NCBI GenBank assembly: GCA_029257775.1
Contig: JARIAQ010000011.1
Coordinates: 1 to 57,227, forward strand
DNA: 57,227 bases
DNA from: Blautia sp.
GTDB lineage: Bacteria > Bacillota > Clostridia > Lachnospirales > Lachnospiraceae
Direction: 5' to 3'
Under the pieces are notes generated by a model. It was not told the origin of the DNA. It made no database searches and worked only from the letters and a program-made list of their open reading frames with translations. This document shows positions 1-57,227 of the stretch, piece by piece. Made by a program: the position numbers and the translations under genes. The stretch's first letter is position 1; every line of letters begins with the position of its first letter.

Positions 1-464
1 CGCATAACATATGCTCTATTGGCCTCACTGGTCATGGAAACGCTAAATACACCGATTAGAACTGCTATCACAGCAGAAGCACAACGTACCCCTTTTCTAA
101 TTTTTCTCTTTCTCTGTTTGCTCTTGCATGGTTCTCTATGGGGTTTTACATTTTTTAATTCACTTGTTTGTATTTTTCTATCATCTACATTTATTACATG
201 ACTATTAACTTCTTCAGAAAATTCACGTCTGTTAATTTCAGCCATTAATTTTTGAAAGCCATCATCTGTTGGTTCACAGTCTAGAGCTTCTGAAATTTGT
301 ATTGCCTCTTTTTCAATTTCTTCCGCTTCTCTCAAAAATTCTTCTAAAATTTTCTGGTTAAATTCTTCATCACTCATTTTTTCAGTAAAAAAGGTTTCAC
401 ATTTTTTTCTCATTTTCTTCTGATTTCTCCATGAAACTCCTATCTTTCCTTGACTTTTTTCCAT
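1..464 (-). CDS. Partial membrane-anchored protein, anti-sigma/DUF4367-like N-terminus (runs off left edge)
   Basis: The minus-strand frame is open from an ATG at 464 to the window edge, giving 154 residues. It has an acidic, helical N-terminal half ([14 protein letters not shown] from about residue 30), then a Lys/Arg-rich stretch ([11 protein letters not shown]) and one membrane segment near residues 130-147. This layout is typical of the cytoplasmic part and anchor of clostridial anti-sigma-like proteins, and an ECF sigma gene lies on the same strand at 1587-2147; the role is inferred from that. The ATG at 464 has no Shine-Dalgarno site. A better start (AGGAG, ATG at 432) lies in another frame and reads [11 protein letters not shown] before a stop; deleting one A from the A7 run at 402-408 would join it to this frame. 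The true start is therefore uncertain. Confidence 0.6.
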
Positions 465-478
465 AACTGTATCATATT
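450..478 (+). promoter_or_regulatory. Predicted sigma-A promoter for murG
   Basis: TTGACT (450-455) and CATATT (473-478) are separated by 17 bp, 40 bp upstream of the murG start. The -10 element has two mismatches, so this is a moderate prediction. Confidence 0.4.
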
Positions 479-518
479 ATCTTATAGTTACTATTTTGAA
501 CTAATCAGGAGGAACACC

Positions 519-1592
519 ATGAAACATATCGTACTTACCGGCGGTGGAACTGCCGGACACGTTACCCCAAATATAGCTATGATTCCACACTTACAAGAGT
601 TAGGATACAAAATTTCCTATATTGGCTCTTATGAAGGTATGGAAAAAAAACTTATTGAAGATCTCGGCATTCCCTACTACGGAATTTCTTCCGGTAAATT
701 ACGCCGTTACTTTGATGTCAAAAATTTTACTGACCCATTTAGAGTCATAAAAGGCTTCTTTGAAGCTAAAAAATTAATGAAGCAGCTAAAACCTGATGTG
801 GTATTTTCCAAAGGTGGTTTTGTTACCGTACCCATTGTTATTGCAGCAAGTAAAAAGCACATCCCTACTTTTATTCATGAGTCTGATATGACTCCGGGAC
901 TGGCAAATAAAATATCCATCCCTTTCGCAACAAAAGTTTGCTGTAATTTCCCTGAAACAGTTTCCCATCTACCTGCCAACAAGGCTGTTCTTACTGGAAC
1001 ACCTATTCGTCAGGAATTATTAGAAGGAAATCCTGAAAAAGCCTTAAAATTCACAGGTCTTTCTAAAGATAAACCTGTTATTCTAATTATTGGCGGAAGT
1101 TTGGGAGCTGTTGCTGTTAATGAAGCAGTAAGAAAAATTTTGCCTGAATTATTAAAAGATTTTCAAGTAATTCACCTTTGTGGAAAGGGTAAAGTTGACG
1201 AAACTTTAACCAACGTTAAAGGATATGTACAATACGAATATATTAAACAAGAACTCGCTGATTTATTTGCTTTGGCTGACCTTGTTATTTCCCGTGCAGG
1301 TGCAAATGCAATTTGTGAACTCAGTGCTTTAAATAAGCCGAATCTCTTAATTCCACTATCTGCACGCGCCAGCCGTGGGGATCAGATTTTAAATGCTCGC
1401 TCTTTCGAACAGCTTGGTTATAGTAAAGTTCTGGAAGAAGAAGAACTTACCGATAACGTATTATTAAGTACTATTCGCGATTTGTATGAAAACCGAGAAG
1501 CTTATATTACAGCCATGTCTTCCAGTAAGCATAAGGACTCTATTCATCAGATTGTCCAACTCTTTGAAGACGCAGTAAACAAGACTTTATAA
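519..1592 (+). CDS. murG: MurG: UDP-GlcNAc:undecaprenyl-PP-MurNAc-pentapeptide GlcNAc transferase
   Basis: This 357-residue GT28-family protein matches MurG, which adds GlcNAc to lipid I to make lipid II on the inner face of the membrane. The N-terminal Gly-rich loop [11 protein letters not shown] (residues 8-18), the acceptor-side HESDMTPG segment and the C-terminal donor-binding [11 protein letters not shown] and NLLIPL motifs are present. The start at 519 is chosen because AGGAGGA lies 6 bp upstream; a TTG at 450 would add 23 unconserved residues. It is a stand-alone copy, not in a division/cell-wall cluster, as seen for second murG genes in Lachnospiraceae. Its 3' end overlaps the convergent sigma gene by 6 bp. 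Confidence 0.9.
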
Positions 1593-2147
1593 ATCTTCAA
1601 ACTTGTGTCTGTAATATTTATTAATCCAAACTTTTATCCTGTGCCTTTTGGCTCTCAGACTTTCTACTGAAATGCCAAGGGCACGGGCAGTTTCTAATGT
1701 ACCTTTACCTTCTACATTCATTTTCATAACAATTTCATACCACTGACTATTTTTCTTCTCCAAATCTTCAAATAATCTTCCTGTGAATTCCTGCATCACA
1801 ATCTTACTGGTTGCTTCTTCTTCCACTGATGATTGTTGTCCTGCATGATATGAAGTCCATATAACTTCATCTTCCGAGAAAAGTTCTTCCTCATCTGAAG
1901 AACTGGCAGTCACCTCATGTACTTGATATGATTTTCTGCAAAAGTCAATGGCTTTTCTTTTTGCATTTACTATCAGCCACTGCTTATAGTATTCTTCCTG
2001 CAAAGTATCTGCTTTTTTAAAAAATAGAATAAAAACTTCCTGACTTACGTCTTCTGAAAAGTCAAGATCACGCAGAATGCTATACACTACCTTTTTCACT
2101 ATTTGATAATGCTGACGATAGATTTCATGAAACTTGTCTTCTGTCAT
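1587..2147 (-). CDS. ECF-type sigma-70 family RNA polymerase sigma factor
   Basis: The 186-residue protein has a sigma region 2 (residues about 10-70; [17 protein letters not shown] matches the region 2.2 helix, followed by a 2.3/2.4-like [10 protein letters not shown]) and a C-terminal region 4 helix-turn-helix ([22 protein letters not shown]). An acidic linker rich in Glu and Ser joins them. It would direct RNA polymerase to a small regulon. The expected partner anti-sigma is not directly downstream; murG lies convergent there and the candidate partner is at 1-464. It is transcribed towards murG with overlapping 3' ends. The upstream neighbour, the HIT gene, ends 21 bp away, so the two may be co-transcribed. 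Confidence 0.85.
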
Positions 2148-2168
2148 CTCTCTTCCAACTTCTAAATT

Positions 2169-2576
2169 CTAGACTTGAGAAAATTTTTTCAAAATTTCAT
2201 CTCTATCTTCTGGTTTAAGAGTACCCGGTTCCCATGTAATTCCCACACCATCATTTTCATTCCTTGGAATTAAATGCATGTGAAAATGGAATACCGTCTG
2301 ACCTGCTGCTGTTCCATTATTTTGCACTACATTGTAGCCATCACAATTTAACACTTCTTTCATTTTCTTTGTTACTTTTTTTGCTAAAATTAAAGCTTTT
2401 CCTGCCAAATCATCAGGTAATTCATACAAATTCTCAAAATGAGCCTTAGGTAGAATTAGAGCATGCCCCTTATTGGCTGGTCCCAGGTCTAGAATTACTC
2501 TAAAGTCCTGATCCTCATAAAGTGTTGCGGCTGGTATTTCTCCGTTTGCAATTTTGCAAAAAATACAGTCTTTCAT
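2169..2576 (-). CDS. HIT family nucleotide-binding hydrolase
   Basis: A 135-residue histidine-triad protein of the Hint/HIT branch. It carries the CIFCKIANGEIPA N-terminal signature and the catalytic HFHMHLIPR triad near the C-terminus, where the second-last His is the nucleophile that takes AMP from nucleotidyl conjugates. Two ATGs are possible (2582 and 2576). The later one is preferred because AGGAG lies 9 bp before it and only 3 bp before the first. It lies upstream of the sigma gene on the same strand. A Spo0A-like box at 2635-2643 lies in its upstream region, shared with the divergent kinase gene. Confidence 0.88.
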   Translation of the reverse strand: MKDCIFCKIANGEIPAATLYEDQDFRVILDLGPANKGHALILPKAHFENLYELPDDLAGKALILAKKVTKKMKEVLNCDGYNVVQNNGTAAGQTVFHFHMHLIPRNENDGVGITWEPGTLKPEDRDEILKKFSQV

Positions 2577-2634
2577 TTTCATTATCTCCTTTCATCTATA
2601 TATCCGAAGAAAAATACATAAATATTACTTCTAC

Positions 2635-2643
2635 TTTGTCGAA
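2635..2643. promoter_or_regulatory. Spo0A-like box (TTTGTCGAA)
   Basis: TTTGTCGAA contains the full TGTCGAA core of the Spo0A box. It lies in the 148-bp divergent region between the HIT gene and an orphan kinase. On the minus strand it reads TTCGACA and could overlap a -35 region for the HIT gene. Confidence 0.45.
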
Positions 2644-2672
2644 TTTTAGCTTTTTTTGGCGTATAAAACTAT

Positions 2673-2712
2673 TTGCTATTTAAAAACAGGAATGTTACAC
2701 TTGTTTGTAACA
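2673..2712 (+). promoter_or_regulatory. Promoter and overlapping inverted repeat ahead of the orphan kinase
   Basis: TTGCTA (2673-2678) and TACACT (2696-2701) with 17-bp spacing form a possible sigma-A promoter. The perfect inverted repeat TGTTACA (2693-2699), 6-bp gap, TGTAACA (2706-2712) covers the -10 element, where a repressor would sit. The binding protein is unknown. Confidence 0.45.
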
Positions 2713-2730
2713 AAATAAAGAGGGGGAACT

Positions 2731-3465
2731 ATGGATACTAAAATGAATTATTCCAATCAAACTACTACAAAGGATGAGCCTGATTATCGCCAGTTATATG
2801 AAGATCTTCAAGCACAACAGCACTTTACACTTTCTCATGTCTCTCACGAAATTCGCAATCCGGTAACACTAATTAATAGTTTTTTACAGCTATTAGAGTC
2901 ACACCATCCCGAATTAAAGGAAGATAAATATTGGGAAAAAATTATGGAAAACATGGATTTTCTCAAAACACTTCTTAATGAATTTTCCAGCTTCAATAAT
3001 TCCTGTAAGCTACATTTTCAAGAATTAGATCTTTCAGAACTTCTTGAAAACCTAATTTCTTCCTTTGTACCTACTTTAAAAAGCCACAATATTTCTCTTG
3101 TCTCAACTATTGAGCCAAATCTTCCTATTATTCAGGCAGATAAAACGAAAATGTCTCAACTAATTTTAAATCTTTTAAGAAATTCTTCTGAGGCAATAAA
3201 AACAAATGGAACAATTCACTGTTCTTTATCTTCGCAAAAAAATCATCTTGTTCTTTCTGTCAAAGACAATGGAAGTGGAATTCCAGTTTTGTATCAAGAA
3301 GATCTTTTTGAACCATTCATCACCCATAAGCAAGAAGGTACTGGTCTTGGGTTACCTATTTGCAAAAGGATTGCAGAAGCTCACAATGGAAGTATTTCTT
3401 TTCAATCTATACCAGATAAAGGTACAGAATTTACTGTTCTCTTACCTGTACAACAGCCATTATAA
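2731..3465 (+). CDS. Orphan soluble sensor histidine kinase (sporulation-kinase-like)
   Basis: A 244-residue cytosolic kinase with no membrane segment and no sensory domain. The HisKA dimerisation helix carries the phospho-acceptor His in HVSHEIRNPV (near residue 39). The catalytic HATPase_c domain has an N box (LLRNSSEAI), G1 (DNGSGIP), an F box (FEPFITHK) and G2 (GTGLGLP). The NP after the H box and the FITHK form resemble the KinA-E/NtrB-like group, which phosphorylate Spo0F or Spo0A. No response regulator is adjacent. The GAGGGGG site 6 bp before the ATG supports the start. The Spo0A-like box upstream and its orphan status suggest a place in the sporulation phosphorelay, but this is inference. 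Confidence 0.82.
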   Translation: MDTKMNYSNQTTTKDEPDYRQLYEDLQAQQHFTLSHVSHEIRNPVTLINSFLQLLESHHPELKEDKYWEKIMENMDFLKTLLNEFSSFNNSCKLHFQELDLSELLENLISSFVPTLKSHNISLVSTIEPNLPIIQADKTKMSQLILNLLRNSSEAIKTNGTIHCSLSSQKNHLVLSVKDNGSGIPVLYQEDLFEPFITHKQEGTGLGLPICKRIAEAHNGSISFQSIPDKGTEFTVLLPVQQPL

Positions 3466-4086
3466 TTTATTATTAGATACGTGGCGATAAAAAAATATTC
3501 CTAATATAAATCCACTCATCAATCCACCAAAATGAGCTGCATTATCCACACCTATACTCGTCATTCCAAAGTATAAACTTAGACCCGCCATAACAATCAA
3601 CTGTCGCGTGGTAAAATTCTCAATTCGTCCTTTGTTCGCAATGACAATATAGATTAAAGCACCAATTACTGCAAAAACTGCACCCGATGCTCCTGCTGAA
3701 ATAAAATATTTGCCCTTTTTTATTTCCAAATACATGGACAAAAAATTGGCTCCAAGACCTCCAAGGAAATAAATAAGCAAATATTTTATTTTTCCTACAT
3801 TTCTCTCCAGACAATCTCCCAAAAATAACAAAACCAACATATTATTTCCCAAATGCTGAATGCCAAAGTGCAAAAACATAGAGAAAATCAAACGATAATA
3901 TTCGTGATTTTGTAAAACTGCCGGCGTATAACAACCTCCCCAACGCAAAATATGATAGCTGTCCAGAGAAGATCCAGTTAACTCCACCAGTAAAAATATC
4001 AACAAATTAAGACCAATTAAAATCGTATTTATCGGGACTTCCTTTCTCTTTCTCAGAAAATACCGAATTTCACTCTCTGTATTCAT
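3460..4086 (-). CDS. Rhomboid family intramembrane serine protease
   Basis: A 208-residue GlpG-type rhomboid with six or so membrane helices. The catalytic Ser is in GASGAVF and the catalytic His in AAHFGG; the oxyanion helix has HLGNNM. It cleaves membrane segments of substrate proteins inside the bilayer. The start at 4086 is chosen because AAAGGGG sits 5 bp upstream; a longer frame would overlap the FHA gene and add a non-conserved Lys-rich leader. It is the last gene in line with the pilus operon, 52 bp after the FHA gene, so it may process a pilus-related or sensory membrane protein. Its stop overlaps the convergent kinase gene by 6 bp. No clear terminator hairpin is visible. Confidence 0.88.
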   Translation of the reverse strand: MNTESEIRYFLRKRKEVPINTILIGLNLLIFLLVELTGSSLDSYHILRWGGCYTPAVLQNHEYYRLIFSMFLHFGIQHLGNNMLVLLFLGDCLERNVGKIKYLLIYFLGGLGANFLSMYLEIKKGKYFISAGASGAVFAVIGALIYIVIANKGRIENFTTRQLIVMAGLSLYFGMTSIGVDNAAHFGGLMSGFILGIFFYRHVSNNKL

Positions 4087-4138
4087 CATTTCCCCTTTAC
4101 TTCCATAGTTATCTATCTTTTCTCTTATCTTTTTTATT

Positions 4139-5389
4139 TTAACATATTTTTCCAAAATCAGCATTATATTTGTCAATATATAAATACCTTTTTTCTGCAA
4201 ACGTAATCATATTTTCTTCTTTTAATAAATACTCTTTTTCCGGCTGTACCATTTTTCCGTCTAATTCAGTTCCATTTCGTGAATTTAAATCCATTAAATA
4301 CATTTGATCTTCGCGACAAATAATTTTTGCATGGATACGGCTAATAGTAGGTGTATTTAAATAAATGTCTACACTTTCTTTCTGACTTCCAATAATCATA
4401 TTTTCTTTATCCAGAAAAAATTTTTTTCCCGTTTCAATTTCTAAAAGATATGATTTTCCTTGAGTTTCCTGTTGTAAAAGTACCGTTTTTCCACGATTTT
4501 CCGATTCTTCTTCCACTACCATATGCTCATCCGGTTCCGCCTCTTCAAACGTTTCAGAAATAGAATTCTCCACATCTTGCTTTCGATATTTTAAGGCATA
4601 CACCAATGCCCACATAGCAAAAACAAAAAAAACCAAAAAAACTACTGCAATTCCCAAATAGCGTATTCCAATACCCCATAAATATCTTATACAAAAAATG
4701 ACACCTACTATTACTAAAAAAATTCCTACTGCAACTATTTTCTTTATTGGCAGTTCTTGTTCCTCTTCTTCTTTATAAAAATCATCTAAAATTTTTTGTC
4801 TTTCTTCTATCTCTTCTTTGTTTATTTCAAAATCAGTCTTCTTTTCCTCTTTTTCTTCATAAATGAGCTGACGTATACACTCTAACTGAATACGATTTTC
4901 CACTGCAAGTTTATGCATACCATAACCAAGTGTCACTGCCCCTTTATCCTTGTACTCAATTTTAGGCAACAAATATTCCGTAAGCATACAAAATTCTTGC
5001 TCTATAGTATTCTTTTGTTCGGGAAACCAGAAAAAAGAATATGTATTTTTATCTAAATCTCTGTATATATACATCGGATTTAAAAGTAAGAAATCACGAT
5101 TTAGTAAATATTCATCTAAACGCTCTAAAATAGCAACTGTCTGTAAAAAAAGTTCTCTCAATGTCTCTTTATCAAATTTTCCTTTCTCATACAAGTTTTC
5201 AAGACTTTGACTCCCTGTGATTTCATAATAAAGATATTCTTTATCGTTTATTCGTTGCATCTTACAGGGGAGTAAACCCGGCACTTGATTTTCTAATAAA
5301 ATATGCGTTTGATAACTATCCTTTAAAGAATCTTCTAATGGCAAAACAGCAAAATTACAACTTCTGTTTCGCTTAAATATAATTTGCAA
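4139..5389 (-). CDS. DUF6382/FHA domain membrane protein of the pilus operon
   Basis: The 416-residue protein has an N-terminal cytosolic region like the DUF6382 domain (residues 1-180), an acidic linker, two adjacent membrane segments (about 218-262) and a C-terminal FHA domain (about 315-410). In the FHA domain the IIGS, ISRIHAKI and DLNSRNGTELDG motifs give the phosphothreonine-binding loops. FHA domains bind phosphoproteins, so the protein could link Ser/Thr phosphorylation to pilus assembly. The start is TTG at 5389, preceded by GGGAGGG at a good distance. It follows the TadE-like gene by 21 bp and precedes the rhomboid gene. The pairing with Tad genes is common in Lachnospiraceae; the precise role is unknown. 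Confidence 0.8.
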   Translation of the reverse strand: MQIIFKRNRSCNFAVLPLEDSLKDSYQTHILLENQVPGLLPCKMQRINDKEYLYYEITGSQSLENLYEKGKFDKETLRELFLQTVAILERLDEYLLNRDFLLLNPMYIYRDLDKNTYSFFWFPEQKNTIEQEFCMLTEYLLPKIEYKDKGAVTLGYGMHKLAVENRIQLECIRQLIYEEKEEKKTDFEINKEEIEERQKILDDFYKEEEEQELPIKKIVAVGIFLVIVGVIFCIRYLWGIGIRYLGIAVVFLVFFVFAMWALVYALKYRKQDVENSISETFEEAEPDEHMVVEEESENRGKTVLLQQETQGKSYLLEIETGKKFFLDKENMIIGSQKESVDIYLNTPTISRIHAKIICREDQMYLMDLNSRNGTELDGKMVQPEKEYLLKEENMITFAEKRYLYIDKYNADFGKIC

Positions 5390-5410
5390 AATTCCCTCCC
5401 CCTTTTTCTT

Positions 5411-5821
5411 TTATTTTATATTCTTCGAAAGTTTGCGATATTTTTGTACTTCTTCAATAAAATTTACTGGTTTTATCACACTACTCTTCCATTTCCCTTT
5501 CATATCCCAATGCAAATTTTGAAAAGGAATTTTAAAGTGCTTTTCAAAGCTTACAGAAATTGCTTTTTTCCCTCCACTAATAGTATAATTTTCCTTCATA
5601 TCTGCAGCTTTTTCCCTAGTTTCTTTTACTGCATCTTTTTCGTCAATTACTGCTCTACCACTTCCATACACAGAAAGCTCACAAATCTGTGCTGTTTTCC
5701 AGACTTTTATTTGAGTTCCTAAAATTAATAACAAAGAAGAAAAAATCACCAATAACCACACACCACTTATTAATGCCATTTCTACTGTGTAACTTCCTTT
5801 TACCCTCTTTACACCATCCAT
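5411..5821 (-). CDS. TadE-like pseudopilin (short)
   Basis: A 136-residue protein with a prepilin-like N-terminus: basic leader, then KG/SYTVEMALISG with Glu at +5 from the predicted cleavage site, followed by one hydrophobic helix. The rest is a soluble domain without cysteine pairs. This is the pattern of TadE/TadF minor pseudopilins, which are cut by an A24 peptidase and take part in Tad pilus assembly. The ATG overlaps the end of the preceding A24 peptidase gene (ATGG/TGGTGTAA), suggesting translational coupling, and AGGTG lies 7 bp upstream. Confidence 0.72.
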   Translation of the reverse strand: MDGVKRVKGSYTVEMALISGVWLLVIFSSLLLILGTQIKVWKTAQICELSVYGSGRAVIDEKDAVKETREKAADMKENYTISGGKKAISVSFEKHFKIPFQNLHWDMKGKWKSSVIKPVNFIEEVQKYRKLSKNIK

Positions 5822-6255
5822 AAATAAGCACCTGCCATTCCTACTGTTAAAAAGGGAAGAAAAGGTATTTCTTTATCTTTTCCACCCTTTCTACTCATAA
5901 AAATAAATGCTGCCCACAAAAAAGCCCCAAAAAGCGCAATACCTATAATTCCTAAAACATTCAACAATCCCACAGATATTCCCATAATTAAAATGATCCA
6001 GCAATCGCCATAGCCAATCCCTTGATCAGAAGCTTTACTTATTCCAAAGCAAAACACACCAGGAATACCTCCTACAACAATATCCAACAACTTTTTATAT
6101 AGACTTACACGTTGAAAAAATATCTCTCCTAACAAAATACTCACTACAAAAATCCCATAAAAACAAATTTTCCACAAAGCAACTGTTTTATACTTCCTAT
6201 CTTCCACACTACACAGGAAAAGCATACACAAATTTACAATCCATTTTTCTTTCAC
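5809..6255 (-). CDS. A24 family prepilin peptidase (second copy in the operon)
   Basis: A 148-residue polytopic membrane protein with the two aspartates of A24 (TadV/CpaA-like) peptidases: one in CSVEDRKYK after the first helix and one in GIGYGDCW. These enzymes cut the leader of Flp pilins and TadE-like pseudopilins at the cytosolic face. The start is set at GTG 6255 because GGAGG lies 8 bp upstream, inside the last codons of the preceding gene; a GTG at 6279 would add eight residues. It differs strongly from the first peptidase at 12768-13277, so it is probably not a recent duplicate. Confidence 0.8.
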   Translation of the reverse strand: MKEKWIVNLCMLFLCSVEDRKYKTVALWKICFYGIFVVSILLGEIFFQRVSLYKKLLDIVVGGIPGVFCFGISKASDQGIGYGDCWIILIMGISVGLLNVLGIIGIALFGAFLWAAFIFMSRKGGKDKEIPFLPFLTVGMAGAYLWMV

Positions 6256-6259
6256 AATT

Positions 6260-7063
6260 TTATCCTCCACACCTTTCACACTTCTTTAAATGATTCGCTT
6301 GAGATTTCTTAATCATTTTTACATGACGCTTTAATCCTCCACACTCTTTATCTTTATGATATCTGTTTCCCATAGGTGTAACATAAACAATTCCTGGCTT
6401 TTCTCCTGTTTTCATACATCGTTCACAGCGATGATACTTTTCATTGTATATATTTTTTCTCTGTTCAGCTTCTGCATAAGGCATACTTTGTATAGAAAGT
6501 TGCAAGTGAGTACAAGAAGCATCTGTATGATAGACGCTTTCCCAATCTGTAATATACACCATTTCCTCTGTTTGGATTACTTCTTCTTTGGGGGTATAAC
6601 CAATCCATGCTCTTGCTTGTCCTTGTATTTGTATTCTAACGGGAAAATTTTGAAAAAGTACAAAAGGTGTTTGATAAAGAAAAGAAGCTTTCAGTGAAAT
6701 CATGCCATTTTCATATGAAGACTGCATCAAATTTATCCCTTGCACTCCACCTACAATTCCTATCAAGTTTTCATTTCTAAAATTTTCTTTAATTTTTCTT
6801 TTTGCATAAATTTGACAAACACCATTTTCTACTACTCCTACTGGCGATTGTCCTTCTTCTTGACAATATGCATACATTCCCAGTTCTTTTGCACTTTCAC
6901 ATAGGCTGCTCTGTAGCATCGTTGTTGTTCTATATAAATCTATAAGACTAGCTAAAACTACCATGGCAAAAAAGAAAAGAGGTAGAATCACAGCACATTC
7001 CACAGTCAGACTTGCTTTTTGCCGGAGAACTTGCACCTCCTTCTTTTTTCTTTTCTGTTTCAT
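6260..7063 (-). CDS. TadE-like pseudopilin with duplicated C-terminal Cys modules
   Basis: The 267-residue protein begins with a basic leader and a class III prepilin site (QKA/SLTVECAVILP, Glu at +5), then one hydrophobic helix, as in TadE/TadG. After a middle domain it ends with two tandem modules of about 45 residues (from about residue 167). Each starts VYIT/VYVT, has YHxDxxC and ends CERC; the second ends in CERCGG. The YHxDxxC plus CxxC pattern resembles small metal-binding or disulfide modules of secreted proteins. The ATG has GGAGG 9 bp upstream. It lies between the DUF5702 gene and the second A24 peptidase. Confidence 0.75.
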   Translation of the reverse strand: MKQKRKKKEVQVLRQKASLTVECAVILPLFFFAMVVLASLIDLYRTTTMLQSSLCESAKELGMYAYCQEEGQSPVGVVENGVCQIYAKRKIKENFRNENLIGIVGGVQGINLMQSSYENGMISLKASFLYQTPFVLFQNFPVRIQIQGQARAWIGYTPKEEVIQTEEMVYITDWESVYHTDASCTHLQLSIQSMPYAEAEQRKNIYNEKYHRCERCMKTGEKPGIVYVTPMGNRYHKDKECGGLKRHVKMIKKSQANHLKKCERCGG

Positions 7064-7081
7064 GCTTTTCTACCTCCTATT

Positions 7082-8449
7082 TCACATATCATAAGAATAC
7101 ATTCTTTCCCCCTGCCATTTTTTCCCTTCCGGTCCTACAATCTGAAAGCTCACGGAAATAGCATCAATACAAGTATCAAATGTAAATTTTTCCCTTCCCT
7201 CTATTTGTCGAAGATTTAGCTCTATCATATCCATTATCCGTAGAATCAACTTCTGTTCAGATACATGCAACAATAAAATCCTCAAATATTCCTCGTAATT
7301 AGCACCTTTTTCTGCAGATTTTCCAGTATCACTTTTTAAATTAGAAAGTTGTGTCCCCCAACTATCTTGATCTTTCACAAAGGGCACACAACCTCCTGCA
7401 AGTAGTATCCTTACATCTGCAATACTTTCTATATATGCCCAGCCTGCTGCAAGAACCCCTTGTACCAAACTCATACCTTCGGGAATCAGCAAAAGAAAAG
7501 ACAGCGCAGCAGCACAAGATGCTAGTTCTCCTCTTTTTTGGGGATTGGTATAAAGAAATGCTAAATTACTAATTTCACGAAGAAAAATAAGCTTCTTTAT
7601 AACAGAAGACAAGTTTTCTCTGTCACTATTTTTCCCTGCCAAAAGATATTCAATCTCATAAGATAGAGGTGTATCTGCCCTATCTGTAAAGCTCTTCAGC
7701 TTTTCAAGCGAATACTCCTGAACTAAAATCTTATCTGTAAATTTTTCTTCCATTTCCAATTCTGGGAATTCCCCAACTCCTTGTTGTCTTTCCCTATTAG
7801 ATAAAAAAGAGGATAAGTCTGCTGTTTTTTTCGATACATTTGCATCGTCTGGCAAAACAAATGATAGAAATCCTTTTTCTTTAAAACCTTTTATAATTTC
7901 TAACGGGTTATTAGATTCTGAAATTTCTGGCATAGGTTCTGTTTCTTCTGGATCTATTTCCTTCAATCCCTCCTTTTTTATATCCTCCTGCTCTTTTAAA
8001 ACTCTTTTTTCTTCTTCCAGCCTTTTTAATAATGTATCTACTCCCAAATTTCCTAGATTTTTTCTCATATATCGGACAATCTGCTGTTTTACTGCTATTC
8101 CATTTTTATCTGATGCAGTTCGAAATCCATTTGCCGCACATATTTGCACAGCACACTTTGATAAACCAGAGTTTAAAACAGGTTTCATGTAAGCTTCCAA
8201 ATGATTTAAAGTCTGCGACATTTGCATAGTTCCAGTATGATAAGATGTATCCAGAAAAAAGAGATTATACCTTTCCAACAACTCTTTATCGTATTCTGAA
8301 AAAAGTGAATAAAGTCCTACATCCATACTATTGACAGCCTGTGTTCTGGCACAGGCTGTTCGAGATGACTGAATACTCACAGTAACTAAAGATAATAAAG
8401 TTAAAAGTAAAATACTCATAGCTACTGTCATACTTCCTCTTTGCTTCAC
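7082..8449 (-). CDS. DUF5702-type pseudopilin-like surface protein
   Basis: A 455-residue protein with a pilin-like N-terminus (KQRG/SMTVAMSILLLTLLS) but Ala instead of Glu at +5, followed by a large mixed helical domain. The length and N-terminus fit the DUF5702 family found in Tad clusters of Lachnospiraceae, probably a TadG-like outer component. A Glu/Lys-rich stretch at about 150-185 is likely a coiled coil. It starts with GTG at 8449 with AGAGGTGA upstream. It directly follows the Flp pilin gene (10-bp gap). The function is inferred from position only. Confidence 0.7.
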   Translation of the reverse strand: MKQRGSMTVAMSILLLTLLSLVTVSIQSSRTACARTQAVNSMDVGLYSLFSEYDKELLERYNLFFLDTSYHTGTMQMSQTLNHLEAYMKPVLNSGLSKCAVQICAANGFRTASDKNGIAVKQQIVRYMRKNLGNLGVDTLLKRLEEEKRVLKEQEDIKKEGLKEIDPEETEPMPEISESNNPLEIIKGFKEKGFLSFVLPDDANVSKKTADLSSFLSNRERQQGVGEFPELEMEEKFTDKILVQEYSLEKLKSFTDRADTPLSYEIEYLLAGKNSDRENLSSVIKKLIFLREISNLAFLYTNPQKRGELASCAAALSFLLLIPEGMSLVQGVLAAGWAYIESIADVRILLAGGCVPFVKDQDSWGTQLSNLKSDTGKSAEKGANYEEYLRILLLHVSEQKLILRIMDMIELNLRQIEGREKFTFDTCIDAISVSFQIVGPEGKKWQGERMYSYDM

Positions 8450-8459
8450 AATCTCACCT

Positions 8460-8627
8460 CTATATACTGTTGCTTTGCTTGGTAATTTTAGATAAAATAC
8501 TTTTTACCAAACTAGTAAGCTGTTCTTTAAAAATTAAAACTAGTCCAATAAGTACAACTAAAATCAGTATAATCTCTACTACGCCAACTGCGTCTTCTTC
8601 TTTCCAAAATTCCTTTAATAATTTCAT
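8460..8627 (-). CDS. Flp/Fap type IVb pilin (55 residues)
   Basis: A short gene with the features of a Flp1 major pilin: a charged leader MKLLKEFWKEEDA, a cleavage region A/VGVVE with Glu at +5, and a continuous hydrophobic helix (IILILVVLIGLVLIF), then a short basic tail. The mature pilin would be about 42 residues and would polymerise into the Tad fibre. AGGAGG lies 7 bp before the ATG at 8627, the strongest ribosome-binding site in the operon, as expected for the major subunit. The -1 residue is Ala where Gly is usual. Confidence 0.85.
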   Translation of the reverse strand: MKLLKEFWKEEDAVGVVEIILILVVLIGLVLIFKEQLTSLVKSILSKITKQSNSI

Positions 8628-8642
8628 AGCTTAACCTCCTTA

Positions 8643-9851
8643 TTAAAAAAAGCTTAAAAATGCGGGTATTATTAAAATCATTAATACAACAATCAATTGA
8701 AGCATCATGGGAAGCAGAAGCTTTGTTGAAGCTTCTTCGCCTCTTACTTTTGCACTACGTTTTCGCTCATCTTCTGCTACCGCCTCCTCTCTCTCTAAAA
8801 GTTCTAAAAGGTTTTTATTTCCTTTTTTTAAGTTTTGCACTAATAACACAGATAAAATTTTATACTGTGAAATACCACATCTTGTTCCAAATCGTTCATA
8901 CGCTTCTGCTTCATATATGCCACCTTGCATTTCTCTACAGGTACGAACAAGCTCCTCATAGGCTCTCCTTTCTTTGGTATGGTACTTTTCCTTACTATGT
9001 AAATATCCATCTGCAATCTTCTCCATTGCTTTTCGAATGGTAAATCCCGCTCGTAAAAACAATACTAATTTCTGAACAATATCAGGATAATCCCTTTGCA
9101 TCTCTTTTCTTACAAACTCCTTTTGCTTTTTTTCTTTTTCTTTCTGCAAAGGATAAATACCAATTCCCAATACCAAAGACCACAGGCAAATCATTCCCCC
9201 CTTTCCACTTCCTGTTTTCTTATAATAAATTTCCTCGCCTTGTAATGTCTGAGGAAGATACAAAGGGCCTGACGGGTTTTCACTTAAAAGCTCTGCTTCT
9301 TTTTGAATTTCTCTCTGCATTTTTTCCTTTTCATTTAATTTAGGTGGATATACAGTAATCCTCCTTTTCCAAATTTCTGATTTTTCTCCAAGAGAGATAG
9401 CTACCACAATTTCAACCTCTTCACCTTTTTCCGAAATATTTTTTCCTAATATGCCTTCCCAACTTAATAGATCTGGATTTCCTGTACTCCATGATATTTG
9501 TACTGGATTTCCTTTCAGTTCTTTTGGAAATAGAAAATCCTTTTCTTTTTCCGCTTTTTTTAACCATTGATCCAAGTCTTTTTTTGCCTTTTCTATATAA
9601 TCTTCTATCTCTTTTTCTGTATAACTTTTTTCCTCTACATAAACAGTAATCTCCTGCGTTTTACCCTTTGTTTTTGCAAGAAGTGTTTCCTCATATGCAC
9701 CTTCCCCATAAGGATTCCTTTCCAAATATTTCATATTTTTTTCTCTTTCTTCTTTTATGAAAACACCAATGCCTAAAATATTTCCAATCAAAACAATGGA
9801 CGCCGCCATACAAAAAATTTTCTTCTCCTTTCTCCATTTTTCAAACTTCAA
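8643..9851 (-). CDS. tadC: TadC-like inner-membrane platform protein with N-terminal extracytoplasmic extension
   Basis: The C-terminal half (about 225-402) is a T2SS/Tad F-domain with membrane helices at both ends and conserved YPDIVQKLVLFLRAGFTIRKA, followed by GTRCGISQYKILSVLLVQNLKKG. It forms the platform on which the TadA ATPase works. Unlike compact TadC proteins there is an added N-terminal part: a signal anchor (13-32), a charged helical region and an Ig-like segment with SWSTGNPDLLSW. The start at TTG 9851 overlaps the end of tadB by 11 bp with GAGGT upstream. The extension should lie outside the membrane. Confidence 0.8.
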   Translation of the reverse strand: MKFEKWRKEKKIFCMAASIVLIGNILGIGVFIKEEREKNMKYLERNPYGEGAYEETLLAKTKGKTQEITVYVEEKSYTEKEIEDYIEKAKKDLDQWLKKAEKEKDFLFPKELKGNPVQISWSTGNPDLLSWEGILGKNISEKGEEVEIVVAISLGEKSEIWKRRITVYPPKLNEKEKMQREIQKEAELLSENPSGPLYLPQTLQGEEIYYKKTGSGKGGMICLWSLVLGIGIYPLQKEKEKKQKEFVRKEMQRDYPDIVQKLVLFLRAGFTIRKAMEKIADGYLHSKEKYHTKERRAYEELVRTCREMQGGIYEAEAYERFGTRCGISQYKILSVLLVQNLKKGNKNLLELLEREEAVAEDERKRSAKVRGEEASTKLLLPMMLQLIVVLMILIIPAFLSFF

Positions 9852-10578
9852 TTTGCGTCAACCTCACTCCCCATTGAAAGGCCACAATATATAAAAGAAG
9901 ACAAATCGTCATAACAAAAATCCCAACCGGATTTCCATATAAAACACTTAAAAATTCCGGGGAAGTAAACTGCATATATAGAATGATTCCTAGCGGAATA
10001 AAACTCATTATTTTCTGTTCCATTTTTTTCGATGCCAGAATCGCATCTATTTCCTTTTTTACCTGAATACGCTCCTCAATGGATAAAATACAACGGTTTA
10101 AAATCCCCCGCATATTTCCTCCCATTTTCTTTGCCTGTACCAAAACATCTGTAAAATTCAAAATATCTTCTATTCTGGTTCGAACTCCCAAATCATATAA
10201 TAAATTTTCTAAAGGGATACTATGACCCAACTGTCTCTCTATATAGGCAAACTCTCTTGTTAGTTCTGCTTTCTGTCCATGAAGATGCTCCAAATCTTTT
10301 CTTGCCTCTTTTATGGTATTATCTAAAGAGTAACCTGCCGATATTCCTACTTGCATAGCATTTAATGCATCTTTAAACTGATAATTTAACCTTTTCTTTC
10401 TCAAACGAATTTGTTGCTTTTTCCTTTGACGCACATACCAAAAGGGTAAGGGAATCATAAAAAAGAATACGACTGAACTTTTATAAAACAAGTAATTTAT
10501 TCCTACGCAAGCACAGATAGCCTCAATAATATAAATCCCCCACTGCTGAATGGAAAGATGATAAACATCGTAATCAAT
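9841..10578 (-). CDS. tadB: TadB-like inner-membrane platform protein, non-canonical start
   Basis: A Tad F-domain protein with RLNYQFKDALNAMQVGISAGYSL and C-terminal membrane helices. The first ordinary start is TTG at 10491 (216 residues, AGGA 9 bp upstream), but the frame stays open upstream and encodes DYDVYHLSIQQW plus a first membrane helix (QWGIYIIEAICACVG), which TadB proteins normally have. No ATG, GTG or TTG lies before this stretch. ATT at 10578, 5 bp after the tadA stop, is the best-placed candidate and gives 245 residues. Rare ATT initiation, coupled translation or -1 shifting from tadA would each explain it. Confidence 0.78.
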   Translation of the reverse strand: MDYDVYHLSIQQWGIYIIEAICACVGINYLFYKSSVVFFFMIPLPFWYVRQRKKQQIRLRKKRLNYQFKDALNAMQVGISAGYSLDNTIKEARKDLEHLHGQKAELTREFAYIERQLGHSIPLENLLYDLGVRTRIEDILNFTDVLVQAKKMGGNMRGILNRCILSIEERIQVKKEIDAILASKKMEQKIMSFIPLGIILYMQFTSPEFLSVLYGNPVGIFVMTICLLLYIVAFQWGVRLTQIEV

Positions 10579-10583
10579 TTTGT

Positions 10584-11780
10584 TTACAGGACAATCCCTG
10601 CTTTTATAAGCTTTTCTGTATGATAAAGCTCTCCCCTTTTTTCTAATCCTCTGTTTCTGATAAATAATGGATTTAATATAACTTCACCTTCCTTTGAAAT
10701 TTCTTTTATTTCACAGATTTCCAATACTTTTCTGCTTTTATCTAACATTCTTCCTAAATGGACAAAAATATCAAAACCTGCTACAATCTGTCGACGAATA
10801 ACTGGTATCGGTAAATCAATTCCCATAAGTACCATAGTTTCCAACCTACTTACCATATCTCTACAACTATTGGCGTGAATGGTGCTCAAGCTTCCGTCAT
10901 TTCCTATATTTACAACTTGTAGTAACTCTGCTGCTTCTTTTCCTCTCACCTCTCCTACCACGATTCTACTAGGTCTCATCCGAAGACAAGTCCTTAGCAG
11001 ATCTCCAATCGTAATTTCCTGAGATTTCTCTATATTTGCAGGTCTACATTCCAGACGAACCAAATTTGCAATTCCCTGAATTTGCAATTCTGCATTATCC
11101 TCAATGGTAATTACCCTCTCATCCTTAGGAATATATTCCGACAATGCATTAAGAAATGTGGTTTTCCCTGAACCCGTTCCACCGCCAATTAAAATGGTAT
11201 ATCCACCTTCCATAAGCTTTTTCAAAAAAAATGCCGCTTCTTCTGTAATGCTATCCCATTCTAATAATTGTTCCATAGTAATAGGCTTTTGAGGAAATTT
11301 TCTTATAGTAAGTACCGGTCCATCAAGGGCAACAGGGGCAATTACCGCATTAATTCGTTCTCCTCCTTTCAATCTCGCATCTACAATAGGTTGTAATGTA
11401 TTAATCACACGATTGCATCTGGAAGCCATCTGCTGAATAACATCATCTAATTTTTCTGGGGAAGAAAAACTTTTTTCAAAAGCCTCAATTTTTCCATTTT
11501 TCTCTATAAAAATTTTATTCCAGCTATTAATCATAATTTCGGTAACTTCATGATCTTCTAGCAATTCTTCCAGAACATCCATACGTCTCACAGACAAAAA
11601 CAAGGCCTTACGAAAACTTTCCCTTTGTGCAATAGGCATATATTTTTCTTTTCCATACTGATGTAAAATTTCATCTATAATCTCTAGAACTTCTTCATCT
11701 AAATCTGTCCATGTATTTTCCAACCTTTCCAGCAATATTTTTCGTAAGTCTTGAAATTCCTGACTATTTTCTTGTTTCAT
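10584..11780 (-). CDS. tadA: TadA/CpaF secretion ATPase
   Basis: A 398-residue GspE/VirB11-superfamily hexameric ATPase that powers Tad pilus assembly at the cytosolic face. The N-terminal domain (1-150) is followed by Walker A GGGTGSGKTT (199-208), the EDNAELQ Asp box, the His box region RPSRIVVGEVRGKEA, and STIHANSCRDMVSRLE. All catalytic residues are present. The ATG at 11780 overlaps the end of tadZ by 17 bp with GGAGGG 2 bp upstream. It is the best conserved gene of the operon and identifies it as Tad-type. Confidence 0.93.
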   Translation of the reverse strand: MKQENSQEFQDLRKILLERLENTWTDLDEEVLEIIDEILHQYGKEKYMPIAQRESFRKALFLSVRRMDVLEELLEDHEVTEIMINSWNKIFIEKNGKIEAFEKSFSSPEKLDDVIQQMASRCNRVINTLQPIVDARLKGGERINAVIAPVALDGPVLTIRKFPQKPITMEQLLEWDSITEEAAFFLKKLMEGGYTILIGGGTGSGKTTFLNALSEYIPKDERVITIEDNAELQIQGIANLVRLECRPANIEKSQEITIGDLLRTCLRMRPSRIVVGEVRGKEAAELLQVVNIGNDGSLSTIHANSCRDMVSRLETMVLMGIDLPIPVIRRQIVAGFDIFVHLGRMLDKSRKVLEICEIKEISKEGEVILNPLFIRNRGLEKRGELYHTEKLIKAGIVL

Positions 11781-12771
11781 GACCCTCCAACGCCTTTCTT
11801 ACAAAATTTCCCCAGGTTCCCATTTTTACCGCTTCCATAGAATGTATTCTATCTATGCTCTGTTCGCCATTTGGCAGAAAAATCACTTTCATTCGCTCTT
11901 CCTCTATAACACCCCAGCTTTTTATTAACAGCTCAAATTGAGAAAGCTTACAATCTGCTATAAATCCAGTTCTTACAGGTATATAAATTTGATGACATAA
12001 ATTCAGCACAGAAAATAGCTCATCAACAGCGCTACTAATATTCAAGATTACTTTGTGATATTGTCCACTCTTTTCCACTATTTCAAAAAGCTTTACCCAA
12101 TGGGCAAAGGGAATAGCTTTAATATCTTCTGGTGATTCAACTGGAGGCAAATAATCCATATTTCCTTCTTGTTGTACCATTTTTTGTAATTCTCCCCATA
12201 AGTCTTCCTTACCACAACGCAGTGCAAAAAAGAAATCTGTAAGATTATTTTCATATTTCTGCAAAAAAAGTTGTTCTAATCCAGCAAAGGCTTCCATGCT
12301 GATATATAAGACTCTTTCTTCCTCTCCCAAAATCTGAGCCGCTGTCAGTGCAAATAAACAATTATCACATATTTCAGAAGGTGAATAAATTCCCACAAGT
12401 TTAAGCTTTTTTTCTTCGCCCTGATAAAAAGAAACCTGATTTTTCTCTGTATAATAGTTAATGATTTCTTTAATCACACTTTCTGCTGACTGATACTTAT
12501 AAATACACTTATATGGTGGCTTTTCCACCCCCTTTTCCTCCAAAAGCACCACTACACTTTCTTTTTTTATCTGTTGTATCCTATCGTCCATGTCTCTTTG
12601 AGAAATCAGCACCATAGACGGTGGTTGATTCCTTGCAAAATTATAAAATTTCTCCAGATCCGTAAAAGCTTCTGCACAAAAAGGAAGCTTTTTTTTGTGA
12701 TTCATATACTCTGTAAAATTGCAGGCATAATCAACCTCTGAATCGCATACTGCAATAATATTTTTGTTCAA
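11764..12771 (-). CDS. TadZ/CpaE-like protein with degenerate P-loop
   Basis: A 335-residue protein in the operon place of TadZ. Residues 1-110 resemble a receiver-like domain (AVCDSEVDYACNF, VVVLLEEKG) and the rest a MinD/ParA-like fold. At the P-loop position it has GIYSPSEICDN (127-137) without the GKT of an active Walker A, so ATP binding is doubtful. TadZ proteins position the pilus machine at a site in the cell, and some act as pseudo-ATPases. The start TTG at 12771 overlaps the stop of the upstream peptidase gene (TTGA) and has GGGAGGG before it. Confidence 0.72.
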   Translation of the reverse strand: MNKNIIAVCDSEVDYACNFTEYMNHKKKLPFCAEAFTDLEKFYNFARNQPPSMVLISQRDMDDRIQQIKKESVVVLLEEKGVEKPPYKCIYKYQSAESVIKEIINYYTEKNQVSFYQGEEKKLKLVGIYSPSEICDNCLFALTAAQILGEEERVLYISMEAFAGLEQLFLQKYENNLTDFFFALRCGKEDLWGELQKMVQQEGNMDYLPPVESPEDIKAIPFAHWVKLFEIVEKSGQYHKVILNISSAVDELFSVLNLCHQIYIPVRTGFIADCKLSQFELLIKSWGVIEEERMKVIFLPNGEQSIDRIHSMEAVKMGTWGNFVRKALEGHETRK

Positions 12772-13277
12772 TAAAACCCTCCCGCGTAAAGCATGACACT
12801 TAAAAAAATCGGTACTGTAAAATGAAAATTTTCAGGTCGGTTTCCCCTTTTTATATAGGGATACAGCACCTTGTTTTGACTATATTGATATACATAATTG
12901 AAAAAATAAGAAAATCGCTCTTTAATGTTTCCACAAGAAATTAGAAATGCGAAAGATAATAGCCCTCCTAGAAAAAGAGAACACAGAATAAGTTTAAAAA
13001 CATCAGGTACGCCCAAAAAAACTCCCAAACCGGAAAATAATTTTATATCTCCTGCACCCAACATTCGAAAATAAAACAATGGCAATAATACTATGCAAGG
13101 AAATAAAAAACCTGATGCACCAGATACTCCCCCTAATATGCCATTTTGCCTTATCTGCCAGCAAAAACCAGCTAGCCAAAGCATAATTATAAATTCATTC
13201 ACCACCTTTTCCATTAAAAAATCCATACACATGGCAATCCCAGAAAAACACAATACACATAATAATTGTACTGACAA
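12768..13277 (-). CDS. A24 family prepilin peptidase (TadV/CpaA-like), first gene of the pilus operon
   Basis: A 169-residue protein of five or six membrane helices with the two catalytic Asp positions of A24 peptidases: MCMDFLMEKVVNEF after helix 1 and MLGAGDIKLFSGLG before helix 4. It cleaves prepilin leaders. The TTG start at 13277 is supported by AGAGGTGA 5-6 bp upstream. It is the promoter-proximal gene, about 72 bp from the predicted transcription start, and overlaps tadZ by 4 bp. GAGD is the usual form of the second motif; the other peptidase of this operon has GYGD. Confidence 0.85.
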   Translation of the reverse strand: MSVQLLCVLCFSGIAMCMDFLMEKVVNEFIIMLWLAGFCWQIRQNGILGGVSGASGFLFPCIVLLPLFYFRMLGAGDIKLFSGLGVFLGVPDVFKLILCSLFLGGLLSFAFLISCGNIKERFSYFFNYVYQYSQNKVLYPYIKRGNRPENFHFTVPIFLSVMLYAGGFY

Positions 13278-13316
13278 AAAATCACCTCTTTATTCATATA
13301 CAAATTTGGAAATTAC

Positions 13317-13330
13317 TAGTCGAACGACTA
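13317..13330. promoter_or_regulatory. Perfect palindrome TAGTCG-AA-CGACTA in the pilus operon leader
   Basis: A 14-bp site with perfect 6-bp arms lies 20-33 bp downstream of the predicted start of the pilus transcript. It could be an operator for a repressor or, in the RNA, a small hairpin. Confidence 0.45.
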
Positions 13331-13355
13331 TAAGAATGTCTTGAAGTTGTATCTG

Positions 13356-13384
13356 ATTATAGTCTCCCTAAAAGAATTTGTAAA
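13356..13384 (-). promoter_or_regulatory. Strong sigma-A promoter of the Tad pilus operon
   Basis: On the minus strand TTTACA (13384-13379), exactly 17 bp, and TATAAT (13361-13356). No other comparable promoter was seen within the downstream operon. Confidence 0.7.
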
Positions 13385-13435
13385 GGGTTATTGTTGCTGA
13401 TTTTTCGATTTGGATAGACTATACAAAATTATCAT

Positions 13436-13464
13436 TTGCAATCTCTGGGATTTTCAGTTAAAAT
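13436..13464 (+). promoter_or_regulatory. Sigma-A promoter of the SGNH hydrolase gene
   Basis: TTGCAA (13436-13441), 17-bp spacer, TAAAAT (13459-13464), 33 bp before the start codon. It is divergent from the pilus promoter. Confidence 0.6.
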
Positions 13465-13497
13465 ATTGAATAGAAACAGTAATAAGGAGTATAGACT

Positions 13498-14112
13498 ATG
13501 GGACTTATTATATTTTTAGGTGACAGTATTACCGATGCCAGTAGGAAAACTTCTCCTAATGAACTGGGATTTGGTTATGTAAATATATTTTCAGAACGTT
13601 TAAAAGAACAAAATCAAAATTGGGATATTATGAATCGTGGGGTAGAAGGCTATGTTGTACAAAATGTTGCAGAAACTCTCCATCGTGAATGTATCTCTTT
13701 AAATCCTGATTATATTAGTATTTTGGTAGGAATTAATGATATTGGAGTCATTGCCAATTCTTCTGCTTCTGAACAAGATAAACTTTATATGTTAGAAGAT
13801 AGTATTCGTGCTTATCACGAAATGCTTTTCGATTTATCCAGAGAAACACAGGCAAAAGTAATTACTTTAGAACCTTTTATCTTTCCTAATCACGAAAAAT
13901 ATCAGGAGTGGATACCTTGGCAGAAAAAAATGTCAAAAAATATTAGAAAACTTGCCCGTAATTACGGTGCCTATTTTATTCCTTTGCAAGCACCTCTGGC
14001 TGAAAAAATCCAAGAACAAGGATATGAAAACATCACTACTGATGGAATTCATCTTACACTTCAAGGCCAACAGCTTCTTGCTGATATCGTAAAGGATTCT
14101 TTCTGTTTATAG
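13498..14112 (+). CDS. SGNH/GDSL-type esterase or lipase
   Basis: A 204-residue single-domain hydrolase with all four SGNH blocks: block I FLGDSITDA (nucleophile Ser), block II with Gly in NRGVEGYVV, block III VGINDIG (Asn) and block V DGIHLT (Asp and His). No signal peptide is present, so it acts in the cytosol, probably removing acetyl or acyl groups from carbohydrates or small esters. AAGGAG lies 8 bp before the ATG. It is a single-gene unit ending in the bidirectional terminator at 14139-14168. Confidence 0.87.
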   Translation: MGLIIFLGDSITDASRKTSPNELGFGYVNIFSERLKEQNQNWDIMNRGVEGYVVQNVAETLHRECISLNPDYISILVGINDIGVIANSSASEQDKLYMLEDSIRAYHEMLFDLSRETQAKVITLEPFIFPNHEKYQEWIPWQKKMSKNIRKLARNYGAYFIPLQAPLAEKIQEQGYENITTDGIHLTLQGQQLLADIVKDSFCL

Positions 14113-14138
14113 TTATTTCTTTTTCTAAAATCAAAAAT

Positions 14139-14168
14139 GCAGGATATACATCAATGTGTATATCCTGC
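14139..14168. terminator. Bidirectional terminator between SGNH hydrolase and ybaK
   Basis: Perfect 12-bp arms GCAGGATATACA (14139-14150) and TGTATATCCTGC (14157-14168) with a 6-base loop. The stem includes the last codons and stop of ybaK. Flanking T-rich tracts lie on both sides. Confidence 0.7.
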
Positions 14169-14651
14169 TGTTATTTCTACAAATTTTCCTCTTACTACCT
14201 CAGCTAATTTTTCTGGATTCACTTTTAAAGTTGTACCAATTCGCCCTCCGCTTATATAAATTTCTTCATATGCAAGAGCATTGTGACTGATAATCGTAGG
14301 ATATGATTTCTTCATTCCTAAAGGACTACATCCCCCTCGCACATAACCACTTACTTTTGTAATATCCTTTACATGAATAAGTTCTACAGCTTTTTCACCT
14401 ACTGCTTTCGCAGCTTTTTTCAAATCAATTTCAAGGGCAATTGGAATAACCACCACATAATATTCTTTACTTTTTCCTTGTATAATCAGAGTTTTAAAAG
14501 ATTGTTCTACCGGTGCTCCTGTTTTCTGTGCTGTATGAAGTCCATCAATAAATTCCTCACACTCATATTGAATTACCTCATAAGGAATTTTATTCTTATC
14601 CAAAATTCTCATTGCATTTGTCTTTATTTCTTTCTCTTTATGTTTTCCCAC
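14151..14651 (-). CDS. ybaK: YbaK/EbsC family Cys-tRNA(Pro) deacylase
   Basis: A 166-residue trans-editing protein that hydrolyses Cys (and other small amino acids) from mischarged tRNA-Pro. Family marks are KTLIIQGKSKEYYVVVIP, the catalytic-region Lys and GGCSPLGMKKSYPTI. Start MGKHKEKE has a weak site. The stop lies inside the terminator hairpin shared with the convergent SGNH gene. It follows the MATE gene by 10 bp on the same strand, so the two probably form an operon. Confidence 0.88.
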   Translation of the reverse strand: MGKHKEKEIKTNAMRILDKNKIPYEVIQYECEEFIDGLHTAQKTGAPVEQSFKTLIIQGKSKEYYVVVIPIALEIDLKKAAKAVGEKAVELIHVKDITKVSGYVRGGCSPLGMKKSYPTIISHNALAYEEIYISGGRIGTTLKVNPEKLAEVVRGKFVEITAGYTH

Positions 14652-14661
14652 TTCTCTACTC

Positions 14662-16005
14662 CTATAACTTCAAATGTTTCATAAATCGTCGGTAAAGAAC
14701 ACAACCTACCAGCGCTGCTATAAGCTCTGCAATCGGAAAAGTAATCCATACCCCAAATAGTCCCATACTTTTGGATAATAATGCAGATAACGGAATAATA
14801 ATAATCAATTGACGCAACATAGAAATTAGTAAAGATTGAACACCTTTTCCCAATGCCTCAAATGTACCAGAAAGTACACAGCCTACCGTAGAAATTAAAA
14901 ATCCCACAGCAATGATACGAAGCATCGGTATACCTATTCTCAGCATCTCTGTATTTGCATCAAATAATTTCATAATAAAACCCGGAAACAATAAAAATAA
15001 TAACATTCCTGCCAACATAATCATACCATTTGCTTCCATACTTGCCTTTAGGGTTTCTTTCATACGTTTTTTATTTCCCGCTCCATAATTGTAACTCATA
15101 ATGGGACGCATTCCCTGTATCACTCCATTTGCAGGCATATATACAAAAGACTGAATTTTAATGTAAAGTCCAAACACTGCAATGGCTGTTGCAGAAAAAG
15201 CTACCAGAACAGAATTCAACGCTGCTACTAGAATAGACGGCATTGCCATCATAATAGCGGAAGGAATTCCCACCATATAAATTTTTTTTAAAATCTTTCC
15301 ATCTAAATGAAAACCTTTTAAATGAATTTTAATGGAGTCACATTTTTTCACAAAAAATCCCATAGAAAGAGTTGCTGCTAAAATTTGTGCAGCAACCGTT
15401 GCAATTGCCGCTCCTTGCACTCCCATAGCAGGTAGGCCAAACCAGCCAAAGATTAGTATCGGATCCAAAAGAATATTAAAAATAGCTCCTATTCCTTGAA
15501 AAAACATGGGCATAATCATATTTCCCGTTGCCTGAAACAGTTTTTCGGAATATAAATGATACATACTTCCAATACTTAAAAATAAAACAATTTTCGTATA
15601 TTGACAACTCATATCTAAAATCTTTGGACTATCTGTAAATGCACTGAGAAATGGTCTGGTTAAGAAAATCCCAACAAGTATAAATAACAGCCAATGCACT
15701 GCACAAAATAGGAAACCATGATTTGCCGTTGCTGTAACCTCTTTATCGTCATTTGCGCCCAATGCTCTGGCAGCACAAGCACTCAATCCAATTCCAAATC
15801 CACATGATACTGCCAAAATCATATTCTGCAGAGGATATGCCAGGGAAACTGCAGTTAATGCATCCTCACTCACCCTAGCTACATACATACTATCTACAAT
15901 ATTATATAATGCCTGTATCAACATAGAAATCATAGGTGGTACAGACATAGAAATCAAAAGGGGCATTACCTTTTTTGTCCCCATTGGATTTGTATTTTTA
16001 TCCAT
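14662..16005 (-). CDS. MATE family multidrug efflux transporter
   Basis: A 447-residue protein with twelve predicted helices in two homologous halves. The N-terminal half has ISMLIQALYNIVDSMYVARV and GIGLSACAARALGAND, and the C-terminal half QGMRPIMSYNYGAGNKKRMKE, both typical of NorM/DinF-like MATE proteins. These export cationic drugs or metabolites in exchange for Na+ or H+. The start at 16005 has AGGAGG upstream; the longer frame from 16032 is not supported. Its promoter shares a -35 box with the divergent small gene at 16123. Confidence 0.9.
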   Translation of the reverse strand: MDKNTNPMGTKKVMPLLISMSVPPMISMLIQALYNIVDSMYVARVSEDALTAVSLAYPLQNMILAVSCGFGIGLSACAARALGANDDKEVTATANHGFLFCAVHWLLFILVGIFLTRPFLSAFTDSPKILDMSCQYTKIVLFLSIGSMYHLYSEKLFQATGNMIMPMFFQGIGAIFNILLDPILIFGWFGLPAMGVQGAAIATVAAQILAATLSMGFFVKKCDSIKIHLKGFHLDGKILKKIYMVGIPSAIMMAMPSILVAALNSVLVAFSATAIAVFGLYIKIQSFVYMPANGVIQGMRPIMSYNYGAGNKKRMKETLKASMEANGMIMLAGMLLFLLFPGFIMKLFDANTEMLRIGIPMLRIIAVGFLISTVGCVLSGTFEALGKGVQSLLISMLRQLIIIIPLSALLSKSMGLFGVWITFPIAELIAALVGCVLYRRFMKHLKL

Positions 16006-16034
16006 TTTGTTTTTCCTCCTTTGACATCTCATAT

Positions 16035-16063
16035 AGCATAACGATTTCCATGTTTCTTGTCAA
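16035..16063 (-). promoter_or_regulatory. Promoter of the MATE gene, -35 shared with divergent promoter
   Basis: Minus strand TTGACA (16063-16058), 17 bp, TATGCT (16040-16035). The -35 overlaps the plus-strand -35 at 16057-16062 almost base for base. Confidence 0.55.
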
Positions 16064-16084
16064 TCTTTTCATACATACTATACT
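16057..16084 (+). promoter_or_regulatory. Promoter of the small unknown gene, -35 shared with MATE promoter
   Basis: TTGTCA (16057-16062), 16 bp, TATACT (16079-16084), 38 bp before the start codon of the 67-residue gene. Confidence 0.5.
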
Positions 16085-16122
16085 CTTTGAAGGAAATACT
16101 AAAAGAAAAAGGAGGCATATAA

Positions 16123-16326
16123 ATGAACCAAAACAAAATTTCAGATTCTGATAAATTCAATGTAGAAGCCACTTCCATTCATGATTTAGATAGCTGCGCC
16201 ACAACAGAGGTTACAGGACTTATCCCATCTATGCCAAAGTCCACTTTGGAAATCGAGTCCTATAAAGAGATTTTTCCCTACTCTCCTGATTGCTATGTAG
16301 AAAAAGCAAAGAAAAAAAAGCAATAA
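16123..16326 (+). CDS. Small protein of unknown function (67 residues)
   Basis: I do not recognise this protein with confidence. It is hydrophilic, with an acidic middle and a Lys-rich tail (VEKAKKKKQ), two cysteines and a VTGLIPSMP stretch followed by EIESYKEIFPYSP. There is no signal peptide or membrane segment. It is probably real: AAAGGAGG lies 7 bp before the ATG, a promoter (16057-16084) precedes it and a terminator hairpin starts at its stop codon, so it forms a complete single-gene unit. It shares its -35 box with the divergent MATE gene. Confidence 0.65.
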   Translation: MNQNKISDSDKFNVEATSIHDLDSCATTEVTGLIPSMPKSTLEIESYKEIFPYSPDCYVEKAKKKKQ

Positions 16327-16350
16327 GAGGCTGATTTTCAGCTTCTTATT
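16322..16350 (+). terminator. Intrinsic terminator after the small unknown gene
   Basis: AATAAGAGGCTGA (16322-16334) pairs with TCAGCTTCTTATT (16338-16350), 13 bp with one G-T pair, loop of three T, followed by a T-rich run. Confidence 0.65.
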
Positions 16351-16364
16351 ACTTTCTTCTCAAA

Positions 16365-17807
16365 TTACTCCTCTACTTTTTTCTTGTCCAATGTCTTTTG
16401 CTCTGTTTTTTTATCTGTTTGATCACTTTCTTTTTCTTCCTTGTTCTTTGACTTACTGTCTGGATTTACAGTTTTTCCCTTAAGCTCTTTATCTTTATCT
16501 ACAGTTTCATCAGGTGTTTCCTCTACACTGCCATTCACTGGCATTAACACCTTATCTGCTGCTTCTTTTAAAGCAGCTAAAGTAAATTCTGCTTTTTCAT
16601 CTTCTTTATGAATTTTATGTTCTTGTGCCAATGCTTCTGTATAGTCAGAAAGTTTATAAACGCCTACTTGAGTAAAGTCCTCATTATAATGGATTACTAA
16701 AGGAACTAAACTACTCTCTTCAATCGTTACTTCCCCTGATTTTCCATCTTTTTTTAATGTAAATTCTGCCATTCCCCCTAAAAGATTTTCCAAAGATGAC
16801 TGATGACTAATAAAATTCCCCAGTGAATAATATACTAACATTTCTTTTCCATCTGGTCTTGTTATTTTTCCATATTTCTTTAAAATATGAGGATGCGAAC
16901 AAATTACTACATCTGCCCCTTGTTCAGCCAGAAAATCTATTTTCTCCTGAAGCTTTTTATCTGAATCCTCTGCATCACTTTTTCCTCCATGAAGATATAC
17001 AATGCTGACATCTGCAGATTCTTTCGCCTTTTTTAAATCTTCTTTGATATTTTTTTCCGAATAAGTATCTACCATATAACTTTCTTTTGCTGGAATTGAG
17101 TGATTTTCGCTCACCAGTGAACTATAATTCATTACTGCAATTTTAAAATTCTTTTTCTCTATTATCTGATATCTATCTTCTCCATCTTTTCCATGTATTC
17201 CAAGATTTTTAATCTTAGGATAATTTTTACTCCAAAACTCTACAGAGTCTGTAATCCCATCGCTTTCTTGATCAAAAGCATGTTCCGTTGCCTGTGTCAC
17301 AATATCAAATCCTGCATTTACCAATGCATCCCCTACCTCTGTAGGAGTTGCAAAGTCAGGATAACCAGATGCCTTGTCGTGATCCTTAATAAAAGGTGTT
17401 TCCTGATTAACAGATGCTAAATCTGCATTTTCAATATCTTTTTTAATATTATCATATAAGAAATCAAAATTCCAATCCTGTTCTTTTCCTGCATTGATAA
17501 TGGCGCTATGAATTAAATTATCTCCCACTGCAACCATGTGAAGTACATTTGCCTCTTCTGCTTCGGCCTCTTTTTTCTTCTGTTCCTCTATCTTTTTTGC
17601 CTGTTTTTCTTCATTTTTCTTGTGAATAGATGTCCCAATAACTGCACCTCCCACTACTAAAACCAATGCTCCAACTCCCGCCAAAATCATCCTCTGACGC
17701 ATAATTCTTTGACGTCTTTTTCTTTCTCGAATAATTCTTCTGCGTCTTTCTATTTCCATTCTTCTTGCTTCTTCTTCATCTCTTCGTCTTCTACGATGCT
17801 CACTCAT
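16365..17807 (-). CDS. CapA-like metallophosphatase-fold protein, membrane anchored
   Basis: A 480-residue protein of the CapA/PgsA family (calcineurin-like fold). A very Arg-rich cytosolic leader (HRRRRRDEEEARR...) precedes one membrane helix (about 41-60), then a Lys/Glu stalk and the CapA domain (about 85-350) with AVGDNLIHS, SVNQETPF, HGGKSDAE, CSHPHILKKYG and YSLGNFISHQ. The C-terminus is a low-complexity Lys/Glu tail that probably spans the wall. Relatives act in poly-gamma-glutamate or capsule export, but no pgs genes are nearby, so the substrate is unknown. The start at 17807 has AGGAGA 7 bp upstream. Confidence 0.85.
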   Translation of the reverse strand: MSEHRRRRRDEEEARRMEIERRRRIIRERKRRQRIMRQRMILAGVGALVLVVGGAVIGTSIHKKNEEKQAKKIEEQKKKEAEAEEANVLHMVAVGDNLIHSAIINAGKEQDWNFDFLYDNIKKDIENADLASVNQETPFIKDHDKASGYPDFATPTEVGDALVNAGFDIVTQATEHAFDQESDGITDSVEFWSKNYPKIKNLGIHGKDGEDRYQIIEKKNFKIAVMNYSSLVSENHSIPAKESYMVDTYSEKNIKEDLKKAKESADVSIVYLHGGKSDAEDSDKKLQEKIDFLAEQGADVVICSHPHILKKYGKITRPDGKEMLVYYSLGNFISHQSSLENLLGGMAEFTLKKDGKSGEVTIEESSLVPLVIHYNEDFTQVGVYKLSDYTEALAQEHKIHKEDEKAEFTLAALKEAADKVLMPVNGSVEETPDETVDKDKELKGKTVNPDSKSKNKEEKESDQTDKKTEQKTLDKKKVEE

Positions 17808-17876
17808 GATAATCTCCTTCCTTATCACTATTCATATATACAAATTTTGCTAATTTTTTAAACTAATTGTTTCATA

Positions 17877-17906
17877 ATTATAATATAATTTTTAAGTTTA
17901 TGTCAA
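17877..17906 (-). promoter_or_regulatory. Sigma-A promoter of the CapA-like gene
   Basis: Minus strand TTGACA (17906-17901), 18 bp, TATAAT (17882-17877). Both hexamers match consensus. The start codon is 70 bp downstream. Confidence 0.65.
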
Positions 17907-17998
17907 CTTATTTACGTACAAATCGGGTAGGAACTAAATAATTATTTTATGTACTATTTCCCCATTAGCAACCTACGCCACAAGAGGTACAACAAAAA

Positions 17999-18027
17999 GA
18001 AGATGCCGTCTAAAAAACAGCATCTTC
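17999..18027 (-). terminator. Intrinsic terminator of the NSS transporter gene
   Basis: GAAGATGCTG (18027-18018) pairs with CGGCATCTTC (18008-17999) with one wobble, followed on the minus strand by TTTTTGTTG. Confidence 0.7.
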
Positions 18028-18035
18028 CTAATCAA

Positions 18036-19355
18036 TCATCCAATTCCTTTATATACTAATCCTAAAATAAATACAATAATTGCTAATGGTACATAGATGT
18101 ATTTAGCAGTTGGTTCAAATATTTTTGGAAGTCTTTTCTTACGTCCTTCTTCTAATTCTTCCTTTATTTTATCAAATCCTAAAATATAGTAAACAGAAAT
18201 AGCTCCCAGTACTGCTCCAAATGGAACTACCACAATGGTAATAAAATCCATCCAACTTCCCACTCTGGACTCTTCCTCCATGAAAAGACCAACGAAAAGT
18301 GTCAATGCCCCACAAAGCAACACTGCATGATTTCTCTTCAGCTTAAATTTATGCTGCCAACTTTCAATAACTGCTTCAAACATATTAATCAAGGAAGTAA
18401 TTCCTGCAAAGCATACTGACAGGAAAAAGATAACTGCAAATACCCTTCCCATCGGCATCTGTTTAAATATATTTGGAATAGTAATAAACATCAAGGATGG
18501 ACCTGCAGAAGGTTCAATTCCAAATGCAAATACCGCTGGCATAATTGCTAATGCAGAAAGCATCGCTGCAATTGTATCAAAGAAAGCTGTCTGCATAGAA
18601 GCTCTTGGAATATCTTCTTTCTTACTTAAGTAAGAACCATAAACAATCATCCCCGAACCTGTAATAGACAAAGAGAAAAATGCTTGTCCCATAGCCATTA
18701 CCCATGTATCGATATTTGCCAAGGCTTCCCATTTAGGTACAAATATAAACTCATATCCTGCTTTTGACCCTGGAAGGAAAAATACTCGAACTGCTAATAT
18801 CGCAAACAATATAAAAAATAATGGCATCAAAACCTTATTGGCTTTTTCAATCTGTGTAGCTGCCCCAATAAGGAGTACAACCACGGTAATAATAATCACA
18901 ATCACATGCCAAGGCACATTTCCCATAAACGCTGTAACATCAGCAAAATACTCTGTAGAGTCTTTTTCTAAAACTGTATTGGTAACAGAGCCACATAAAA
19001 ATCTTAAAACCCAGCCAATAATTACTGAATATCCAATAGCAATTCCAAGAGATCCTAAAAGTGGAATCCAACCTAAAATCTTACCGACTTTTCTCTGCTT
19101 TTTTTCTGTCCAACAAAGTTCATAAGAACCTAGCGTTCCTGTCCCTGCTTTTCTACCAATTGCAAACTCTGCAGAAAGTCCTACAAACCCAAATAAACAA
19201 ATGAAAAAAATGTACGGGATTAAAAAAGCAGCTCCCCCATATTCTCCTAATCGGTAAGGAAACATCCAAATATTTCCAAGACCTACTGCTGAACCTACGC
19301 AAGCCAATACAAATCCCAAAGAATTTGTAAAACTTCCGTTCTTATGATTATGCAT
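18036..19355 (-). CDS. Sodium-dependent transporter of the NSS/SNF family
   Basis: A 439-residue membrane protein with about eleven helices, the usual number for bacterial NSS proteins such as MhsT. Helix 1 has the signature NSLGFVLACVGSAVGLGNIWMFPYRLGEYGGAAF, with the unwound Gly-rich segment that binds Na+ and substrate. Helix 6 has SLSITGSGMIVYGSYL. It imports an amino acid or related compound with Na+; the substrate cannot be told from sequence alone. GGAGGAAAAAAT precedes the ATG. It forms a single-gene unit with its own promoter and terminator. Confidence 0.92.
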   Translation of the reverse strand: MHNHKNGSFTNSLGFVLACVGSAVGLGNIWMFPYRLGEYGGAAFLIPYIFFICLFGFVGLSAEFAIGRKAGTGTLGSYELCWTEKKQRKVGKILGWIPLLGSLGIAIGYSVIIGWVLRFLCGSVTNTVLEKDSTEYFADVTAFMGNVPWHVIVIIITVVVLLIGAATQIEKANKVLMPLFFILFAILAVRVFFLPGSKAGYEFIFVPKWEALANIDTWVMAMGQAFFSLSITGSGMIVYGSYLSKKEDIPRASMQTAFFDTIAAMLSALAIMPAVFAFGIEPSAGPSLMFITIPNIFKQMPMGRVFAVIFFLSVCFAGITSLINMFEAVIESWQHKFKLKRNHAVLLCGALTLFVGLFMEEESRVGSWMDFITIVVVPFGAVLGAISVYYILGFDKIKEELEEGRKKRLPKIFEPTAKYIYVPLAIIVFILGLVYKGIG

Positions 19356-19439
19356 ATTTTTTCCTCCTGCTCCTTAATATTTTATATTTATTAATAATAT
19401 TTCCGATTGATGCGTTAAATTTCAAAACTATACCTCATC

Positions 19440-19468
19440 AATGTAGCAAAGAATTTAAGAAAAGTCAA
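19440..19468 (-). promoter_or_regulatory. Sigma-A promoter of the NSS transporter
   Basis: Minus strand TTGACT (19468-19463), 17 bp, TACATT (19445-19440), about 85 bp before the start codon. Confidence 0.5.
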
Positions 19469-19508
19469 CAGGATATACTTCTTTTATGACGTTTTTTTTG
19501 CAGAAACA

Positions 19509-19517
19509 TGGTATAAT
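19509..19517 (+). promoter_or_regulatory. Extended -10 promoter of the TRIC-like gene
   Basis: TGGTATAAT gives an extended -10 element 45 bp upstream of the start codon. The -35 is weak. Confidence 0.45.
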
Positions 19518-19561
19518 AATCACATTTCATATTAGTTTTACTTGCAAGGGGGACTTTTCTA

Positions 19562-20200
19562 ATGGATCTTTTTACTTTTATTCTAGAAATTATTGGAACA
19601 GTGGCATTTGCCTCATCTGGTGCCATGCTTGCCATTGAGAAAAAAATGGATATTTTTGGTGTAAATATTTTAGGCGCTACAACTGCAGTAGGCGGCGGTA
19701 TTATGCGAGATGTCATTTTAGGAGTAACACCTCCCACAGCTTTTGCCCAACCTGTGTATATTTTGTTTGCAATCATTACATCAACTTTATTGTTCACTAT
19801 TGTATATACTAATCCAGACATTATTCATTCCAAAATCAAAAATAAATTTTACGATAAGGTAATGCTCTGGTGTGACACTGTAGGCTTAGGAATTTTTACA
19901 GTCGTAGGGATTCAGACTGCATCCCGCCATGTAAGCGATGATAATTCTTTCTTTTTTCTCTTCATTGGTGTTCTTACCGGTGTAGGCGGAGGTGTGATTC
20001 GTGATATTATGGCAAGTGAAACACCTTATATTCTTGTACGAGAAGTTTACGCCAGTGCTTCTATTGCAGGCGGAATTGTATGTATCGTATGCCGAAACAC
20101 AGTAGGTGACGTAGCCGGACTTATTTTAGGCCTTATTGTAACTGTGGTTGTTCGTGCTCTTGCTGCACATTTTCACTGGAATCTCCTTCGTATTCATTGA
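19562..20200 (+). CDS. TRIC-like cation channel / UPF0126 (YadS-like) membrane protein
   Basis: A 212-residue protein of seven helices made of two internal repeats. Each repeat has the family motif: GGGIMRDVILG in the first and GGGVIRDIMASETP in the second. This is the double glycine-transporter/TRIC domain arrangement of UPF0126. Bacterial TRIC homologues form trimeric potassium/sodium channels, while some family members have been linked to glycine transport, so the substrate is left open. AAGGGGGA lies 8 bp before the ATG. The yqeY promoter overlaps its stop codon. Confidence 0.85.
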   Translation: MDLFTFILEIIGTVAFASSGAMLAIEKKMDIFGVNILGATTAVGGGIMRDVILGVTPPTAFAQPVYILFAIITSTLLFTIVYTNPDIIHSKIKNKFYDKVMLWCDTVGLGIFTVVGIQTASRHVSDDNSFFFLFIGVLTGVGGGVIRDIMASETPYILVREVYASASIAGGIVCIVCRNTVGDVAGLILGLIVTVVVRALAAHFHWNLLRIH

Positions 20201-20224
20201 CTCCATTTCAAATCATGTTATACT
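20197..20224 (+). promoter_or_regulatory. Sigma-A promoter of yqeY
   Basis: TTGACT (20197-20202), 16 bp, TATACT (20219-20224). The -35 overlaps the upstream stop codon; the yqeY start is 31 bp further. Confidence 0.55.
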
Positions 20225-20254
20225 GTAAGAAAAAACAAAGGAGAGGTTTCATAC

Positions 20255-20701
20255 ATGAGTAAAATTGATGAAGTAAGAAAAGCTATGGTTACTGCCATGA
20301 AAGCAGGAGACAAAGAACGTAAAGAATCCTTGTCCATGTTGCTATCTGCATTAAAAAATAAAGCCATTGATAAACGGGCTGATTTAACAGAAACAGAGGA
20401 AAATGAAGTTGTCTTAAAAGAAATTAAACAGACAAAAGAAACTCTTGAGCTGACACCTGCAGACAGAACAGAGATTATTGAAGAATGTACAAAACGTATT
20501 GCCGTTTACGAAGAATTTGCACCAAAAATGCTTGATGAAAATGAAATTAAAGAAATTATTCTTAACGTCTTATCTGAACTTTCTATAGAAACACCAACAG
20601 GAAAAGACAAAGGTAAAATCATGAAAGTATTAATGCCTAAGGTAAAAGGAATTGCCGATGGTAAACTAGTAAATCAAGTTCTTGCATCTATGATGCAGTA
20701 A
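20255..20701 (+). CDS. yqeY: GatB/YqeY domain protein
   Basis: A 148-residue protein made of the YqeY helical domain, related to the tail domain of GatB amidotransferases. Marks are AMKAGDKERKESLSMLLSALKNK, the EIIEECTKRIAVYEEFAPK helix and TGKDKGKIMKVLMPKVKGIADGKLVNQVL. Its tRNA-related role is inferred from the GatB tail and not proven. The gene is widespread in Firmicutes, often near rpsU or dnaG, which is not the case here. GGAGAGG lies 9 bp before the ATG. It is followed by a long hairpin with a T run. Confidence 0.88.
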   Translation: MSKIDEVRKAMVTAMKAGDKERKESLSMLLSALKNKAIDKRADLTETEENEVVLKEIKQTKETLELTPADRTEIIEECTKRIAVYEEFAPKMLDENEIKEIILNVLSELSIETPTGKDKGKIMKVLMPKVKGIADGKLVNQVLASMMQ

Positions 20702-20707
20702 GCATAA

Positions 20708-20785
20708 AAATTGTCATATTAAACTTTTAACTAGAACAGAACACCTTCAAGCTTCCTTTCTAATTACTGTTTAATATGACAATTT
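20708..20785. repeat. 17-bp perfect inverted repeat with 44-base loop, terminator-like
   Basis: AAATTGTCATATTAAAC (20708-20724) and GTTTAATATGACAATTT (20769-20785) are exact reverse complements, followed by CTTTTTT on the plus strand. The loop can extend the stem imperfectly. It probably ends yqeY transcripts, but the loop is much longer than in normal terminators. Confidence 0.6.
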
Positions 20786-20807
20786 CTTTTTTGCATATAA
20801 CAAAAAA

Positions 20808-20844
20808 CACCGTCCCCGCAGTTCTCTTGTCTGCAAAAACAGTG
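20808..20844 (-). terminator. Terminator downstream of tRNA-Lys
   Basis: Minus strand arms CACTGTTTTTGCAG (20844-20831) and CTGCGGGGACGGTG (20821-20808) form 14 pairs, five of them wobble, followed by TTTTTTG. Confidence 0.6.
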
Positions 20845-20853
20845 CTTTTTTAT

Positions 20854-20925
20854 GCGCCTTCAGGGACTCGAACCCTGGACAAATAGATTAAGAGTCTACT
20901 GCTCTACCAACTGAGCTAAAGGCGC
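20854..20925 (-). tRNA. tRNA-Lys (anticodon CUU)
   Basis: A 72-base cloverleaf: acceptor stem GCGCCTT/AAGGCGC, D loop AGTTGGTA, anticodon stem GTAGA/TCTAT around loop CTCTTAA (anticodon CTT), and T arm CAGGGTTCGAGTCCCTG. The 3' CCA is not encoded. It stands alone with its own promoter and terminator. Confidence 0.95.
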
Positions 20926-20956
20926 TTATTTATTTTGTTTTCTCAATGCAAAAAAT

Positions 20957-20985
20957 ATTATAACTGATACTTTTTAAAAAAGCAA
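20957..20985 (-). promoter_or_regulatory. Promoter of tRNA-Lys
   Basis: Minus strand TTGCTT (20985-20980), 17 bp, TATAAT (20962-20957), about 32 bp upstream of the mature tRNA. Confidence 0.65.
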
Positions 20986-21050
20986 GTATATTTTTATACT
21001 TTTTTTGTTTTTTTAAAGAAACACTTTAGAAATATTTTATGTATATTATA

Positions 21051-21100
21051 TAGGGTGTCTGAATACAAAGCTCTCAAACACCCTATTTTTTATTTTTTTT
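21051..21100 (+). terminator. Strong plus-strand intrinsic terminator with no annotated gene before it
   Basis: TAGGGTGT (21051-21058) pairs with ACACCCTA (21078-21085), with a further TGA/TCA step, followed by TTTTTTATTTTTTTTT. On the minus strand no T run follows, so its natural direction is plus. No plus-strand gene lies between 20701 and here. Confidence 0.6.
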
Positions 21101-21233
21101 TCATTTTAACAGAATGAAGGGTCTTTTCCACCTCTTCCATAGACTTTAATATCTGAAAAGCTTTTGTTTTCTGTCGGCGATTTTGATATGCCCATTGAAA
21201 AACAGCATCTTTTATCCCATTTTTCCCTTTCAT
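21090..21233 (-). CDS. Small basic protein of unknown function (47 residues)
   Basis: A short Lys-rich, helical protein (MKGKNGIKDAVFQWAYQ... ending KMKKK) that I do not recognise. It is supported by AGGAGA 7 bp before the ATG at 21233 and by its position 37 bp after trmB on the same strand, which suggests an operon. A longer frame from a TTG at 21284 would overlap trmB and has no ribosome-binding site. The hydrophilic, strongly basic nature could fit a nucleic-acid-binding peptide, but there is no evidence for this. Confidence 0.5.
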   Translation of the reverse strand: MKGKNGIKDAVFQWAYQNRRQKTKAFQILKSMEEVEKTLHSVKMKKK

Positions 21234-21270
21234 GACAGAATCTCCTAAACTTTTTCTTCTATTATATAGT

Positions 21271-21924
21271 TTATTGTCCTGCAATTAATTTGTGAATAGG
21301 GTTTCCCATGGAAGAAAATTTCTCTTCATATTCTGTCATAACATTTCCTTTATTCATTTCCTGATCATGGTGTAAATCAAACGTATGGGCTAAAAGTTTC
21401 CATCCTGCTTCTTTTACTTCCTCTAAAGAAAACTCAAAAAGTTCTCTGTTATCTGTCTTGAATTCTATCACACCTTCTTTAGTCAATACCTGTTCATATC
21501 TTTCCAAAAACTGGTGAGAAGTTAATCTGCGCTTTGCGTGTCTTTCTTTTGGCCATGGATCTGAAAAATTCAAATAAATTTTTTTAACCTCTCCCTTTTC
21601 AAATACAACAGGAAGTTCTCTCGCATCCATACGAACAAAAAAGAGGTTCTTTAACTCTTCTCCTTCTTTTTCCAGTTCCTCTCTTTTTTGAAGTGCACGT
21701 AACAAAACACTATCATACATTTCAATTCCTATAAAATTCACATCAGGATAAAGCTTTGCCATGGTCATAATAAAACGACCTTTTCCCATTCCCACCTCGA
21801 TGTGAATCGGATGATTATTCCCAAAAACCTCTGACCACTTTCCTTTTTTTTCCTGTACATCATGAACTACATATTTACTATATTCAATGGCATCTTTCGC
21901 CCCTGGTATATTTCTCAATCGCAT
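21271..21924 (-). CDS. trmB: tRNA (guanine46-N7)-methyltransferase TrmB
   Basis: A 217-residue class I SAM methyltransferase that makes m7G46 in the variable loop of tRNAs. It shows the SAM site IHIEVGMGKGRFI, the acidic FIGIEMYDSVLLRAL strand, and the signature YLNFSDPWPKERHAKRRLT, then the TEYEEKFSSMGNPIHKL C-terminus typical of TrmB. AGGA lies 7 bp before the ATG. It is driven by the promoter at 21958-21986 and followed by a small basic gene. Confidence 0.95.
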   Translation of the reverse strand: MRLRNIPGAKDAIEYSKYVVHDVQEKKGKWSEVFGNNHPIHIEVGMGKGRFIMTMAKLYPDVNFIGIEMYDSVLLRALQKREELEKEGEELKNLFFVRMDARELPVVFEKGEVKKIYLNFSDPWPKERHAKRRLTSHQFLERYEQVLTKEGVIEFKTDNRELFEFSLEEVKEAGWKLLAHTFDLHHDQEMNKGNVMTEYEEKFSSMGNPIHKLIAGQ

Positions 21925-21957
21925 TCAATTTTCCTGCCTTTCCAGTTATTTTATAAA

Positions 21958-21986
21958 AGTATAACCGATACTGTACATTCTGTCAA
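21958..21986 (-). promoter_or_regulatory. Sigma-A promoter of trmB
   Basis: Minus strand TTGACA (21986-21981), 17 bp, TATACT (21963-21958), 34 bp before the ATG. Confidence 0.65.
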
Positions 21987-22060
21987 AGATTAAGAATTTC
22001 AGTGGTTTTTTTCTGTAAATAGTGTATAATAAAATAATCAAGAAAAAAGGAGGAAAGCCT

Positions 22061-22372
22061 ATGGAAGACATTATCAATAAGCTTGCAGAAATAGAAGCTG
22101 CCGCCTCTCATATTATGGAAGATGTTTCAGAGCAAAAAAAACAACTGGCACAGCAATATGAAGAAGCTGTCCATGAATTTGATTCCACCATAGACATGGA
22201 AATTCAGAATCGCTCAAAAATCATCAGACAAAAATTAGAAGTTCAAATGAAAGAAGAATTACAAAGCCAAAGAGACGAAGCTGAACAAATTTTGGCCAAA
22301 CTGGAATCTTACTACACCAAATGTCATACGGATATGGCAAAAGAAATTTATAACCGAATATTAAGGATGTGA
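22061..22372 (+). CDS. V/A-type ATPase peripheral-stalk coiled-coil subunit (G/H-like)
   Basis: A 103-residue all-helical protein with long heptad-like runs of Glu, Lys and Gln (DVSEQKKQLAQQYEEAVHEF, QRDEAEQILAKLESYY). It is the first gene of the ATPase operon, where AtpH/NtpF sits, and would pair with subunit E in the peripheral stalk. Start at 22061 is supported by AAAGGAGG 7 bp upstream; a TTG at 22022 would add a non-conserved leader. A TATAAT at 22025-22030 with a weak -35 is the likely promoter. Confidence 0.78.
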   Translation: MEDIINKLAEIEAAASHIMEDVSEQKKQLAQQYEEAVHEFDSTIDMEIQNRSKIIRQKLEVQMKEELQSQRDEAEQILAKLESYYTKCHTDMAKEIYNRILRM

Positions 22373-22376
22373 GAAC

Positions 22377-23417
22377 ATGGGAAGTTTGCTTTCTTATAGT
22401 GGTCTGTCTACAAAGGTACGAGCCATGCAAAGTAAGCTGATAAATGAAGCACAGTATCAGGAAATTGCTCAGATGCATTCTGTTACCTCTGTTGTTTCAT
22501 ATTTAAAGAAACAACCAGGTTTCCAAGATCTTTGGGCCAATCTAGATGAAAATAGTCTCCACAGAGGTGACATTGAAAAGCTTCTTACTCATACCATTTA
22601 TCAAAATTTTGCCAAATTATATCGTTTTGCTAATCCAGAACAGCGAACTTTTATGGCATTATATTTTAAACGCTATGAGCTGTCAATTATGAAAGAATGT
22701 CTTAGAAAGGTCTTTGATCAAGGACGCGCTGAACTAGATCTTTCTCTTTTTAAGGATTTTTTTGACCGCCATTCAAAACTAAATATTGAAAAACTAGCAA
22801 ATTCTTCTACTGTAGAAGAATTTATTTCTAATCTGGAGGGTTCAGAATATTACAAGCCTTTGAAAAAGCTGGGAAATGATTATTCCCCCAGAATCTTTGA
22901 TTATGGTATGGCACTAGATCAGTATTATTTTTCCAATATCTGGTCTGTGAAAGATAAAATTTTCAAAAAACGAGATTTGGAGGAAATTACAAAAGCATAC
23001 GGAAATAAATTTGATATGTTAAATCTTCAGTGGATTTACCGATCAAAAAAATACTATCATATGATTCCCGCTGATATTTATGCATTACTAATTCCTGTCC
23101 ATTATCGACTTAGTAGGAAAGATATTTCCGCATTGGTGGAATCTTCCGATGAAGAAGAATTTAGAAATATCTTAAATACTACCTATTATAAAAAACGTTT
23201 TCCAGAACTTGCACCTGAGAAACTGGAAGCTTTTTATAATTTAAATTTAAAAACTATTCTGGAAACAGAAGCTAGAAAATATCCTCACTCAGTAATTATG
23301 CTGTACTCCTACCTCTATCACAAGGAACATGAGGTAGATCGACTGACTACAGCCATTGAATGTGTCCGATACGGACTATCTTCTGCTGAGATTTTGGATT
23401 ATATTGCAAGAACTTAA
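22377..23417 (+). CDS. atpC: V-type ATP synthase subunit C
   Basis: A 346-residue helical protein of the V-ATPase AC39/subunit C family, the funnel that joins the central stalk to the K-ring. Family marks include SYSGLSTKVRAMQSKL at the N-terminus, FMALYFKRYELSIMKECLR, and the repeated-domain MLNLQWIYRSKKYYHM. The gene starts 4 bp after the stalk gene, with GGATGTGAG before the ATG, pointing to coupled translation. All nine genes from here to 30592 face the same way with short gaps or overlaps. Confidence 0.92.
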   Translation: MGSLLSYSGLSTKVRAMQSKLINEAQYQEIAQMHSVTSVVSYLKKQPGFQDLWANLDENSLHRGDIEKLLTHTIYQNFAKLYRFANPEQRTFMALYFKRYELSIMKECLRKVFDQGRAELDLSLFKDFFDRHSKLNIEKLANSSTVEEFISNLEGSEYYKPLKKLGNDYSPRIFDYGMALDQYYFSNIWSVKDKIFKKRDLEEITKAYGNKFDMLNLQWIYRSKKYYHMIPADIYALLIPVHYRLSRKDISALVESSDEEEFRNILNTTYYKKRFPELAPEKLEAFYNLNLKTILETEARKYPHSVIMLYSYLYHKEHEVDRLTTAIECVRYGLSSAEILDYIART

Positions 23418-23434
23418 TAACCGGAGGTGATTAC

Positions 23435-25390
23435 ATGATTGAAAAAATGAAATTCTTGAGTATTACCGGTCCGAAGTCTGACATTGATCGTGTGGTAAAT
23501 GAATATCTCTCCAAGTATGAAATTCATCTGGAAAATGCCATTGCACAATTAAATCAAGTGCAACACCTATCACCTTATATTCAGATAAATCCTTATAAAG
23601 ATTTATTAAACCGCATCAATGAATTTGCTGGTCAACTTAAGAATACAGAGCACGTTCCCATACATGACATTTCTCTGGATGAAATTCAGTTCTTTGTGAA
23701 TACTTTGAGTGAAAAAATTGCAAAAATCAATAAAAACTGCAATGAACTCAATGAAAAACGTGCCGCTATTACAGATGATTTAAAATGTATTACGCCTTTT
23801 CTTACTCTTCCTCAGAATTTAGACAAGCTAATACATTATCGTTTTGTTCAGGTTCGTTTTGGACGTATTCCTATAGAATACTATGAGAAATTCAAAGAAT
23901 ATGTTTATGATAATCTGGATACTATCTTTTTCCCTTGTCAACAAGACGAGTATGTGTGGGGACTTTATTTTGTCCTATGGACAAAGATGGAGCAAGTAGA
24001 TGCTGTATTTTCTTCCATGCATTTTGAGCGCATTTACCTAAAAAAAGACTATTACTATGGTACGCCTCAAGAACTTCACAAGGATTTAAAAACTCAATTA
24101 AATACTATTGATGAAAAATTAAATACCTACCATCAGGAAATTCAGGAGCTTTTAAATTCTGAGGTCAGTACAATTCTTTCTGCACAGGCTGCTCTTAATG
24201 CACTATCTACAAACTTCGATGTGCGAAAAGTAGCTGCTTGCGTACAGGAACATCAGGAAACTTTCTATATTTTATGCGGGTGGATGAGTGAAAAAGATTG
24301 TTCCTCTTTTATGAAGAATATTGAAAATGATTCCAATTTATTTTGTGTCGTAGAAGATGATAATAATAAAATCAGTTGTAAACCACCTACTAAGCTGAAA
24401 AACCCAAAGATTTTTAAACCTTTTGAAATGTATATAAAAATGTATGGTCTTCCCGACTATCATGAATTAGATCCTACTATTTTTGTAGCATTAACCTACT
24501 CTTTTATTTTTGGTGTTATGTTCGGTGATGTAGGGCAAGGTCTGCTGCTGGCACTTGGAGGTTTTGCTCTCTATAAATGGAAACAAATTACTTTAGGTGC
24601 AATTATCGGTACTGCTGGCATCTTTTCCACTTTCTTTGGTTTTATGTTTGGCAGTATCTTCGGCTTCGAACATGCTATTAATGCCTTATGGCTTAGGCCT
24701 GTAGAAGCTATGATGTTAGTTCCTGGACTTGGTCAGATGAATACAATTTTCGTCGTTGCCATTGTCTTTGGTATGTTCCTCATTCTCACAACTATGATCT
24801 TCCATATTATTAATGCGGTACGTACCCATGACACAGAGGGAATCTGGTTTGATCAAAACTCCGTATGTGGACTTATTTTTTATGGAACTTTAACCGTTTC
24901 TGCCCTTTTGTTTCTCACAGGAAAATCACTTCCTGCTACCATAATTTTGGTGATAATGTTTGTAGTTCCTCTTGTGCTCATTATGTTAAAAGAGCCCATT
25001 ACTCACATTGTGGAAAAGAAAACCCCTGTGATTGAAGGCAGTAAACCAATGTTTTTTGTACAAAGCTTCTTTGAACTATTTGAAATTATGTTAAGCTTTT
25101 TGTCCAATACCCTTTCTTTTGTGCGTATCGGCGCTTTTGCTGTCAGCCATGCCGCCATGATGGGCGTTGTTATGATGCTGGCAGGTGTAGAAAGCACTGG
25201 AAATATTAATTGGCTTATTGTTATTGGAGGCAATCTTTTCGTATGTGCTATGGAGGGTCTTATTGTGGGAATTCAAGTCCTTCGTCTTGAATATTACGAA
25301 ATGTTCAGCCGGTTTTATAAAGGTACAGGAAAAGAATTTAAACCATTTTTAAAACATGTAAACAACACACAATCTTCTGACCATGCATAA
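23435..25390 (+). CDS. atpI: V-type ATP synthase subunit I
   Basis: A 651-residue subunit a/I homologue. The N-terminal half (1-330) is cytosolic and coiled coil. The C-terminal half has about seven helices that form the ion half-channels next to the K-ring; VALTYSFIFGVMFGDVGQG and FVRIGAFAVSHAAMMGVV carry the family signatures, the latter with the essential Arg facing the ring Glu. GGAGGTGA sits 6 bp before the ATG. It is of normal length for the family. Confidence 0.94.
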   Translation: MIEKMKFLSITGPKSDIDRVVNEYLSKYEIHLENAIAQLNQVQHLSPYIQINPYKDLLNRINEFAGQLKNTEHVPIHDISLDEIQFFVNTLSEKIAKINKNCNELNEKRAAITDDLKCITPFLTLPQNLDKLIHYRFVQVRFGRIPIEYYEKFKEYVYDNLDTIFFPCQQDEYVWGLYFVLWTKMEQVDAVFSSMHFERIYLKKDYYYGTPQELHKDLKTQLNTIDEKLNTYHQEIQELLNSEVSTILSAQAALNALSTNFDVRKVAACVQEHQETFYILCGWMSEKDCSSFMKNIENDSNLFCVVEDDNNKISCKPPTKLKNPKIFKPFEMYIKMYGLPDYHELDPTIFVALTYSFIFGVMFGDVGQGLLLALGGFALYKWKQITLGAIIGTAGIFSTFFGFMFGSIFGFEHAINALWLRPVEAMMLVPGLGQMNTIFVVAIVFGMFLILTTMIFHIINAVRTHDTEGIWFDQNSVCGLIFYGTLTVSALLFLTGKSLPATIILVIMFVVPLVLIMLKEPITHIVEKKTPVIEGSKPMFFVQSFFELFEIMLSFLSNTLSFVRIGAFAVSHAAMMGVVMMLAGVESTGNINWLIVIGGNLFVCAMEGLIVGIQVLRLEYYEMFSRFYKGTGKEFKPFLKHVNNTQSSDHA

Positions 25391-25426
25391 TGGCACAGAC
25401 TGTTTATTATTTAGGAGGATTTTATT

Positions 25427-25864
25427 ATGACAACAACTATTCAAATTCTTACTGCAGCTGCTTTAATTTTAAGTATTATTATTCCATTTGGAACATTCTT
25501 TTTAGGCGAAAAAACAAAAAAGCGCTATAAAAAATCTCTTGCCTGCAACTGCTTTTTCTTTTTCGGAAGTCTTCTTGTTGCTACTATTGTAATGTTTAGT
25601 GGAACAGCCAGCGTTCATGCTGCTTCTGCTGCTTCTGCTTCTGATCTTGCTACTGGCCTTGGCTACATTGGTGCTGCTTTAGTTACTGGTCTTTCCGGTA
25701 TTGGTTCAGGTATTGCGGTTGCCAGTTCTGCAAGTGCTGCTTTAGGCGCTATTAGTGAAGATGGTTCTTTATTCGGTAAATCCATGATTTTTGTAGCCAT
25801 GGCTGAAGGTATTGCCTTATATGGTCTGATTATTTCTTTCATGATTCTTGGTAAATTAGGATGA
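25427..25864 (+). CDS. atpK: V-type ATP synthase subunit K (proteolipid)
   Basis: A 145-residue proteolipid of four helices, which forms the rotating ring. The second hairpin is well conserved (TGLSGIGSGIAVASSASAALGA, then FVAMAEGIALYGLII) and carries the single ion-binding Glu. The first hairpin is divergent and has no carboxylate, and a short AASAASAS linker follows it. At the position where Na+-type NtpK has Gln (SGIAQG) this protein has Val (SGIAVA). AGGAGG lies 9 bp before the ATG. Confidence 0.92.
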   Translation: MTTTIQILTAAALILSIIIPFGTFFLGEKTKKRYKKSLACNCFFFFGSLLVATIVMFSGTASVHAASAASASDLATGLGYIGAALVTGLSGIGSGIAVASSASAALGAISEDGSLFGKSMIFVAMAEGIALYGLIISFMILGKLG

Positions 25865-25888
25865 TGCACTATGGAAGGATGATTTCCA

Positions 25889-26197
25889 ATGAAAATGTTT
25901 TTAATCAGTGATAATATTGACACCTACACCGGTATGCGTCTTGCAGGCGTGGAAGGTGTAGTTGTCCACGAAAGAGAGGAACTTCGGCGTGCTTTAGAAG
26001 ATGCTATTAATAACAAAGAAAATGGCATCATTCTTCTCACAGAGAAATTCGGCAAAGAATTTCCTGATATTATCGATGATGTACGCTTGAACCACAAACT
26101 TCCTCTACTTATTGAAATTCCCGATCGTCATGGAACGGGACGGGCACCTGACTTCATTACTTCTTATGTAAATGAAGCAATCGGACTAAAATTATGA
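25889..26197 (+). CDS. atpF: V-type ATP synthase subunit F
   Basis: A 102-residue central-stalk subunit with a Rossmann-like fold: FLISDNIDTYTGMRLAGVEGVVV at the N-terminus and IILLTEKFGKEFPDII, ending LPLLIEIPDRHG. It binds subunit D in the rotor. GGAAGGATGATTTCC precedes the ATG. Position between K and E matches the clostridial V-ATPase order. Confidence 0.92.
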   Translation: MKMFLISDNIDTYTGMRLAGVEGVVVHEREELRRALEDAINNKENGIILLTEKFGKEFPDIIDDVRLNHKLPLLIEIPDRHGTGRAPDFITSYVNEAIGLKL

Positions 26198-26213
26198 CAA
26201 GAAGGTGATATGT

Positions 26214-26801
26214 ATGACAACAGAAGAAAAATTACAGCATTTCTATGAAGTTTCCATGGATACAGCCAGAGAAGAAGCTGCCACAATATTAGAAAAATAC
26301 AAGGCAACTCTAGAGACAGAAATGGAATGTCATAAAAAGGAAAAACAGGCTGCTTCCGAAAATCAATTTAAAATAGAATCAGACAATGCAGCCAGAGAAA
26401 TTAACAAAGCACTTTCTGCAGAGCATCTTCATATTAAAAAAAAGCTTTCAAAAAAACAACAGCAATTAAAAGAATCTATATTTGATGAAGTGGAACATCT
26501 ACTTGAAAGTTTCTCCCAAACTCCAGAATATCTAGATTGGTTGGAAGAGAAAATAAAAGAATCTTTAAAAATTGCGGAAAATGACTCTATACAGTTTTAT
26601 CTGACTGCAAAAGACTCTGATAAAATAGAGGAATTAGCAAAACGAACCGGAATTACTCCTCTTATCTCTGAAACAGATTTTTTAGGTGGTATACGAGCTG
26701 TTATTCCAGAAAAAAATATTTTAATTGACAATACGTTTCTTACTGCTTTTGAAAATGAAAAGGAACGCTTTAATTTCGATGGAGGATTTACCCATGAGTA
26801 A
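26214..26801 (+). CDS. atpE: V-type ATP synthase subunit E
   Basis: A 195-residue peripheral-stalk subunit: long charged N-terminal coiled coil (20-100) and a small C-terminal alpha/beta domain with FLGGIRAVIPEKNILIDNTF, the family signature. The ATG at 26214 is preferred over GTG at 26205 because AAGGTGAT is placed 4-5 bp before it. The stop codon overlaps the start of atpA by 8 bp. Confidence 0.9.
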   Translation: MTTEEKLQHFYEVSMDTAREEAATILEKYKATLETEMECHKKEKQAASENQFKIESDNAAREINKALSAEHLHIKKKLSKKQQQLKESIFDEVEHLLESFSQTPEYLDWLEEKIKESLKIAENDSIQFYLTAKDSDKIEELAKRTGITPLISETDFLGGIRAVIPEKNILIDNTFLTAFENEKERFNFDGGFTHE

Positions 26802-28560
26802 AACTGCTGAAATTTATGGCATCAACGGACCCGTTATCTACTTAAAAGGCAATACAGGATTTAAGATGGCGGAAATGGTTTATGTAGGAAAGGAAAATCT
26901 AGTTGGCGAGGTTATCTCCTTAAAAAAAGAAGCCACAACCGTTCAGGTATTCGAGGAAACCAGCGGACTTCGCCCAGGTGAAACCGTAACTTCCAGTGGT
27001 GATGCTATTTCCGTCACACTTGGACCTGGTATTTTAAATAATATTTTCGATGGTATTCAAAGACCTCTTTCCGTTATTGCCCAACAATCCGGAAAATATA
27101 TTTCCAGAGGTATGCAAGTAGACTCTCTGGATACAGAAAAACTTTGGGATGTTCATATGACCATTTCCGAAGGTATGGAAGTTTATGGAGGCACAATTAT
27201 TGCTGAAGTTCCTGAAACTGAGTCTATTGTGCATAAATCTATGGTTCCTCCTAATATTCACGGAGTGGTAAAATCCGTTGTTCCTGATGGAAAATACAAT
27301 ATTACCCAAACACTGGCTATACTTACACTGGAAAACGGCTCTGAATACCACTTAAAACTAGCCCAAAAATGGCCAATCCGTATTCCCCGTCCCACAAGTA
27401 AACGTTATCCTGCATCCAAACCCCTTGTAACAGGACAACGTATTTTGGACACTTTATTCCCTATTGCAAAGGGCGGTACTGCCGCTGTTCCCGGAGGATT
27501 TGGTACAGGTAAAACTATGACACAGCACCAGATTGCCAAATGGTCTGATGCCGATATTATTATTTATATTGGCTGTGGTGAACGTGGAAATGAAATGACA
27601 CAGGTATTAGAGGACTTCTCTAAACTACATGATCCTAAAACAGGAAATGCCTTGATGGCACGTACGTCTTTAATCGCCAATACTTCCAATATGCCAGTTG
27701 CTGCTCGTGAGGCATCTATTTATACAGGTATTACTCTTGCGGAATATTATCGTGATATGGGATATGATGTTGCAATTATGGCGGATTCTACTTCCAGATG
27801 GGCTGAAGCTTTACGTGAACTATCTGGACGTCTGGAAGAAATGCCTGCAGAAGAAGGATTTCCAGCTTACCTAGCCTCTCGCCTTTCTGCTTTCTATGAA
27901 AGAGCTGGTATGATGCAGAACTTAAATGGTACGGAAGGATCTGTCTCCATCATCGGTGCCGTTTCCCCGCAAGGTGGTGACTTCTCTGAACCAGTAACTC
28001 AAAATACAAAACGTTTTGTTCGCTGCTTCTGGGGATTAGATAAATCTCTTGCCTATGCCAGACATTTTCCCGCTATTCATTGGCTTACCAGTTATAGTGA
28101 ATATTTAGGTGATTTATCTTACTGGTATAGTGAAAATGTTTCTCCGAAGTTCGTAGAATACAGAAACCGCATTATGGCAATTTTAAATTCAGAAAGCAGT
28201 TTAATGGAAATTGTAAAACTCATTGGAAGTGACGTACTTCCCGATGATCAGAAATTAACCTTAGAAATAGCAAGAGTTATTCGTCTGGGATTTTTGCAAC
28301 AAAATGCTTTTCATCCTGACGATACTTGTGTTTCTCTGGAAAAGCAATTTAAAATGATGGAAATTATTCTGTATTTATATAAAAAATGTCGCGCGCTCAT
28401 TGCCATGGGCATGCCAATGTCTGTACTAAAACAGGAAAATATTTTTGAAAAAGTTATCGCGATTAAATATGATGTACCAAATGATCATTTAGAAATGATG
28501 GATGACTATCATAAAGCTGTTAAAGATTTTTATAACACGGTAATGAAAAAAAATGGATAA
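26794..28560 (+). CDS. atpA: V-type ATP synthase catalytic subunit A
   Basis: A 588-residue catalytic subunit. After the N-terminal beta barrel ([12 protein letters not shown]) and the V-type bulge domain (about 110-190) the nucleotide domain has the P-loop GGFGTGKT, the catalytic GCGERGNEM (Glu) and [14 protein letters not shown] signatures. GGAGG lies 8 bp before the ATG at 26794; an in-frame start 69 bp upstream is inside atpE and not conserved. Full length and intact. Confidence 0.97.
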
Positions 28561-28574
28561 GGAGGCACTGATTT

Positions 28575-29960
28575 ATGGCAATTGAATATTTGGGCTTAAG
28601 TGAAATCAATGGCCCTCTGGTAGTTTTAGAAGGTGTGAAAAATGCCTCTTTTGATGAAATTGTAGAGTTTCGAGTAGATGATGGAAGCAAAAAGCTTGGC
28701 CGCATTGTGGAAATATATGAAGATAAAGCTGTTATTCAGGTATTTGAAGGAACAGAAAATATGTCACTTTCCAACACGCATACTCGTCTTAGTGGGCATC
28801 CAATGGAAGTAGAACTTTCTCCAGATATTCTGGGACGTACCTTTAATGGTATTGGAAAACCTATTGACGGGCTAGGTCCTGTCATTCCTGAAATGAAACT
28901 AAATATCAATGGACTTCCATTAAACCCTGTTACACGAGAATATCCTAGAAACTTTATTCAAACAGGTATCTCAGCTATCGACGGATTAACAACTTTAATC
29001 CGTGGACAAAAACTTCCTATTTTCTCAGGAAACGGACTTCCCCATGACCAACTTGCAGCGCAAATTGTGCAGCAAGCTTCTCTTGGAAGTAACAGTGATG
29101 AAAAGTTTGCCATTGTCTTTGCTGCAATGGGGGTTAAATATGATGTAGCAGAATTTTTCCGCCGTACATTTGAAGAAAGCGGTGTATCTGATCACGTTGT
29201 TATGTATCTAAATCTGGCAAATGATCCGGTGGTAGAACGCTTAATCACTCCAAAAGTCGCACTGACTGCTGCAGAATATTTAGCATTTGAAAAAGGTATG
29301 CATATCCTCGTTATTCTTACAGATATTACCTCTTTTTGTGAAGCCATGCGTGAGGTATCTTCTTCCAAAGGAGAAATCCCTTCCAGAAAAGGGTATCCTG
29401 GATATTTATACAGTGAATTGGCAACCCTTTATGAAAGAGCTGGTATTGTCCGAAATGGTACAGGTTCCGTAACACAAATACCAATTCTTACTATGCCAAA
29501 TGATGATATTACCCATCCAATTCCTGACTTAACTGGATATATTACAGAGGGACAAATTGTACTGGATCGTCAACTTCACGGACAGGCAATTTATCCGCCA
29601 ATCAACGTACTTCCCTCTCTGTCACGTCTTATGAAAGATGGAATCGGCGAAGGATTTACAAGGGAAGATCACCAAGACGTTGCGAACCAGCTTTTTTCCT
29701 GCTATGCAAAAGTAGGCGATGCAAGAGCACTGGCATCTGTTATCGGTGAAGATGAACTGTCACCTCTGGATAAAAAATATCTTGAGTTTGGTACTGCTTT
29801 TGAAGAAAATTTCGTAGGGCAAAGAGCAGATGAAAACAGAACAATTCAGGAAACTCTGAATAAAGGATGGGATCTTCTTTCCATGATACCAAGAGAAGAA
29901 CTTGACCGCATTGATACTAAAATTTTGGATAAATATTATCCTAAAAACGCAGAAAAATAA
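28575..29960 (+). CDS. atpB: V-type ATP synthase subunit B
   Basis: A 461-residue non-catalytic nucleotide-binding-fold subunit. [31 protein letters not shown] stands in place of a P-loop, as usual for B subunits, and [31 protein letters not shown] carries the family signature. AAGGAGG sits 10 bp before the ATG. It alternates with A in the hexameric head. Confidence 0.97.
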
Positions 29961-29974
29961 AAAGGGGGAATTTT

Positions 29975-30592
29975 GTGGATCCCAATACATTTCCCACCAA
30001 GGGAAACCTGATACTTGCCAAAAACTCTCTGGCTCTTTCAAAACAAGGTTTTGATTTGATGGATAAAAAAAGAAACATTTTAATTCGCGAATTAATGGAT
30101 TTGATTGAGCAGGCAAAAGATATTCAGTCACAGATTGATATTACATTCCGTACTGCTTATGCTGCTCTGCAAAAGGCAAATATGGAAATCGGCATCAGTC
30201 ATGTGCAGGAAATTTCCAGAACCGTACCTGTGGAAAACTCCATTTCCATAAAAACACGAAGTGTTATGGGTACGGAAATTCCTCTGGTGCGCTCTGAACC
30301 GTCTTCCGATGAACCCACCTATTCCTACTATGGAACAAAAGCATCTCTTGATGAAGCCCACGCTGCCTTTGAAAAGGTAAAGGACTTAACGATTCGTCTG
30401 TCTATGGTGGAAAACTCTGCTTATCGACTGGCTGTCAATATTAAGAAGACACAGAAGCGTGCCAATGCACTGAAAAATATTACAATTCCCAAATACGAGG
30501 CACTTACAAAGAGTATCTCAAACGCATTAGAAGAAAAAGAGCGAGAAGAATTTACCCGCTTAAAGGTTATTAAAAAAATGCAGGGAAATTAA
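29975..30592 (+). CDS. atpD: V-type ATP synthase subunit D
   Basis: A 205-residue helical hairpin rotor subunit (central stalk). The N-terminal NTFPTKGNLILAKNSLALSKQGFDLMDKKRNIL helix and the C-terminal RVNALKNITIPKYE-like helix (here RANALKNITIPKYEALTKSI) are characteristic. The start is GTG at 29975 with AAAGGGGG 6 bp upstream. It is the last gene, followed within a few bases by an intrinsic terminator, which fixes the end of the operon. Confidence 0.93.
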   Translation: MDPNTFPTKGNLILAKNSLALSKQGFDLMDKKRNILIRELMDLIEQAKDIQSQIDITFRTAYAALQKANMEIGISHVQEISRTVPVENSISIKTRSVMGTEIPLVRSEPSSDEPTYSYYGTKASLDEAHAAFEKVKDLTIRLSMVENSAYRLAVNIKKTQKRANALKNITIPKYEALTKSISNALEEKEREEFTRLKVIKKMQGN

Positions 30593-30595
30593 AAC

Positions 30596-30637
30596 AGAGA
30601 CCATTTTGACGAATTTGTTTCCGTGAAAATGGTCTCT
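30596..30637 (+). terminator. Terminator of the V-ATPase operon
   Basis: AGAGACCATTTT (30596-30607) and AAAATGGTCTCT (30626-30637) are perfect 12-bp arms followed by TTCTATC. Confidence 0.75.
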
Positions 30638-30681
30638 TTCTATCATTGGTATATTACAGCTTGACGTACAATTTTTTTCTG

Positions 30682-30786
30682 ATGATATCAGAAGAAAATT
30701 ATAACAATATGCTTGAAAATATGCACTTAATAGGAAATCAGGCAAATTATAACTGGCTCATGGAAAGATTATCTTTATTGAAGTAA
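30682..30786 (+). pseudogene. Remnant of a Phd/YefM-type antitoxin
   Basis: A 34-residue frame reads MISEENYNNMLENMHLIGNQ..., which matches the middle and C-terminal part of Phd/YefM antitoxins (the xISEExYxxxLExxxLxGNxxNxxxLM pattern). The DNA-binding N-terminal half is missing, there is no ribosome-binding site, and no toxin gene is next to it. It looks like the remains of a decayed toxin-antitoxin module. The identification rests on pattern recognition of a short sequence. Confidence 0.55.
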
Positions 30787-30855
30787 ATCAATTAATTATT
30801 GACTGTCAAAATGTTCATTCTTTGCCTTGTTGCAGCTACATAAAAGCCAAAGTTC

Positions 30856-32505
30856 TTACATGGTAATCGTAAATTTACTTCCCACTCCCAATGTACTTTC
30901 CACATCGACCTTAGCACCCAAATACATACAGCCATGTTTTACAATGGAAAGCCCCAGTCCTGTACCGCCAATTGCCTTTGAATGGCTCTTATCCACACGG
31001 TAAAATCTTTCAAATACCCGTGACTGCTCTCTCTTAGGTATTCCAATTCCCGTATCTTCCACAGAAATTTCCACCTTATTATTTTCTTCCTTCAAGGTAA
31101 CCTGCAAAGTTCCATCCTGTTTATTATACTTTAATCCGTTTTCACAGAGATTAAAGAGTACCTCATCTAAGATCATCCTTACCGTAGACACCTGAACATG
31201 AGGTCCTTCCAGATAAAGCTTAACATTTTTCTCCTTTGCGCTGTGCTCAATGCGATGAAGAACCTCTTTGGAAAGCTGATACAAATCCACCTGCTCTTTC
31301 TGATAAACAAGCTCTCCTTCATCTAACTGAGAAATTTTAATCACATCATTTACCAATGTAATCAAGCGCTGTGCTTCTTTAAAAATACGACTGGCAAATA
31401 CTTTTGTATCTTCTTGTTTTACAAAACCATCTTTTATAATCTCTGCAAACCCTGAAATAGATGTAAGAGGTGTTTTTAATTCATGGGATACATTTGCTGT
31501 AAATTCTCTGCGAAGCTGTTCTCCACGCATACGCTCTGTTACATCTAGGATAATAATAATTGCTCCTGTTACACCTTTTTCCTGCCATACAGGATTTGCT
31601 GCAATTTGGCAGCTTCTTTCTGGAAATTCGATCATTCGTACCGTATGATGCCCTTCCAGTACCTGTTCCACAACATTTTGAAATTCTCCACTTCTATTCA
31701 ATGTTAAAACACTCTGTGGTCCTTTCCATTTCGGATCTCCTAAAAGCTTCAGTGCACTAGAATTGTAAGATAACACTTCTGTATGTTTATCAATTACCAA
31801 AAATCCCTCTTCCATATTTTCTGTAATAAGGGAAAACTCTTCCTGTTGTTTTCTGGCATCCTCAATCTCACGACGAAGGGATTTCTGCTGTCTGCTAATT
31901 TTACTTAAAAGAGGTGTCAACTCGTCATACACTTGATTCTCCTCTGGATGCTCCAAATCAAGATTATTGACAGGTTCTATAATTTTCTTTGAAAGGCGAA
32001 AAGCCAAAAATGCTGATAAACCTACCATAAATACTAAAATAATAAGAATCGGCTGAATCATACCTCCTAGAAGTCCAGGAATATTATACTGAACACTGGA
32101 TACACGCAAAATTTTTCCGTCCTCTAACTTCATTGCATAGTATAAAGTCTTTTCTGATAATGTATCTGATTTTCTTACGGCTGTACCCGAACCTGTTTTT
32201 AAAGCTTTCTGAATTTCTATACGGTTTTCATGGTTTTCCATATTATTTTCGTCTGCCACACTATCAAAGAGAACCTTTCCTTCTTCATCAATATACGTCA
32301 CACGTTCTGTCTGAGGAGGTAGTTCTTTAAATGCTTCCATTCCCTCTTTCTCTACTGCAATGGCAAGATAAGCTGCTTCTACTTTCAATTCCTTCTCCAA
32401 CTGCTTTCCGAAGTAGTGATACAAAATCCCCATAATCAGTCCGGAACCCGCCAAAAGGACTGACATAGAAACTAAAAGCATGGACTTAAAAATTCTTTTT
32501 GTCAT
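30856..32505 (-). CDS. phoR: Phosphate-responsive sensor histidine kinase PhoR
   Basis: A 549-residue membrane kinase: helix 1 (about 10-30), an extracytoplasmic loop to about 145, helix 2 (about 150-170), a PAS domain (about 225-315), HisKA with the phospho-acceptor in ANVSHELKTPLTSISGF, and HATPase_c with N (FNLCENGLKYNK), G1 (VEDTGIGIP), F (FERFYRVDKSHS) and G2 (GGTGLGLSI) boxes. Its ATG overlaps the phoB stop by 4 bp. As last gene of the pst-pho unit it would phosphorylate PhoB when phosphate is low. Confidence 0.93.
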   Translation of the reverse strand: MTKRIFKSMLLVSMSVLLAGSGLIMGILYHYFGKQLEKELKVEAAYLAIAVEKEGMEAFKELPPQTERVTYIDEEGKVLFDSVADENNMENHENRIEIQKALKTGSGTAVRKSDTLSEKTLYYAMKLEDGKILRVSSVQYNIPGLLGGMIQPILIILVFMVGLSAFLAFRLSKKIIEPVNNLDLEHPEENQVYDELTPLLSKISRQQKSLRREIEDARKQQEEFSLITENMEEGFLVIDKHTEVLSYNSSALKLLGDPKWKGPQSVLTLNRSGEFQNVVEQVLEGHHTVRMIEFPERSCQIAANPVWQEKGVTGAIIIILDVTERMRGEQLRREFTANVSHELKTPLTSISGFAEIIKDGFVKQEDTKVFASRIFKEAQRLITLVNDVIKISQLDEGELVYQKEQVDLYQLSKEVLHRIEHSAKEKNVKLYLEGPHVQVSTVRMILDEVLFNLCENGLKYNKQDGTLQVTLKEENNKVEISVEDTGIGIPKREQSRVFERFYRVDKSHSKAIGGTGLGLSIVKHGCMYLGAKVDVESTLGVGSKFTITM

Positions 32506-33179
32506 TCTTCCCCTCCTACTCTATACCCTACACCTCGAATCGTCTCAATATAATGTCCGGCCTCTTTCAGTTTCTGACGCAAGGTTCTGATATGCACATC
32601 TACCGTTCTGCTTTCCCCATCAAACTGATAACCCCAGATTTTATCTAAAAGTTGTGCCCTTGTAAACACAATGCCCGGATTGGATAAAAGCAATGCTAAA
32701 AGTTCAAATTCCTTCATAGTAAGCGTCACTTCTTCCCCATTTACTTTCACTAAATGGCGCTTCTTAGACACATATAACTCTCCTAAAGTATATGCTTCTT
32801 CTTGCTCCTGCTCCAGACCTCCTCTACGAAGCAATGCTTTCACTCTGGAAACCAACTCCATCATACGAAATGGCTTAGGGATATAATCATCTGCACCTCC
32901 ATCTAAACCCTTTACAACGTCATATTCACTTCCCTTTGCCGTCAGCATGGCAATGGGGATATTTTTAGTTTCCTTCTTTTTTCGAAGCTTTTGTAAAATT
33001 TCAAGTCCATCCTCTTCTGGAAGCATAATATCCAAAAGCACTAAATCTGGAATTTTCTTTTCCATAGCATGCCAAAAATCAGAGGGATACGCAAATCCCT
33101 CTGCTACAAGCCCTTGACCATTTAAGGTATATACTAATAACTCTCTGATACTTTCATCGTCTTCCACTAAATAAATCAT
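32502..33179 (-). CDS. phoB: Response regulator PhoB/PhoP (OmpR family)
   Basis: A 225-residue regulator with a receiver domain (MIYLVEDDES; phospho-acceptor Asp in PDLVLLDIMLPEEDG; Lys in YIPKPF) and a winged-helix domain (KEFELLALLLSNPGIVFTRAQLLDKIWGYQF). AGAGGA lies 7 bp before the ATG at 33179, inside the end of phoU; the longer frame from 33203 is not supported. It is expected to bind the direct repeats upstream of pstS. Confidence 0.94.
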   Translation of the reverse strand: MIYLVEDDESIRELLVYTLNGQGLVAEGFAYPSDFWHAMEKKIPDLVLLDIMLPEEDGLEILQKLRKKKETKNIPIAMLTAKGSEYDVVKGLDGGADDYIPKPFRMMELVSRVKALLRRGGLEQEQEEAYTLGELYVSKKRHLVKVNGEEVTLTMKEFELLALLLSNPGIVFTRAQLLDKIWGYQFDGESRTVDVHIRTLRQKLKEAGHYIETIRGVGYRVGGEE

Positions 33180-33183
33180 TCTA

Positions 33184-33834
33184 TTATCCTCTATCTGCTT
33201 CATGCTTTCCTGTTATTGAATATACTACCCACTGAGCAATGTTCTCTGCATGATCCCCGATTCTTTCCAGATATTTGGCAATCATAATAAGATCAATATA
33301 ATATTCTGCTTGTTGCGCATCTTTTTTCAGCATATTGGGAAGCTCTTTTTTTACCTTCAAAAACAGCTCATCTACTACATCATCATACTCTATAACCTTT
33401 GCTGCGGCTTTTAAATCCTTTTTAACAAAAGAATTAATACTTTCTGTCACCATTTTAATGGCTGCTTCAGCCATTTCTCCTATATGAATTTTATGAGCTA
33501 ACTCTTTTACTTGTACAAAACGAGACATATCTGCAATATCCTGTGCCTGATCTCCAATTCTCTCCATATCAGAAATCATTTTTAATGCAGAAGATATCTG
33601 TCTTAAATCACCGGCTACGGGCTGTTGCTGAAGAAGAAGCTTCATACAAAGAGTTTCAATCTCTCTTTCTTTTTGATTGATTTCTTCCTCAATCCCATCT
33701 ACAAGCTCTTTTACTTCTTCACTGGTATCCTCCAGCTGGTCCACTGCTCTTCGGATTGCTTTTTCACATAAAGCCCCCATTTTAATCAGCTCTACATTAA
33801 GTTCTTCAAGCTGCTGATCGAATTTTGTACGCAT
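33184..33834 (-). CDS. phoU: Phosphate signalling protein PhoU
   Basis: A 216-residue protein of two three-helix repeats, each with the metal-cluster motif: the first has EEEINQKEREIETLCMKLLLQQQPVAGDLRQI, the second YDDVVDELFLKVKKEL followed by IAKYLERIGDHAENIA. It links Pst transport to PhoR signalling and acts as a negative regulator. The start overlaps the pstB stop (TGATG) with GGGAGG upstream, so translation is probably coupled. Confidence 0.95.
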   Translation of the reverse strand: MRTKFDQQLEELNVELIKMGALCEKAIRRAVDQLEDTSEEVKELVDGIEEEINQKEREIETLCMKLLLQQQPVAGDLRQISSALKMISDMERIGDQAQDIADMSRFVQVKELAHKIHIGEMAEAAIKMVTESINSFVKKDLKAAAKVIEYDDVVDELFLKVKKELPNMLKKDAQQAEYYIDLIMIAKYLERIGDHAENIAQWVVYSITGKHEADRG

Positions 33835-34589
33835 CAGCCAAACCTCCCTGTAATATAATCTTCTGTTTTCTTATTTTTAGGCATAGAAAACATTTCCTCT
33901 GTATTTCCGTACTCTACCATTTCCCCTAAAAGGAAAAAAGCCGTCTTATCTGAAATACGTGCCGCCTGTTGCATATTATGAGTAACCATAACAATGGTAT
34001 ATTTTTTCTTTAATTCTACTGCTAATTCTTCAATTTTTGAAGTGGAAATAGGATCAAGTGCAGAAGTGGGCTCATCCATAAGCAATACTTCTGGTTCTAC
34101 CGCTAATGCCCTTGCAATACAAAGTCTTTGCTGTTGACCACCGGACATGCCAAGAGCACTTAATTTTAAACGATCTTTTACTTCATCCCAAATCGCAGCA
34201 CTTCTTAGTGACTGCTCTACAATTTCATCTAACTTTACTTTTGAACGGATTCCATGTGTTCTAGGACCATAAGCAATATTATCGTAGATGCTCATAGGAA
34301 ATGGATTTGGTTTTTGAAATACCATTCCAACCCGCTTTCTTAAAAGATTAACATTCATGTCGCCATAAATATCTTCCCCATCTAATAATATTTTTCCTGT
34401 AATCTGACATCCTTCTACCAAATCATTCATTCGATTAAAAGATTTCAACAAGGTAGATTTTCCGCAACCAGATGGTCCAATAAATGCAGTAATCTCATTT
34501 GCCTGAATTTCCATGTTTATGCTTTTCAACGCATGAAAAGCGCCTTTGTCATAATATAAATCCAAATTGGAAATTGAAAACTTACTCAT
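33834..34589 (-). CDS. pstB: Phosphate ABC transporter ATP-binding protein PstB
   Basis: A 251-residue ABC ATPase: Walker [11 protein letters not shown] loop [21 protein letters not shown], signature [20 protein letters not shown] and Walker [14 protein letters not shown]. The KPNPFP form of the Q loop is diagnostic for PstB. AGGAAG precedes the ATG. It energises phosphate import by PstCA. Confidence 0.97.
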
Positions 34590-34598
34590 TCTTCCTGT

Positions 34599-35450
34599 TT
34601 ATCCTTTCTTAATCTTACCGGCAATTCTTCCAGACAGCCAGTTAATTACTAATACAATTAGAAGCAGTACAACGGCTGTTGCATAAGCCTGATTCACATA
34701 CAAACCTTCACTTGCAAGGGAGTACATATGTACAGACAAAGTTCTTGTAGAAGACATTACACTGTCTGGAATTTCTGCAAGCGTTCCTGCCGTATACATC
34801 AAAGCTGCAGTTTCACCAACAATACGTCCGATAGATAAAATAACACCTGAGAAAATTCCTGGTACCGCAGAAGGTAAAATAACTACAAATATTGTTCTAA
34901 GTTTTCCTGCTCCCAGACCAAAACTAGCCTCGCGATAAGTATCCGGTACCGCTAGAAGAGCTTCTTCTGTGGTTCGCATAATTACAGGAAGCACCATAAT
35001 TGCTAATGTAAATACACCTGCAAGCATAGAATAACCCCAACGTAGGGTAGTAACAAAAAATAGCATTCCGAACAAACCATATACAATAGACGGAATACCA
35101 GTAAGTGTTTCTGCTGTTACCCGCACAACTGATACTAATTTATTTCCCTTTTTTGCATACTCTACCAAATATACTGCTGCAAAAATCCCCAAGGGGCCTG
35201 CAACACACAGGGATAGTACAATCATTAAAATAGTATTAATAATCGCCGGAAACATAGAAACATTTTCTGAATTATATTCCAATTCAAATAACTGTGGAGT
35301 TAGATGAGGCACACCCTTAATTAAAATATATCCCACAATAAAAATCAGTGTTATCGCTGTAAATATCGCACTAATCCATACTAATAAAGCTAAAAAGAAT
35401 GAGCTAGGCGAGTGTGCATACACCTTTAATTTCCGACGTATCTTATCCAT
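34599..35450 (-). CDS. pstA: Phosphate ABC transporter permease PstA
   Basis: A 283-residue permease with six helices and the coupling segment EALLAVPDTYREASFGLGAGKLRTIFVVILPSAVPGI. TGIPSIVYGLFGM is the shared PstA/PstC motif. The ATG overlaps the pstC end by 8 bp with GGAGGGG upstream. Confidence 0.95.
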   Translation of the reverse strand: MDKIRRKLKVYAHSPSSFFLALLVWISAIFTAITLIFIVGYILIKGVPHLTPQLFELEYNSENVSMFPAIINTILMIVLSLCVAGPLGIFAAVYLVEYAKKGNKLVSVVRVTAETLTGIPSIVYGLFGMLFFVTTLRWGYSMLAGVFTLAIMVLPVIMRTTEEALLAVPDTYREASFGLGAGKLRTIFVVILPSAVPGIFSGVILSIGRIVGETAALMYTAGTLAEIPDSVMSSTRTLSVHMYSLASEGLYVNQAYATAVVLLLIVLVINWLSGRIAGKIKKG

Positions 35451-36315
35451 TTATGCCCCTCCTTTTTACTAATGAAAATAGCAAGTTAATCAATAAAATA
35501 AATACAAAAAGTACAACGGCTGTTGCAATCAACGCATCTTTATGAAGATCTGCTGCATATCCCATTTCCATAACAATATTTGATGTTAAAGTACGAACAC
35601 CTTTAAACAAACCTTTTGGCATACGAGGCTGATTTCCTGCAATCATAATAACCGCCATAGTTTCTCCAATCGCCCTTCCAATACCTAAAATCACACCTGC
35701 TGCCACACCAGATTTTGCTGCTGGCAATACCGTACGAAACACACTTTTTTCATGCGTTGCTCCAAGGGCTAAAGAACCTTCATAATAGCTATCAGGTACT
35801 GCACGGATGGCTGACTCACCTACGCTGATAATGGTAGGTAAAATCATAATTCCAAGCATTAACGATGCCGTAAACATACTGGAACCATCTCCTCCAAATC
35901 CCAGTTGAACACCAAAGAAGTCGCGTACAAAAGGTACAATTACTACCATACCAAAAAATCCATATACAACCGAAGGAATACCTGCTAACAATTCAACCGC
36001 TGGCTTCATAAATTTATATAATTTAGAAGGACAAAATTTTGCCATAAAAACAGCTGTACAGATGCCAATCGGTACACCAATTAAAACAGCTCCTGCAGTA
36101 ACATAGATACTTCCTAAAATAAATGGCAAAATACCATAAATGTTGTTTCCCGGTTTCCATCTTTCTCCTAACAGAAAATTAAAAACTCCTATTTCACCAA
36201 TGGCCGGAATACCATTGGCAAATAAGAAAATACAAATTAATGCTACTGCCAGAATAGACGCACAGGCACACAGAAGAAACACATATTTCATAAAGGTTTC
36301 TTTTATATTTTTCAT
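35443..36315 (-). CDS. pstC: Phosphate ABC transporter permease PstC
   Basis: A 290-residue permease with six helices; LLAGIPSVVYGFFGMVV and ESAIRAVPDSYYEGSLALGATHEKSVFRTVLPAAKSGV give the family motifs and coupling helix. It pairs with PstA to form the channel. It follows pstS by 20 bp, with AAAGGGATAAAGG before the ATG. Confidence 0.95.
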   Translation of the reverse strand: MKNIKETFMKYVFLLCACASILAVALICIFLFANGIPAIGEIGVFNFLLGERWKPGNNIYGILPFILGSIYVTAGAVLIGVPIGICTAVFMAKFCPSKLYKFMKPAVELLAGIPSVVYGFFGMVVIVPFVRDFFGVQLGFGGDGSSMFTASLMLGIMILPTIISVGESAIRAVPDSYYEGSLALGATHEKSVFRTVLPAAKSGVAAGVILGIGRAIGETMAVIMIAGNQPRMPKGLFKGVRTLTSNIVMEMGYAADLHKDALIATAVVLFVFILLINLLFSLVKRRGING

Positions 36316-36335
36316 TCCTTTATCCCTTTCTGATT

Positions 36336-37220
36336 TTACTGAAGGTCACTCCATTCTGTAATTTCACCTGTATAAATATCTTTTACCTGATCTGCTGTAA
36401 TATCATTCATGGTATTTTTATTATTCACAATAACAGCAATACCATCTAGTGCAATTTCCTGCCCTTTTAACCCTGCTTCCCTTTCAGAATCTTTTAAATC
36501 TCTAGAAGCCATTCCAATATCACAAATACCATTTAATGCAGACTCCATACCTGTTGTAGAATCGCTTTGCTGAATTTCAATTTCCACATTGGGATTTACT
36601 TCTTCATAACCTTCCTTCAATTTTTCCATTACTGGAGTAACAGAAGAAGATCCTGCAACTACAATTTTTCCAGAAGGCTTTGTTCCTGCATATGCTACAG
36701 AATCATCTGCAACAGAAATACATCCATTATCTTCTACAATTTTCTGTCCCTCTTGGCTTAAAATATAAGAGATAAAATCCTGAGTCACTTCACTTGCACC
36801 TTCTTTTGTAGCAATATTAAAGGGACGGGCAATCTTATAAGTATCATTTTTTACATTTTCTGCAGTAGCTTCCGCTCCATCTACTTTTAAAGATTTTACA
36901 GACTGATCTAAAGAACCTAAAGAAATATATCCGATTGCCTGCGGATTACCAGCTACACTTGTCATCATAACCGATGTATTATTTGTTACCTGTGCATCTT
37001 CTGTGGTATTATCAATTTTTTCTCCCGATGCATCTTTTTCTTCAATCCCAAATAATTCAATAAAAGCGCTTCTTGTTCCAGAACCTTCTTCTCTAGAAAT
37101 TACAGAAATTTCTCCTTTTGGCGCTTCTGTATTTTTTTCTTCTGTATTTCCACTTCCACATGCTGTTAAACCCAATACCATGGTTCCCATTAAAATTGCT
37201 GCTAACATTTTTTTCTTCAT
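36336..37220 (-). CDS. pstS: Phosphate-binding lipoprotein PstS, circularly permuted
   Basis: A 294-residue lipoprotein (lipobox LTAC, Cys21) in first position of the pst operon. The parts of PstS are all present but in swapped order. Residues 36-170 carry what is normally the C-terminal half (ISVISREEGSGTRSAF at 38-53, QAIGYISLGSL, ARPFNIATK, ILSQEGQKIVE). Residues 184-294 carry what is normally the N-terminal half (KIVVAGSSSVTPVMEKL, IQQSDSTTG 216-224, IGMASRDLK, DIYTGEITEWSDL at the very end). The two halves meet at a short YAGTKPSG linker. All phosphate-contact loops are kept, so the protein should still bind phosphate. AAAGGAG is 12-13 bp before the ATG. Confidence 0.92.
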   Translation of the reverse strand: MKKKMLAAILMGTMVLGLTACGSGNTEEKNTEAPKGEISVISREEGSGTRSAFIELFGIEEKDASGEKIDNTTEDAQVTNNTSVMMTSVAGNPQAIGYISLGSLDQSVKSLKVDGAEATAENVKNDTYKIARPFNIATKEGASEVTQDFISYILSQEGQKIVEDNGCISVADDSVAYAGTKPSGKIVVAGSSSVTPVMEKLKEGYEEVNPNVEIEIQQSDSTTGMESALNGICDIGMASRDLKDSEREAGLKGQEIALDGIAVIVNNKNTMNDITADQVKDIYTGEITEWSDLQ

Positions 37221-37293
37221 AATAAAAATAATCTCCTTTTATTGTAAAATTCAAATCATTGGCTCGTCGACAACATTTACTATAAAGGAGTTT

Positions 37294-37344
37294 TGTAAAA
37301 TCCCCAATCATGAAATCGTTAAATCTATGTAAAATTATTGTAAA
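37294..37344 (-). promoter_or_regulatory. Pho box array upstream of pstS
   Basis: On the minus strand TTTACA (37344-37339), TTTACA (37333-37328) and TTAACG (37322-37317) repeat with an exact 11-bp period, as in the TT(A/C)ACA-N5 tandem repeats bound by PhoP/PhoB in Firmicutes. A further TTTACA lies at 37299-37294. Confidence 0.7.
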
Positions 37345-37537
37345 CCATAATTTTCTGATAATATCTTTAATTTTCATGTTATTTCGGTGAATTATAAAGC
37401 ACTTTGTTAAAAATTAGACTTTTAGAAAGTCAATATCTTTTCCCTTTTTTTCTACAAAAAACGCCTTTTTATCAGAAGTACACAAAACCTTTGTTCTTTC
37501 TTTCACTTTATAAATCATATTCTTACACCCATTTTTT

Positions 37538-37632
37538 TGTGGACAATGTGGATAACTTAGTGTATAACTATACTTTTCCTATATTTCTTGGATTTTTTAG
37601 TGTGTATAACTTTGAGGATAAAATGTGGGCAA
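37538..37632 (+). promoter_or_regulatory. Cluster of DnaA-box-like 9-mers
   Basis: All in one direction, against TGTGGATAA (reverse of TTATCCACA): TGTGGACAA (37538-37546), TGTGGATAA (37547-37555, perfect, directly abutting), AGTGTATAA (37559-37567), TGTGTATAA (37601-37609), TGAGGATAA (37613-37621) and TGTGGGCAA (37624-37632). Mismatches are 1, 0, 2, 1, 1 and 2. Confidence 0.55.
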
Positions 37633-37642
37633 CTTCCGAAGG

Positions 37643-37649
37643 TTCGACA
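37643..37649. promoter_or_regulatory. Spo0A-like box (TTCGACA) beside the DnaA-box cluster
   Basis: TTCGACA is the reverse complement of the TGTCGAA core. It lies 10 bp after the last DnaA-like box. Confidence 0.35.
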
Positions 37650-37768
37650 TTTTTTGTACACTTTTACATTTAAGAATATTCTGACTATTTAAGCTATAAT
37701 ATGAACTATTTCATCTATATTTTCTATTCTATATTTTCCCTTTTTTGTAAAATCCATTATGTAAACTC

Positions 37769-37797
37769 AAAAAAAGGAAGCCTGTTTCCAGACTTCC
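37769..37797 (-). terminator. Terminator of galK
   Basis: Minus strand GGAAGTCTG (37797-37789) pairs with CAGGCTTCC (37784-37776) with one wobble, loop GAAA, then seven T (37775-37769). Confidence 0.8.
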
Positions 37798-37820
37798 TAA
37801 ATTCTACCTTTATATTCTCC

Positions 37821-39101
37821 TTAAAGTACCTGCATACCTCCATGCTGGCGTACTTTTAATACGTGGCAAGAGCCACTTCCAAAAACTTTATCCATTGTTT
37901 TTCTGTACTCTTCTACATAGCTATTTTCCACAAAAATCTGGATTGTACCTGCAAAACCGCCTCCGTGCACACGACACACTCCATGATTTCCTAAAATGCT
38001 TTCGCTAACACCAAGAGCAATAGACATTGCCTGACTTTGTACATCTCTATTTGTATAAATGTTCTGAAGATATTTAAAGGAAGAGTTTCCTGATTTCTCT
38101 ACGAGGGAAAGAAATTCTTTAAAATCACCCTGTTTCAAAGCCTCTACCTGTGCCTGTACACGTTTTTCTTCTTCAAAGAAATGAAGAGCGCGCAATACAG
38201 GTCTATCCCCTAAAATACTTCTTAATCCTGGTATTTGACTATAAAAATCTTTTTCATCTACTTCTCTTAATACATCCTTTTTAAAGAAAGCAGCTACTTT
38301 TTTCATCTCAGCAGGAATCTGCGCATAATCTTCTGTAAGATCTGCATGGGAAGCTTTTGTATCTACGATACACAAACTGTATTTATATCCCTCAAAGTCT
38401 GCTGGAACTTTCTCCACCTTAGGTTCTTGAGGATTTTTAAAGTCAATGTGGATTAATCCACCTACAGAACACGCCATCTGATCCATAAGTCCGCATGGTT
38501 TTCCAAAATATACGTTCTCAGCAAACTGTCCTACCTGTGCCAGTAAAACTGGACTAATACTCATTTCGTTAAATAAGCCAGATAAAATAGTCCCTACAAT
38601 GATTTCAAAAGCTGCTGAAGAGGAAAGCCCGGCCCCAATAAGTACATCACTGGTTACATAAGCTTCAAAGCCGCCGATTTTATATCCTTCTTCCTTAATC
38701 TTTGCTGCAACACCACGAATTAAAGCTGCCGTTGTACCCTCTTCTTCATATTTTTCTTCTAAATCATCGATATCCACTTCTACCATATCATATCCTTCGG
38801 ATACAATGCGGATAACATTGCCATTTGTTTTGCTTACTACTGCAATTGCATCTAAATTAATGGATGTGGCAAGCACCATTCCCAGCTGATGGTCTGTATG
38901 ATTTCCACATACTTCACTACGCCCTGGCGCACTGTAAATTTCTACTTCTTTTTCACCATAAAGCTTTTCAAATTCTGTAATTGCATCTGCATATCTTTTA
39001 TTTTGATATTCCAGCATGCTCTCATCCAAATAAATTTCTTTCATTAGCTGGGTGTGTTTTCCTTGTAATAATTCTTCTTTTAAAATTCCGGAGTTTTTCA
39101 T
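37821..39101 (-). CDS. galK: Galactokinase
   Basis: A 426-residue GHMP kinase that phosphorylates galactose at C1 (Leloir pathway). It has the galactokinase signature region (YSAPGRSEVCGNHTDHQLG, catalytic-site Asp in NHTDH), the GHMP ATP loop GAGLSSSAAFE and the C-terminal HGGGFAGTIQIF motif. It is slightly longer than the usual 390 residues because of an N-terminal leader, as in other clostridial GalK proteins. AAGGAGG sits 10 bp before the ATG. No galT or galE lies beside it. Confidence 0.93.
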   Translation of the reverse strand: MKNSGILKEELLQGKHTQLMKEIYLDESMLEYQNKRYADAITEFEKLYGEKEVEIYSAPGRSEVCGNHTDHQLGMVLATSINLDAIAVVSKTNGNVIRIVSEGYDMVEVDIDDLEEKYEEEGTTAALIRGVAAKIKEEGYKIGGFEAYVTSDVLIGAGLSSSAAFEIIVGTILSGLFNEMSISPVLLAQVGQFAENVYFGKPCGLMDQMACSVGGLIHIDFKNPQEPKVEKVPADFEGYKYSLCIVDTKASHADLTEDYAQIPAEMKKVAAFFKKDVLREVDEKDFYSQIPGLRSILGDRPVLRALHFFEEEKRVQAQVEALKQGDFKEFLSLVEKSGNSSFKYLQNIYTNRDVQSQAMSIALGVSESILGNHGVCRVHGGGFAGTIQIFVENSYVEEYRKTMDKVFGSGSCHVLKVRQHGGMQVL

Positions 39102-39198
39102 CTCTGGTTAATCCTCCTTAGTTCTGATAGTTTAACAGTCTCATAAAGAGCATATCACAACCACATGATTTTTACCACTACATTTCTGCTAAGTTTTC

Positions 39199-40437
39199 CT
39201 ATTCTTCTATAATCTTTTCTTCATTCAAAAGAGCATCCGAAGTATTTGTTTTGACGCCTTCATTTTTTTCTCTATCATACAAAACTTCCGGACTATTAGA
39301 AACCTCGATTTCCCTTACCAACTGCAAATCCCGATCTACAAAAATACGAATAAAATTCTTTTTACTCTCGTCAGAATATAGGAAATAATTATCCCCATTT
39401 TCTTCTTCACTTCTCTCATAAGATTGTTCGTCCAACCGCTCTTTCATTTCCTCTACTGCCATACCAAGTACAATTTCATCTCCCACACCGATAGAAACTT
39501 TTGTCACGTCAAAATCTCCAGATACATTTGTCACAAATGTGTTTTTAATGTCTGTAGTTTCTTCCCCATAATTTTTCACCACTGCATATAGAGACTGACC
39601 ATTTTTCTCCAATGTAACATATCCATGTCTTCCAGGTTTTACATACGTATCTGAACCTTCTTTTAAAATTTCCCATCCATTCTTTACAAATTCAAAAACA
39701 GGTGCTGGAAGTTGGTAAAAGCAGTTATCATATTTTACTACATATTCTTGAAAATTCTTATCGTATTCTTCTGGCGCCTTGTATGCCTTTACTACTTCTG
39801 GTATTTTGTCAGAAATTTCTTCTTCTGCATTTTCTGGCTCCCGATAATTTTTCATTCGTACCTGATAAAGCACTTCATCATCTATATGAAATACTAGCTC
39901 TACTTCTTTATATTTTCCATATTCATAGGTGATATAAATATCATCCTTTTCTTCATATTCATCTGTAGGTGTTCCAAATTGATCTGTTACCTCTACAATA
40001 GTGCTCTCTCCTAGAGTAATTCCTGCCGGAAGTTGATAACAAGGACCCTTTTCTTCATATTTTAAAAGAATCCCCCCTACATAACATTCTTTCAGCGGTT
40101 TCTTCTGCCCTTCAGGATTTACGAAATCCACATAAATTTTCTGCTCCTGCTTACTTAGGATTTCTCCTTCTATATACGTTTCTGCGTCTAATGTAGTTTC
40201 TTTTTCTTCAAAACTCCATCCCTTTTCTTCCCATTTAGACAGTTCTAATGGTAACTTCCATACTTCTTCTTCTATGGAAAATTCAAAATCCCAGAGATTT
40301 TCAGATAAAGAAACCTCTGGTTTTTGCTCTTCTTTCTGCTGTATAATCTCTTCCGACTTGGAAGTATTGTCATTCCTTTGACATCCACTTAAAAACAACA
40401 AAGACATTAGACACAACAAGATCCCTTTTTTTATCAA
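39199..40437 (-). CDS. Lipoprotein with internal duplication, function unknown
   Basis: A 412-residue lipoprotein (lipobox LSGC, Cys19), highly acidic. Two halves look related: each has a Y/W-x-LP stretch followed by a W-x-x-x-KNGW/EKGW turn, a region like EGEILSKQEQKIYVDFVNPEG / PGRHGYVTLEKNGQSLYAVVKN, then a beta-rich end (EYGKYKEVELVFHID / ESKKNFIRIFVDRD). I cannot assign a family. It is secreted and anchored outside the membrane, possibly as a sensor or binding protein. It lies upstream of galK on the same strand, with about 97 bp between them. Confidence 0.7.
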   Translation of the reverse strand: MIKKGILLCLMSLLFLSGCQRNDNTSKSEEIIQQKEEQKPEVSLSENLWDFEFSIEEEVWKLPLELSKWEEKGWSFEEKETTLDAETYIEGEILSKQEQKIYVDFVNPEGQKKPLKECYVGGILLKYEEKGPCYQLPAGITLGESTIVEVTDQFGTPTDEYEEKDDIYITYEYGKYKEVELVFHIDDEVLYQVRMKNYREPENAEEEISDKIPEVVKAYKAPEEYDKNFQEYVVKYDNCFYQLPAPVFEFVKNGWEILKEGSDTYVKPGRHGYVTLEKNGQSLYAVVKNYGEETTDIKNTFVTNVSGDFDVTKVSIGVGDEIVLGMAVEEMKERLDEQSYERSEEENGDNYFLYSDESKKNFIRIFVDRDLQLVREIEVSNSPEVLYDREKNEGVKTNTSDALLNEEKIIEE

Positions 40438-40585
40438 ATCACCTGCTCCTCTCTATTTTACCTTCATAAAGTATTACCTATTATACAGCATCTTAACACA
40501 ACACTTTCCTCTTTTCCACGTAAAATATACATACATACTTGTTTTTTTCATAAACTATAATGAATATCCTTACAAGGAGATTATT

Positions 40586-42358
40586 TTGAAAAAATTCTTC
40601 TCAAAAAAACGCCTACTATTATTGGGAGGCTCTATCTTTCTCTTGCTCTTCGGAATCTGTACTTTTTGCTTTAAAACCCACTTTCTTTCTCCTAATACAC
40701 GTTTTGAAAATTTTACAAACAAACTTTTTGAAAAGGAATTATCCTCTAATACCCTAAGTTTACATTACACTTTAGCAAACCCTGAAAAATATGACATTCC
40801 CAAAAAAGAAATTACCCTTGGAAATATGTCACCTGAAAATTTTATAAAAGGAAAAGAAGAACTTCAGAAACTACAAAAGGAACTTAATTCTTTTTCCTCA
40901 GAAGACCTTTCAACAGAAAATCAAATTATCTATGATATTTTAAAACTTTCTTTCGCTACACAACTTTCTATAGCAGATGATTATCTTTTATCCGAACCAC
41001 TAGGACCCAATCTAGGTATTCAAGCACAACTGCCTGTCCTTTTAGCAGAATATACTTTTCGCTCTCCTGACGATATAAAAGATTACTTTTCTTTACTCGC
41101 TTCCTTCCCCGAATATTTTAAAAGTATTGCTGAATTTGAAAAAGAAAAATCACAAAAAGGATTTTTTATGAGTGATACAACTGCAGACAGAATTATCCAA
41201 CAATGCCATACTTTTATAGATAACTCCGAAGAAAACTATCTCCACACTATGTTTCAAGAGCGTATAAAAAAACTGCAACAAGAAAAACAAATTAACCAAA
41301 AGCAAGTTTCCTCTTACATAAATATGCATCAAAAACTTTTAAAAGAGTCTGTTTTCCCATCTTATGAGTTTCTAATACAAAAACTTACAGACTTAAAAGG
41401 TACTGGAAAAAATGAAAATGGGCTTTCACACTTCCCAAACGGAAAAGCCTATTATGCCTACCTTATTAAAAATGACGTTGGTGATTACCGTAGCGTAGAC
41501 GAAATTGAAAAAGAATTGTATCAAGAACTTTTAGGATATTATGATGATATACAAGAACTATCCCAAAAAAATCCCGATTTTCTAAAAAACCTAAATTCAG
41601 AAATTTCCAGAGAACTAAAATCTCCGAAAAAAATCCTTACTTATTTACAACAAAACATCTCCAAAGACTTTCCTCCACTTGCCATAAACGATTATGAAAT
41701 AAAATACGTCCCAAAATCAATGGAAGATTTTTCAAGTCCTGCCTTCTACCTTACTCCTCCCATTGATACCCTTACTCCCAATACTATTTATATTAATAAA
41801 AGTTCTTCCATTTCTTCTCCTGAACTTTTCACCACTTTAGCTCATGAAGGATTTCCTGGGCATCTATACCAGACGCTCTACTTTGGAAAACAAAAAAAAG
41901 CCCCGATTCGAAGCTGTTTTAATTGCAGTGGATATATAGAAGGCTGGGCAACTTTTGTAGAAAATCGATCCTACCAATATTGTTCAGAATTCTTAAATAT
42001 CGATCCTGCCTATATGGAATTTTTACGTCTCAATCGCTGTATTAGTCTCTGTCTATATTCTATTCTTGATATTGGTATTCATAATAAAGGATGGGATTTC
42101 TCTACTGTAACAGAAATTTTATCTTCCTTTGGCATAACCGAAGAAAAAGTTTCCCGTGAAATCTTTCAATATATTATCGAGAATCCTGCAAACTATTTAA
42201 AATATTATCTGGGATTTTTAAATTTTTCATCTCTAGAGAATACGGTTCATAATCAGCAAGGAACTTCCTTTAACCTAAAAGAATTTCATAAAAACATTCT
42301 GGAAATAGGTCCTGCTCCTTTTCCTGTAGTTAAAAAATATTTACTTATGAAATATTAA
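40586..42358 (+). CDS. DUF885 family metallopeptidase-like protein, membrane anchored
   Basis: A 590-residue protein with an N-terminal signal anchor (about 10-28) and a DUF885 domain. The zinc-site motif is HEGFPGH in TLAHEGFPGHLYQT (about residue 425), with a downstream Glu in YIEGWATFVENRSYQYC acting as third ligand, as in M32-like gluzincins. Relatives are carboxypeptidase- or oligopeptidase-like enzymes, so it may trim peptides outside the cell. The start is TTG at 40586 with AAGGAG 7 bp upstream. It ends at a strong bidirectional terminator. Confidence 0.85.
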   Translation: MKKFFSKKRLLLLGGSIFLLLFGICTFCFKTHFLSPNTRFENFTNKLFEKELSSNTLSLHYTLANPEKYDIPKKEITLGNMSPENFIKGKEELQKLQKELNSFSSEDLSTENQIIYDILKLSFATQLSIADDYLLSEPLGPNLGIQAQLPVLLAEYTFRSPDDIKDYFSLLASFPEYFKSIAEFEKEKSQKGFFMSDTTADRIIQQCHTFIDNSEENYLHTMFQERIKKLQQEKQINQKQVSSYINMHQKLLKESVFPSYEFLIQKLTDLKGTGKNENGLSHFPNGKAYYAYLIKNDVGDYRSVDEIEKELYQELLGYYDDIQELSQKNPDFLKNLNSEISRELKSPKKILTYLQQNISKDFPPLAINDYEIKYVPKSMEDFSSPAFYLTPPIDTLTPNTIYINKSSSISSPELFTTLAHEGFPGHLYQTLYFGKQKKAPIRSCFNCSGYIEGWATFVENRSYQYCSEFLNIDPAYMEFLRLNRCISLCLYSILDIGIHNKGWDFSTVTEILSSFGITEEKVSREIFQYIIENPANYLKYYLGFLNFSSLENTVHNQQGTSFNLKEFHKNILEIGPAPFPVVKKYLLMKY

Positions 42359-42370
42359 TTTAGAACAGGA

Positions 42371-42416
42371 AAGGGGTTGTGCATCAGCATTTGATATGCT
42401 CTTGCACCAACCCCTT
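42371..42416. terminator. Bidirectional terminator between DUF885 gene and marR-type gene
   Basis: AAGGGGTTGTGCATCAGCAT (42371-42390) folds back on 42396-42416 around a TTGAT loop with a small internal bulge. T-rich tracts follow on the plus strand. It includes the stop codon of the minus-strand regulator gene. Confidence 0.75.
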
Positions 42417-42861
42417 ATTTCTGATTTTCGTACGAATCAAAGAATCCTCTTAAATTTAATAATGATTTCACCAAAACTTCCTGCTGTTTATCATCTAAAT
42501 CCTTTAAAAGAGCCTGTATCATTCCGTCATGAAATTTTTTATGGTGTTGATTTGCCTTACATCCTTTCTCTGTAAGAGAAATAAGAACAACTCTGCGATC
42601 TTCCTCACTTCTTTCTCGGGCTACATATCCTTTCTTTACAAGGCCATTGATGGCAATCGTTAAAGTTCCCACCGTAACCGATAATATCTTAGCAACAGAA
42701 GACATATTTTTCGCATTTTCTTCTCCGATAGCTTCCATAATATGCATATCATTAACAGAAATATCTTTAAATTCAGAAGTAATCAGTGCCTTTCCCTCTA
42801 TATCCATAATTTCTTGAAATAAATTTACAAGAATATCATGGAAAACCTCGTAATGATCCAC
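42415..42861 (-). CDS. MarR family transcriptional regulator (FabT-like)
   Basis: A 148-residue MarR winged-helix protein: dimer helices at both ends, recognition region NMSSVAKILSVTVGTLTIAINGLVKKGYVARERSEEDRRVVLISLTEKG with the DxR wing. The TVGTLT recognition helix and overall length resemble FabT, the repressor of fatty acid synthesis in Firmicutes, but no fab genes are adjacent. The start is GTG at 42861, with AAGGAG upstream. A 9-bp inverted repeat flanks its promoter and start, which suggests autoregulation. Confidence 0.85.
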   Translation of the reverse strand: MDHYEVFHDILVNLFQEIMDIEGKALITSEFKDISVNDMHIMEAIGEENAKNMSSVAKILSVTVGTLTIAINGLVKKGYVARERSEEDRRVVLISLTEKGCKANQHHKKFHDGMIQALLKDLDDKQQEVLVKSLLNLRGFFDSYENQK

Positions 42862-42921
42862 TTTATCACTCCTTCAACTTTCTTCTACTTTTATTATATC
42901 TGATTTAAGTGATAAAAACAA
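42862..42921 (-). promoter_or_regulatory. Promoter of the MarR-type gene with flanking inverted half-sites
   Basis: Minus strand TTGTTT (42921-42916), 17 bp, TATAAT (42898-42893). The half-sites AGTGATAAA (42908-42916) and TTTATCACT (42862-42870) are exact reverse complements; one touches the -35/spacer, the other the ribosome-binding site. Confidence 0.5.
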
Positions 42922-42948
42922 TGAATTTTTATTTTCACCAAAGCAAAA

Positions 42949-42975
42949 GAACACCGACAGTTTCTGCCGATGTCC
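42949..42975 (-). terminator. Terminator of pduL
   Basis: Minus strand GGACATCGGCAG (42975-42964) pairs with CTGTCGGTGTTC (42960-42949) with wobbles, loop AAA, followed by TTTTGCTTT. Confidence 0.65.
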
Positions 42976-42987
42976 TTCTTCAAATAA

Positions 42988-43560
42988 TTATTTAACAATC
43001 ATTTCACCAAAACATTCTTTACCTGGTGCCAAAGCATTTGCTTCATCTGTATCAATATGAGCAGCTGTTGCATAAGATGCACTTACACGAACTACTACAT
43101 CTCCAAATGTTAAGGATCTTCCGTTTGGAGATTCAATAGCTAAATCAATAATCTGTTTATCAGCTACACCTGCTTTTTCAGCATCTTCTGGTGTCATATG
43201 TACATGACGTTTTGCAGCAATTACACCTTCTGTTAATTCAACTTCACCTGCTGGTCCAACAATCTTACATGCTCCTGAATCTTTGATATCTCCAGATTCA
43301 CGAATTGGTGCAACAACACCAATGCTTCTTGCATCTGTTAAAGAAACTTCTACCTGTGTATCCTTTCTTACAGGTCCTAAAACAGACATTTTCAGACTTC
43401 CCTTTGTGCCAATTACTTCAACTTTTTCTTCACATGCAAACTGTCCTGGCTGGCTTAACATTTTTTTCACTGTTAATTCGTGTCCTTTACCAAACAGAAC
43501 CTCTAAATGTTCCTGAGATAAATGTACATGTCTTGCAGATGTTTCTACTAATACTTTCAT
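42988..43560 (-). CDS. pduL: PduL-type phosphate acyltransferase
   Basis: A 190-residue phosphotransacylase of the PduL type (phosphate propanoyltransferase), which exchanges CoA and phosphate on short acyl groups. It has the two barrel repeats with zinc-ligand motifs ARHVHLS and KRHVHMTPEDA. No microcompartment encapsulation peptide or shell genes are present, so it probably serves as a housekeeping acetate/propionate enzyme in place of Pta. The start at 43560 has GGAGG 8 bp upstream; 13 extra residues from 43599 would overlap the promoter. Confidence 0.9.
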   Translation of the reverse strand: MKVLVETSARHVHLSQEHLEVLFGKGHELTVKKMLSQPGQFACEEKVEVIGTKGSLKMSVLGPVRKDTQVEVSLTDARSIGVVAPIRESGDIKDSGACKIVGPAGEVELTEGVIAAKRHVHMTPEDAEKAGVADKQIIDLAIESPNGRSLTFGDVVVRVSASYATAAHIDTDEANALAPGKECFGEMIVK

Positions 43561-43598
43561 TTTGAAATCCTCCACTTTTAAAATATTCATTACTTTCA

Positions 43599-43626
43599 AT
43601 TATAACTTTTTCCCTGTACTTGTCAA
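43599..43626 (-). promoter_or_regulatory. Sigma-A promoter of pduL
   Basis: Minus strand TTGACA (43626-43621), 16 bp, TATAAT (43604-43599). Both hexamers are consensus. Confidence 0.65.
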
Positions 43627-43719
43627 CTTATCTGTCAGGATTATTTCCAGTAATTTTGCACTTTTCATGGTACAAAGAAAGCGTATTCATTTCATAAATG
43701 TGGTCACAAGTTATAGAAA

Positions 43720-44337
43720 TTAATGTTCCTGAGAAAATTTATTTTTTAAATAATCATATTCTTCCATAATACTTCTGGTAATTTCATCTTCTCCGAAATT
43801 ATTATCTGGATGATAAATTCTAAGAAGCGCATAATAACGCTTTTTCAATTCTTCTTGATTTTTAATTCCTTTAAAATAATGAATATGAAATTCTGCAGAA
43901 TCAGTATCCTTCCCTTTATATCCGCCATCAAAAGCCGACCACTGATAATCCGGTCTTTTATAAAAAGCTTTCCAATTATCTGAATTTCCCATATACCATT
44001 TCCAGATCCAACTACAAATTGCTTCAAGAATCACCATAACCATTGCAACACCTGTTGCTGGAACATATGCTAATCCTCCTGCTACAGCCATAGTCAGAAT
44101 AATTGCTGGAATTCCCGGACCTTTTCCATTTATCTGCAATACGACTTCTATCAGAATTCCCATGGACAGCATCACCGCAGATACAATACACACAAACGAA
44201 ACCACTGTCCCACACATTTTTAGAAAAAATTGAATCCCTCTAATCACAACAAAGATTACTGTCAGCGGTATTGCTAACACAACTTTTAATAAGATAAGCA
44301 ATACCTTCCCCATCATTCTCTTATCTTTTTCCTGCAT
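43720..44337 (-). CDS. Membrane protein with C-terminal J domain
   Basis: A 205-residue protein with three or four N-terminal membrane segments (about 8-120) and a C-terminal J-domain-like part (about 150-203): FKGIKNQEELKKRYYALLRIYHPDNNFGEDEI, with the HPD motif that stimulates DnaK, then a helix EEYDYLKNKF. It would recruit Hsp70 to the membrane. The ribosome-binding site is weak (TAGGTAAAAAT). Neighbours give no further clue. Confidence 0.75.
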   Translation of the reverse strand: MQEKDKRMMGKVLLILLKVVLAIPLTVIFVVIRGIQFFLKMCGTVVSFVCIVSAVMLSMGILIEVVLQINGKGPGIPAIILTMAVAGGLAYVPATGVAMVMVILEAICSWIWKWYMGNSDNWKAFYKRPDYQWSAFDGGYKGKDTDSAEFHIHYFKGIKNQEELKKRYYALLRIYHPDNNFGEDEITRSIMEEYDYLKNKFSQEH

Positions 44338-44434
44338 ATTTTTACCTACATTTCATCTACTGCTTATTTCTATATTTCTCTTATTCACTCACAAACAGTT
44401 TAACATACCTAGCGGAAATTTCACAGAAAAATTT

Positions 44435-44959
44435 TTACATATTACCAGCTAAAATAACGCTGGCAATCATACCTGCAATGGTTGCCAGCATGGCTCCTAT
44501 AACCGTATATCTTGTTTTATTCACCTTTGCTGCTATAAAATATACAGAAATCGTATAAAAAATAGTTTCTGTACAGGACATCATAATTGATGCAATAAGA
44601 CCAATGTGTGAATCTGTTCCAAATTCTTTAAAAATATCAAGAACCAACCCGGTTGCAGCACTTGACGAAAACATTCGTATTATGGTAAGCGGAACTAACT
44701 CTGACGGAAAACCAATCTGCCTTGTTAACTTTCCCAGCACCTGTCCCAACATATCCAGACATCCTGATGCCCTTAGAACACCTACTGCTACCATAAGCCC
44801 TATCAATGTAGGTAAAATTTTAACCACTGTTAAAATTCCATCTTTTGCACCTTTCACAAATTCCTCATATACATGGCATTTCATCAAAATACCAAAACCT
44901 ACAATATAAAACAAAATCAAAGGTATGCTGATTTCTGACAAAAAAATCAAAAATTTCAT
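44435..44959 (-). CDS. spmB: Spore maturation protein SpmB
   Basis: A 174-residue nucleoside-recognition-domain (Gate) membrane protein. PTLIGLMVAVGVLRASGCLD and the SMMSCTETIFYTISVYF end (here SIMMSCTETIFYTI) are typical of SpmB. With SpmA it is needed for normal spore core dehydration. The start at 44959 has GGAG 6 bp upstream. spmA, usually the preceding gene, is not in the window; the gene follows corA by 61 bp instead. Confidence 0.88.
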   Translation of the reverse strand: MKFLIFLSEISIPLILFYIVGFGILMKCHVYEEFVKGAKDGILTVVKILPTLIGLMVAVGVLRASGCLDMLGQVLGKLTRQIGFPSELVPLTIIRMFSSSAATGLVLDIFKEFGTDSHIGLIASIMMSCTETIFYTISVYFIAAKVNKTRYTVIGAMLATIAGMIASVILAGNM

Positions 44960-45020
44960 TTTCTGCTCCAAAGTCTTTTGTTCTATATTTACGCTAAATT
45001 TATAAAAAAAGAATTGTCTT

Positions 45021-45881
45021 TTACATTTTCTTTCGTATTCTTAAATATCCTTTCTTTTGAAAATAAAAAATCTCTATAACAATAATCAGGATTGTAATTA
45101 ATATCACTGTAAAATATCCATACTTCCAATTTAATAATGGAATATTAGGGAAGTTCATCCCATACCAGCCAGCCAACAAAGACAGTGGCAGAAATACTGT
45201 CGTTACAATGGTTAAAACTGTCATAATCTCATTTTGTGAAAGATCTATCTGTGACTGATATAATTCCTGTAACTGCAAAAGATTTTCACGTATATTTTCT
45301 GTATAACTATGAAGTCTTGATAATCGACTAATCAGCATTTTCCATCTTTTTTCTTCCTCCATAGAATTTATTTCTCCCTGTATTTCCTCAATGACATCCA
45401 AAAGTTGTACATAAAACCCATGAAGACGTGTCATTGCTCTACGAAATTGCATTAAAACACGAGGAAAATCTCCAGGGGGCTGATCAATCAGCATTTTCTC
45501 CAATTCTGTAATCCTCTCTCCTATCTTTTGTAAATACGAAATCTCATCTTCTATAATTCCATTAAAGGCTGCCAAAAGCACCTGCATCTCCTGCGCTTTT
45601 CCTATAGTCTCCATATCCTTTAACTTGTTTTTTATAGGCTGAATTACACCATCTTCATCAAAAAAGATAACTTGTCCTTTCCATATATAATATACTACTG
45701 TGAGAAATTTTCCTTGAAGATTTTTCTTATCTGGTATTTTTAAAATTCCAAACATACAGTCTGAAAAAAAATCTATTTTACAATATACAGACTCTTCTAA
45801 ATTTTTTAGTAGTTTTTGCCTATGGGGATATTGTACTTTTGAAACAATAAATTCCTGTTTCGTCATAAAACTTACTTGCAC
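45021..45881 (-). CDS. CorA-family divalent cation transporter
   Basis: A 286-residue CorA-like channel: long cytosolic funnel with a stalk helix (QMLVAAFNG... to ELYQSQIDLSQNEIMTVLTIVTTVFLPL), then two membrane helices with the selectivity motif YGMNF between them and a basic C-terminus (KKGYLRIRKKM). It is shorter than E. coli CorA, as for many Firmicute paralogues. The start is GTG at 45881, placed 7 bp after AGGAGA and overlapping the kinase gene by 10 bp, so it appears to be the last gene of the Bce-type unit. Confidence 0.86.
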   Translation of the reverse strand: MQVSFMTKQEFIVSKVQYPHRQKLLKNLEESVYCKIDFFSDCMFGILKIPDKKNLQGKFLTVVYYIWKGQVIFFDEDGVIQPIKNKLKDMETIGKAQEMQVLLAAFNGIIEDEISYLQKIGERITELEKMLIDQPPGDFPRVLMQFRRAMTRLHGFYVQLLDVIEEIQGEINSMEEEKRWKMLISRLSRLHSYTENIRENLLQLQELYQSQIDLSQNEIMTVLTIVTTVFLPLSLLAGWYGMNFPNIPLLNWKYGYFTVILITILIIVIEIFYFQKKGYLRIRKKM

Positions 45882-46933
45882 ACAAGCATCTCCTTTTCTA
45901 TCACAGGGAATTCCAATATCAAAGAAAATCCTACGTCTTTCTTGCTTTCTGCATAACAGGGAACCCCCATATTTTCTGTCAATCTTTTTACAAGATACAG
46001 TCCAATTCCTGTAGATTTTTTATTTTCCTGTCCATTACTTCCTGTGAATCCCTTTTCAAAAATAAAAGGTAAATCTACATCTGAAACTCCTTTTCCATTA
46101 TCCTCAATAGAAAATCTCCTTTTTCCATTCTCTCCACAAGTTCTGAATATAATCCTATTTTCTCCATCTTCTTTGGCATATTGAATACTATTACTAATTG
46201 CCTGAAATAAAATAAATTCCAAATTTTTTCTATCAGTAAACACTTTCTCTATTTCCAAATTCTTTATTATTACAATTTTCTTTTCTTTTAGTAAATATTG
46301 ATATTCCTCCAATACATATTCTATACAATTTTGAACATTTACCCACTCCATAACTTCCCTTTTATGATCGTAAGATAACCGAGAAAAATAAAGAATCTGT
46401 GAAACCTCTTCCTGTAACTGGATATTGATGTGTTGAAGCCTCTGGTAAATTCTAAAACTCATTTCGTCCTCTCTATTTTCTAAAAGTAAAGTAAGTAATG
46501 AAATTGGTAATTTAATTTCATGTGCCCACTTTTCCACATATTCCTGTTGCTGTAAAATGGAAAGGCTCCTATCTTTCTTTTCTTTCTCAATAGTCTCTAT
46601 TTTATCTATGAACTTTTCTATTATCCACTTTTCTTCAAAAAATAATACATCTGTTTTCAATTCTTTACTCAAATAATTCTGGTCACTTAACAATTCTTGA
46701 AAATAAAGAAACTTTCTATTTTTTCTTCTCATCTCTACCATAAAAAGAAACACAAAAATAATTCCTGTAAAAAATAAAAAAACAACCATCAATTTTTCAC
46801 TTTTTTTATTATCCATCAGCCAAAGGCAAAGAAAAGAAAAACAATCAAAAAACAGCATAGCAACAAAGAACTCTGCATTTTCTTTCCACACTTCGCCTGC
46901 TGTCTGCCATTTTTTTCTTCTATTTTGTTCCAT
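45872..46933 (-). CDS. BceS-like intramembrane-sensing histidine kinase
   Basis: A 353-residue kinase with two closely spaced membrane helices (about 25-65) and almost no extracellular loop, as in BceS-type kinases that sense through their ABC transporter. The H box is WAHEIKLPISLLTLLLENR, with the Bce-type IKLP motif; HATPase_c has FQAISNSIQYAKEDGE, IEDNGKGV and STGIGLYLVKRL. The ATG at 46933 overlaps the regulator gene by 14 bp with AAGGGGG upstream. Confidence 0.9.
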   Translation of the reverse strand: MEQNRRKKWQTAGEVWKENAEFFVAMLFFDCFSFLCLWLMDNKKSEKLMVVFLFFTGIIFVFLFMVEMRRKNRKFLYFQELLSDQNYLSKELKTDVLFFEEKWIIEKFIDKIETIEKEKKDRSLSILQQQEYVEKWAHEIKLPISLLTLLLENREDEMSFRIYQRLQHINIQLQEEVSQILYFSRLSYDHKREVMEWVNVQNCIEYVLEEYQYLLKEKKIVIIKNLEIEKVFTDRKNLEFILFQAISNSIQYAKEDGENRIIFRTCGENGKRRFSIEDNGKGVSDVDLPFIFEKGFTGSNGQENKKSTGIGLYLVKRLTENMGVPCYAESKKDVGFSLILEFPVIEKEMLVCK

Positions 46934-47591
46934 TCCAAAGATACCCCCTTCCACGAACTGTCTGCACAATATCTCCTAAGCCCAAAATACTCAGTGTTTT
47001 GCGTAAACGTGTCATATTTACCTGTAAAATATTTTCATCTACATAGTCCTGTGTTCCCCATATTTCCAAAAATATTTTTTCTTTTGAAACAATTTCTCCC
47101 GGATGTTCTAACAATATTTCCAGAATCTTTCCTTCTTTTTCTGGCAATACTTTTGAATAATTTCCTGTGTAAATTGTGTAAGTATACTTATCCAAATAAA
47201 AACCATTTCCCTTTAAAATCCCTTCAAAACTGGAAAATCTCTGTAACGTATTCTCTATACGTGCCAAAAGCCGTCCCTTATGGTACGGCTTTGTTAAGAA
47301 ATCATCAGCTCCCAACTTCAGCCCATGAATCTCATCTTCAATTTGTGTCCGAGAAGTAAGAATAATTATCGGACACAAATTTTTTATTTTTAATTGTTTA
47401 CAGATTTCAAATCCTGATTTGCCTGGCAAATTTATATCTAAAAGCACAAGATCTGGTTTACTTTTCTTAATTTCTTCACACACATACTGAAAATTACCAA
47501 TTTGTACTACCTCATAACCAGCCTTTTCCAGAATATCTGCCAGCTCTTCCCTCATAAAAATATCATCTTCCACTATAGTAATTCTACTCAT
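46920..47591 (-). CDS. BceR-like response regulator (OmpR family)
   Basis: A 223-residue regulator: receiver domain with VEDDIFMREEL, phospho-acceptor Asp in LVLLDINLPGKSG and Lys in DFLTKPYHKGRLLARI, and a winged-helix DNA-binding domain (EGKILEILLEHPGEIVSKEKIFLEIWGTQDYVDENILQVNMTRLR). TVRGRGYLW is the usual C-terminus. Start 47591 is preferred (GTGGGGG upstream). The TTACA-type inverted repeat at 50479-50495 is its likely target. Confidence 0.92.
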   Translation of the reverse strand: MSRITIVEDDIFMREELADILEKAGYEVVQIGNFQYVCEEIKKSKPDLVLLDINLPGKSGFEICKQLKIKNLCPIIILTSRTQIEDEIHGLKLGADDFLTKPYHKGRLLARIENTLQRFSSFEGILKGNGFYLDKYTYTIYTGNYSKVLPEKEGKILEILLEHPGEIVSKEKIFLEIWGTQDYVDENILQVNMTRLRKTLSILGLGDIVQTVRGRGYLWNGTK

Positions 47592-47609
47592 AACCCCCAC
47601 TCACTTTTC

Positions 47610-49652
47610 CTATTCGTCTCTTTTCCGCTCTAATAAAGCATGAATATTCCTATTGTTGTTTCTCACAACTACTTTTATATAAATCCATTCTATCATAATA
47701 ATAAGCAGCACTACAACAAATGACATGACTATCATATTACTCTTCTGCCTGTCATAATAAGAGGACAACAATCCATTTGTCATTGCTATAATTCCAAAAA
47801 CAGAACTAATGGCAACCATTCCGACAGGAAGGAAAAAATACCAGCATATCTGTGTTTTCCCTGATTTTGAAGCTTTTGCAAAATCTGCTCCAAGAGCAAA
47901 TAAAACCTGATAACGTCTTCCTGTTTTCCTTTGATACATAAGAAACTGCGTTCCAATTGCCGTATTCCCAATAATCAAAAATATAACACCAAGATAAATA
48001 AACAAATAACTCTCCGACACAATATAAAACAAATGTCGTCCTATATTTTCCATATAACTTTCATACTCTAATCCTGTTTTTACCAACACCTTATTCAGTT
48101 CTGTAAAAGTTGGAATCATTCCCTTTTTTTCAATTATTTTACTATTCAGCACTGCATTCCAATAGGATTGTGTACTATCTTCATTTTTGTTGCGTAAATC
48201 GTCAAAGACACTATCCTGAACAATCAATGCATCCAGAAGCGTGATTTTATCATCTGTCACCACATCGTACAACAGGACTTTGTCTTTTACAAGGTACTCT
48301 TTCCCGTTAATTTGCAGATGGATTTTTGCTTTTAATGCTTCTTGTAAAGTTTTTACCATTTCCTTGCTTATCGTTTCTGGATCTTCGTATAAAAACACTT
48401 CATTTTCTGCTAACTGCAATGGCTCTTTTCCCGCTGACTCCAAAAGATGATTATAACTGGATAATTTCACTATATATGGAAAATTTCTATATCCCATATT
48501 ATGAATTAAAATATCTCTACCTTCTGATACAGGTAAACTTTCCAGTTCCTTAATCAGCTCCTCATTTGAAAAAGTGTGTTCTCCATCAAAGGCTGACAAA
48601 TAAGAAATCTCCATTTGATAAAAATCTGAAAACTGTTCCATAATTCCTGATTGCTCCAGTTTTTCTTTTACTTCCTGCTCCTCTCCTACAAAAGTAAAAT
48701 CTGTGAAATGCTCTGGCTTCTGTGAAAACGCAGCAGAAGTTCCAAATGCCAGACAACAAAATGAGATTAAAAGCAACAAAGAACAAGATGCCAAAAATCC
48801 ACTTTTCAGAAAAATACTTTCCTGCAACTGTCTAAGCGTAAAAATTCTAAGCCCTTTTGTTTTCTTTTTCAAAGCTATATGAAATAGAAAGTAAAAACCT
48901 TGAAATAAAAAATAAGTCCCTGTTATTCCAAAGAGCAAAAGCAAAGGAATAAATCGTATTTGTTCCCATAATCCTTTTTTCGTCCCCAGATAATATGCAC
49001 TTCCTAAAAAAATAAGCCCACTAAAAAAGAAAACACTGAAAGTTTTTCCTTTTGTTCTATTTTTCTCACTTTCATCTGAATTTTTCATTAATACATAAGG
49101 CTCTTTGTTTATAGTTATTCCACTTAAAATACTAAGAATTACAAGTTTAATCAAAACAATTCCCACTACTGTCCATAAAACAGCAGTCCATGTAATGGTG
49201 AAGTGATGTTCTAAAATCCCCAATCCAATAATTCTTGATACTGTAAGACTAATCAATTCTGTTATAAGAATTGCAATAGGAAATCCTGCTAAAAAAGCAA
49301 CGGCTGTATTTAACATATCTTCTGCAAGAAGCATGAAAAATAGGCGACTTCTCTTCATTCCCATCATAAAATAAAGGCCAAATTCATGACTTCTACGCTC
49401 CATTTGATATCTTGTGGTGAAAAACACCAAAAAAGATAGAATAAAAAGAGAAAATACATAAAATACCGGAATAAGAATAAAAAGTTTCTGAACAGCATCA
49501 CTTTCCATACGTTTTATAAATATCATCACATCTTGATTCTCTATGGACAAAATCACATAGAAAGCCACTACAGAAATAATCAAAGACGCAAAGTAAAGGC
49601 TATTTTCCTTTCTGCAAGATTTGCTGTTTCTCTTAATCAGCTTATAAAACAT
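47610..49652 (-). CDS. BceB-like ABC transporter permease
   Basis: A 680-residue FtsX-superfamily permease with ten helices in the Bce pattern: one N-terminal helix, a FtsX block of helices (about 55-290), a large extracellular domain (about 310-520) between helices 7 and 8, and three C-terminal helices. The N-terminus FYKLIKRNSKSCRKENSLYFASLI is typical. The extracellular domain recognises bacitracin-, nisin- or related lipid II-targeting peptides in known members. It overlaps the ATPase gene by 11 bp with GGAGGAAGCGCC before its ATG. Confidence 0.9.
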   Translation of the reverse strand: MFYKLIKRNSKSCRKENSLYFASLIISVVAFYVILSIENQDVMIFIKRMESDAVQKLFILIPVFYVFSLFILSFLVFFTTRYQMERRSHEFGLYFMMGMKRSRLFFMLLAEDMLNTAVAFLAGFPIAILITELISLTVSRIIGLGILEHHFTITWTAVLWTVVGIVLIKLVILSILSGITINKEPYVLMKNSDESEKNRTKGKTFSVFFFSGLIFLGSAYYLGTKKGLWEQIRFIPLLLLFGITGTYFLFQGFYFLFHIALKKKTKGLRIFTLRQLQESIFLKSGFLASCSLLLLISFCCLAFGTSAAFSQKPEHFTDFTFVGEEQEVKEKLEQSGIMEQFSDFYQMEISYLSAFDGEHTFSNEELIKELESLPVSEGRDILIHNMGYRNFPYIVKLSSYNHLLESAGKEPLQLAENEVFLYEDPETISKEMVKTLQEALKAKIHLQINGKEYLVKDKVLLYDVVTDDKITLLDALIVQDSVFDDLRNKNEDSTQSYWNAVLNSKIIEKKGMIPTFTELNKVLVKTGLEYESYMENIGRHLFYIVSESYLFIYLGVIFLIIGNTAIGTQFLMYQRKTGRRYQVLFALGADFAKASKSGKTQICWYFFLPVGMVAISSVFGIIAMTNGLLSSYYDRQKSNMIVMSFVVVLLIIMIEWIYIKVVVRNNNRNIHALLERKRDE

Positions 49653-50417
49653 TGGCGCTTCCTCCTCCCAGTGCAGCTGTTACTTCCAATATTCTCAAGT
49701 AAAAATCATGCTGACTTTCCTCTGGAATTTGACGCCGAAGTTCATGAAAAATAACTCCGTCCTGAATAAACAAAATTCTGCTACAATAACTTGCCGCATT
49801 GGCATCATGAGTTACCATCATCACCGTTGTTTTAAAATCTTCACATACACCTTTTATCTTTTCTAAAAGTTTTTTTGCACTGCGACTATCCAATGCACCA
49901 GTAGGTTCATCTGCCAACAAGATTTTAGGCTGAGAAATAAGTGCTCTTGCTGCTGCTACCCTCTGTTTTTGTCCTCCTGAAATCTGAGAGGGAAATTTAT
50001 CAAGAATATCTTGCATATCCAGATATTCTGCCAATTCTCTGCATTTTCTTTCTGCCTGCTCCTGATTTTCTCCACGTATGGCAATGGGGAGAAGAATATT
50101 TTCCTCCACTGTAAGATTATCCAAAAGTTCAAAATCTTGAAAAAGATATCCGATTTCCTTGCCTCGAAACTGTGCTAGCTTTTCCCCTTTAAAAGCACTA
50201 ACATCTTCTCCATTCAGTAAAATTTTTCCTTCTGTTGGCTTTACCATAGTCGCAATACAATTCAAAAGTGTAGTCTTACCTGAACCACTGCTTCCCATAA
50301 TGGCTAGAAATTCTCCTTCTAAAACCTGAAAGGAAACTCCACTTAAAGCCTTTGTCTGTCCCTCTTTTCTCCCATAACTTTTCTTTAACCCTTGTATTTC
50401 TAATAATTTTTTTCCAT
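49642..50417 (-). CDS. BceA-like ABC ATPase, 5' end out of frame at an A7 run
   Basis: The bulk of the protein is an intact BceA/LolD-type ATPase: Walker A MGSSGSGKTT, Q loop YLFQDFELLDNLTVEEN, signature QISGGQKQRVAAARAL, Walker [15 protein letters not shown] loop MVTHDANAA. Read from 50298 it lacks about 40 N-terminal residues. These are present upstream in the same frame (LLEIQGLKKSYGRKEG... from 50406) but without any start codon. The expected ATG at 50417 reads ATG GAA AAA AAT TAT TAG. One more A in the A7 run, or a -1 shift on A-AAA-AAT, would yield the full 258-residue protein. Confidence 0.85.
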
Positions 50418-50449
50418 AGACTCTTCATCTCCCTATTTAAGATATTTTT

Positions 50450-50495
50450 ATTATAGAAGATAAAGAAAAGAAAAAACACTTACATCTTTTGTAAG
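50450..50495 (-). promoter_or_regulatory. Bce operon promoter with BceR-like inverted repeat
   Basis: The inverted repeat CTTACA (50495-50490 on the minus strand), 5 bp, TGTAAG (50484-50479) lies directly upstream of a poor -35 (TGTTTT, 50478-50473), 17 bp and TATAAT (50455-50450). This is the arrangement of an activator-dependent OmpR-family promoter. Confidence 0.55.
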
Positions 50496-50500
50496 AATTC

Positions 50501-53500
50501 TTATTCTATACTCTTTAGCGATTCTACCATATCAATTTTTTTCAATTTAAAATACATCACTGCATTTACAAGAAAAGAAAACAAGCAGGTGAATGCTGCA
50601 CTTAACAAAAAGCTGAGATTTCCAATAATTCTTGTAAACATAACACTGTCGATTTCTACTGTTACAATTACAAAGCGATGTAAAATACTTCCCAGAACAG
50701 CTCCTACCATCACACCAATTATGGTAAGTAAAATGTTCTCTCGAAACACATAGGCAGAAACCTCTTTATCATAAAATCCTAATACTTTAATGGTTGCAAG
50801 TTCTCGTTTCCTCTCTGTGATATTGATATTATTCAAATTATATAACACTACAAAGGCAAGAAGACCTGCAGAAATAATCAAAACAACAATAACAACATCA
50901 AGACTTTCTAACATATCATCTAACTGACTTTGTATATTATCTGTATAAGTTACATTTAAAGCTCCACGTTTACTCAAAACATTTTCACCTATCTCTTTAA
51001 GTTTCTTTTCATTAAAGTCTTTCATTTTAAAGTAAATAGTATTAGGCTCTATCTTTTCTCCATAAATTTCTCTATAAATTTCTGGGGAAACATAAAGATA
51101 ATGTTCCATATAATTTTCACATATATCTGTTATCTGAAGCTTCATTTTCTTCTCATCTTGATCGTCAAAAGTAATCCAATCACCTTTTTTTACACCTAAA
51201 AGCTTTGCTACCTTCTCTGTTAAAATCACAGAATCCTGCTCCAACTGGAATTCCTGTTTTGACATTCGATTTCTAAACACTTGAAATTTCTTCACCTTTT
51301 CAAGATCTGATGGTACACTTAAATACGCTTCCTGTTTTTCGTTTCCTTTAACAATTTTAACCCGTTTTAAATAGCCTTCCATGGTATCAGAAACAGCTTT
51401 TTCCCCAGATAAATACTCCATCGGCTCCTGTCTATCTTCTTCTACTGCTTCTGTATTAAGAATGACCATTCCATCATACAATTGGAGTTCCCCATACTGT
51501 AATTTGCCAATAGCAAAAATAGAATCACGAAGGCCGAATCCCACAATCATCAATGCCATACAACCACCAATACCAAAAACCGTCATAAAAAATCTCTTTT
51601 TATAACGAATAAGGTTTCGGATTGTAGACTTCCAAATAAAACTTAAGTGCTTCCAAATAAATGGAATCTTCTCTAAAAAAACCCTTTTCCCTTGTTTCGG
51701 CGCTGGCGGTCTCATAAGCACAGCCGGTTGAGAAGCAAGCTCTTTATAACAGGCAAAAAAGGTTGCAAAACCTGTACATAAAATTGCTGTTCCTGCTGCA
51801 ACTATTCCATATTCCCAATTATAAGGAATTACAACATCAGGAACATGTGTATACATAATTTTATATGCATTTACAATAATGTACGGGAAAAATTTTTCAC
51901 CAAAAAGTACACCAAAAATACTTCCGCCCACAGTTGCTAAAATAGCATAATTTAAATACTTCCCTGCAATACTTAATTTCCCATAGCCTAAAGCTTTTAA
52001 AGTTCCAATCTGGGTTCTCTGTTCCTCCACCATACGAGTCATAGTTGTCAAGCTAATTAATGCTGCCACAATAAAAAACAAAATAGGAAAGACCTTTGCA
52101 ATAGCACGTATACGATTTGCATTATCCCCAAATCCCACATACTCTGGCAATACACTTCTATCTTGCACATACCATTGAGCATTTTCAATTTTATTAATTT
52201 CTAACTGGGCCTCTTTGATCTTTTCTTCTCCATCGTAAATTTCCTGTTCTGCCTCTTCCTTTCCCTGATCATACTCTTCCTGCGCCTGGGCAAGTTTTTT
52301 CTCATTTTCTACAAGCAAAGCCTCACTCTCTGCTTTTTGTTTTTCTCCAGCATGAATTTTGCTCCAACCGACATGAATCTGTTCTTCTCCCTTCTTTGCC
52401 TGTTCTTCACTAGAAATTAACTTTTGTCTGGTTGCTTCTAACTGTTTTTGTCCTGATTCTATGGTTGCTCGTCCTTGCTCCAACTGTTGTCTTGCTTCTG
52501 AAAACTGAATATCTGCTTCCTGTTGTTTCTGATTTAATACGGCTCTTGCCGATTCAATTTGCTGTCCTGCTGCCTGTAAAACTGGCTCCTTCTCTGCAAT
52601 CTGTGCTTTTAATCCATCTGCCTGTGCCTGTATCTCCGCCACCTGCTCCAAAGGTAAACTTCCACTTTCTAAACTTTCCAAAAGTTTTTCTAATAATTCC
52701 TTTGCCTGGGCAAGCTCTCCCACGCCCTTGTTATACTCTGCTTCTTGACTATGGAAACTCTCCCACGCTTTAGTCAGTTCTTCTTCACCTTTCCTAATCT
52801 CTTCCATTCCTGCAAGATATTTCTCTTGAAAAGCAGATTCCTGTACATCAAACTCTTTTTTTGCCGTATTATACTGACTCCAGCCGTTTGAAATTTCCCT
52901 TTTTGCCCCATCTATCTTTTTTTGACTGGCATATAATTCATTTCTCCCGCTTTTCAAATCTTCATTGGCCTTTTCAAGCTGTTCTTTCCCCTCTTGAATC
53001 TGTCTGGTACCGTCATCAATTTGTTGTTTTGCTTCTGTAAGCTTTTCTTCTGCTTCTTTTTTGCCTTCTTCTAATTCTTCTTGCGCATTTGAAAGTTTTC
53101 TCCTCGCCTCATCACGAATTTCGTCAGCTCTTCTCTTTCCCTGTTCCTCGGCAATTTTTTCAATATTTTTCTGTACCTTTTCCACTTTGGCATCATACTG
53201 TGAAGTAAACGCAACCAATGGTTTTGCATCCTTAACCGAAACATAACATTCTGTATATGCCTCTAGCTTAAAATCTTCAGGAAGAACTCCCAAGAAACCA
53301 CTAACTTCACCATTTCCCACCGTACTACTACCTCTAGCGTAAGTAAAATATGTAGAATTACTACCACTACCCACAATTTCAAAAGTATCCGATTTTAGAG
53401 TATCTGTAACTGCGTCTTTTGTACCACTGGAAAGCGTAATTTTATCTCCAATTTTAAATCCATGTGCCTTAAGAAAATCTCCATCCATAAGACATTCTCC

Positions 53501-53884
53501 CGATTTTTCAGGCATTCTTCCTTCTTCTACTGTATATTTATTCATACTATCCAAAATAGAAGCTACATGAAGAACCTTATAGTTCCCTTCCACATTCAAC
53601 AGCAAATCTTTCGAATATCCTGGCTCTACATCCTCTACCCCTTCTGTTTCTTCTAACGCTTCCACATCTTTTTCTGTTAAACCTAAACTTCCAATAACCC
53701 GAAGATCCATAACATGATTTCTATCAAAATAAGCATCCCCGGAATACCTCATATCTGGTTCGCTGGCCCGAATACCGGAAAAAAATGCAACACCCATTGC
53801 TACAATAAAGAAAATGGATAAAAATCTCCCTAAACTTTTACGAATCTCTACATAAAAATCTTTTTTTATTGCCCTTTTCTTCAT
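50501..53884 (-). CDS. Large FtsX/MacB-type ABC permease with extracellular coiled coil
   Basis: A 1127-residue permease. It has an N-terminal helix (about 17-37), a MacB-like periplasmic-type domain (about 45-240), a coiled coil of some 340 residues rich in Glu, Lys and Gln (about 250-590), an FtsX block of three helices (about 620-760), a second extracellular domain and a final FtsX block (about 1000-1115). ERKRELATIKVLGFYDKEV and EEQRTQIGTLKALGYGKLS are the paired FtsX motifs. It works with the ATPase at 53898. The substrate is unknown; this class often exports or releases lipoproteins or peptides, or alters the envelope. Confidence 0.85.
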   Translation of the reverse strand: MKKRAIKKDFYVEIRKSLGRFLSIFFIVAMGVAFFSGIRASEPDMRYSGDAYFDRNHVMDLRVIGSLGLTEKDVEALEETEGVEDVEPGYSKDLLLNVEGNYKVLHVASILDSMNKYTVEEGRMPEKSGECLMDGDFLKAHGFKIGDKITLSSGTKDAVTDTLKSDTFEIVGSGSNSTYFTYARGSSTVGNGEVSGFLGVLPEDFKLEAYTECYVSVKDAKPLVAFTSQYDAKVEKVQKNIEKIAEEQGKRRADEIRDEARRKLSNAQEELEEGKKEAEEKLTEAKQQIDDGTRQIQEGKEQLEKANEDLKSGRNELYASQKKIDGAKREISNGWSQYNTAKKEFDVQESAFQEKYLAGMEEIRKGEEELTKAWESFHSQEAEYNKGVGELAQAKELLEKLLESLESGSLPLEQVAEIQAQADGLKAQIAEKEPVLQAAGQQIESARAVLNQKQQEADIQFSEARQQLEQGRATIESGQKQLEATRQKLISSEEQAKKGEEQIHVGWSKIHAGEKQKAESEALLVENEKKLAQAQEEYDQGKEEAEQEIYDGEEKIKEAQLEINKIENAQWYVQDRSVLPEYVGFGDNANRIRAIAKVFPILFFIVAALISLTTMTRMVEEQRTQIGTLKALGYGKLSIAGKYLNYAILATVGGSIFGVLFGEKFFPYIIVNAYKIMYTHVPDVVIPYNWEYGIVAAGTAILCTGFATFFACYKELASQPAVLMRPPAPKQGKRVFLEKIPFIWKHLSFIWKSTIRNLIRYKKRFFMTVFGIGGCMALMIVGFGLRDSIFAIGKLQYGELQLYDGMVILNTEAVEEDRQEPMEYLSGEKAVSDTMEGYLKRVKIVKGNEKQEAYLSVPSDLEKVKKFQVFRNRMSKQEFQLEQDSVILTEKVAKLLGVKKGDWITFDDQDEKKMKLQITDICENYMEHYLYVSPEIYREIYGEKIEPNTIYFKMKDFNEKKLKEIGENVLSKRGALNVTYTDNIQSQLDDMLESLDVVIVVLIISAGLLAFVVLYNLNNINITERKRELATIKVLGFYDKEVSAYVFRENILLTIIGVMVGAVLGSILHRFVIVTVEIDSVMFTRIIGNLSFLLSAAFTCLFSFLVNAVMYFKLKKIDMVESLKSIE

Positions 53885-53897
53885 ATTCGTTCATCAC

Positions 53898-54602
53898 CTA
53901 CCATTCAATCGTTTCCACTGGAACAGGATTAGAATTTAATTCTATACTGGATACCTTTCCGTTCTTAATATGTATAATTCGATCCGCCATAGGGGCAATG
54001 GCCGAATTATGAGTAATCACGATAACCGTCATTCCCTTCTGACGACAAGTATCCTGCAAAAGCTTCAAAATAGCTTTTCCTGTATTATAATCCAACGCTC
54101 CCGTAGGCTCGTCACACAGTAAAAGTTTCGGATTTTTTGCCAATGCTCTAGCTATGGAAACCCTTTGCTGCTCGCCTCCGGAAAGCTGTGCAGGGAAATT
54201 ATCTAAACGATTTCCAAGTCCTACGTCTTCTAAAACATCCTTTGCATCTAAAGGCTCTTTACAAATCTGAAGCGCCAGTTCCACATTTTCCAAGGCGGTC
54301 AAATTGGGCACTAAGTTATAAAATTGAAAAACAAAGCCAATATCATCTCTGCGATATCCTGTAAGCTTCTTCGGTGTGTATTTTGCTATATCGTTTCCGT
54401 CTACAAATACAGTTCCATCTGTGGCTGTATCCATTCCACCTAAAATATTTAGAACTGTTGTTTTACCCGCTCCACTAGGTCCTACAATTACTACAAACTC
54501 ACCTTTTGATATAGAAAAATTTATGCCATCTGCTGCACGTATTTCCACCTCTCCCATTTTATATACCTTTGTTACATTTTCTAATTTTACATAATCCTTC
54601 AT
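53898..54602 (-). CDS. ABC transporter ATP-binding protein (MacB/LolD type)
   Basis: A 234-residue ATPase: Walker [11 protein letters not shown] loop [24 protein letters not shown], signature [17 protein letters not shown], Walker [14 protein letters not shown] and H loop [16 protein letters not shown]. The [15 protein letters not shown] stretch is characteristic of the LolD/MacB group. The ATG lies 4 bp after the TetR stop with GAGAGGG upstream, so it is co-transcribed with its regulator and with the permease 13 bp further on. Confidence 0.93.
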
Positions 54603-54605
54603 AGC

Positions 54606-55193
54606 TTACCCTCTCCTAGATTCCTCTAACACACCTTGTATTCCCTTTGTTAATAGTTTTGCTGTAAGCACTGCCATCTTTTGAGGACTCTCCTTAAAGT
54701 CATGTTCCATCCAGTAACGCACAATTCCCATAGCTCCTGTTGTACAATAATAAAACTGAACCTGAAATTCCACCGATGTTTTGTCAACTGTATTAGGAAA
54801 AGCTTTTAAGTACTTAACAAAAATAGACTCTACAATACCTTTTCCACTTGAAACACTTCCCCTATATCTCATAATCAGTTGGCATTTTTCCTTCTCCTGA
54901 TATAAGTATTCAAATACTCTCTTTAAAACAACTTCCAAGTTTTCCTGTAATTGAACCGGTTCCATTTCATCTGTCATTTCTTCTACTTCCCGGCACATAT
55001 CCTCTTCCACTTCTGCCAAAATATCATATAAATTCGCATAATGAATATAAAATGTATTTCTATGTATATGAGCTACTTCTGTAAGTTCTCGAATAGAAAT
55101 TTCATAAATTTCTTTATGTTGCAGTAATATGAGCAGTGCTTCTAATATATTCGCCTTTGTCTTTTCAATCTTCTTATTTCTATCTTTTTCCAT
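54606..55193 (-). CDS. TetR/AcrR family transcriptional regulator
   Basis: A 195-residue repressor. The N-terminal helix-turn-helix (residues about 10-55: KTKANILEALLILLQHKEIYEISIRELTEVAHIHRNTFYIHYANLYDIL) is followed by a ligand-binding domain with a C-terminal dimer helix. The C-terminal part resembles the TetR_C_8/DhaS-like group. It is the first gene of a three-gene unit with the ABC exporter, and two matching palindromes in its own promoter make autoregulation very likely. TAGGGG lies before the ATG. Confidence 0.92.
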   Translation of the reverse strand: MEKDRNKKIEKTKANILEALLILLQHKEIYEISIRELTEVAHIHRNTFYIHYANLYDILAEVEEDMCREVEEMTDEMEPVQLQENLEVVLKRVFEYLYQEKEKCQLIMRYRGSVSSGKGIVESIFVKYLKAFPNTVDKTSVEFQVQFYYCTTGAMGIVRYWMEHDFKESPQKMAVLTAKLLTKGIQGVLEESRRG

Positions 55194-55205
55194 ATTATTC
55201 CCCTA

Positions 55206-55259
55206 TGCATATGCACATTTTCTTACTTAAATTTTACTGTGCATATGCACATTTGTCAA
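55206..55259 (-). promoter_or_regulatory. TetR-controlled promoter with two operator palindromes
   Basis: Minus strand TTGACA (55259-55254), 17 bp, TAAAAT (55236-55231). The palindrome GTGCATATGCAC (55239-55250) lies between -35 and -10. A second, TGCATATGCA (55206-55215), lies just upstream of the ribosome-binding site. The 15-mer TGCATATGCACATTT occurs at both, 34 bp apart. Confidence 0.75.
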
Positions 55260-55266
55260 TCTATCA

Positions 55267-55308
55267 CACAAAAAAAGAGCCTCTCATATTATGTGATACA
55301 AGCGCTCT
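55267..55308 (-). terminator. Terminator of the OGG glycosylase gene
   Basis: Minus strand AAGAGC and GCTCTT form the outer stem and CTTGTAT/ATATGAG the inner stem, followed by seven T. Confidence 0.6.
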
Positions 55309-55325
55309 TTTCTTCCATTTCTATT

Positions 55326-56138
55326 CTATTTTTCTCCAAAAAGCTCATAATAAAAAATATACTGCTGCAAGATTCCCTCAAATCCCTTATATCTACGTTT
55401 CGGAAATCCTCTCTTATAATGCTTTTCTAATGCTTGATTAATATGAGTATCCACAGGAAAAGCTTCTAAATGATGCAGTCCAAAAAGACAAATACAATCT
55501 GCCACTTTTATTCCCACTCCAAATATTTTCAATAATTCTTTTTTTGCTTCTGCATATTTCATCTTTTCAATTGCCTGCAAGTCTATATCTCCAGAAACAA
55601 CTGCTTTTGCTGCGCGAACCACATATTTACTACGATACCCCAAATTACAAGCTTTTAAATCATCTTCTTCTAAACAGGCTAATACATCTGGTTTTGGAAA
55701 AGCATAGTAACTTTCCCCTGAAGCTGTTTTCTTTTCTTCCCCATACTCTCTGCAAATATTTTGAATACATCGTCTAATTCTCACAATATTATTCTGCTGA
55801 GAAATCAGAAAAGAAACAATCATTTCCCATAAGTCTTGATTCAAAATACGAATCCCTCTTCCCATACCAGCTGCATTTAACAAATAGGTATCCTTAGGAT
55901 TAATTTGATCTATATAAAACTTATAATCTTCTTTTAGATCAAAATATTCTTCCCATATTTCTGCAAATTCCTCTAAGGAACAATTGAAAATACATTCCCC
56001 ATCTTTTTGATAAATATCTAGGCATCGATCATTGGCAATCACCCGATATTTATTTTCTTCTAATTTTTCCATACGAAAACACTGACCAGAATTACAAATT
56101 TGCTCCAAGTCAAAATTTTCTATCTGTTTTTTCACCAT
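55326..56138 (-). CDS. OGG1-family 8-oxoguanine DNA glycosylase/lyase
   Basis: A 270-residue HhH-GPD DNA repair enzyme. The N-terminal domain has SGQCFRMEKLEEN, the FLISQQNNIVRIRR helix is typical of Ogg/AlkA enzymes, and the HhH-GPD core reads KIFGVGIKVADCICLFGLHHLEAFPVDTH, with the Schiff-base Lys in GIKVADC and the catalytic Asp in VDTH. It removes 8-oxoguanine paired with C and nicks the backbone. The clostridial form is close to Clostridium acetobutylicum Ogg in layout. It is a single-gene unit. Confidence 0.9.
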   Translation of the reverse strand: MVKKQIENFDLEQICNSGQCFRMEKLEENKYRVIANDRCLDIYQKDGECIFNCSLEEFAEIWEEYFDLKEDYKFYIDQINPKDTYLLNAAGMGRGIRILNQDLWEMIVSFLISQQNNIVRIRRCIQNICREYGEEKKTASGESYYAFPKPDVLACLEEDDLKACNLGYRSKYVVRAAKAVVSGDIDLQAIEKMKYAEAKKELLKIFGVGIKVADCICLFGLHHLEAFPVDTHINQALEKHYKRGFPKRRYKGFEGILQQYIFYYELFGEK

Positions 56139-56241
56139 ATTCTCTTCCTGTATTTTAAATTTTTGAAAAATTCACTATTTTCATGAGAGGATTATACTGA
56201 AAATAAGGTAGAATTTCAATATGGATTATATGGAATTTTAC

Positions 56242-56250
56242 TGCTATAAT
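56242..56250 (+). promoter_or_regulatory. Extended -10 element before the CDF-like gene
   Basis: TGCTATAAT, 32 bp upstream of the start codon; no good -35 is visible. Confidence 0.35.
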
Positions 56251-56281
56251 AATTTTATATAATATGTTAGGAGATGAATTC

Positions 56282-57217
56282 ATGCATACAGAACAAAAAG
56301 CTCAGAAAAAAGAAAAAAAAGCCATGAATGTTTCTCTATATGGAAATCTATTTTTCGTTATCGTAGAATTAATCATGGCTATCATCACTAGTTCACAGGC
56401 TGTTCTCCTTGACGCTGTCTATGACGGTGTAGAATTTTTCATGCTTCTACCCTCTATTTTCTTAATTCCTTTACTCTACAAACCATCTAGTGAAAAACAT
56501 CCATTTGGTTATATGCAGATTGAAACTCTTTTTGTTGTAATAAAAGGAATTATGATGACAGCTGTTACTATCGGATTAATTACGAATAACCTAAATCTCA
56601 TGTTACATGGTGGACACTTAATCTCTTTTCATTCTGTTGCTTACTTTGAACTGTTTGCTTGCATTTTAGGTATCATTGTATCTCTATATTTAAGAAAAAA
56701 GAACAAAGCCATGAATTCACCTTTGTTGGAAACAGAAAGAAAAGGTTGGGAAATAGACAGTATCGTATCTTTGGGAATGACAATTGCATTTCTTGTTCCC
56801 TCTCTCCTTACAAATACATGGCTATCTCCCGTTATTCCATATATTGATCAGATTATTACTATTTTCTTATCTTTCTTCATGCTTCCTATTCCAATTAAAA
56901 CAGTTGTTACAGGAATTCGAGATTTGATCTTAATACCACCGGAACAAGAAACCATCGAAGATATTAAAAACACAGTCGAACCAATTATTGGAATTTATGG
57001 ACATACACAACTTTATTATGATATTGTACGTACTGGACGTAAATTGTGGATTAGTGTTTACATTACTTTTGATAAAGACACCGTTTCCCTTTCACGCTTT
57101 AAAATCATTCAGGCTCGCTGTATTCAAGCTCTTGCAGAAAAGTACTCTGATTTTTACTTTGAATTACTTCCGGATATTGAATTTACAGGAACTGAAATTG
57201 AAAAATTAGAGGTTTAA
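56282..57217 (+). CDS. Cation diffusion facilitator-like (CDF) transporter, variant metal site
   Basis: A 311-residue protein with six helices and a C-terminal cytosolic domain (about 215-305) as in CDF/ZitB proteins. The helix-2 region has LLDAVYDGVEFFM (DxxxD), the loop has KHPFGYMQIE, matching the family HPFGYxxxE motif, and helix 5 has ERKGWEIDSIVSLGM. In zinc transporters helix 5 has HxxxD; here the His position is Glu/Trp, so the metal may differ. The start at 56282 has AGGAGAT 7 bp upstream; the ATG at 56264 has none. The stop is 10 bp before the end of the window. Confidence 0.82.
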   Translation: MHTEQKAQKKEKKAMNVSLYGNLFFVIVELIMAIITSSQAVLLDAVYDGVEFFMLLPSIFLIPLLYKPSSEKHPFGYMQIETLFVVIKGIMMTAVTIGLITNNLNLMLHGGHLISFHSVAYFELFACILGIIVSLYLRKKNKAMNSPLLETERKGWEIDSIVSLGMTIAFLVPSLLTNTWLSPVIPYIDQIITIFLSFFMLPIPIKTVVTGIRDLILIPPEQETIEDIKNTVEPIIGIYGHTQLYYDIVRTGRKLWISVYITFDKDTVSLSRFKIIQARCIQALAEKYSDFYFELLPDIEFTGTEIEKLEV

Positions 57218-57227
57218 ATTTCTAAAA

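Follow-up and report, generated by a model that had tools for sequence, protein, structure and literature searches.

The pst operon and its first gene

PstS is a textbook binding protein with a type II fold. In the window, a 57,227-nucleotide stretch of a contig of the gut bacterium Blautia sp., a complete pstS-pstC-pstA-pstB-phoU-phoB-phoR run lies on the minus strand, so that pstS sits with pstCAB, as expected from an earlier description of the sequence alone in which the gene led an intact pst operon (Table 1). Reading the sequence gave a lipobox-like LTAC at Cys21. An Rfam search of the whole window at gathering thresholds returned a single tRNA and no RNA feature at pstS, and promoter-like sites at pstS were no commoner than chance (7 found vs. 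7.5 expected). Beyond the phoR-type gene, a V-type ATPase-like gene run was read from the open reading frames on the plus strand (window positions 22022-30592).

Table 1. Features of the pst locus in the window, and divergent permuted PstS-like genes at other loci
Feature	Position	Strand	Remarks
pstS, circularly permuted phosphate-binding lipoprotein	36336..37220	-	294 aa ORF; ATG start, stop inside coordinates
Signal peptide to lipobox Cys21 (LTAC)	37158..37220	-	Read from sequence by eye
Half A, residues 38-172	36705..37109	-	C-terminal half of ordinary PstS; PF12849 model 108-267; 4q8r 119-245; motifs REEGSGTR (43-50), GYISLGSL (97-104)
Joining stretch between old C- and N-termini, residues 173-183	36672..36704	-	
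Half B, residues 184-294	36339..36671	-	N-terminal half of ordinary PstS; PF12849 model 3-134; 4q8r 3-113; motifs GSSS (190-193), D220-S221, MASR (237-240); chain end at W290 + 4 residues
pstC permease	35443..36315	-	PF00528; 20 bp after pstS
pstA permease	34599..35450	-	PF00528
pstB ATPase	33834..34589	-	PF00005
phoU	33184..33834	-	PF01895
phoB-type response regulator	32502..33203	-	PF00072 + PF00486
phoR-type sensor kinase	30856..32505	-	PF00512 + PF02518
Divergent permuted PstS-like genes adjoining cotransporter	L029:1493-2422, L195:4619-5647, L197:3046-4062, L198:3924-4841, L201:5082-6011		
Divergent permuted PstS-like genes adjoining cotransporter (L237, L238, L240, L242, L243)			

Order of the halves, ligand loops and topology

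A profile search of the Blautia genome with PF12849 returned two pieces over the cut-off, both in pstS and in swapped order: model positions 3-134 matched the C-terminal part of the protein and positions 108-267 the N-terminal part, with 130.2 bits over the two stretches against a cut-off of 27. Two more pieces elsewhere in the genome were below the cut-off, leaving pstS as the only gene with matches above it. Up to an E-value of 1, the protein's Pfam matches also included PBP_like_2 and further models of binding proteins or LysR. TIGR02136 likewise matched the native protein in two stretches (195.6 bits, below the cut-off of 206.6), and when the halves were rotated back it matched in one stretch (model 41-293) with 205.8 bits, 0.8 below the cut-off. 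Homology to the PstS family (TIGR02136/PF12849) therefore covers the whole domain, with the halves swapped rather than collinear, and because the TIGR02136 cut-off was missed in both native and rotated form, we filed the protein as a permuted variant.

In comparisons with solved chains, the ordinary PstS chains 4q8r, 4gd5, 1twy and 4exl each aligned with the Blautia protein in two swapped stretches, whereas 4h1x was collinear with it over residues 32-292 (E = 4.3e-63). Rotation gave the reciprocal result, with one stretch to each of the four ordinary chains and two to 4h1x. The swapped order, and with it the circular permutation proposed in the preliminary description, is thus confirmed. Ordinary PstS proteins of the TIGR02136 kind, from Clostridium perfringens (4Q8R and the near-identical 4GD5) and Vibrio cholerae (1TWY), are homologous to the Blautia protein in both halves and share its ligand-loop motifs, but they carry the halves in the opposite order and would have their chain ends in the other lobe. 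PDB entry 4H1X is PstS2 (SP_2084) of Streptococcus pneumoniae, which has the same permuted order and matches the Blautia protein structurally over its full length, with the same halves and the same cut, although it comes from another organism and a separate deep branch. In the pneumococcus, PstS2 belongs to one of two Pst systems, according to PMC4913102, whereas the Blautia genome has its pstS as the sole PF12849 gene above the cut-off.

As sequence and model show, the Blautia chain runs from the REEGSGTR strand through the old C-terminal half, the joining stretch and the old N-terminal half to the loop after GEITEW, and its fold is complete. In 127 of 146 distinct permuted ORFs the chain ends 4 or 5 residues past the conserved W (0-10 in the rest), while the W of normal-order proteins is followed by the next strand after 10 residues in 54/79 ORFs; the cut therefore lies in that loop. 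The chain had previously been said to end exactly at the hinge, but the lobe-crossing strands, which we infer to be model residues 131-138 and 252-265, place its end instead in the loop after GEITxW. The proposed linker YAGTKPSG does fall within the joining stretch; as a measure of that stretch it is too short, since 13-16 residues separate the equivalents of I168 and G184 in all 146 ORFs. Strand order suggests that lobe 1 is continuous and lobe 2 split in permuted PstS, so both chain ends and the lipid anchor would be on lobe 2, not lobe 1.

Across 45 aligned proteins, R43, G46-R50, S191, S193, D220, S221, S239 and R240 were invariant, in keeping with the earlier view that the ligand loops are retained, and we take these residues to contact Pi as in ordinary PstS. 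Simple patterns found SGT[RY] in 169 and GS[STDA][ST] in all of 173 distinct permuted ORFs; of the four that the first pattern missed, two have SGTK and two lack the corresponding segment. Judging from other PstS proteins, the two lobes would close on Pi, which would be passed to PstC/PstA in a PstB-driven step under PhoU/PhoB/PhoR control. For S. pneumoniae, PMC4913102 states, on data that the paper does not show, that a phoU2 mutant regained its growth yield when any single component of Pst2 was deleted, and also that the encapsulated strain needs Pst1 or Pst2. Although they concern another species, these findings are the strongest evidence for a permuted PstS functioning in a cell. Given the conservation, the operon and the pneumococcal relative, the Blautia protein is very probably a working phosphate-binding lipoprotein of a Pst ABC importer and a natural circular permutant.

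Distribution and origin of the permuted form

We surveyed the order of PstS, as the preliminary description had proposed. At an E-value of 1e-45 or better, the permuted form was present in 50 of 150 genomes of Blautia's family, its own included; a single-stretch, normal-order TIGR02136 match above the cut-off was also found in 50/150, and three genomes (G071, G087 and G093) carried both forms. In the phylum sample the permuted form occurred in 10 of 299 genomes, again with Blautia's own; an eleventh (G305) was discounted because its protein is of normal order and had matched through one half only. Normal-order TIGR02136 matches at 1e-40 or better were found in 124/199 phylum genomes, a sample differing in size from the 299 of the permuted survey. 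The belief that similar proteins exist in other Lachnospiraceae was therefore well founded, and the form extends far beyond that family: with seed genomes counted, it occurred in 15/119 genomes from the class that contains Collinsella provencensis, 8/120 from the family to which a Campylobacter MAG belongs and 20/80 from the phylum that includes Fibrobacter intestinalis. A permuted pstS with pstCAB and phoU adjoining is also carried on a plasmid of Treponema saccharophilum. Permuted PstS thus occurs in five phyla, Bacillota, Actinomycetota, Campylobacterota, Fibrobacterota and Spirochaetota. In 9 of the 10 genomes tested, TIGR02136 matched nothing at 1e-10 apart from both halves of the permuted PstS.

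Two permuted PstS genes beside pstCAB (L280:5920-6789 and L281:4465-5280) bear only the record name 'substrate-binding domain-containing protein'. Tandem pairs of permuted pstS occur at G077:C1:311884-313760 (L192) and at L282:1594-2547 and 2773-3669. Short, unannotated faecal records named 'Bacteriophage sp.' (MT837962.1, MT837530.1 and others) match permuted PstS in one piece; they are probably bacterial DNA filed as phage, and phage-collection records were left out of the analysis.

Trees were built with the halves rotated to one common order. FastTree (166 rows) placed all 120 permuted rows together, with a support of only 0.15 at the base. A more careful tree, built from 26 permuted and 21 normal rows (47 in all) picked for diversity from 127 and 74, required a single change of order (in 96% of bootstraps), with a branch support of 94/30. 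A wider tree of 59 rows (25 permuted and 34 normal, from 172 and 74) required two, since the unresolved base of the permuted group there takes in L166, a normal-order protein with a long branch and an odd composition. The group stayed whole in 40% of bootstraps, and in 88% once L166 was left out. In a quick tree of PstC (74 rows from 191 pairs, with duplicates among the pairs), the permeases next to 34 permuted genes grouped together, apart from the 40 next to normal genes (SH-aLRT 94), which suggests that the binding protein travelled with its permease.

The two changes in the 59-row tree and the weakly placed deep branches would be expected if the permutation had arisen more than once in the same loop. 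We consider this unlikely, since constraining the permuted rows of that tree to one group lowers the log-likelihood by 0.16 units (AU p = 0.477), the cut and linker length are shared, and the neighbouring PstC proteins also form one group. A single origin is favoured, though not proven. The form probably arose once, by an in-frame tandem duplication of pstS within a normal-order PstS subfamily, after which the outer halves were lost, and would then have spread across phyla together with its own permease. Among 232 loci, no ORF carried half A or half B twice at more than 25 bits. Nine long TIGR02136-matching frames (484-851 aa, L183-L191) were considered as duplication intermediates and rejected, each holding one normal-order PstS-like domain; eight came from Blautia's family and L191 from elsewhere in the phylum, and some of their scores were weak.

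A selective cause could lie in the relocation of the membrane anchor from one lobe to the other, and a tether idea of such a kind has been put forward for TpMglB-2, a permuted glucose-binding protein (PMC4990184). The anchored lobe would indeed differ by topology, and a simple pattern found a lipobox-like motif before the fold in 148/173 distinct permuted ORFs. Yet the forms from the Campylobacteraceae search are permuted with an apparently ordinary cleavable signal (the five examined start at AEN and show no lipobox by eye), and where a lipobox-like motif was present, the median distance from anchor to fold was 24 in 128 permuted vs. 20 in 72 normal ORFs; we therefore find this explanation improbable.

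That the gene is instead a functionless remnant, two pieces of pstS joined by chance or by assembly, can be dismissed almost entirely: a duplication route to permutation would include a stage of this kind, and G077 holds a tandem pair of permuted genes, but the order is shared by 79 of the 80 loci examined (the best 80 of 88 from other, named genomes; the 80th, L083, ends at a contig edge), which excludes a chance arrangement, gene breakage and a faulty join in the assembly, the crystal structure has the same order, the ligand loops are invariant, and the gene stands in an intact operon as the genome's only one with PF12849 above the cut-off. The conserved order and the structure thus rule out a broken gene, as the preliminary description had judged, and the Blautia permutation is real, conserved and most likely working.

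A branch beside Na+/Pi cotransporters and the meaning of the permutation

Neighbouring genes were surveyed within 1.2 kb, many loci having flanks of only about 1.5 kb. A pst gene lay on the same strand within this distance for 127 of 145 distinct permuted genes, and a Na+/Pi cotransporter gene for 13/145, three of which had a pst gene too. The 18 genes with no pst gene within 1.2 kb comprised 10 beside a cotransporter and 8 beside neither, while among 78 normal-order genes 57 had a pst gene, 21 had neither and 0 had a cotransporter. At the ten pst-less loci with a cotransporter, the stop-to-stop frames overlap by ≤70 bp or sit ≤80 bp apart, and all five of the ten cotransporter neighbours that were tested carry PF02690 and PhoU. 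Nine representatives of the cotransporter-type permuted PstS formed one branch in the 59-row tree (100/99); six of them (L029, L195, L197, L238, L242 and L243) adjoin a cotransporter, and none was found in the short flanks of L239, L241 and L244. Polyphosphate kinase-like genes were seen by eye nearby (L029:2379-4550, L198:905-3016 and L241:3-1481).

We know of no binding protein acting with such a Na+/Pi cotransporter, and our search of the open-access literature on this pairing found nothing relevant. Adjacency alone does not establish that the two act together. It is a possible but doubtful reading that one old permutation founded a class of phosphate-binding proteins over at least five phyla with its own permease, one divergent branch of which has left the ABC importer and now serves a Na+/Pi cotransporter (PF02690 + PhoU domain).

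A further natural case of permutation is TpMglB-2 (Tp0684, type Ic) of Treponema pallidum, which PMC4990184 describes as a substrate-binding lipoprotein in circularly permuted form that very likely serves an ABC importer, with a type I fold and glucose as ligand, and with relatives in gut Gram-positives. Given the difference in fold type, its permutation would be an unrelated event. A search of titles and abstract beginnings in the open-access literature for natural permuted binding proteins gave this protein only, among the matches listed. PstS together with 'circular permutation' retrieved only lake-virome work, 4H1X was unmentioned in the open-access literature searched, and the main text of PMC4913102 contains no word starting with 'permut'; structural classification databases may mark 4H1X as permuted. 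In agreement with the preliminary description, which knew of no such account, permuted PstS is apparently known as a structure (4H1X) and undescribed as a permutation in the open-access literature.

The shortfall against TIGR02136 may explain weak annotation, two relatives being named only as substrate-binding proteins. That the same importer can have a natural permutant points to the lobes and docking faces of PstS, and not to chain order or the anchored lobe, as what carries the function, and permuted and normal PstS form matched natural pairs for tests of folding and tether. The cotransporter branch is of higher interest than the window's own pstS: if the joint action is true, it would represent a new kind of binding-protein-dependent secondary transporter.
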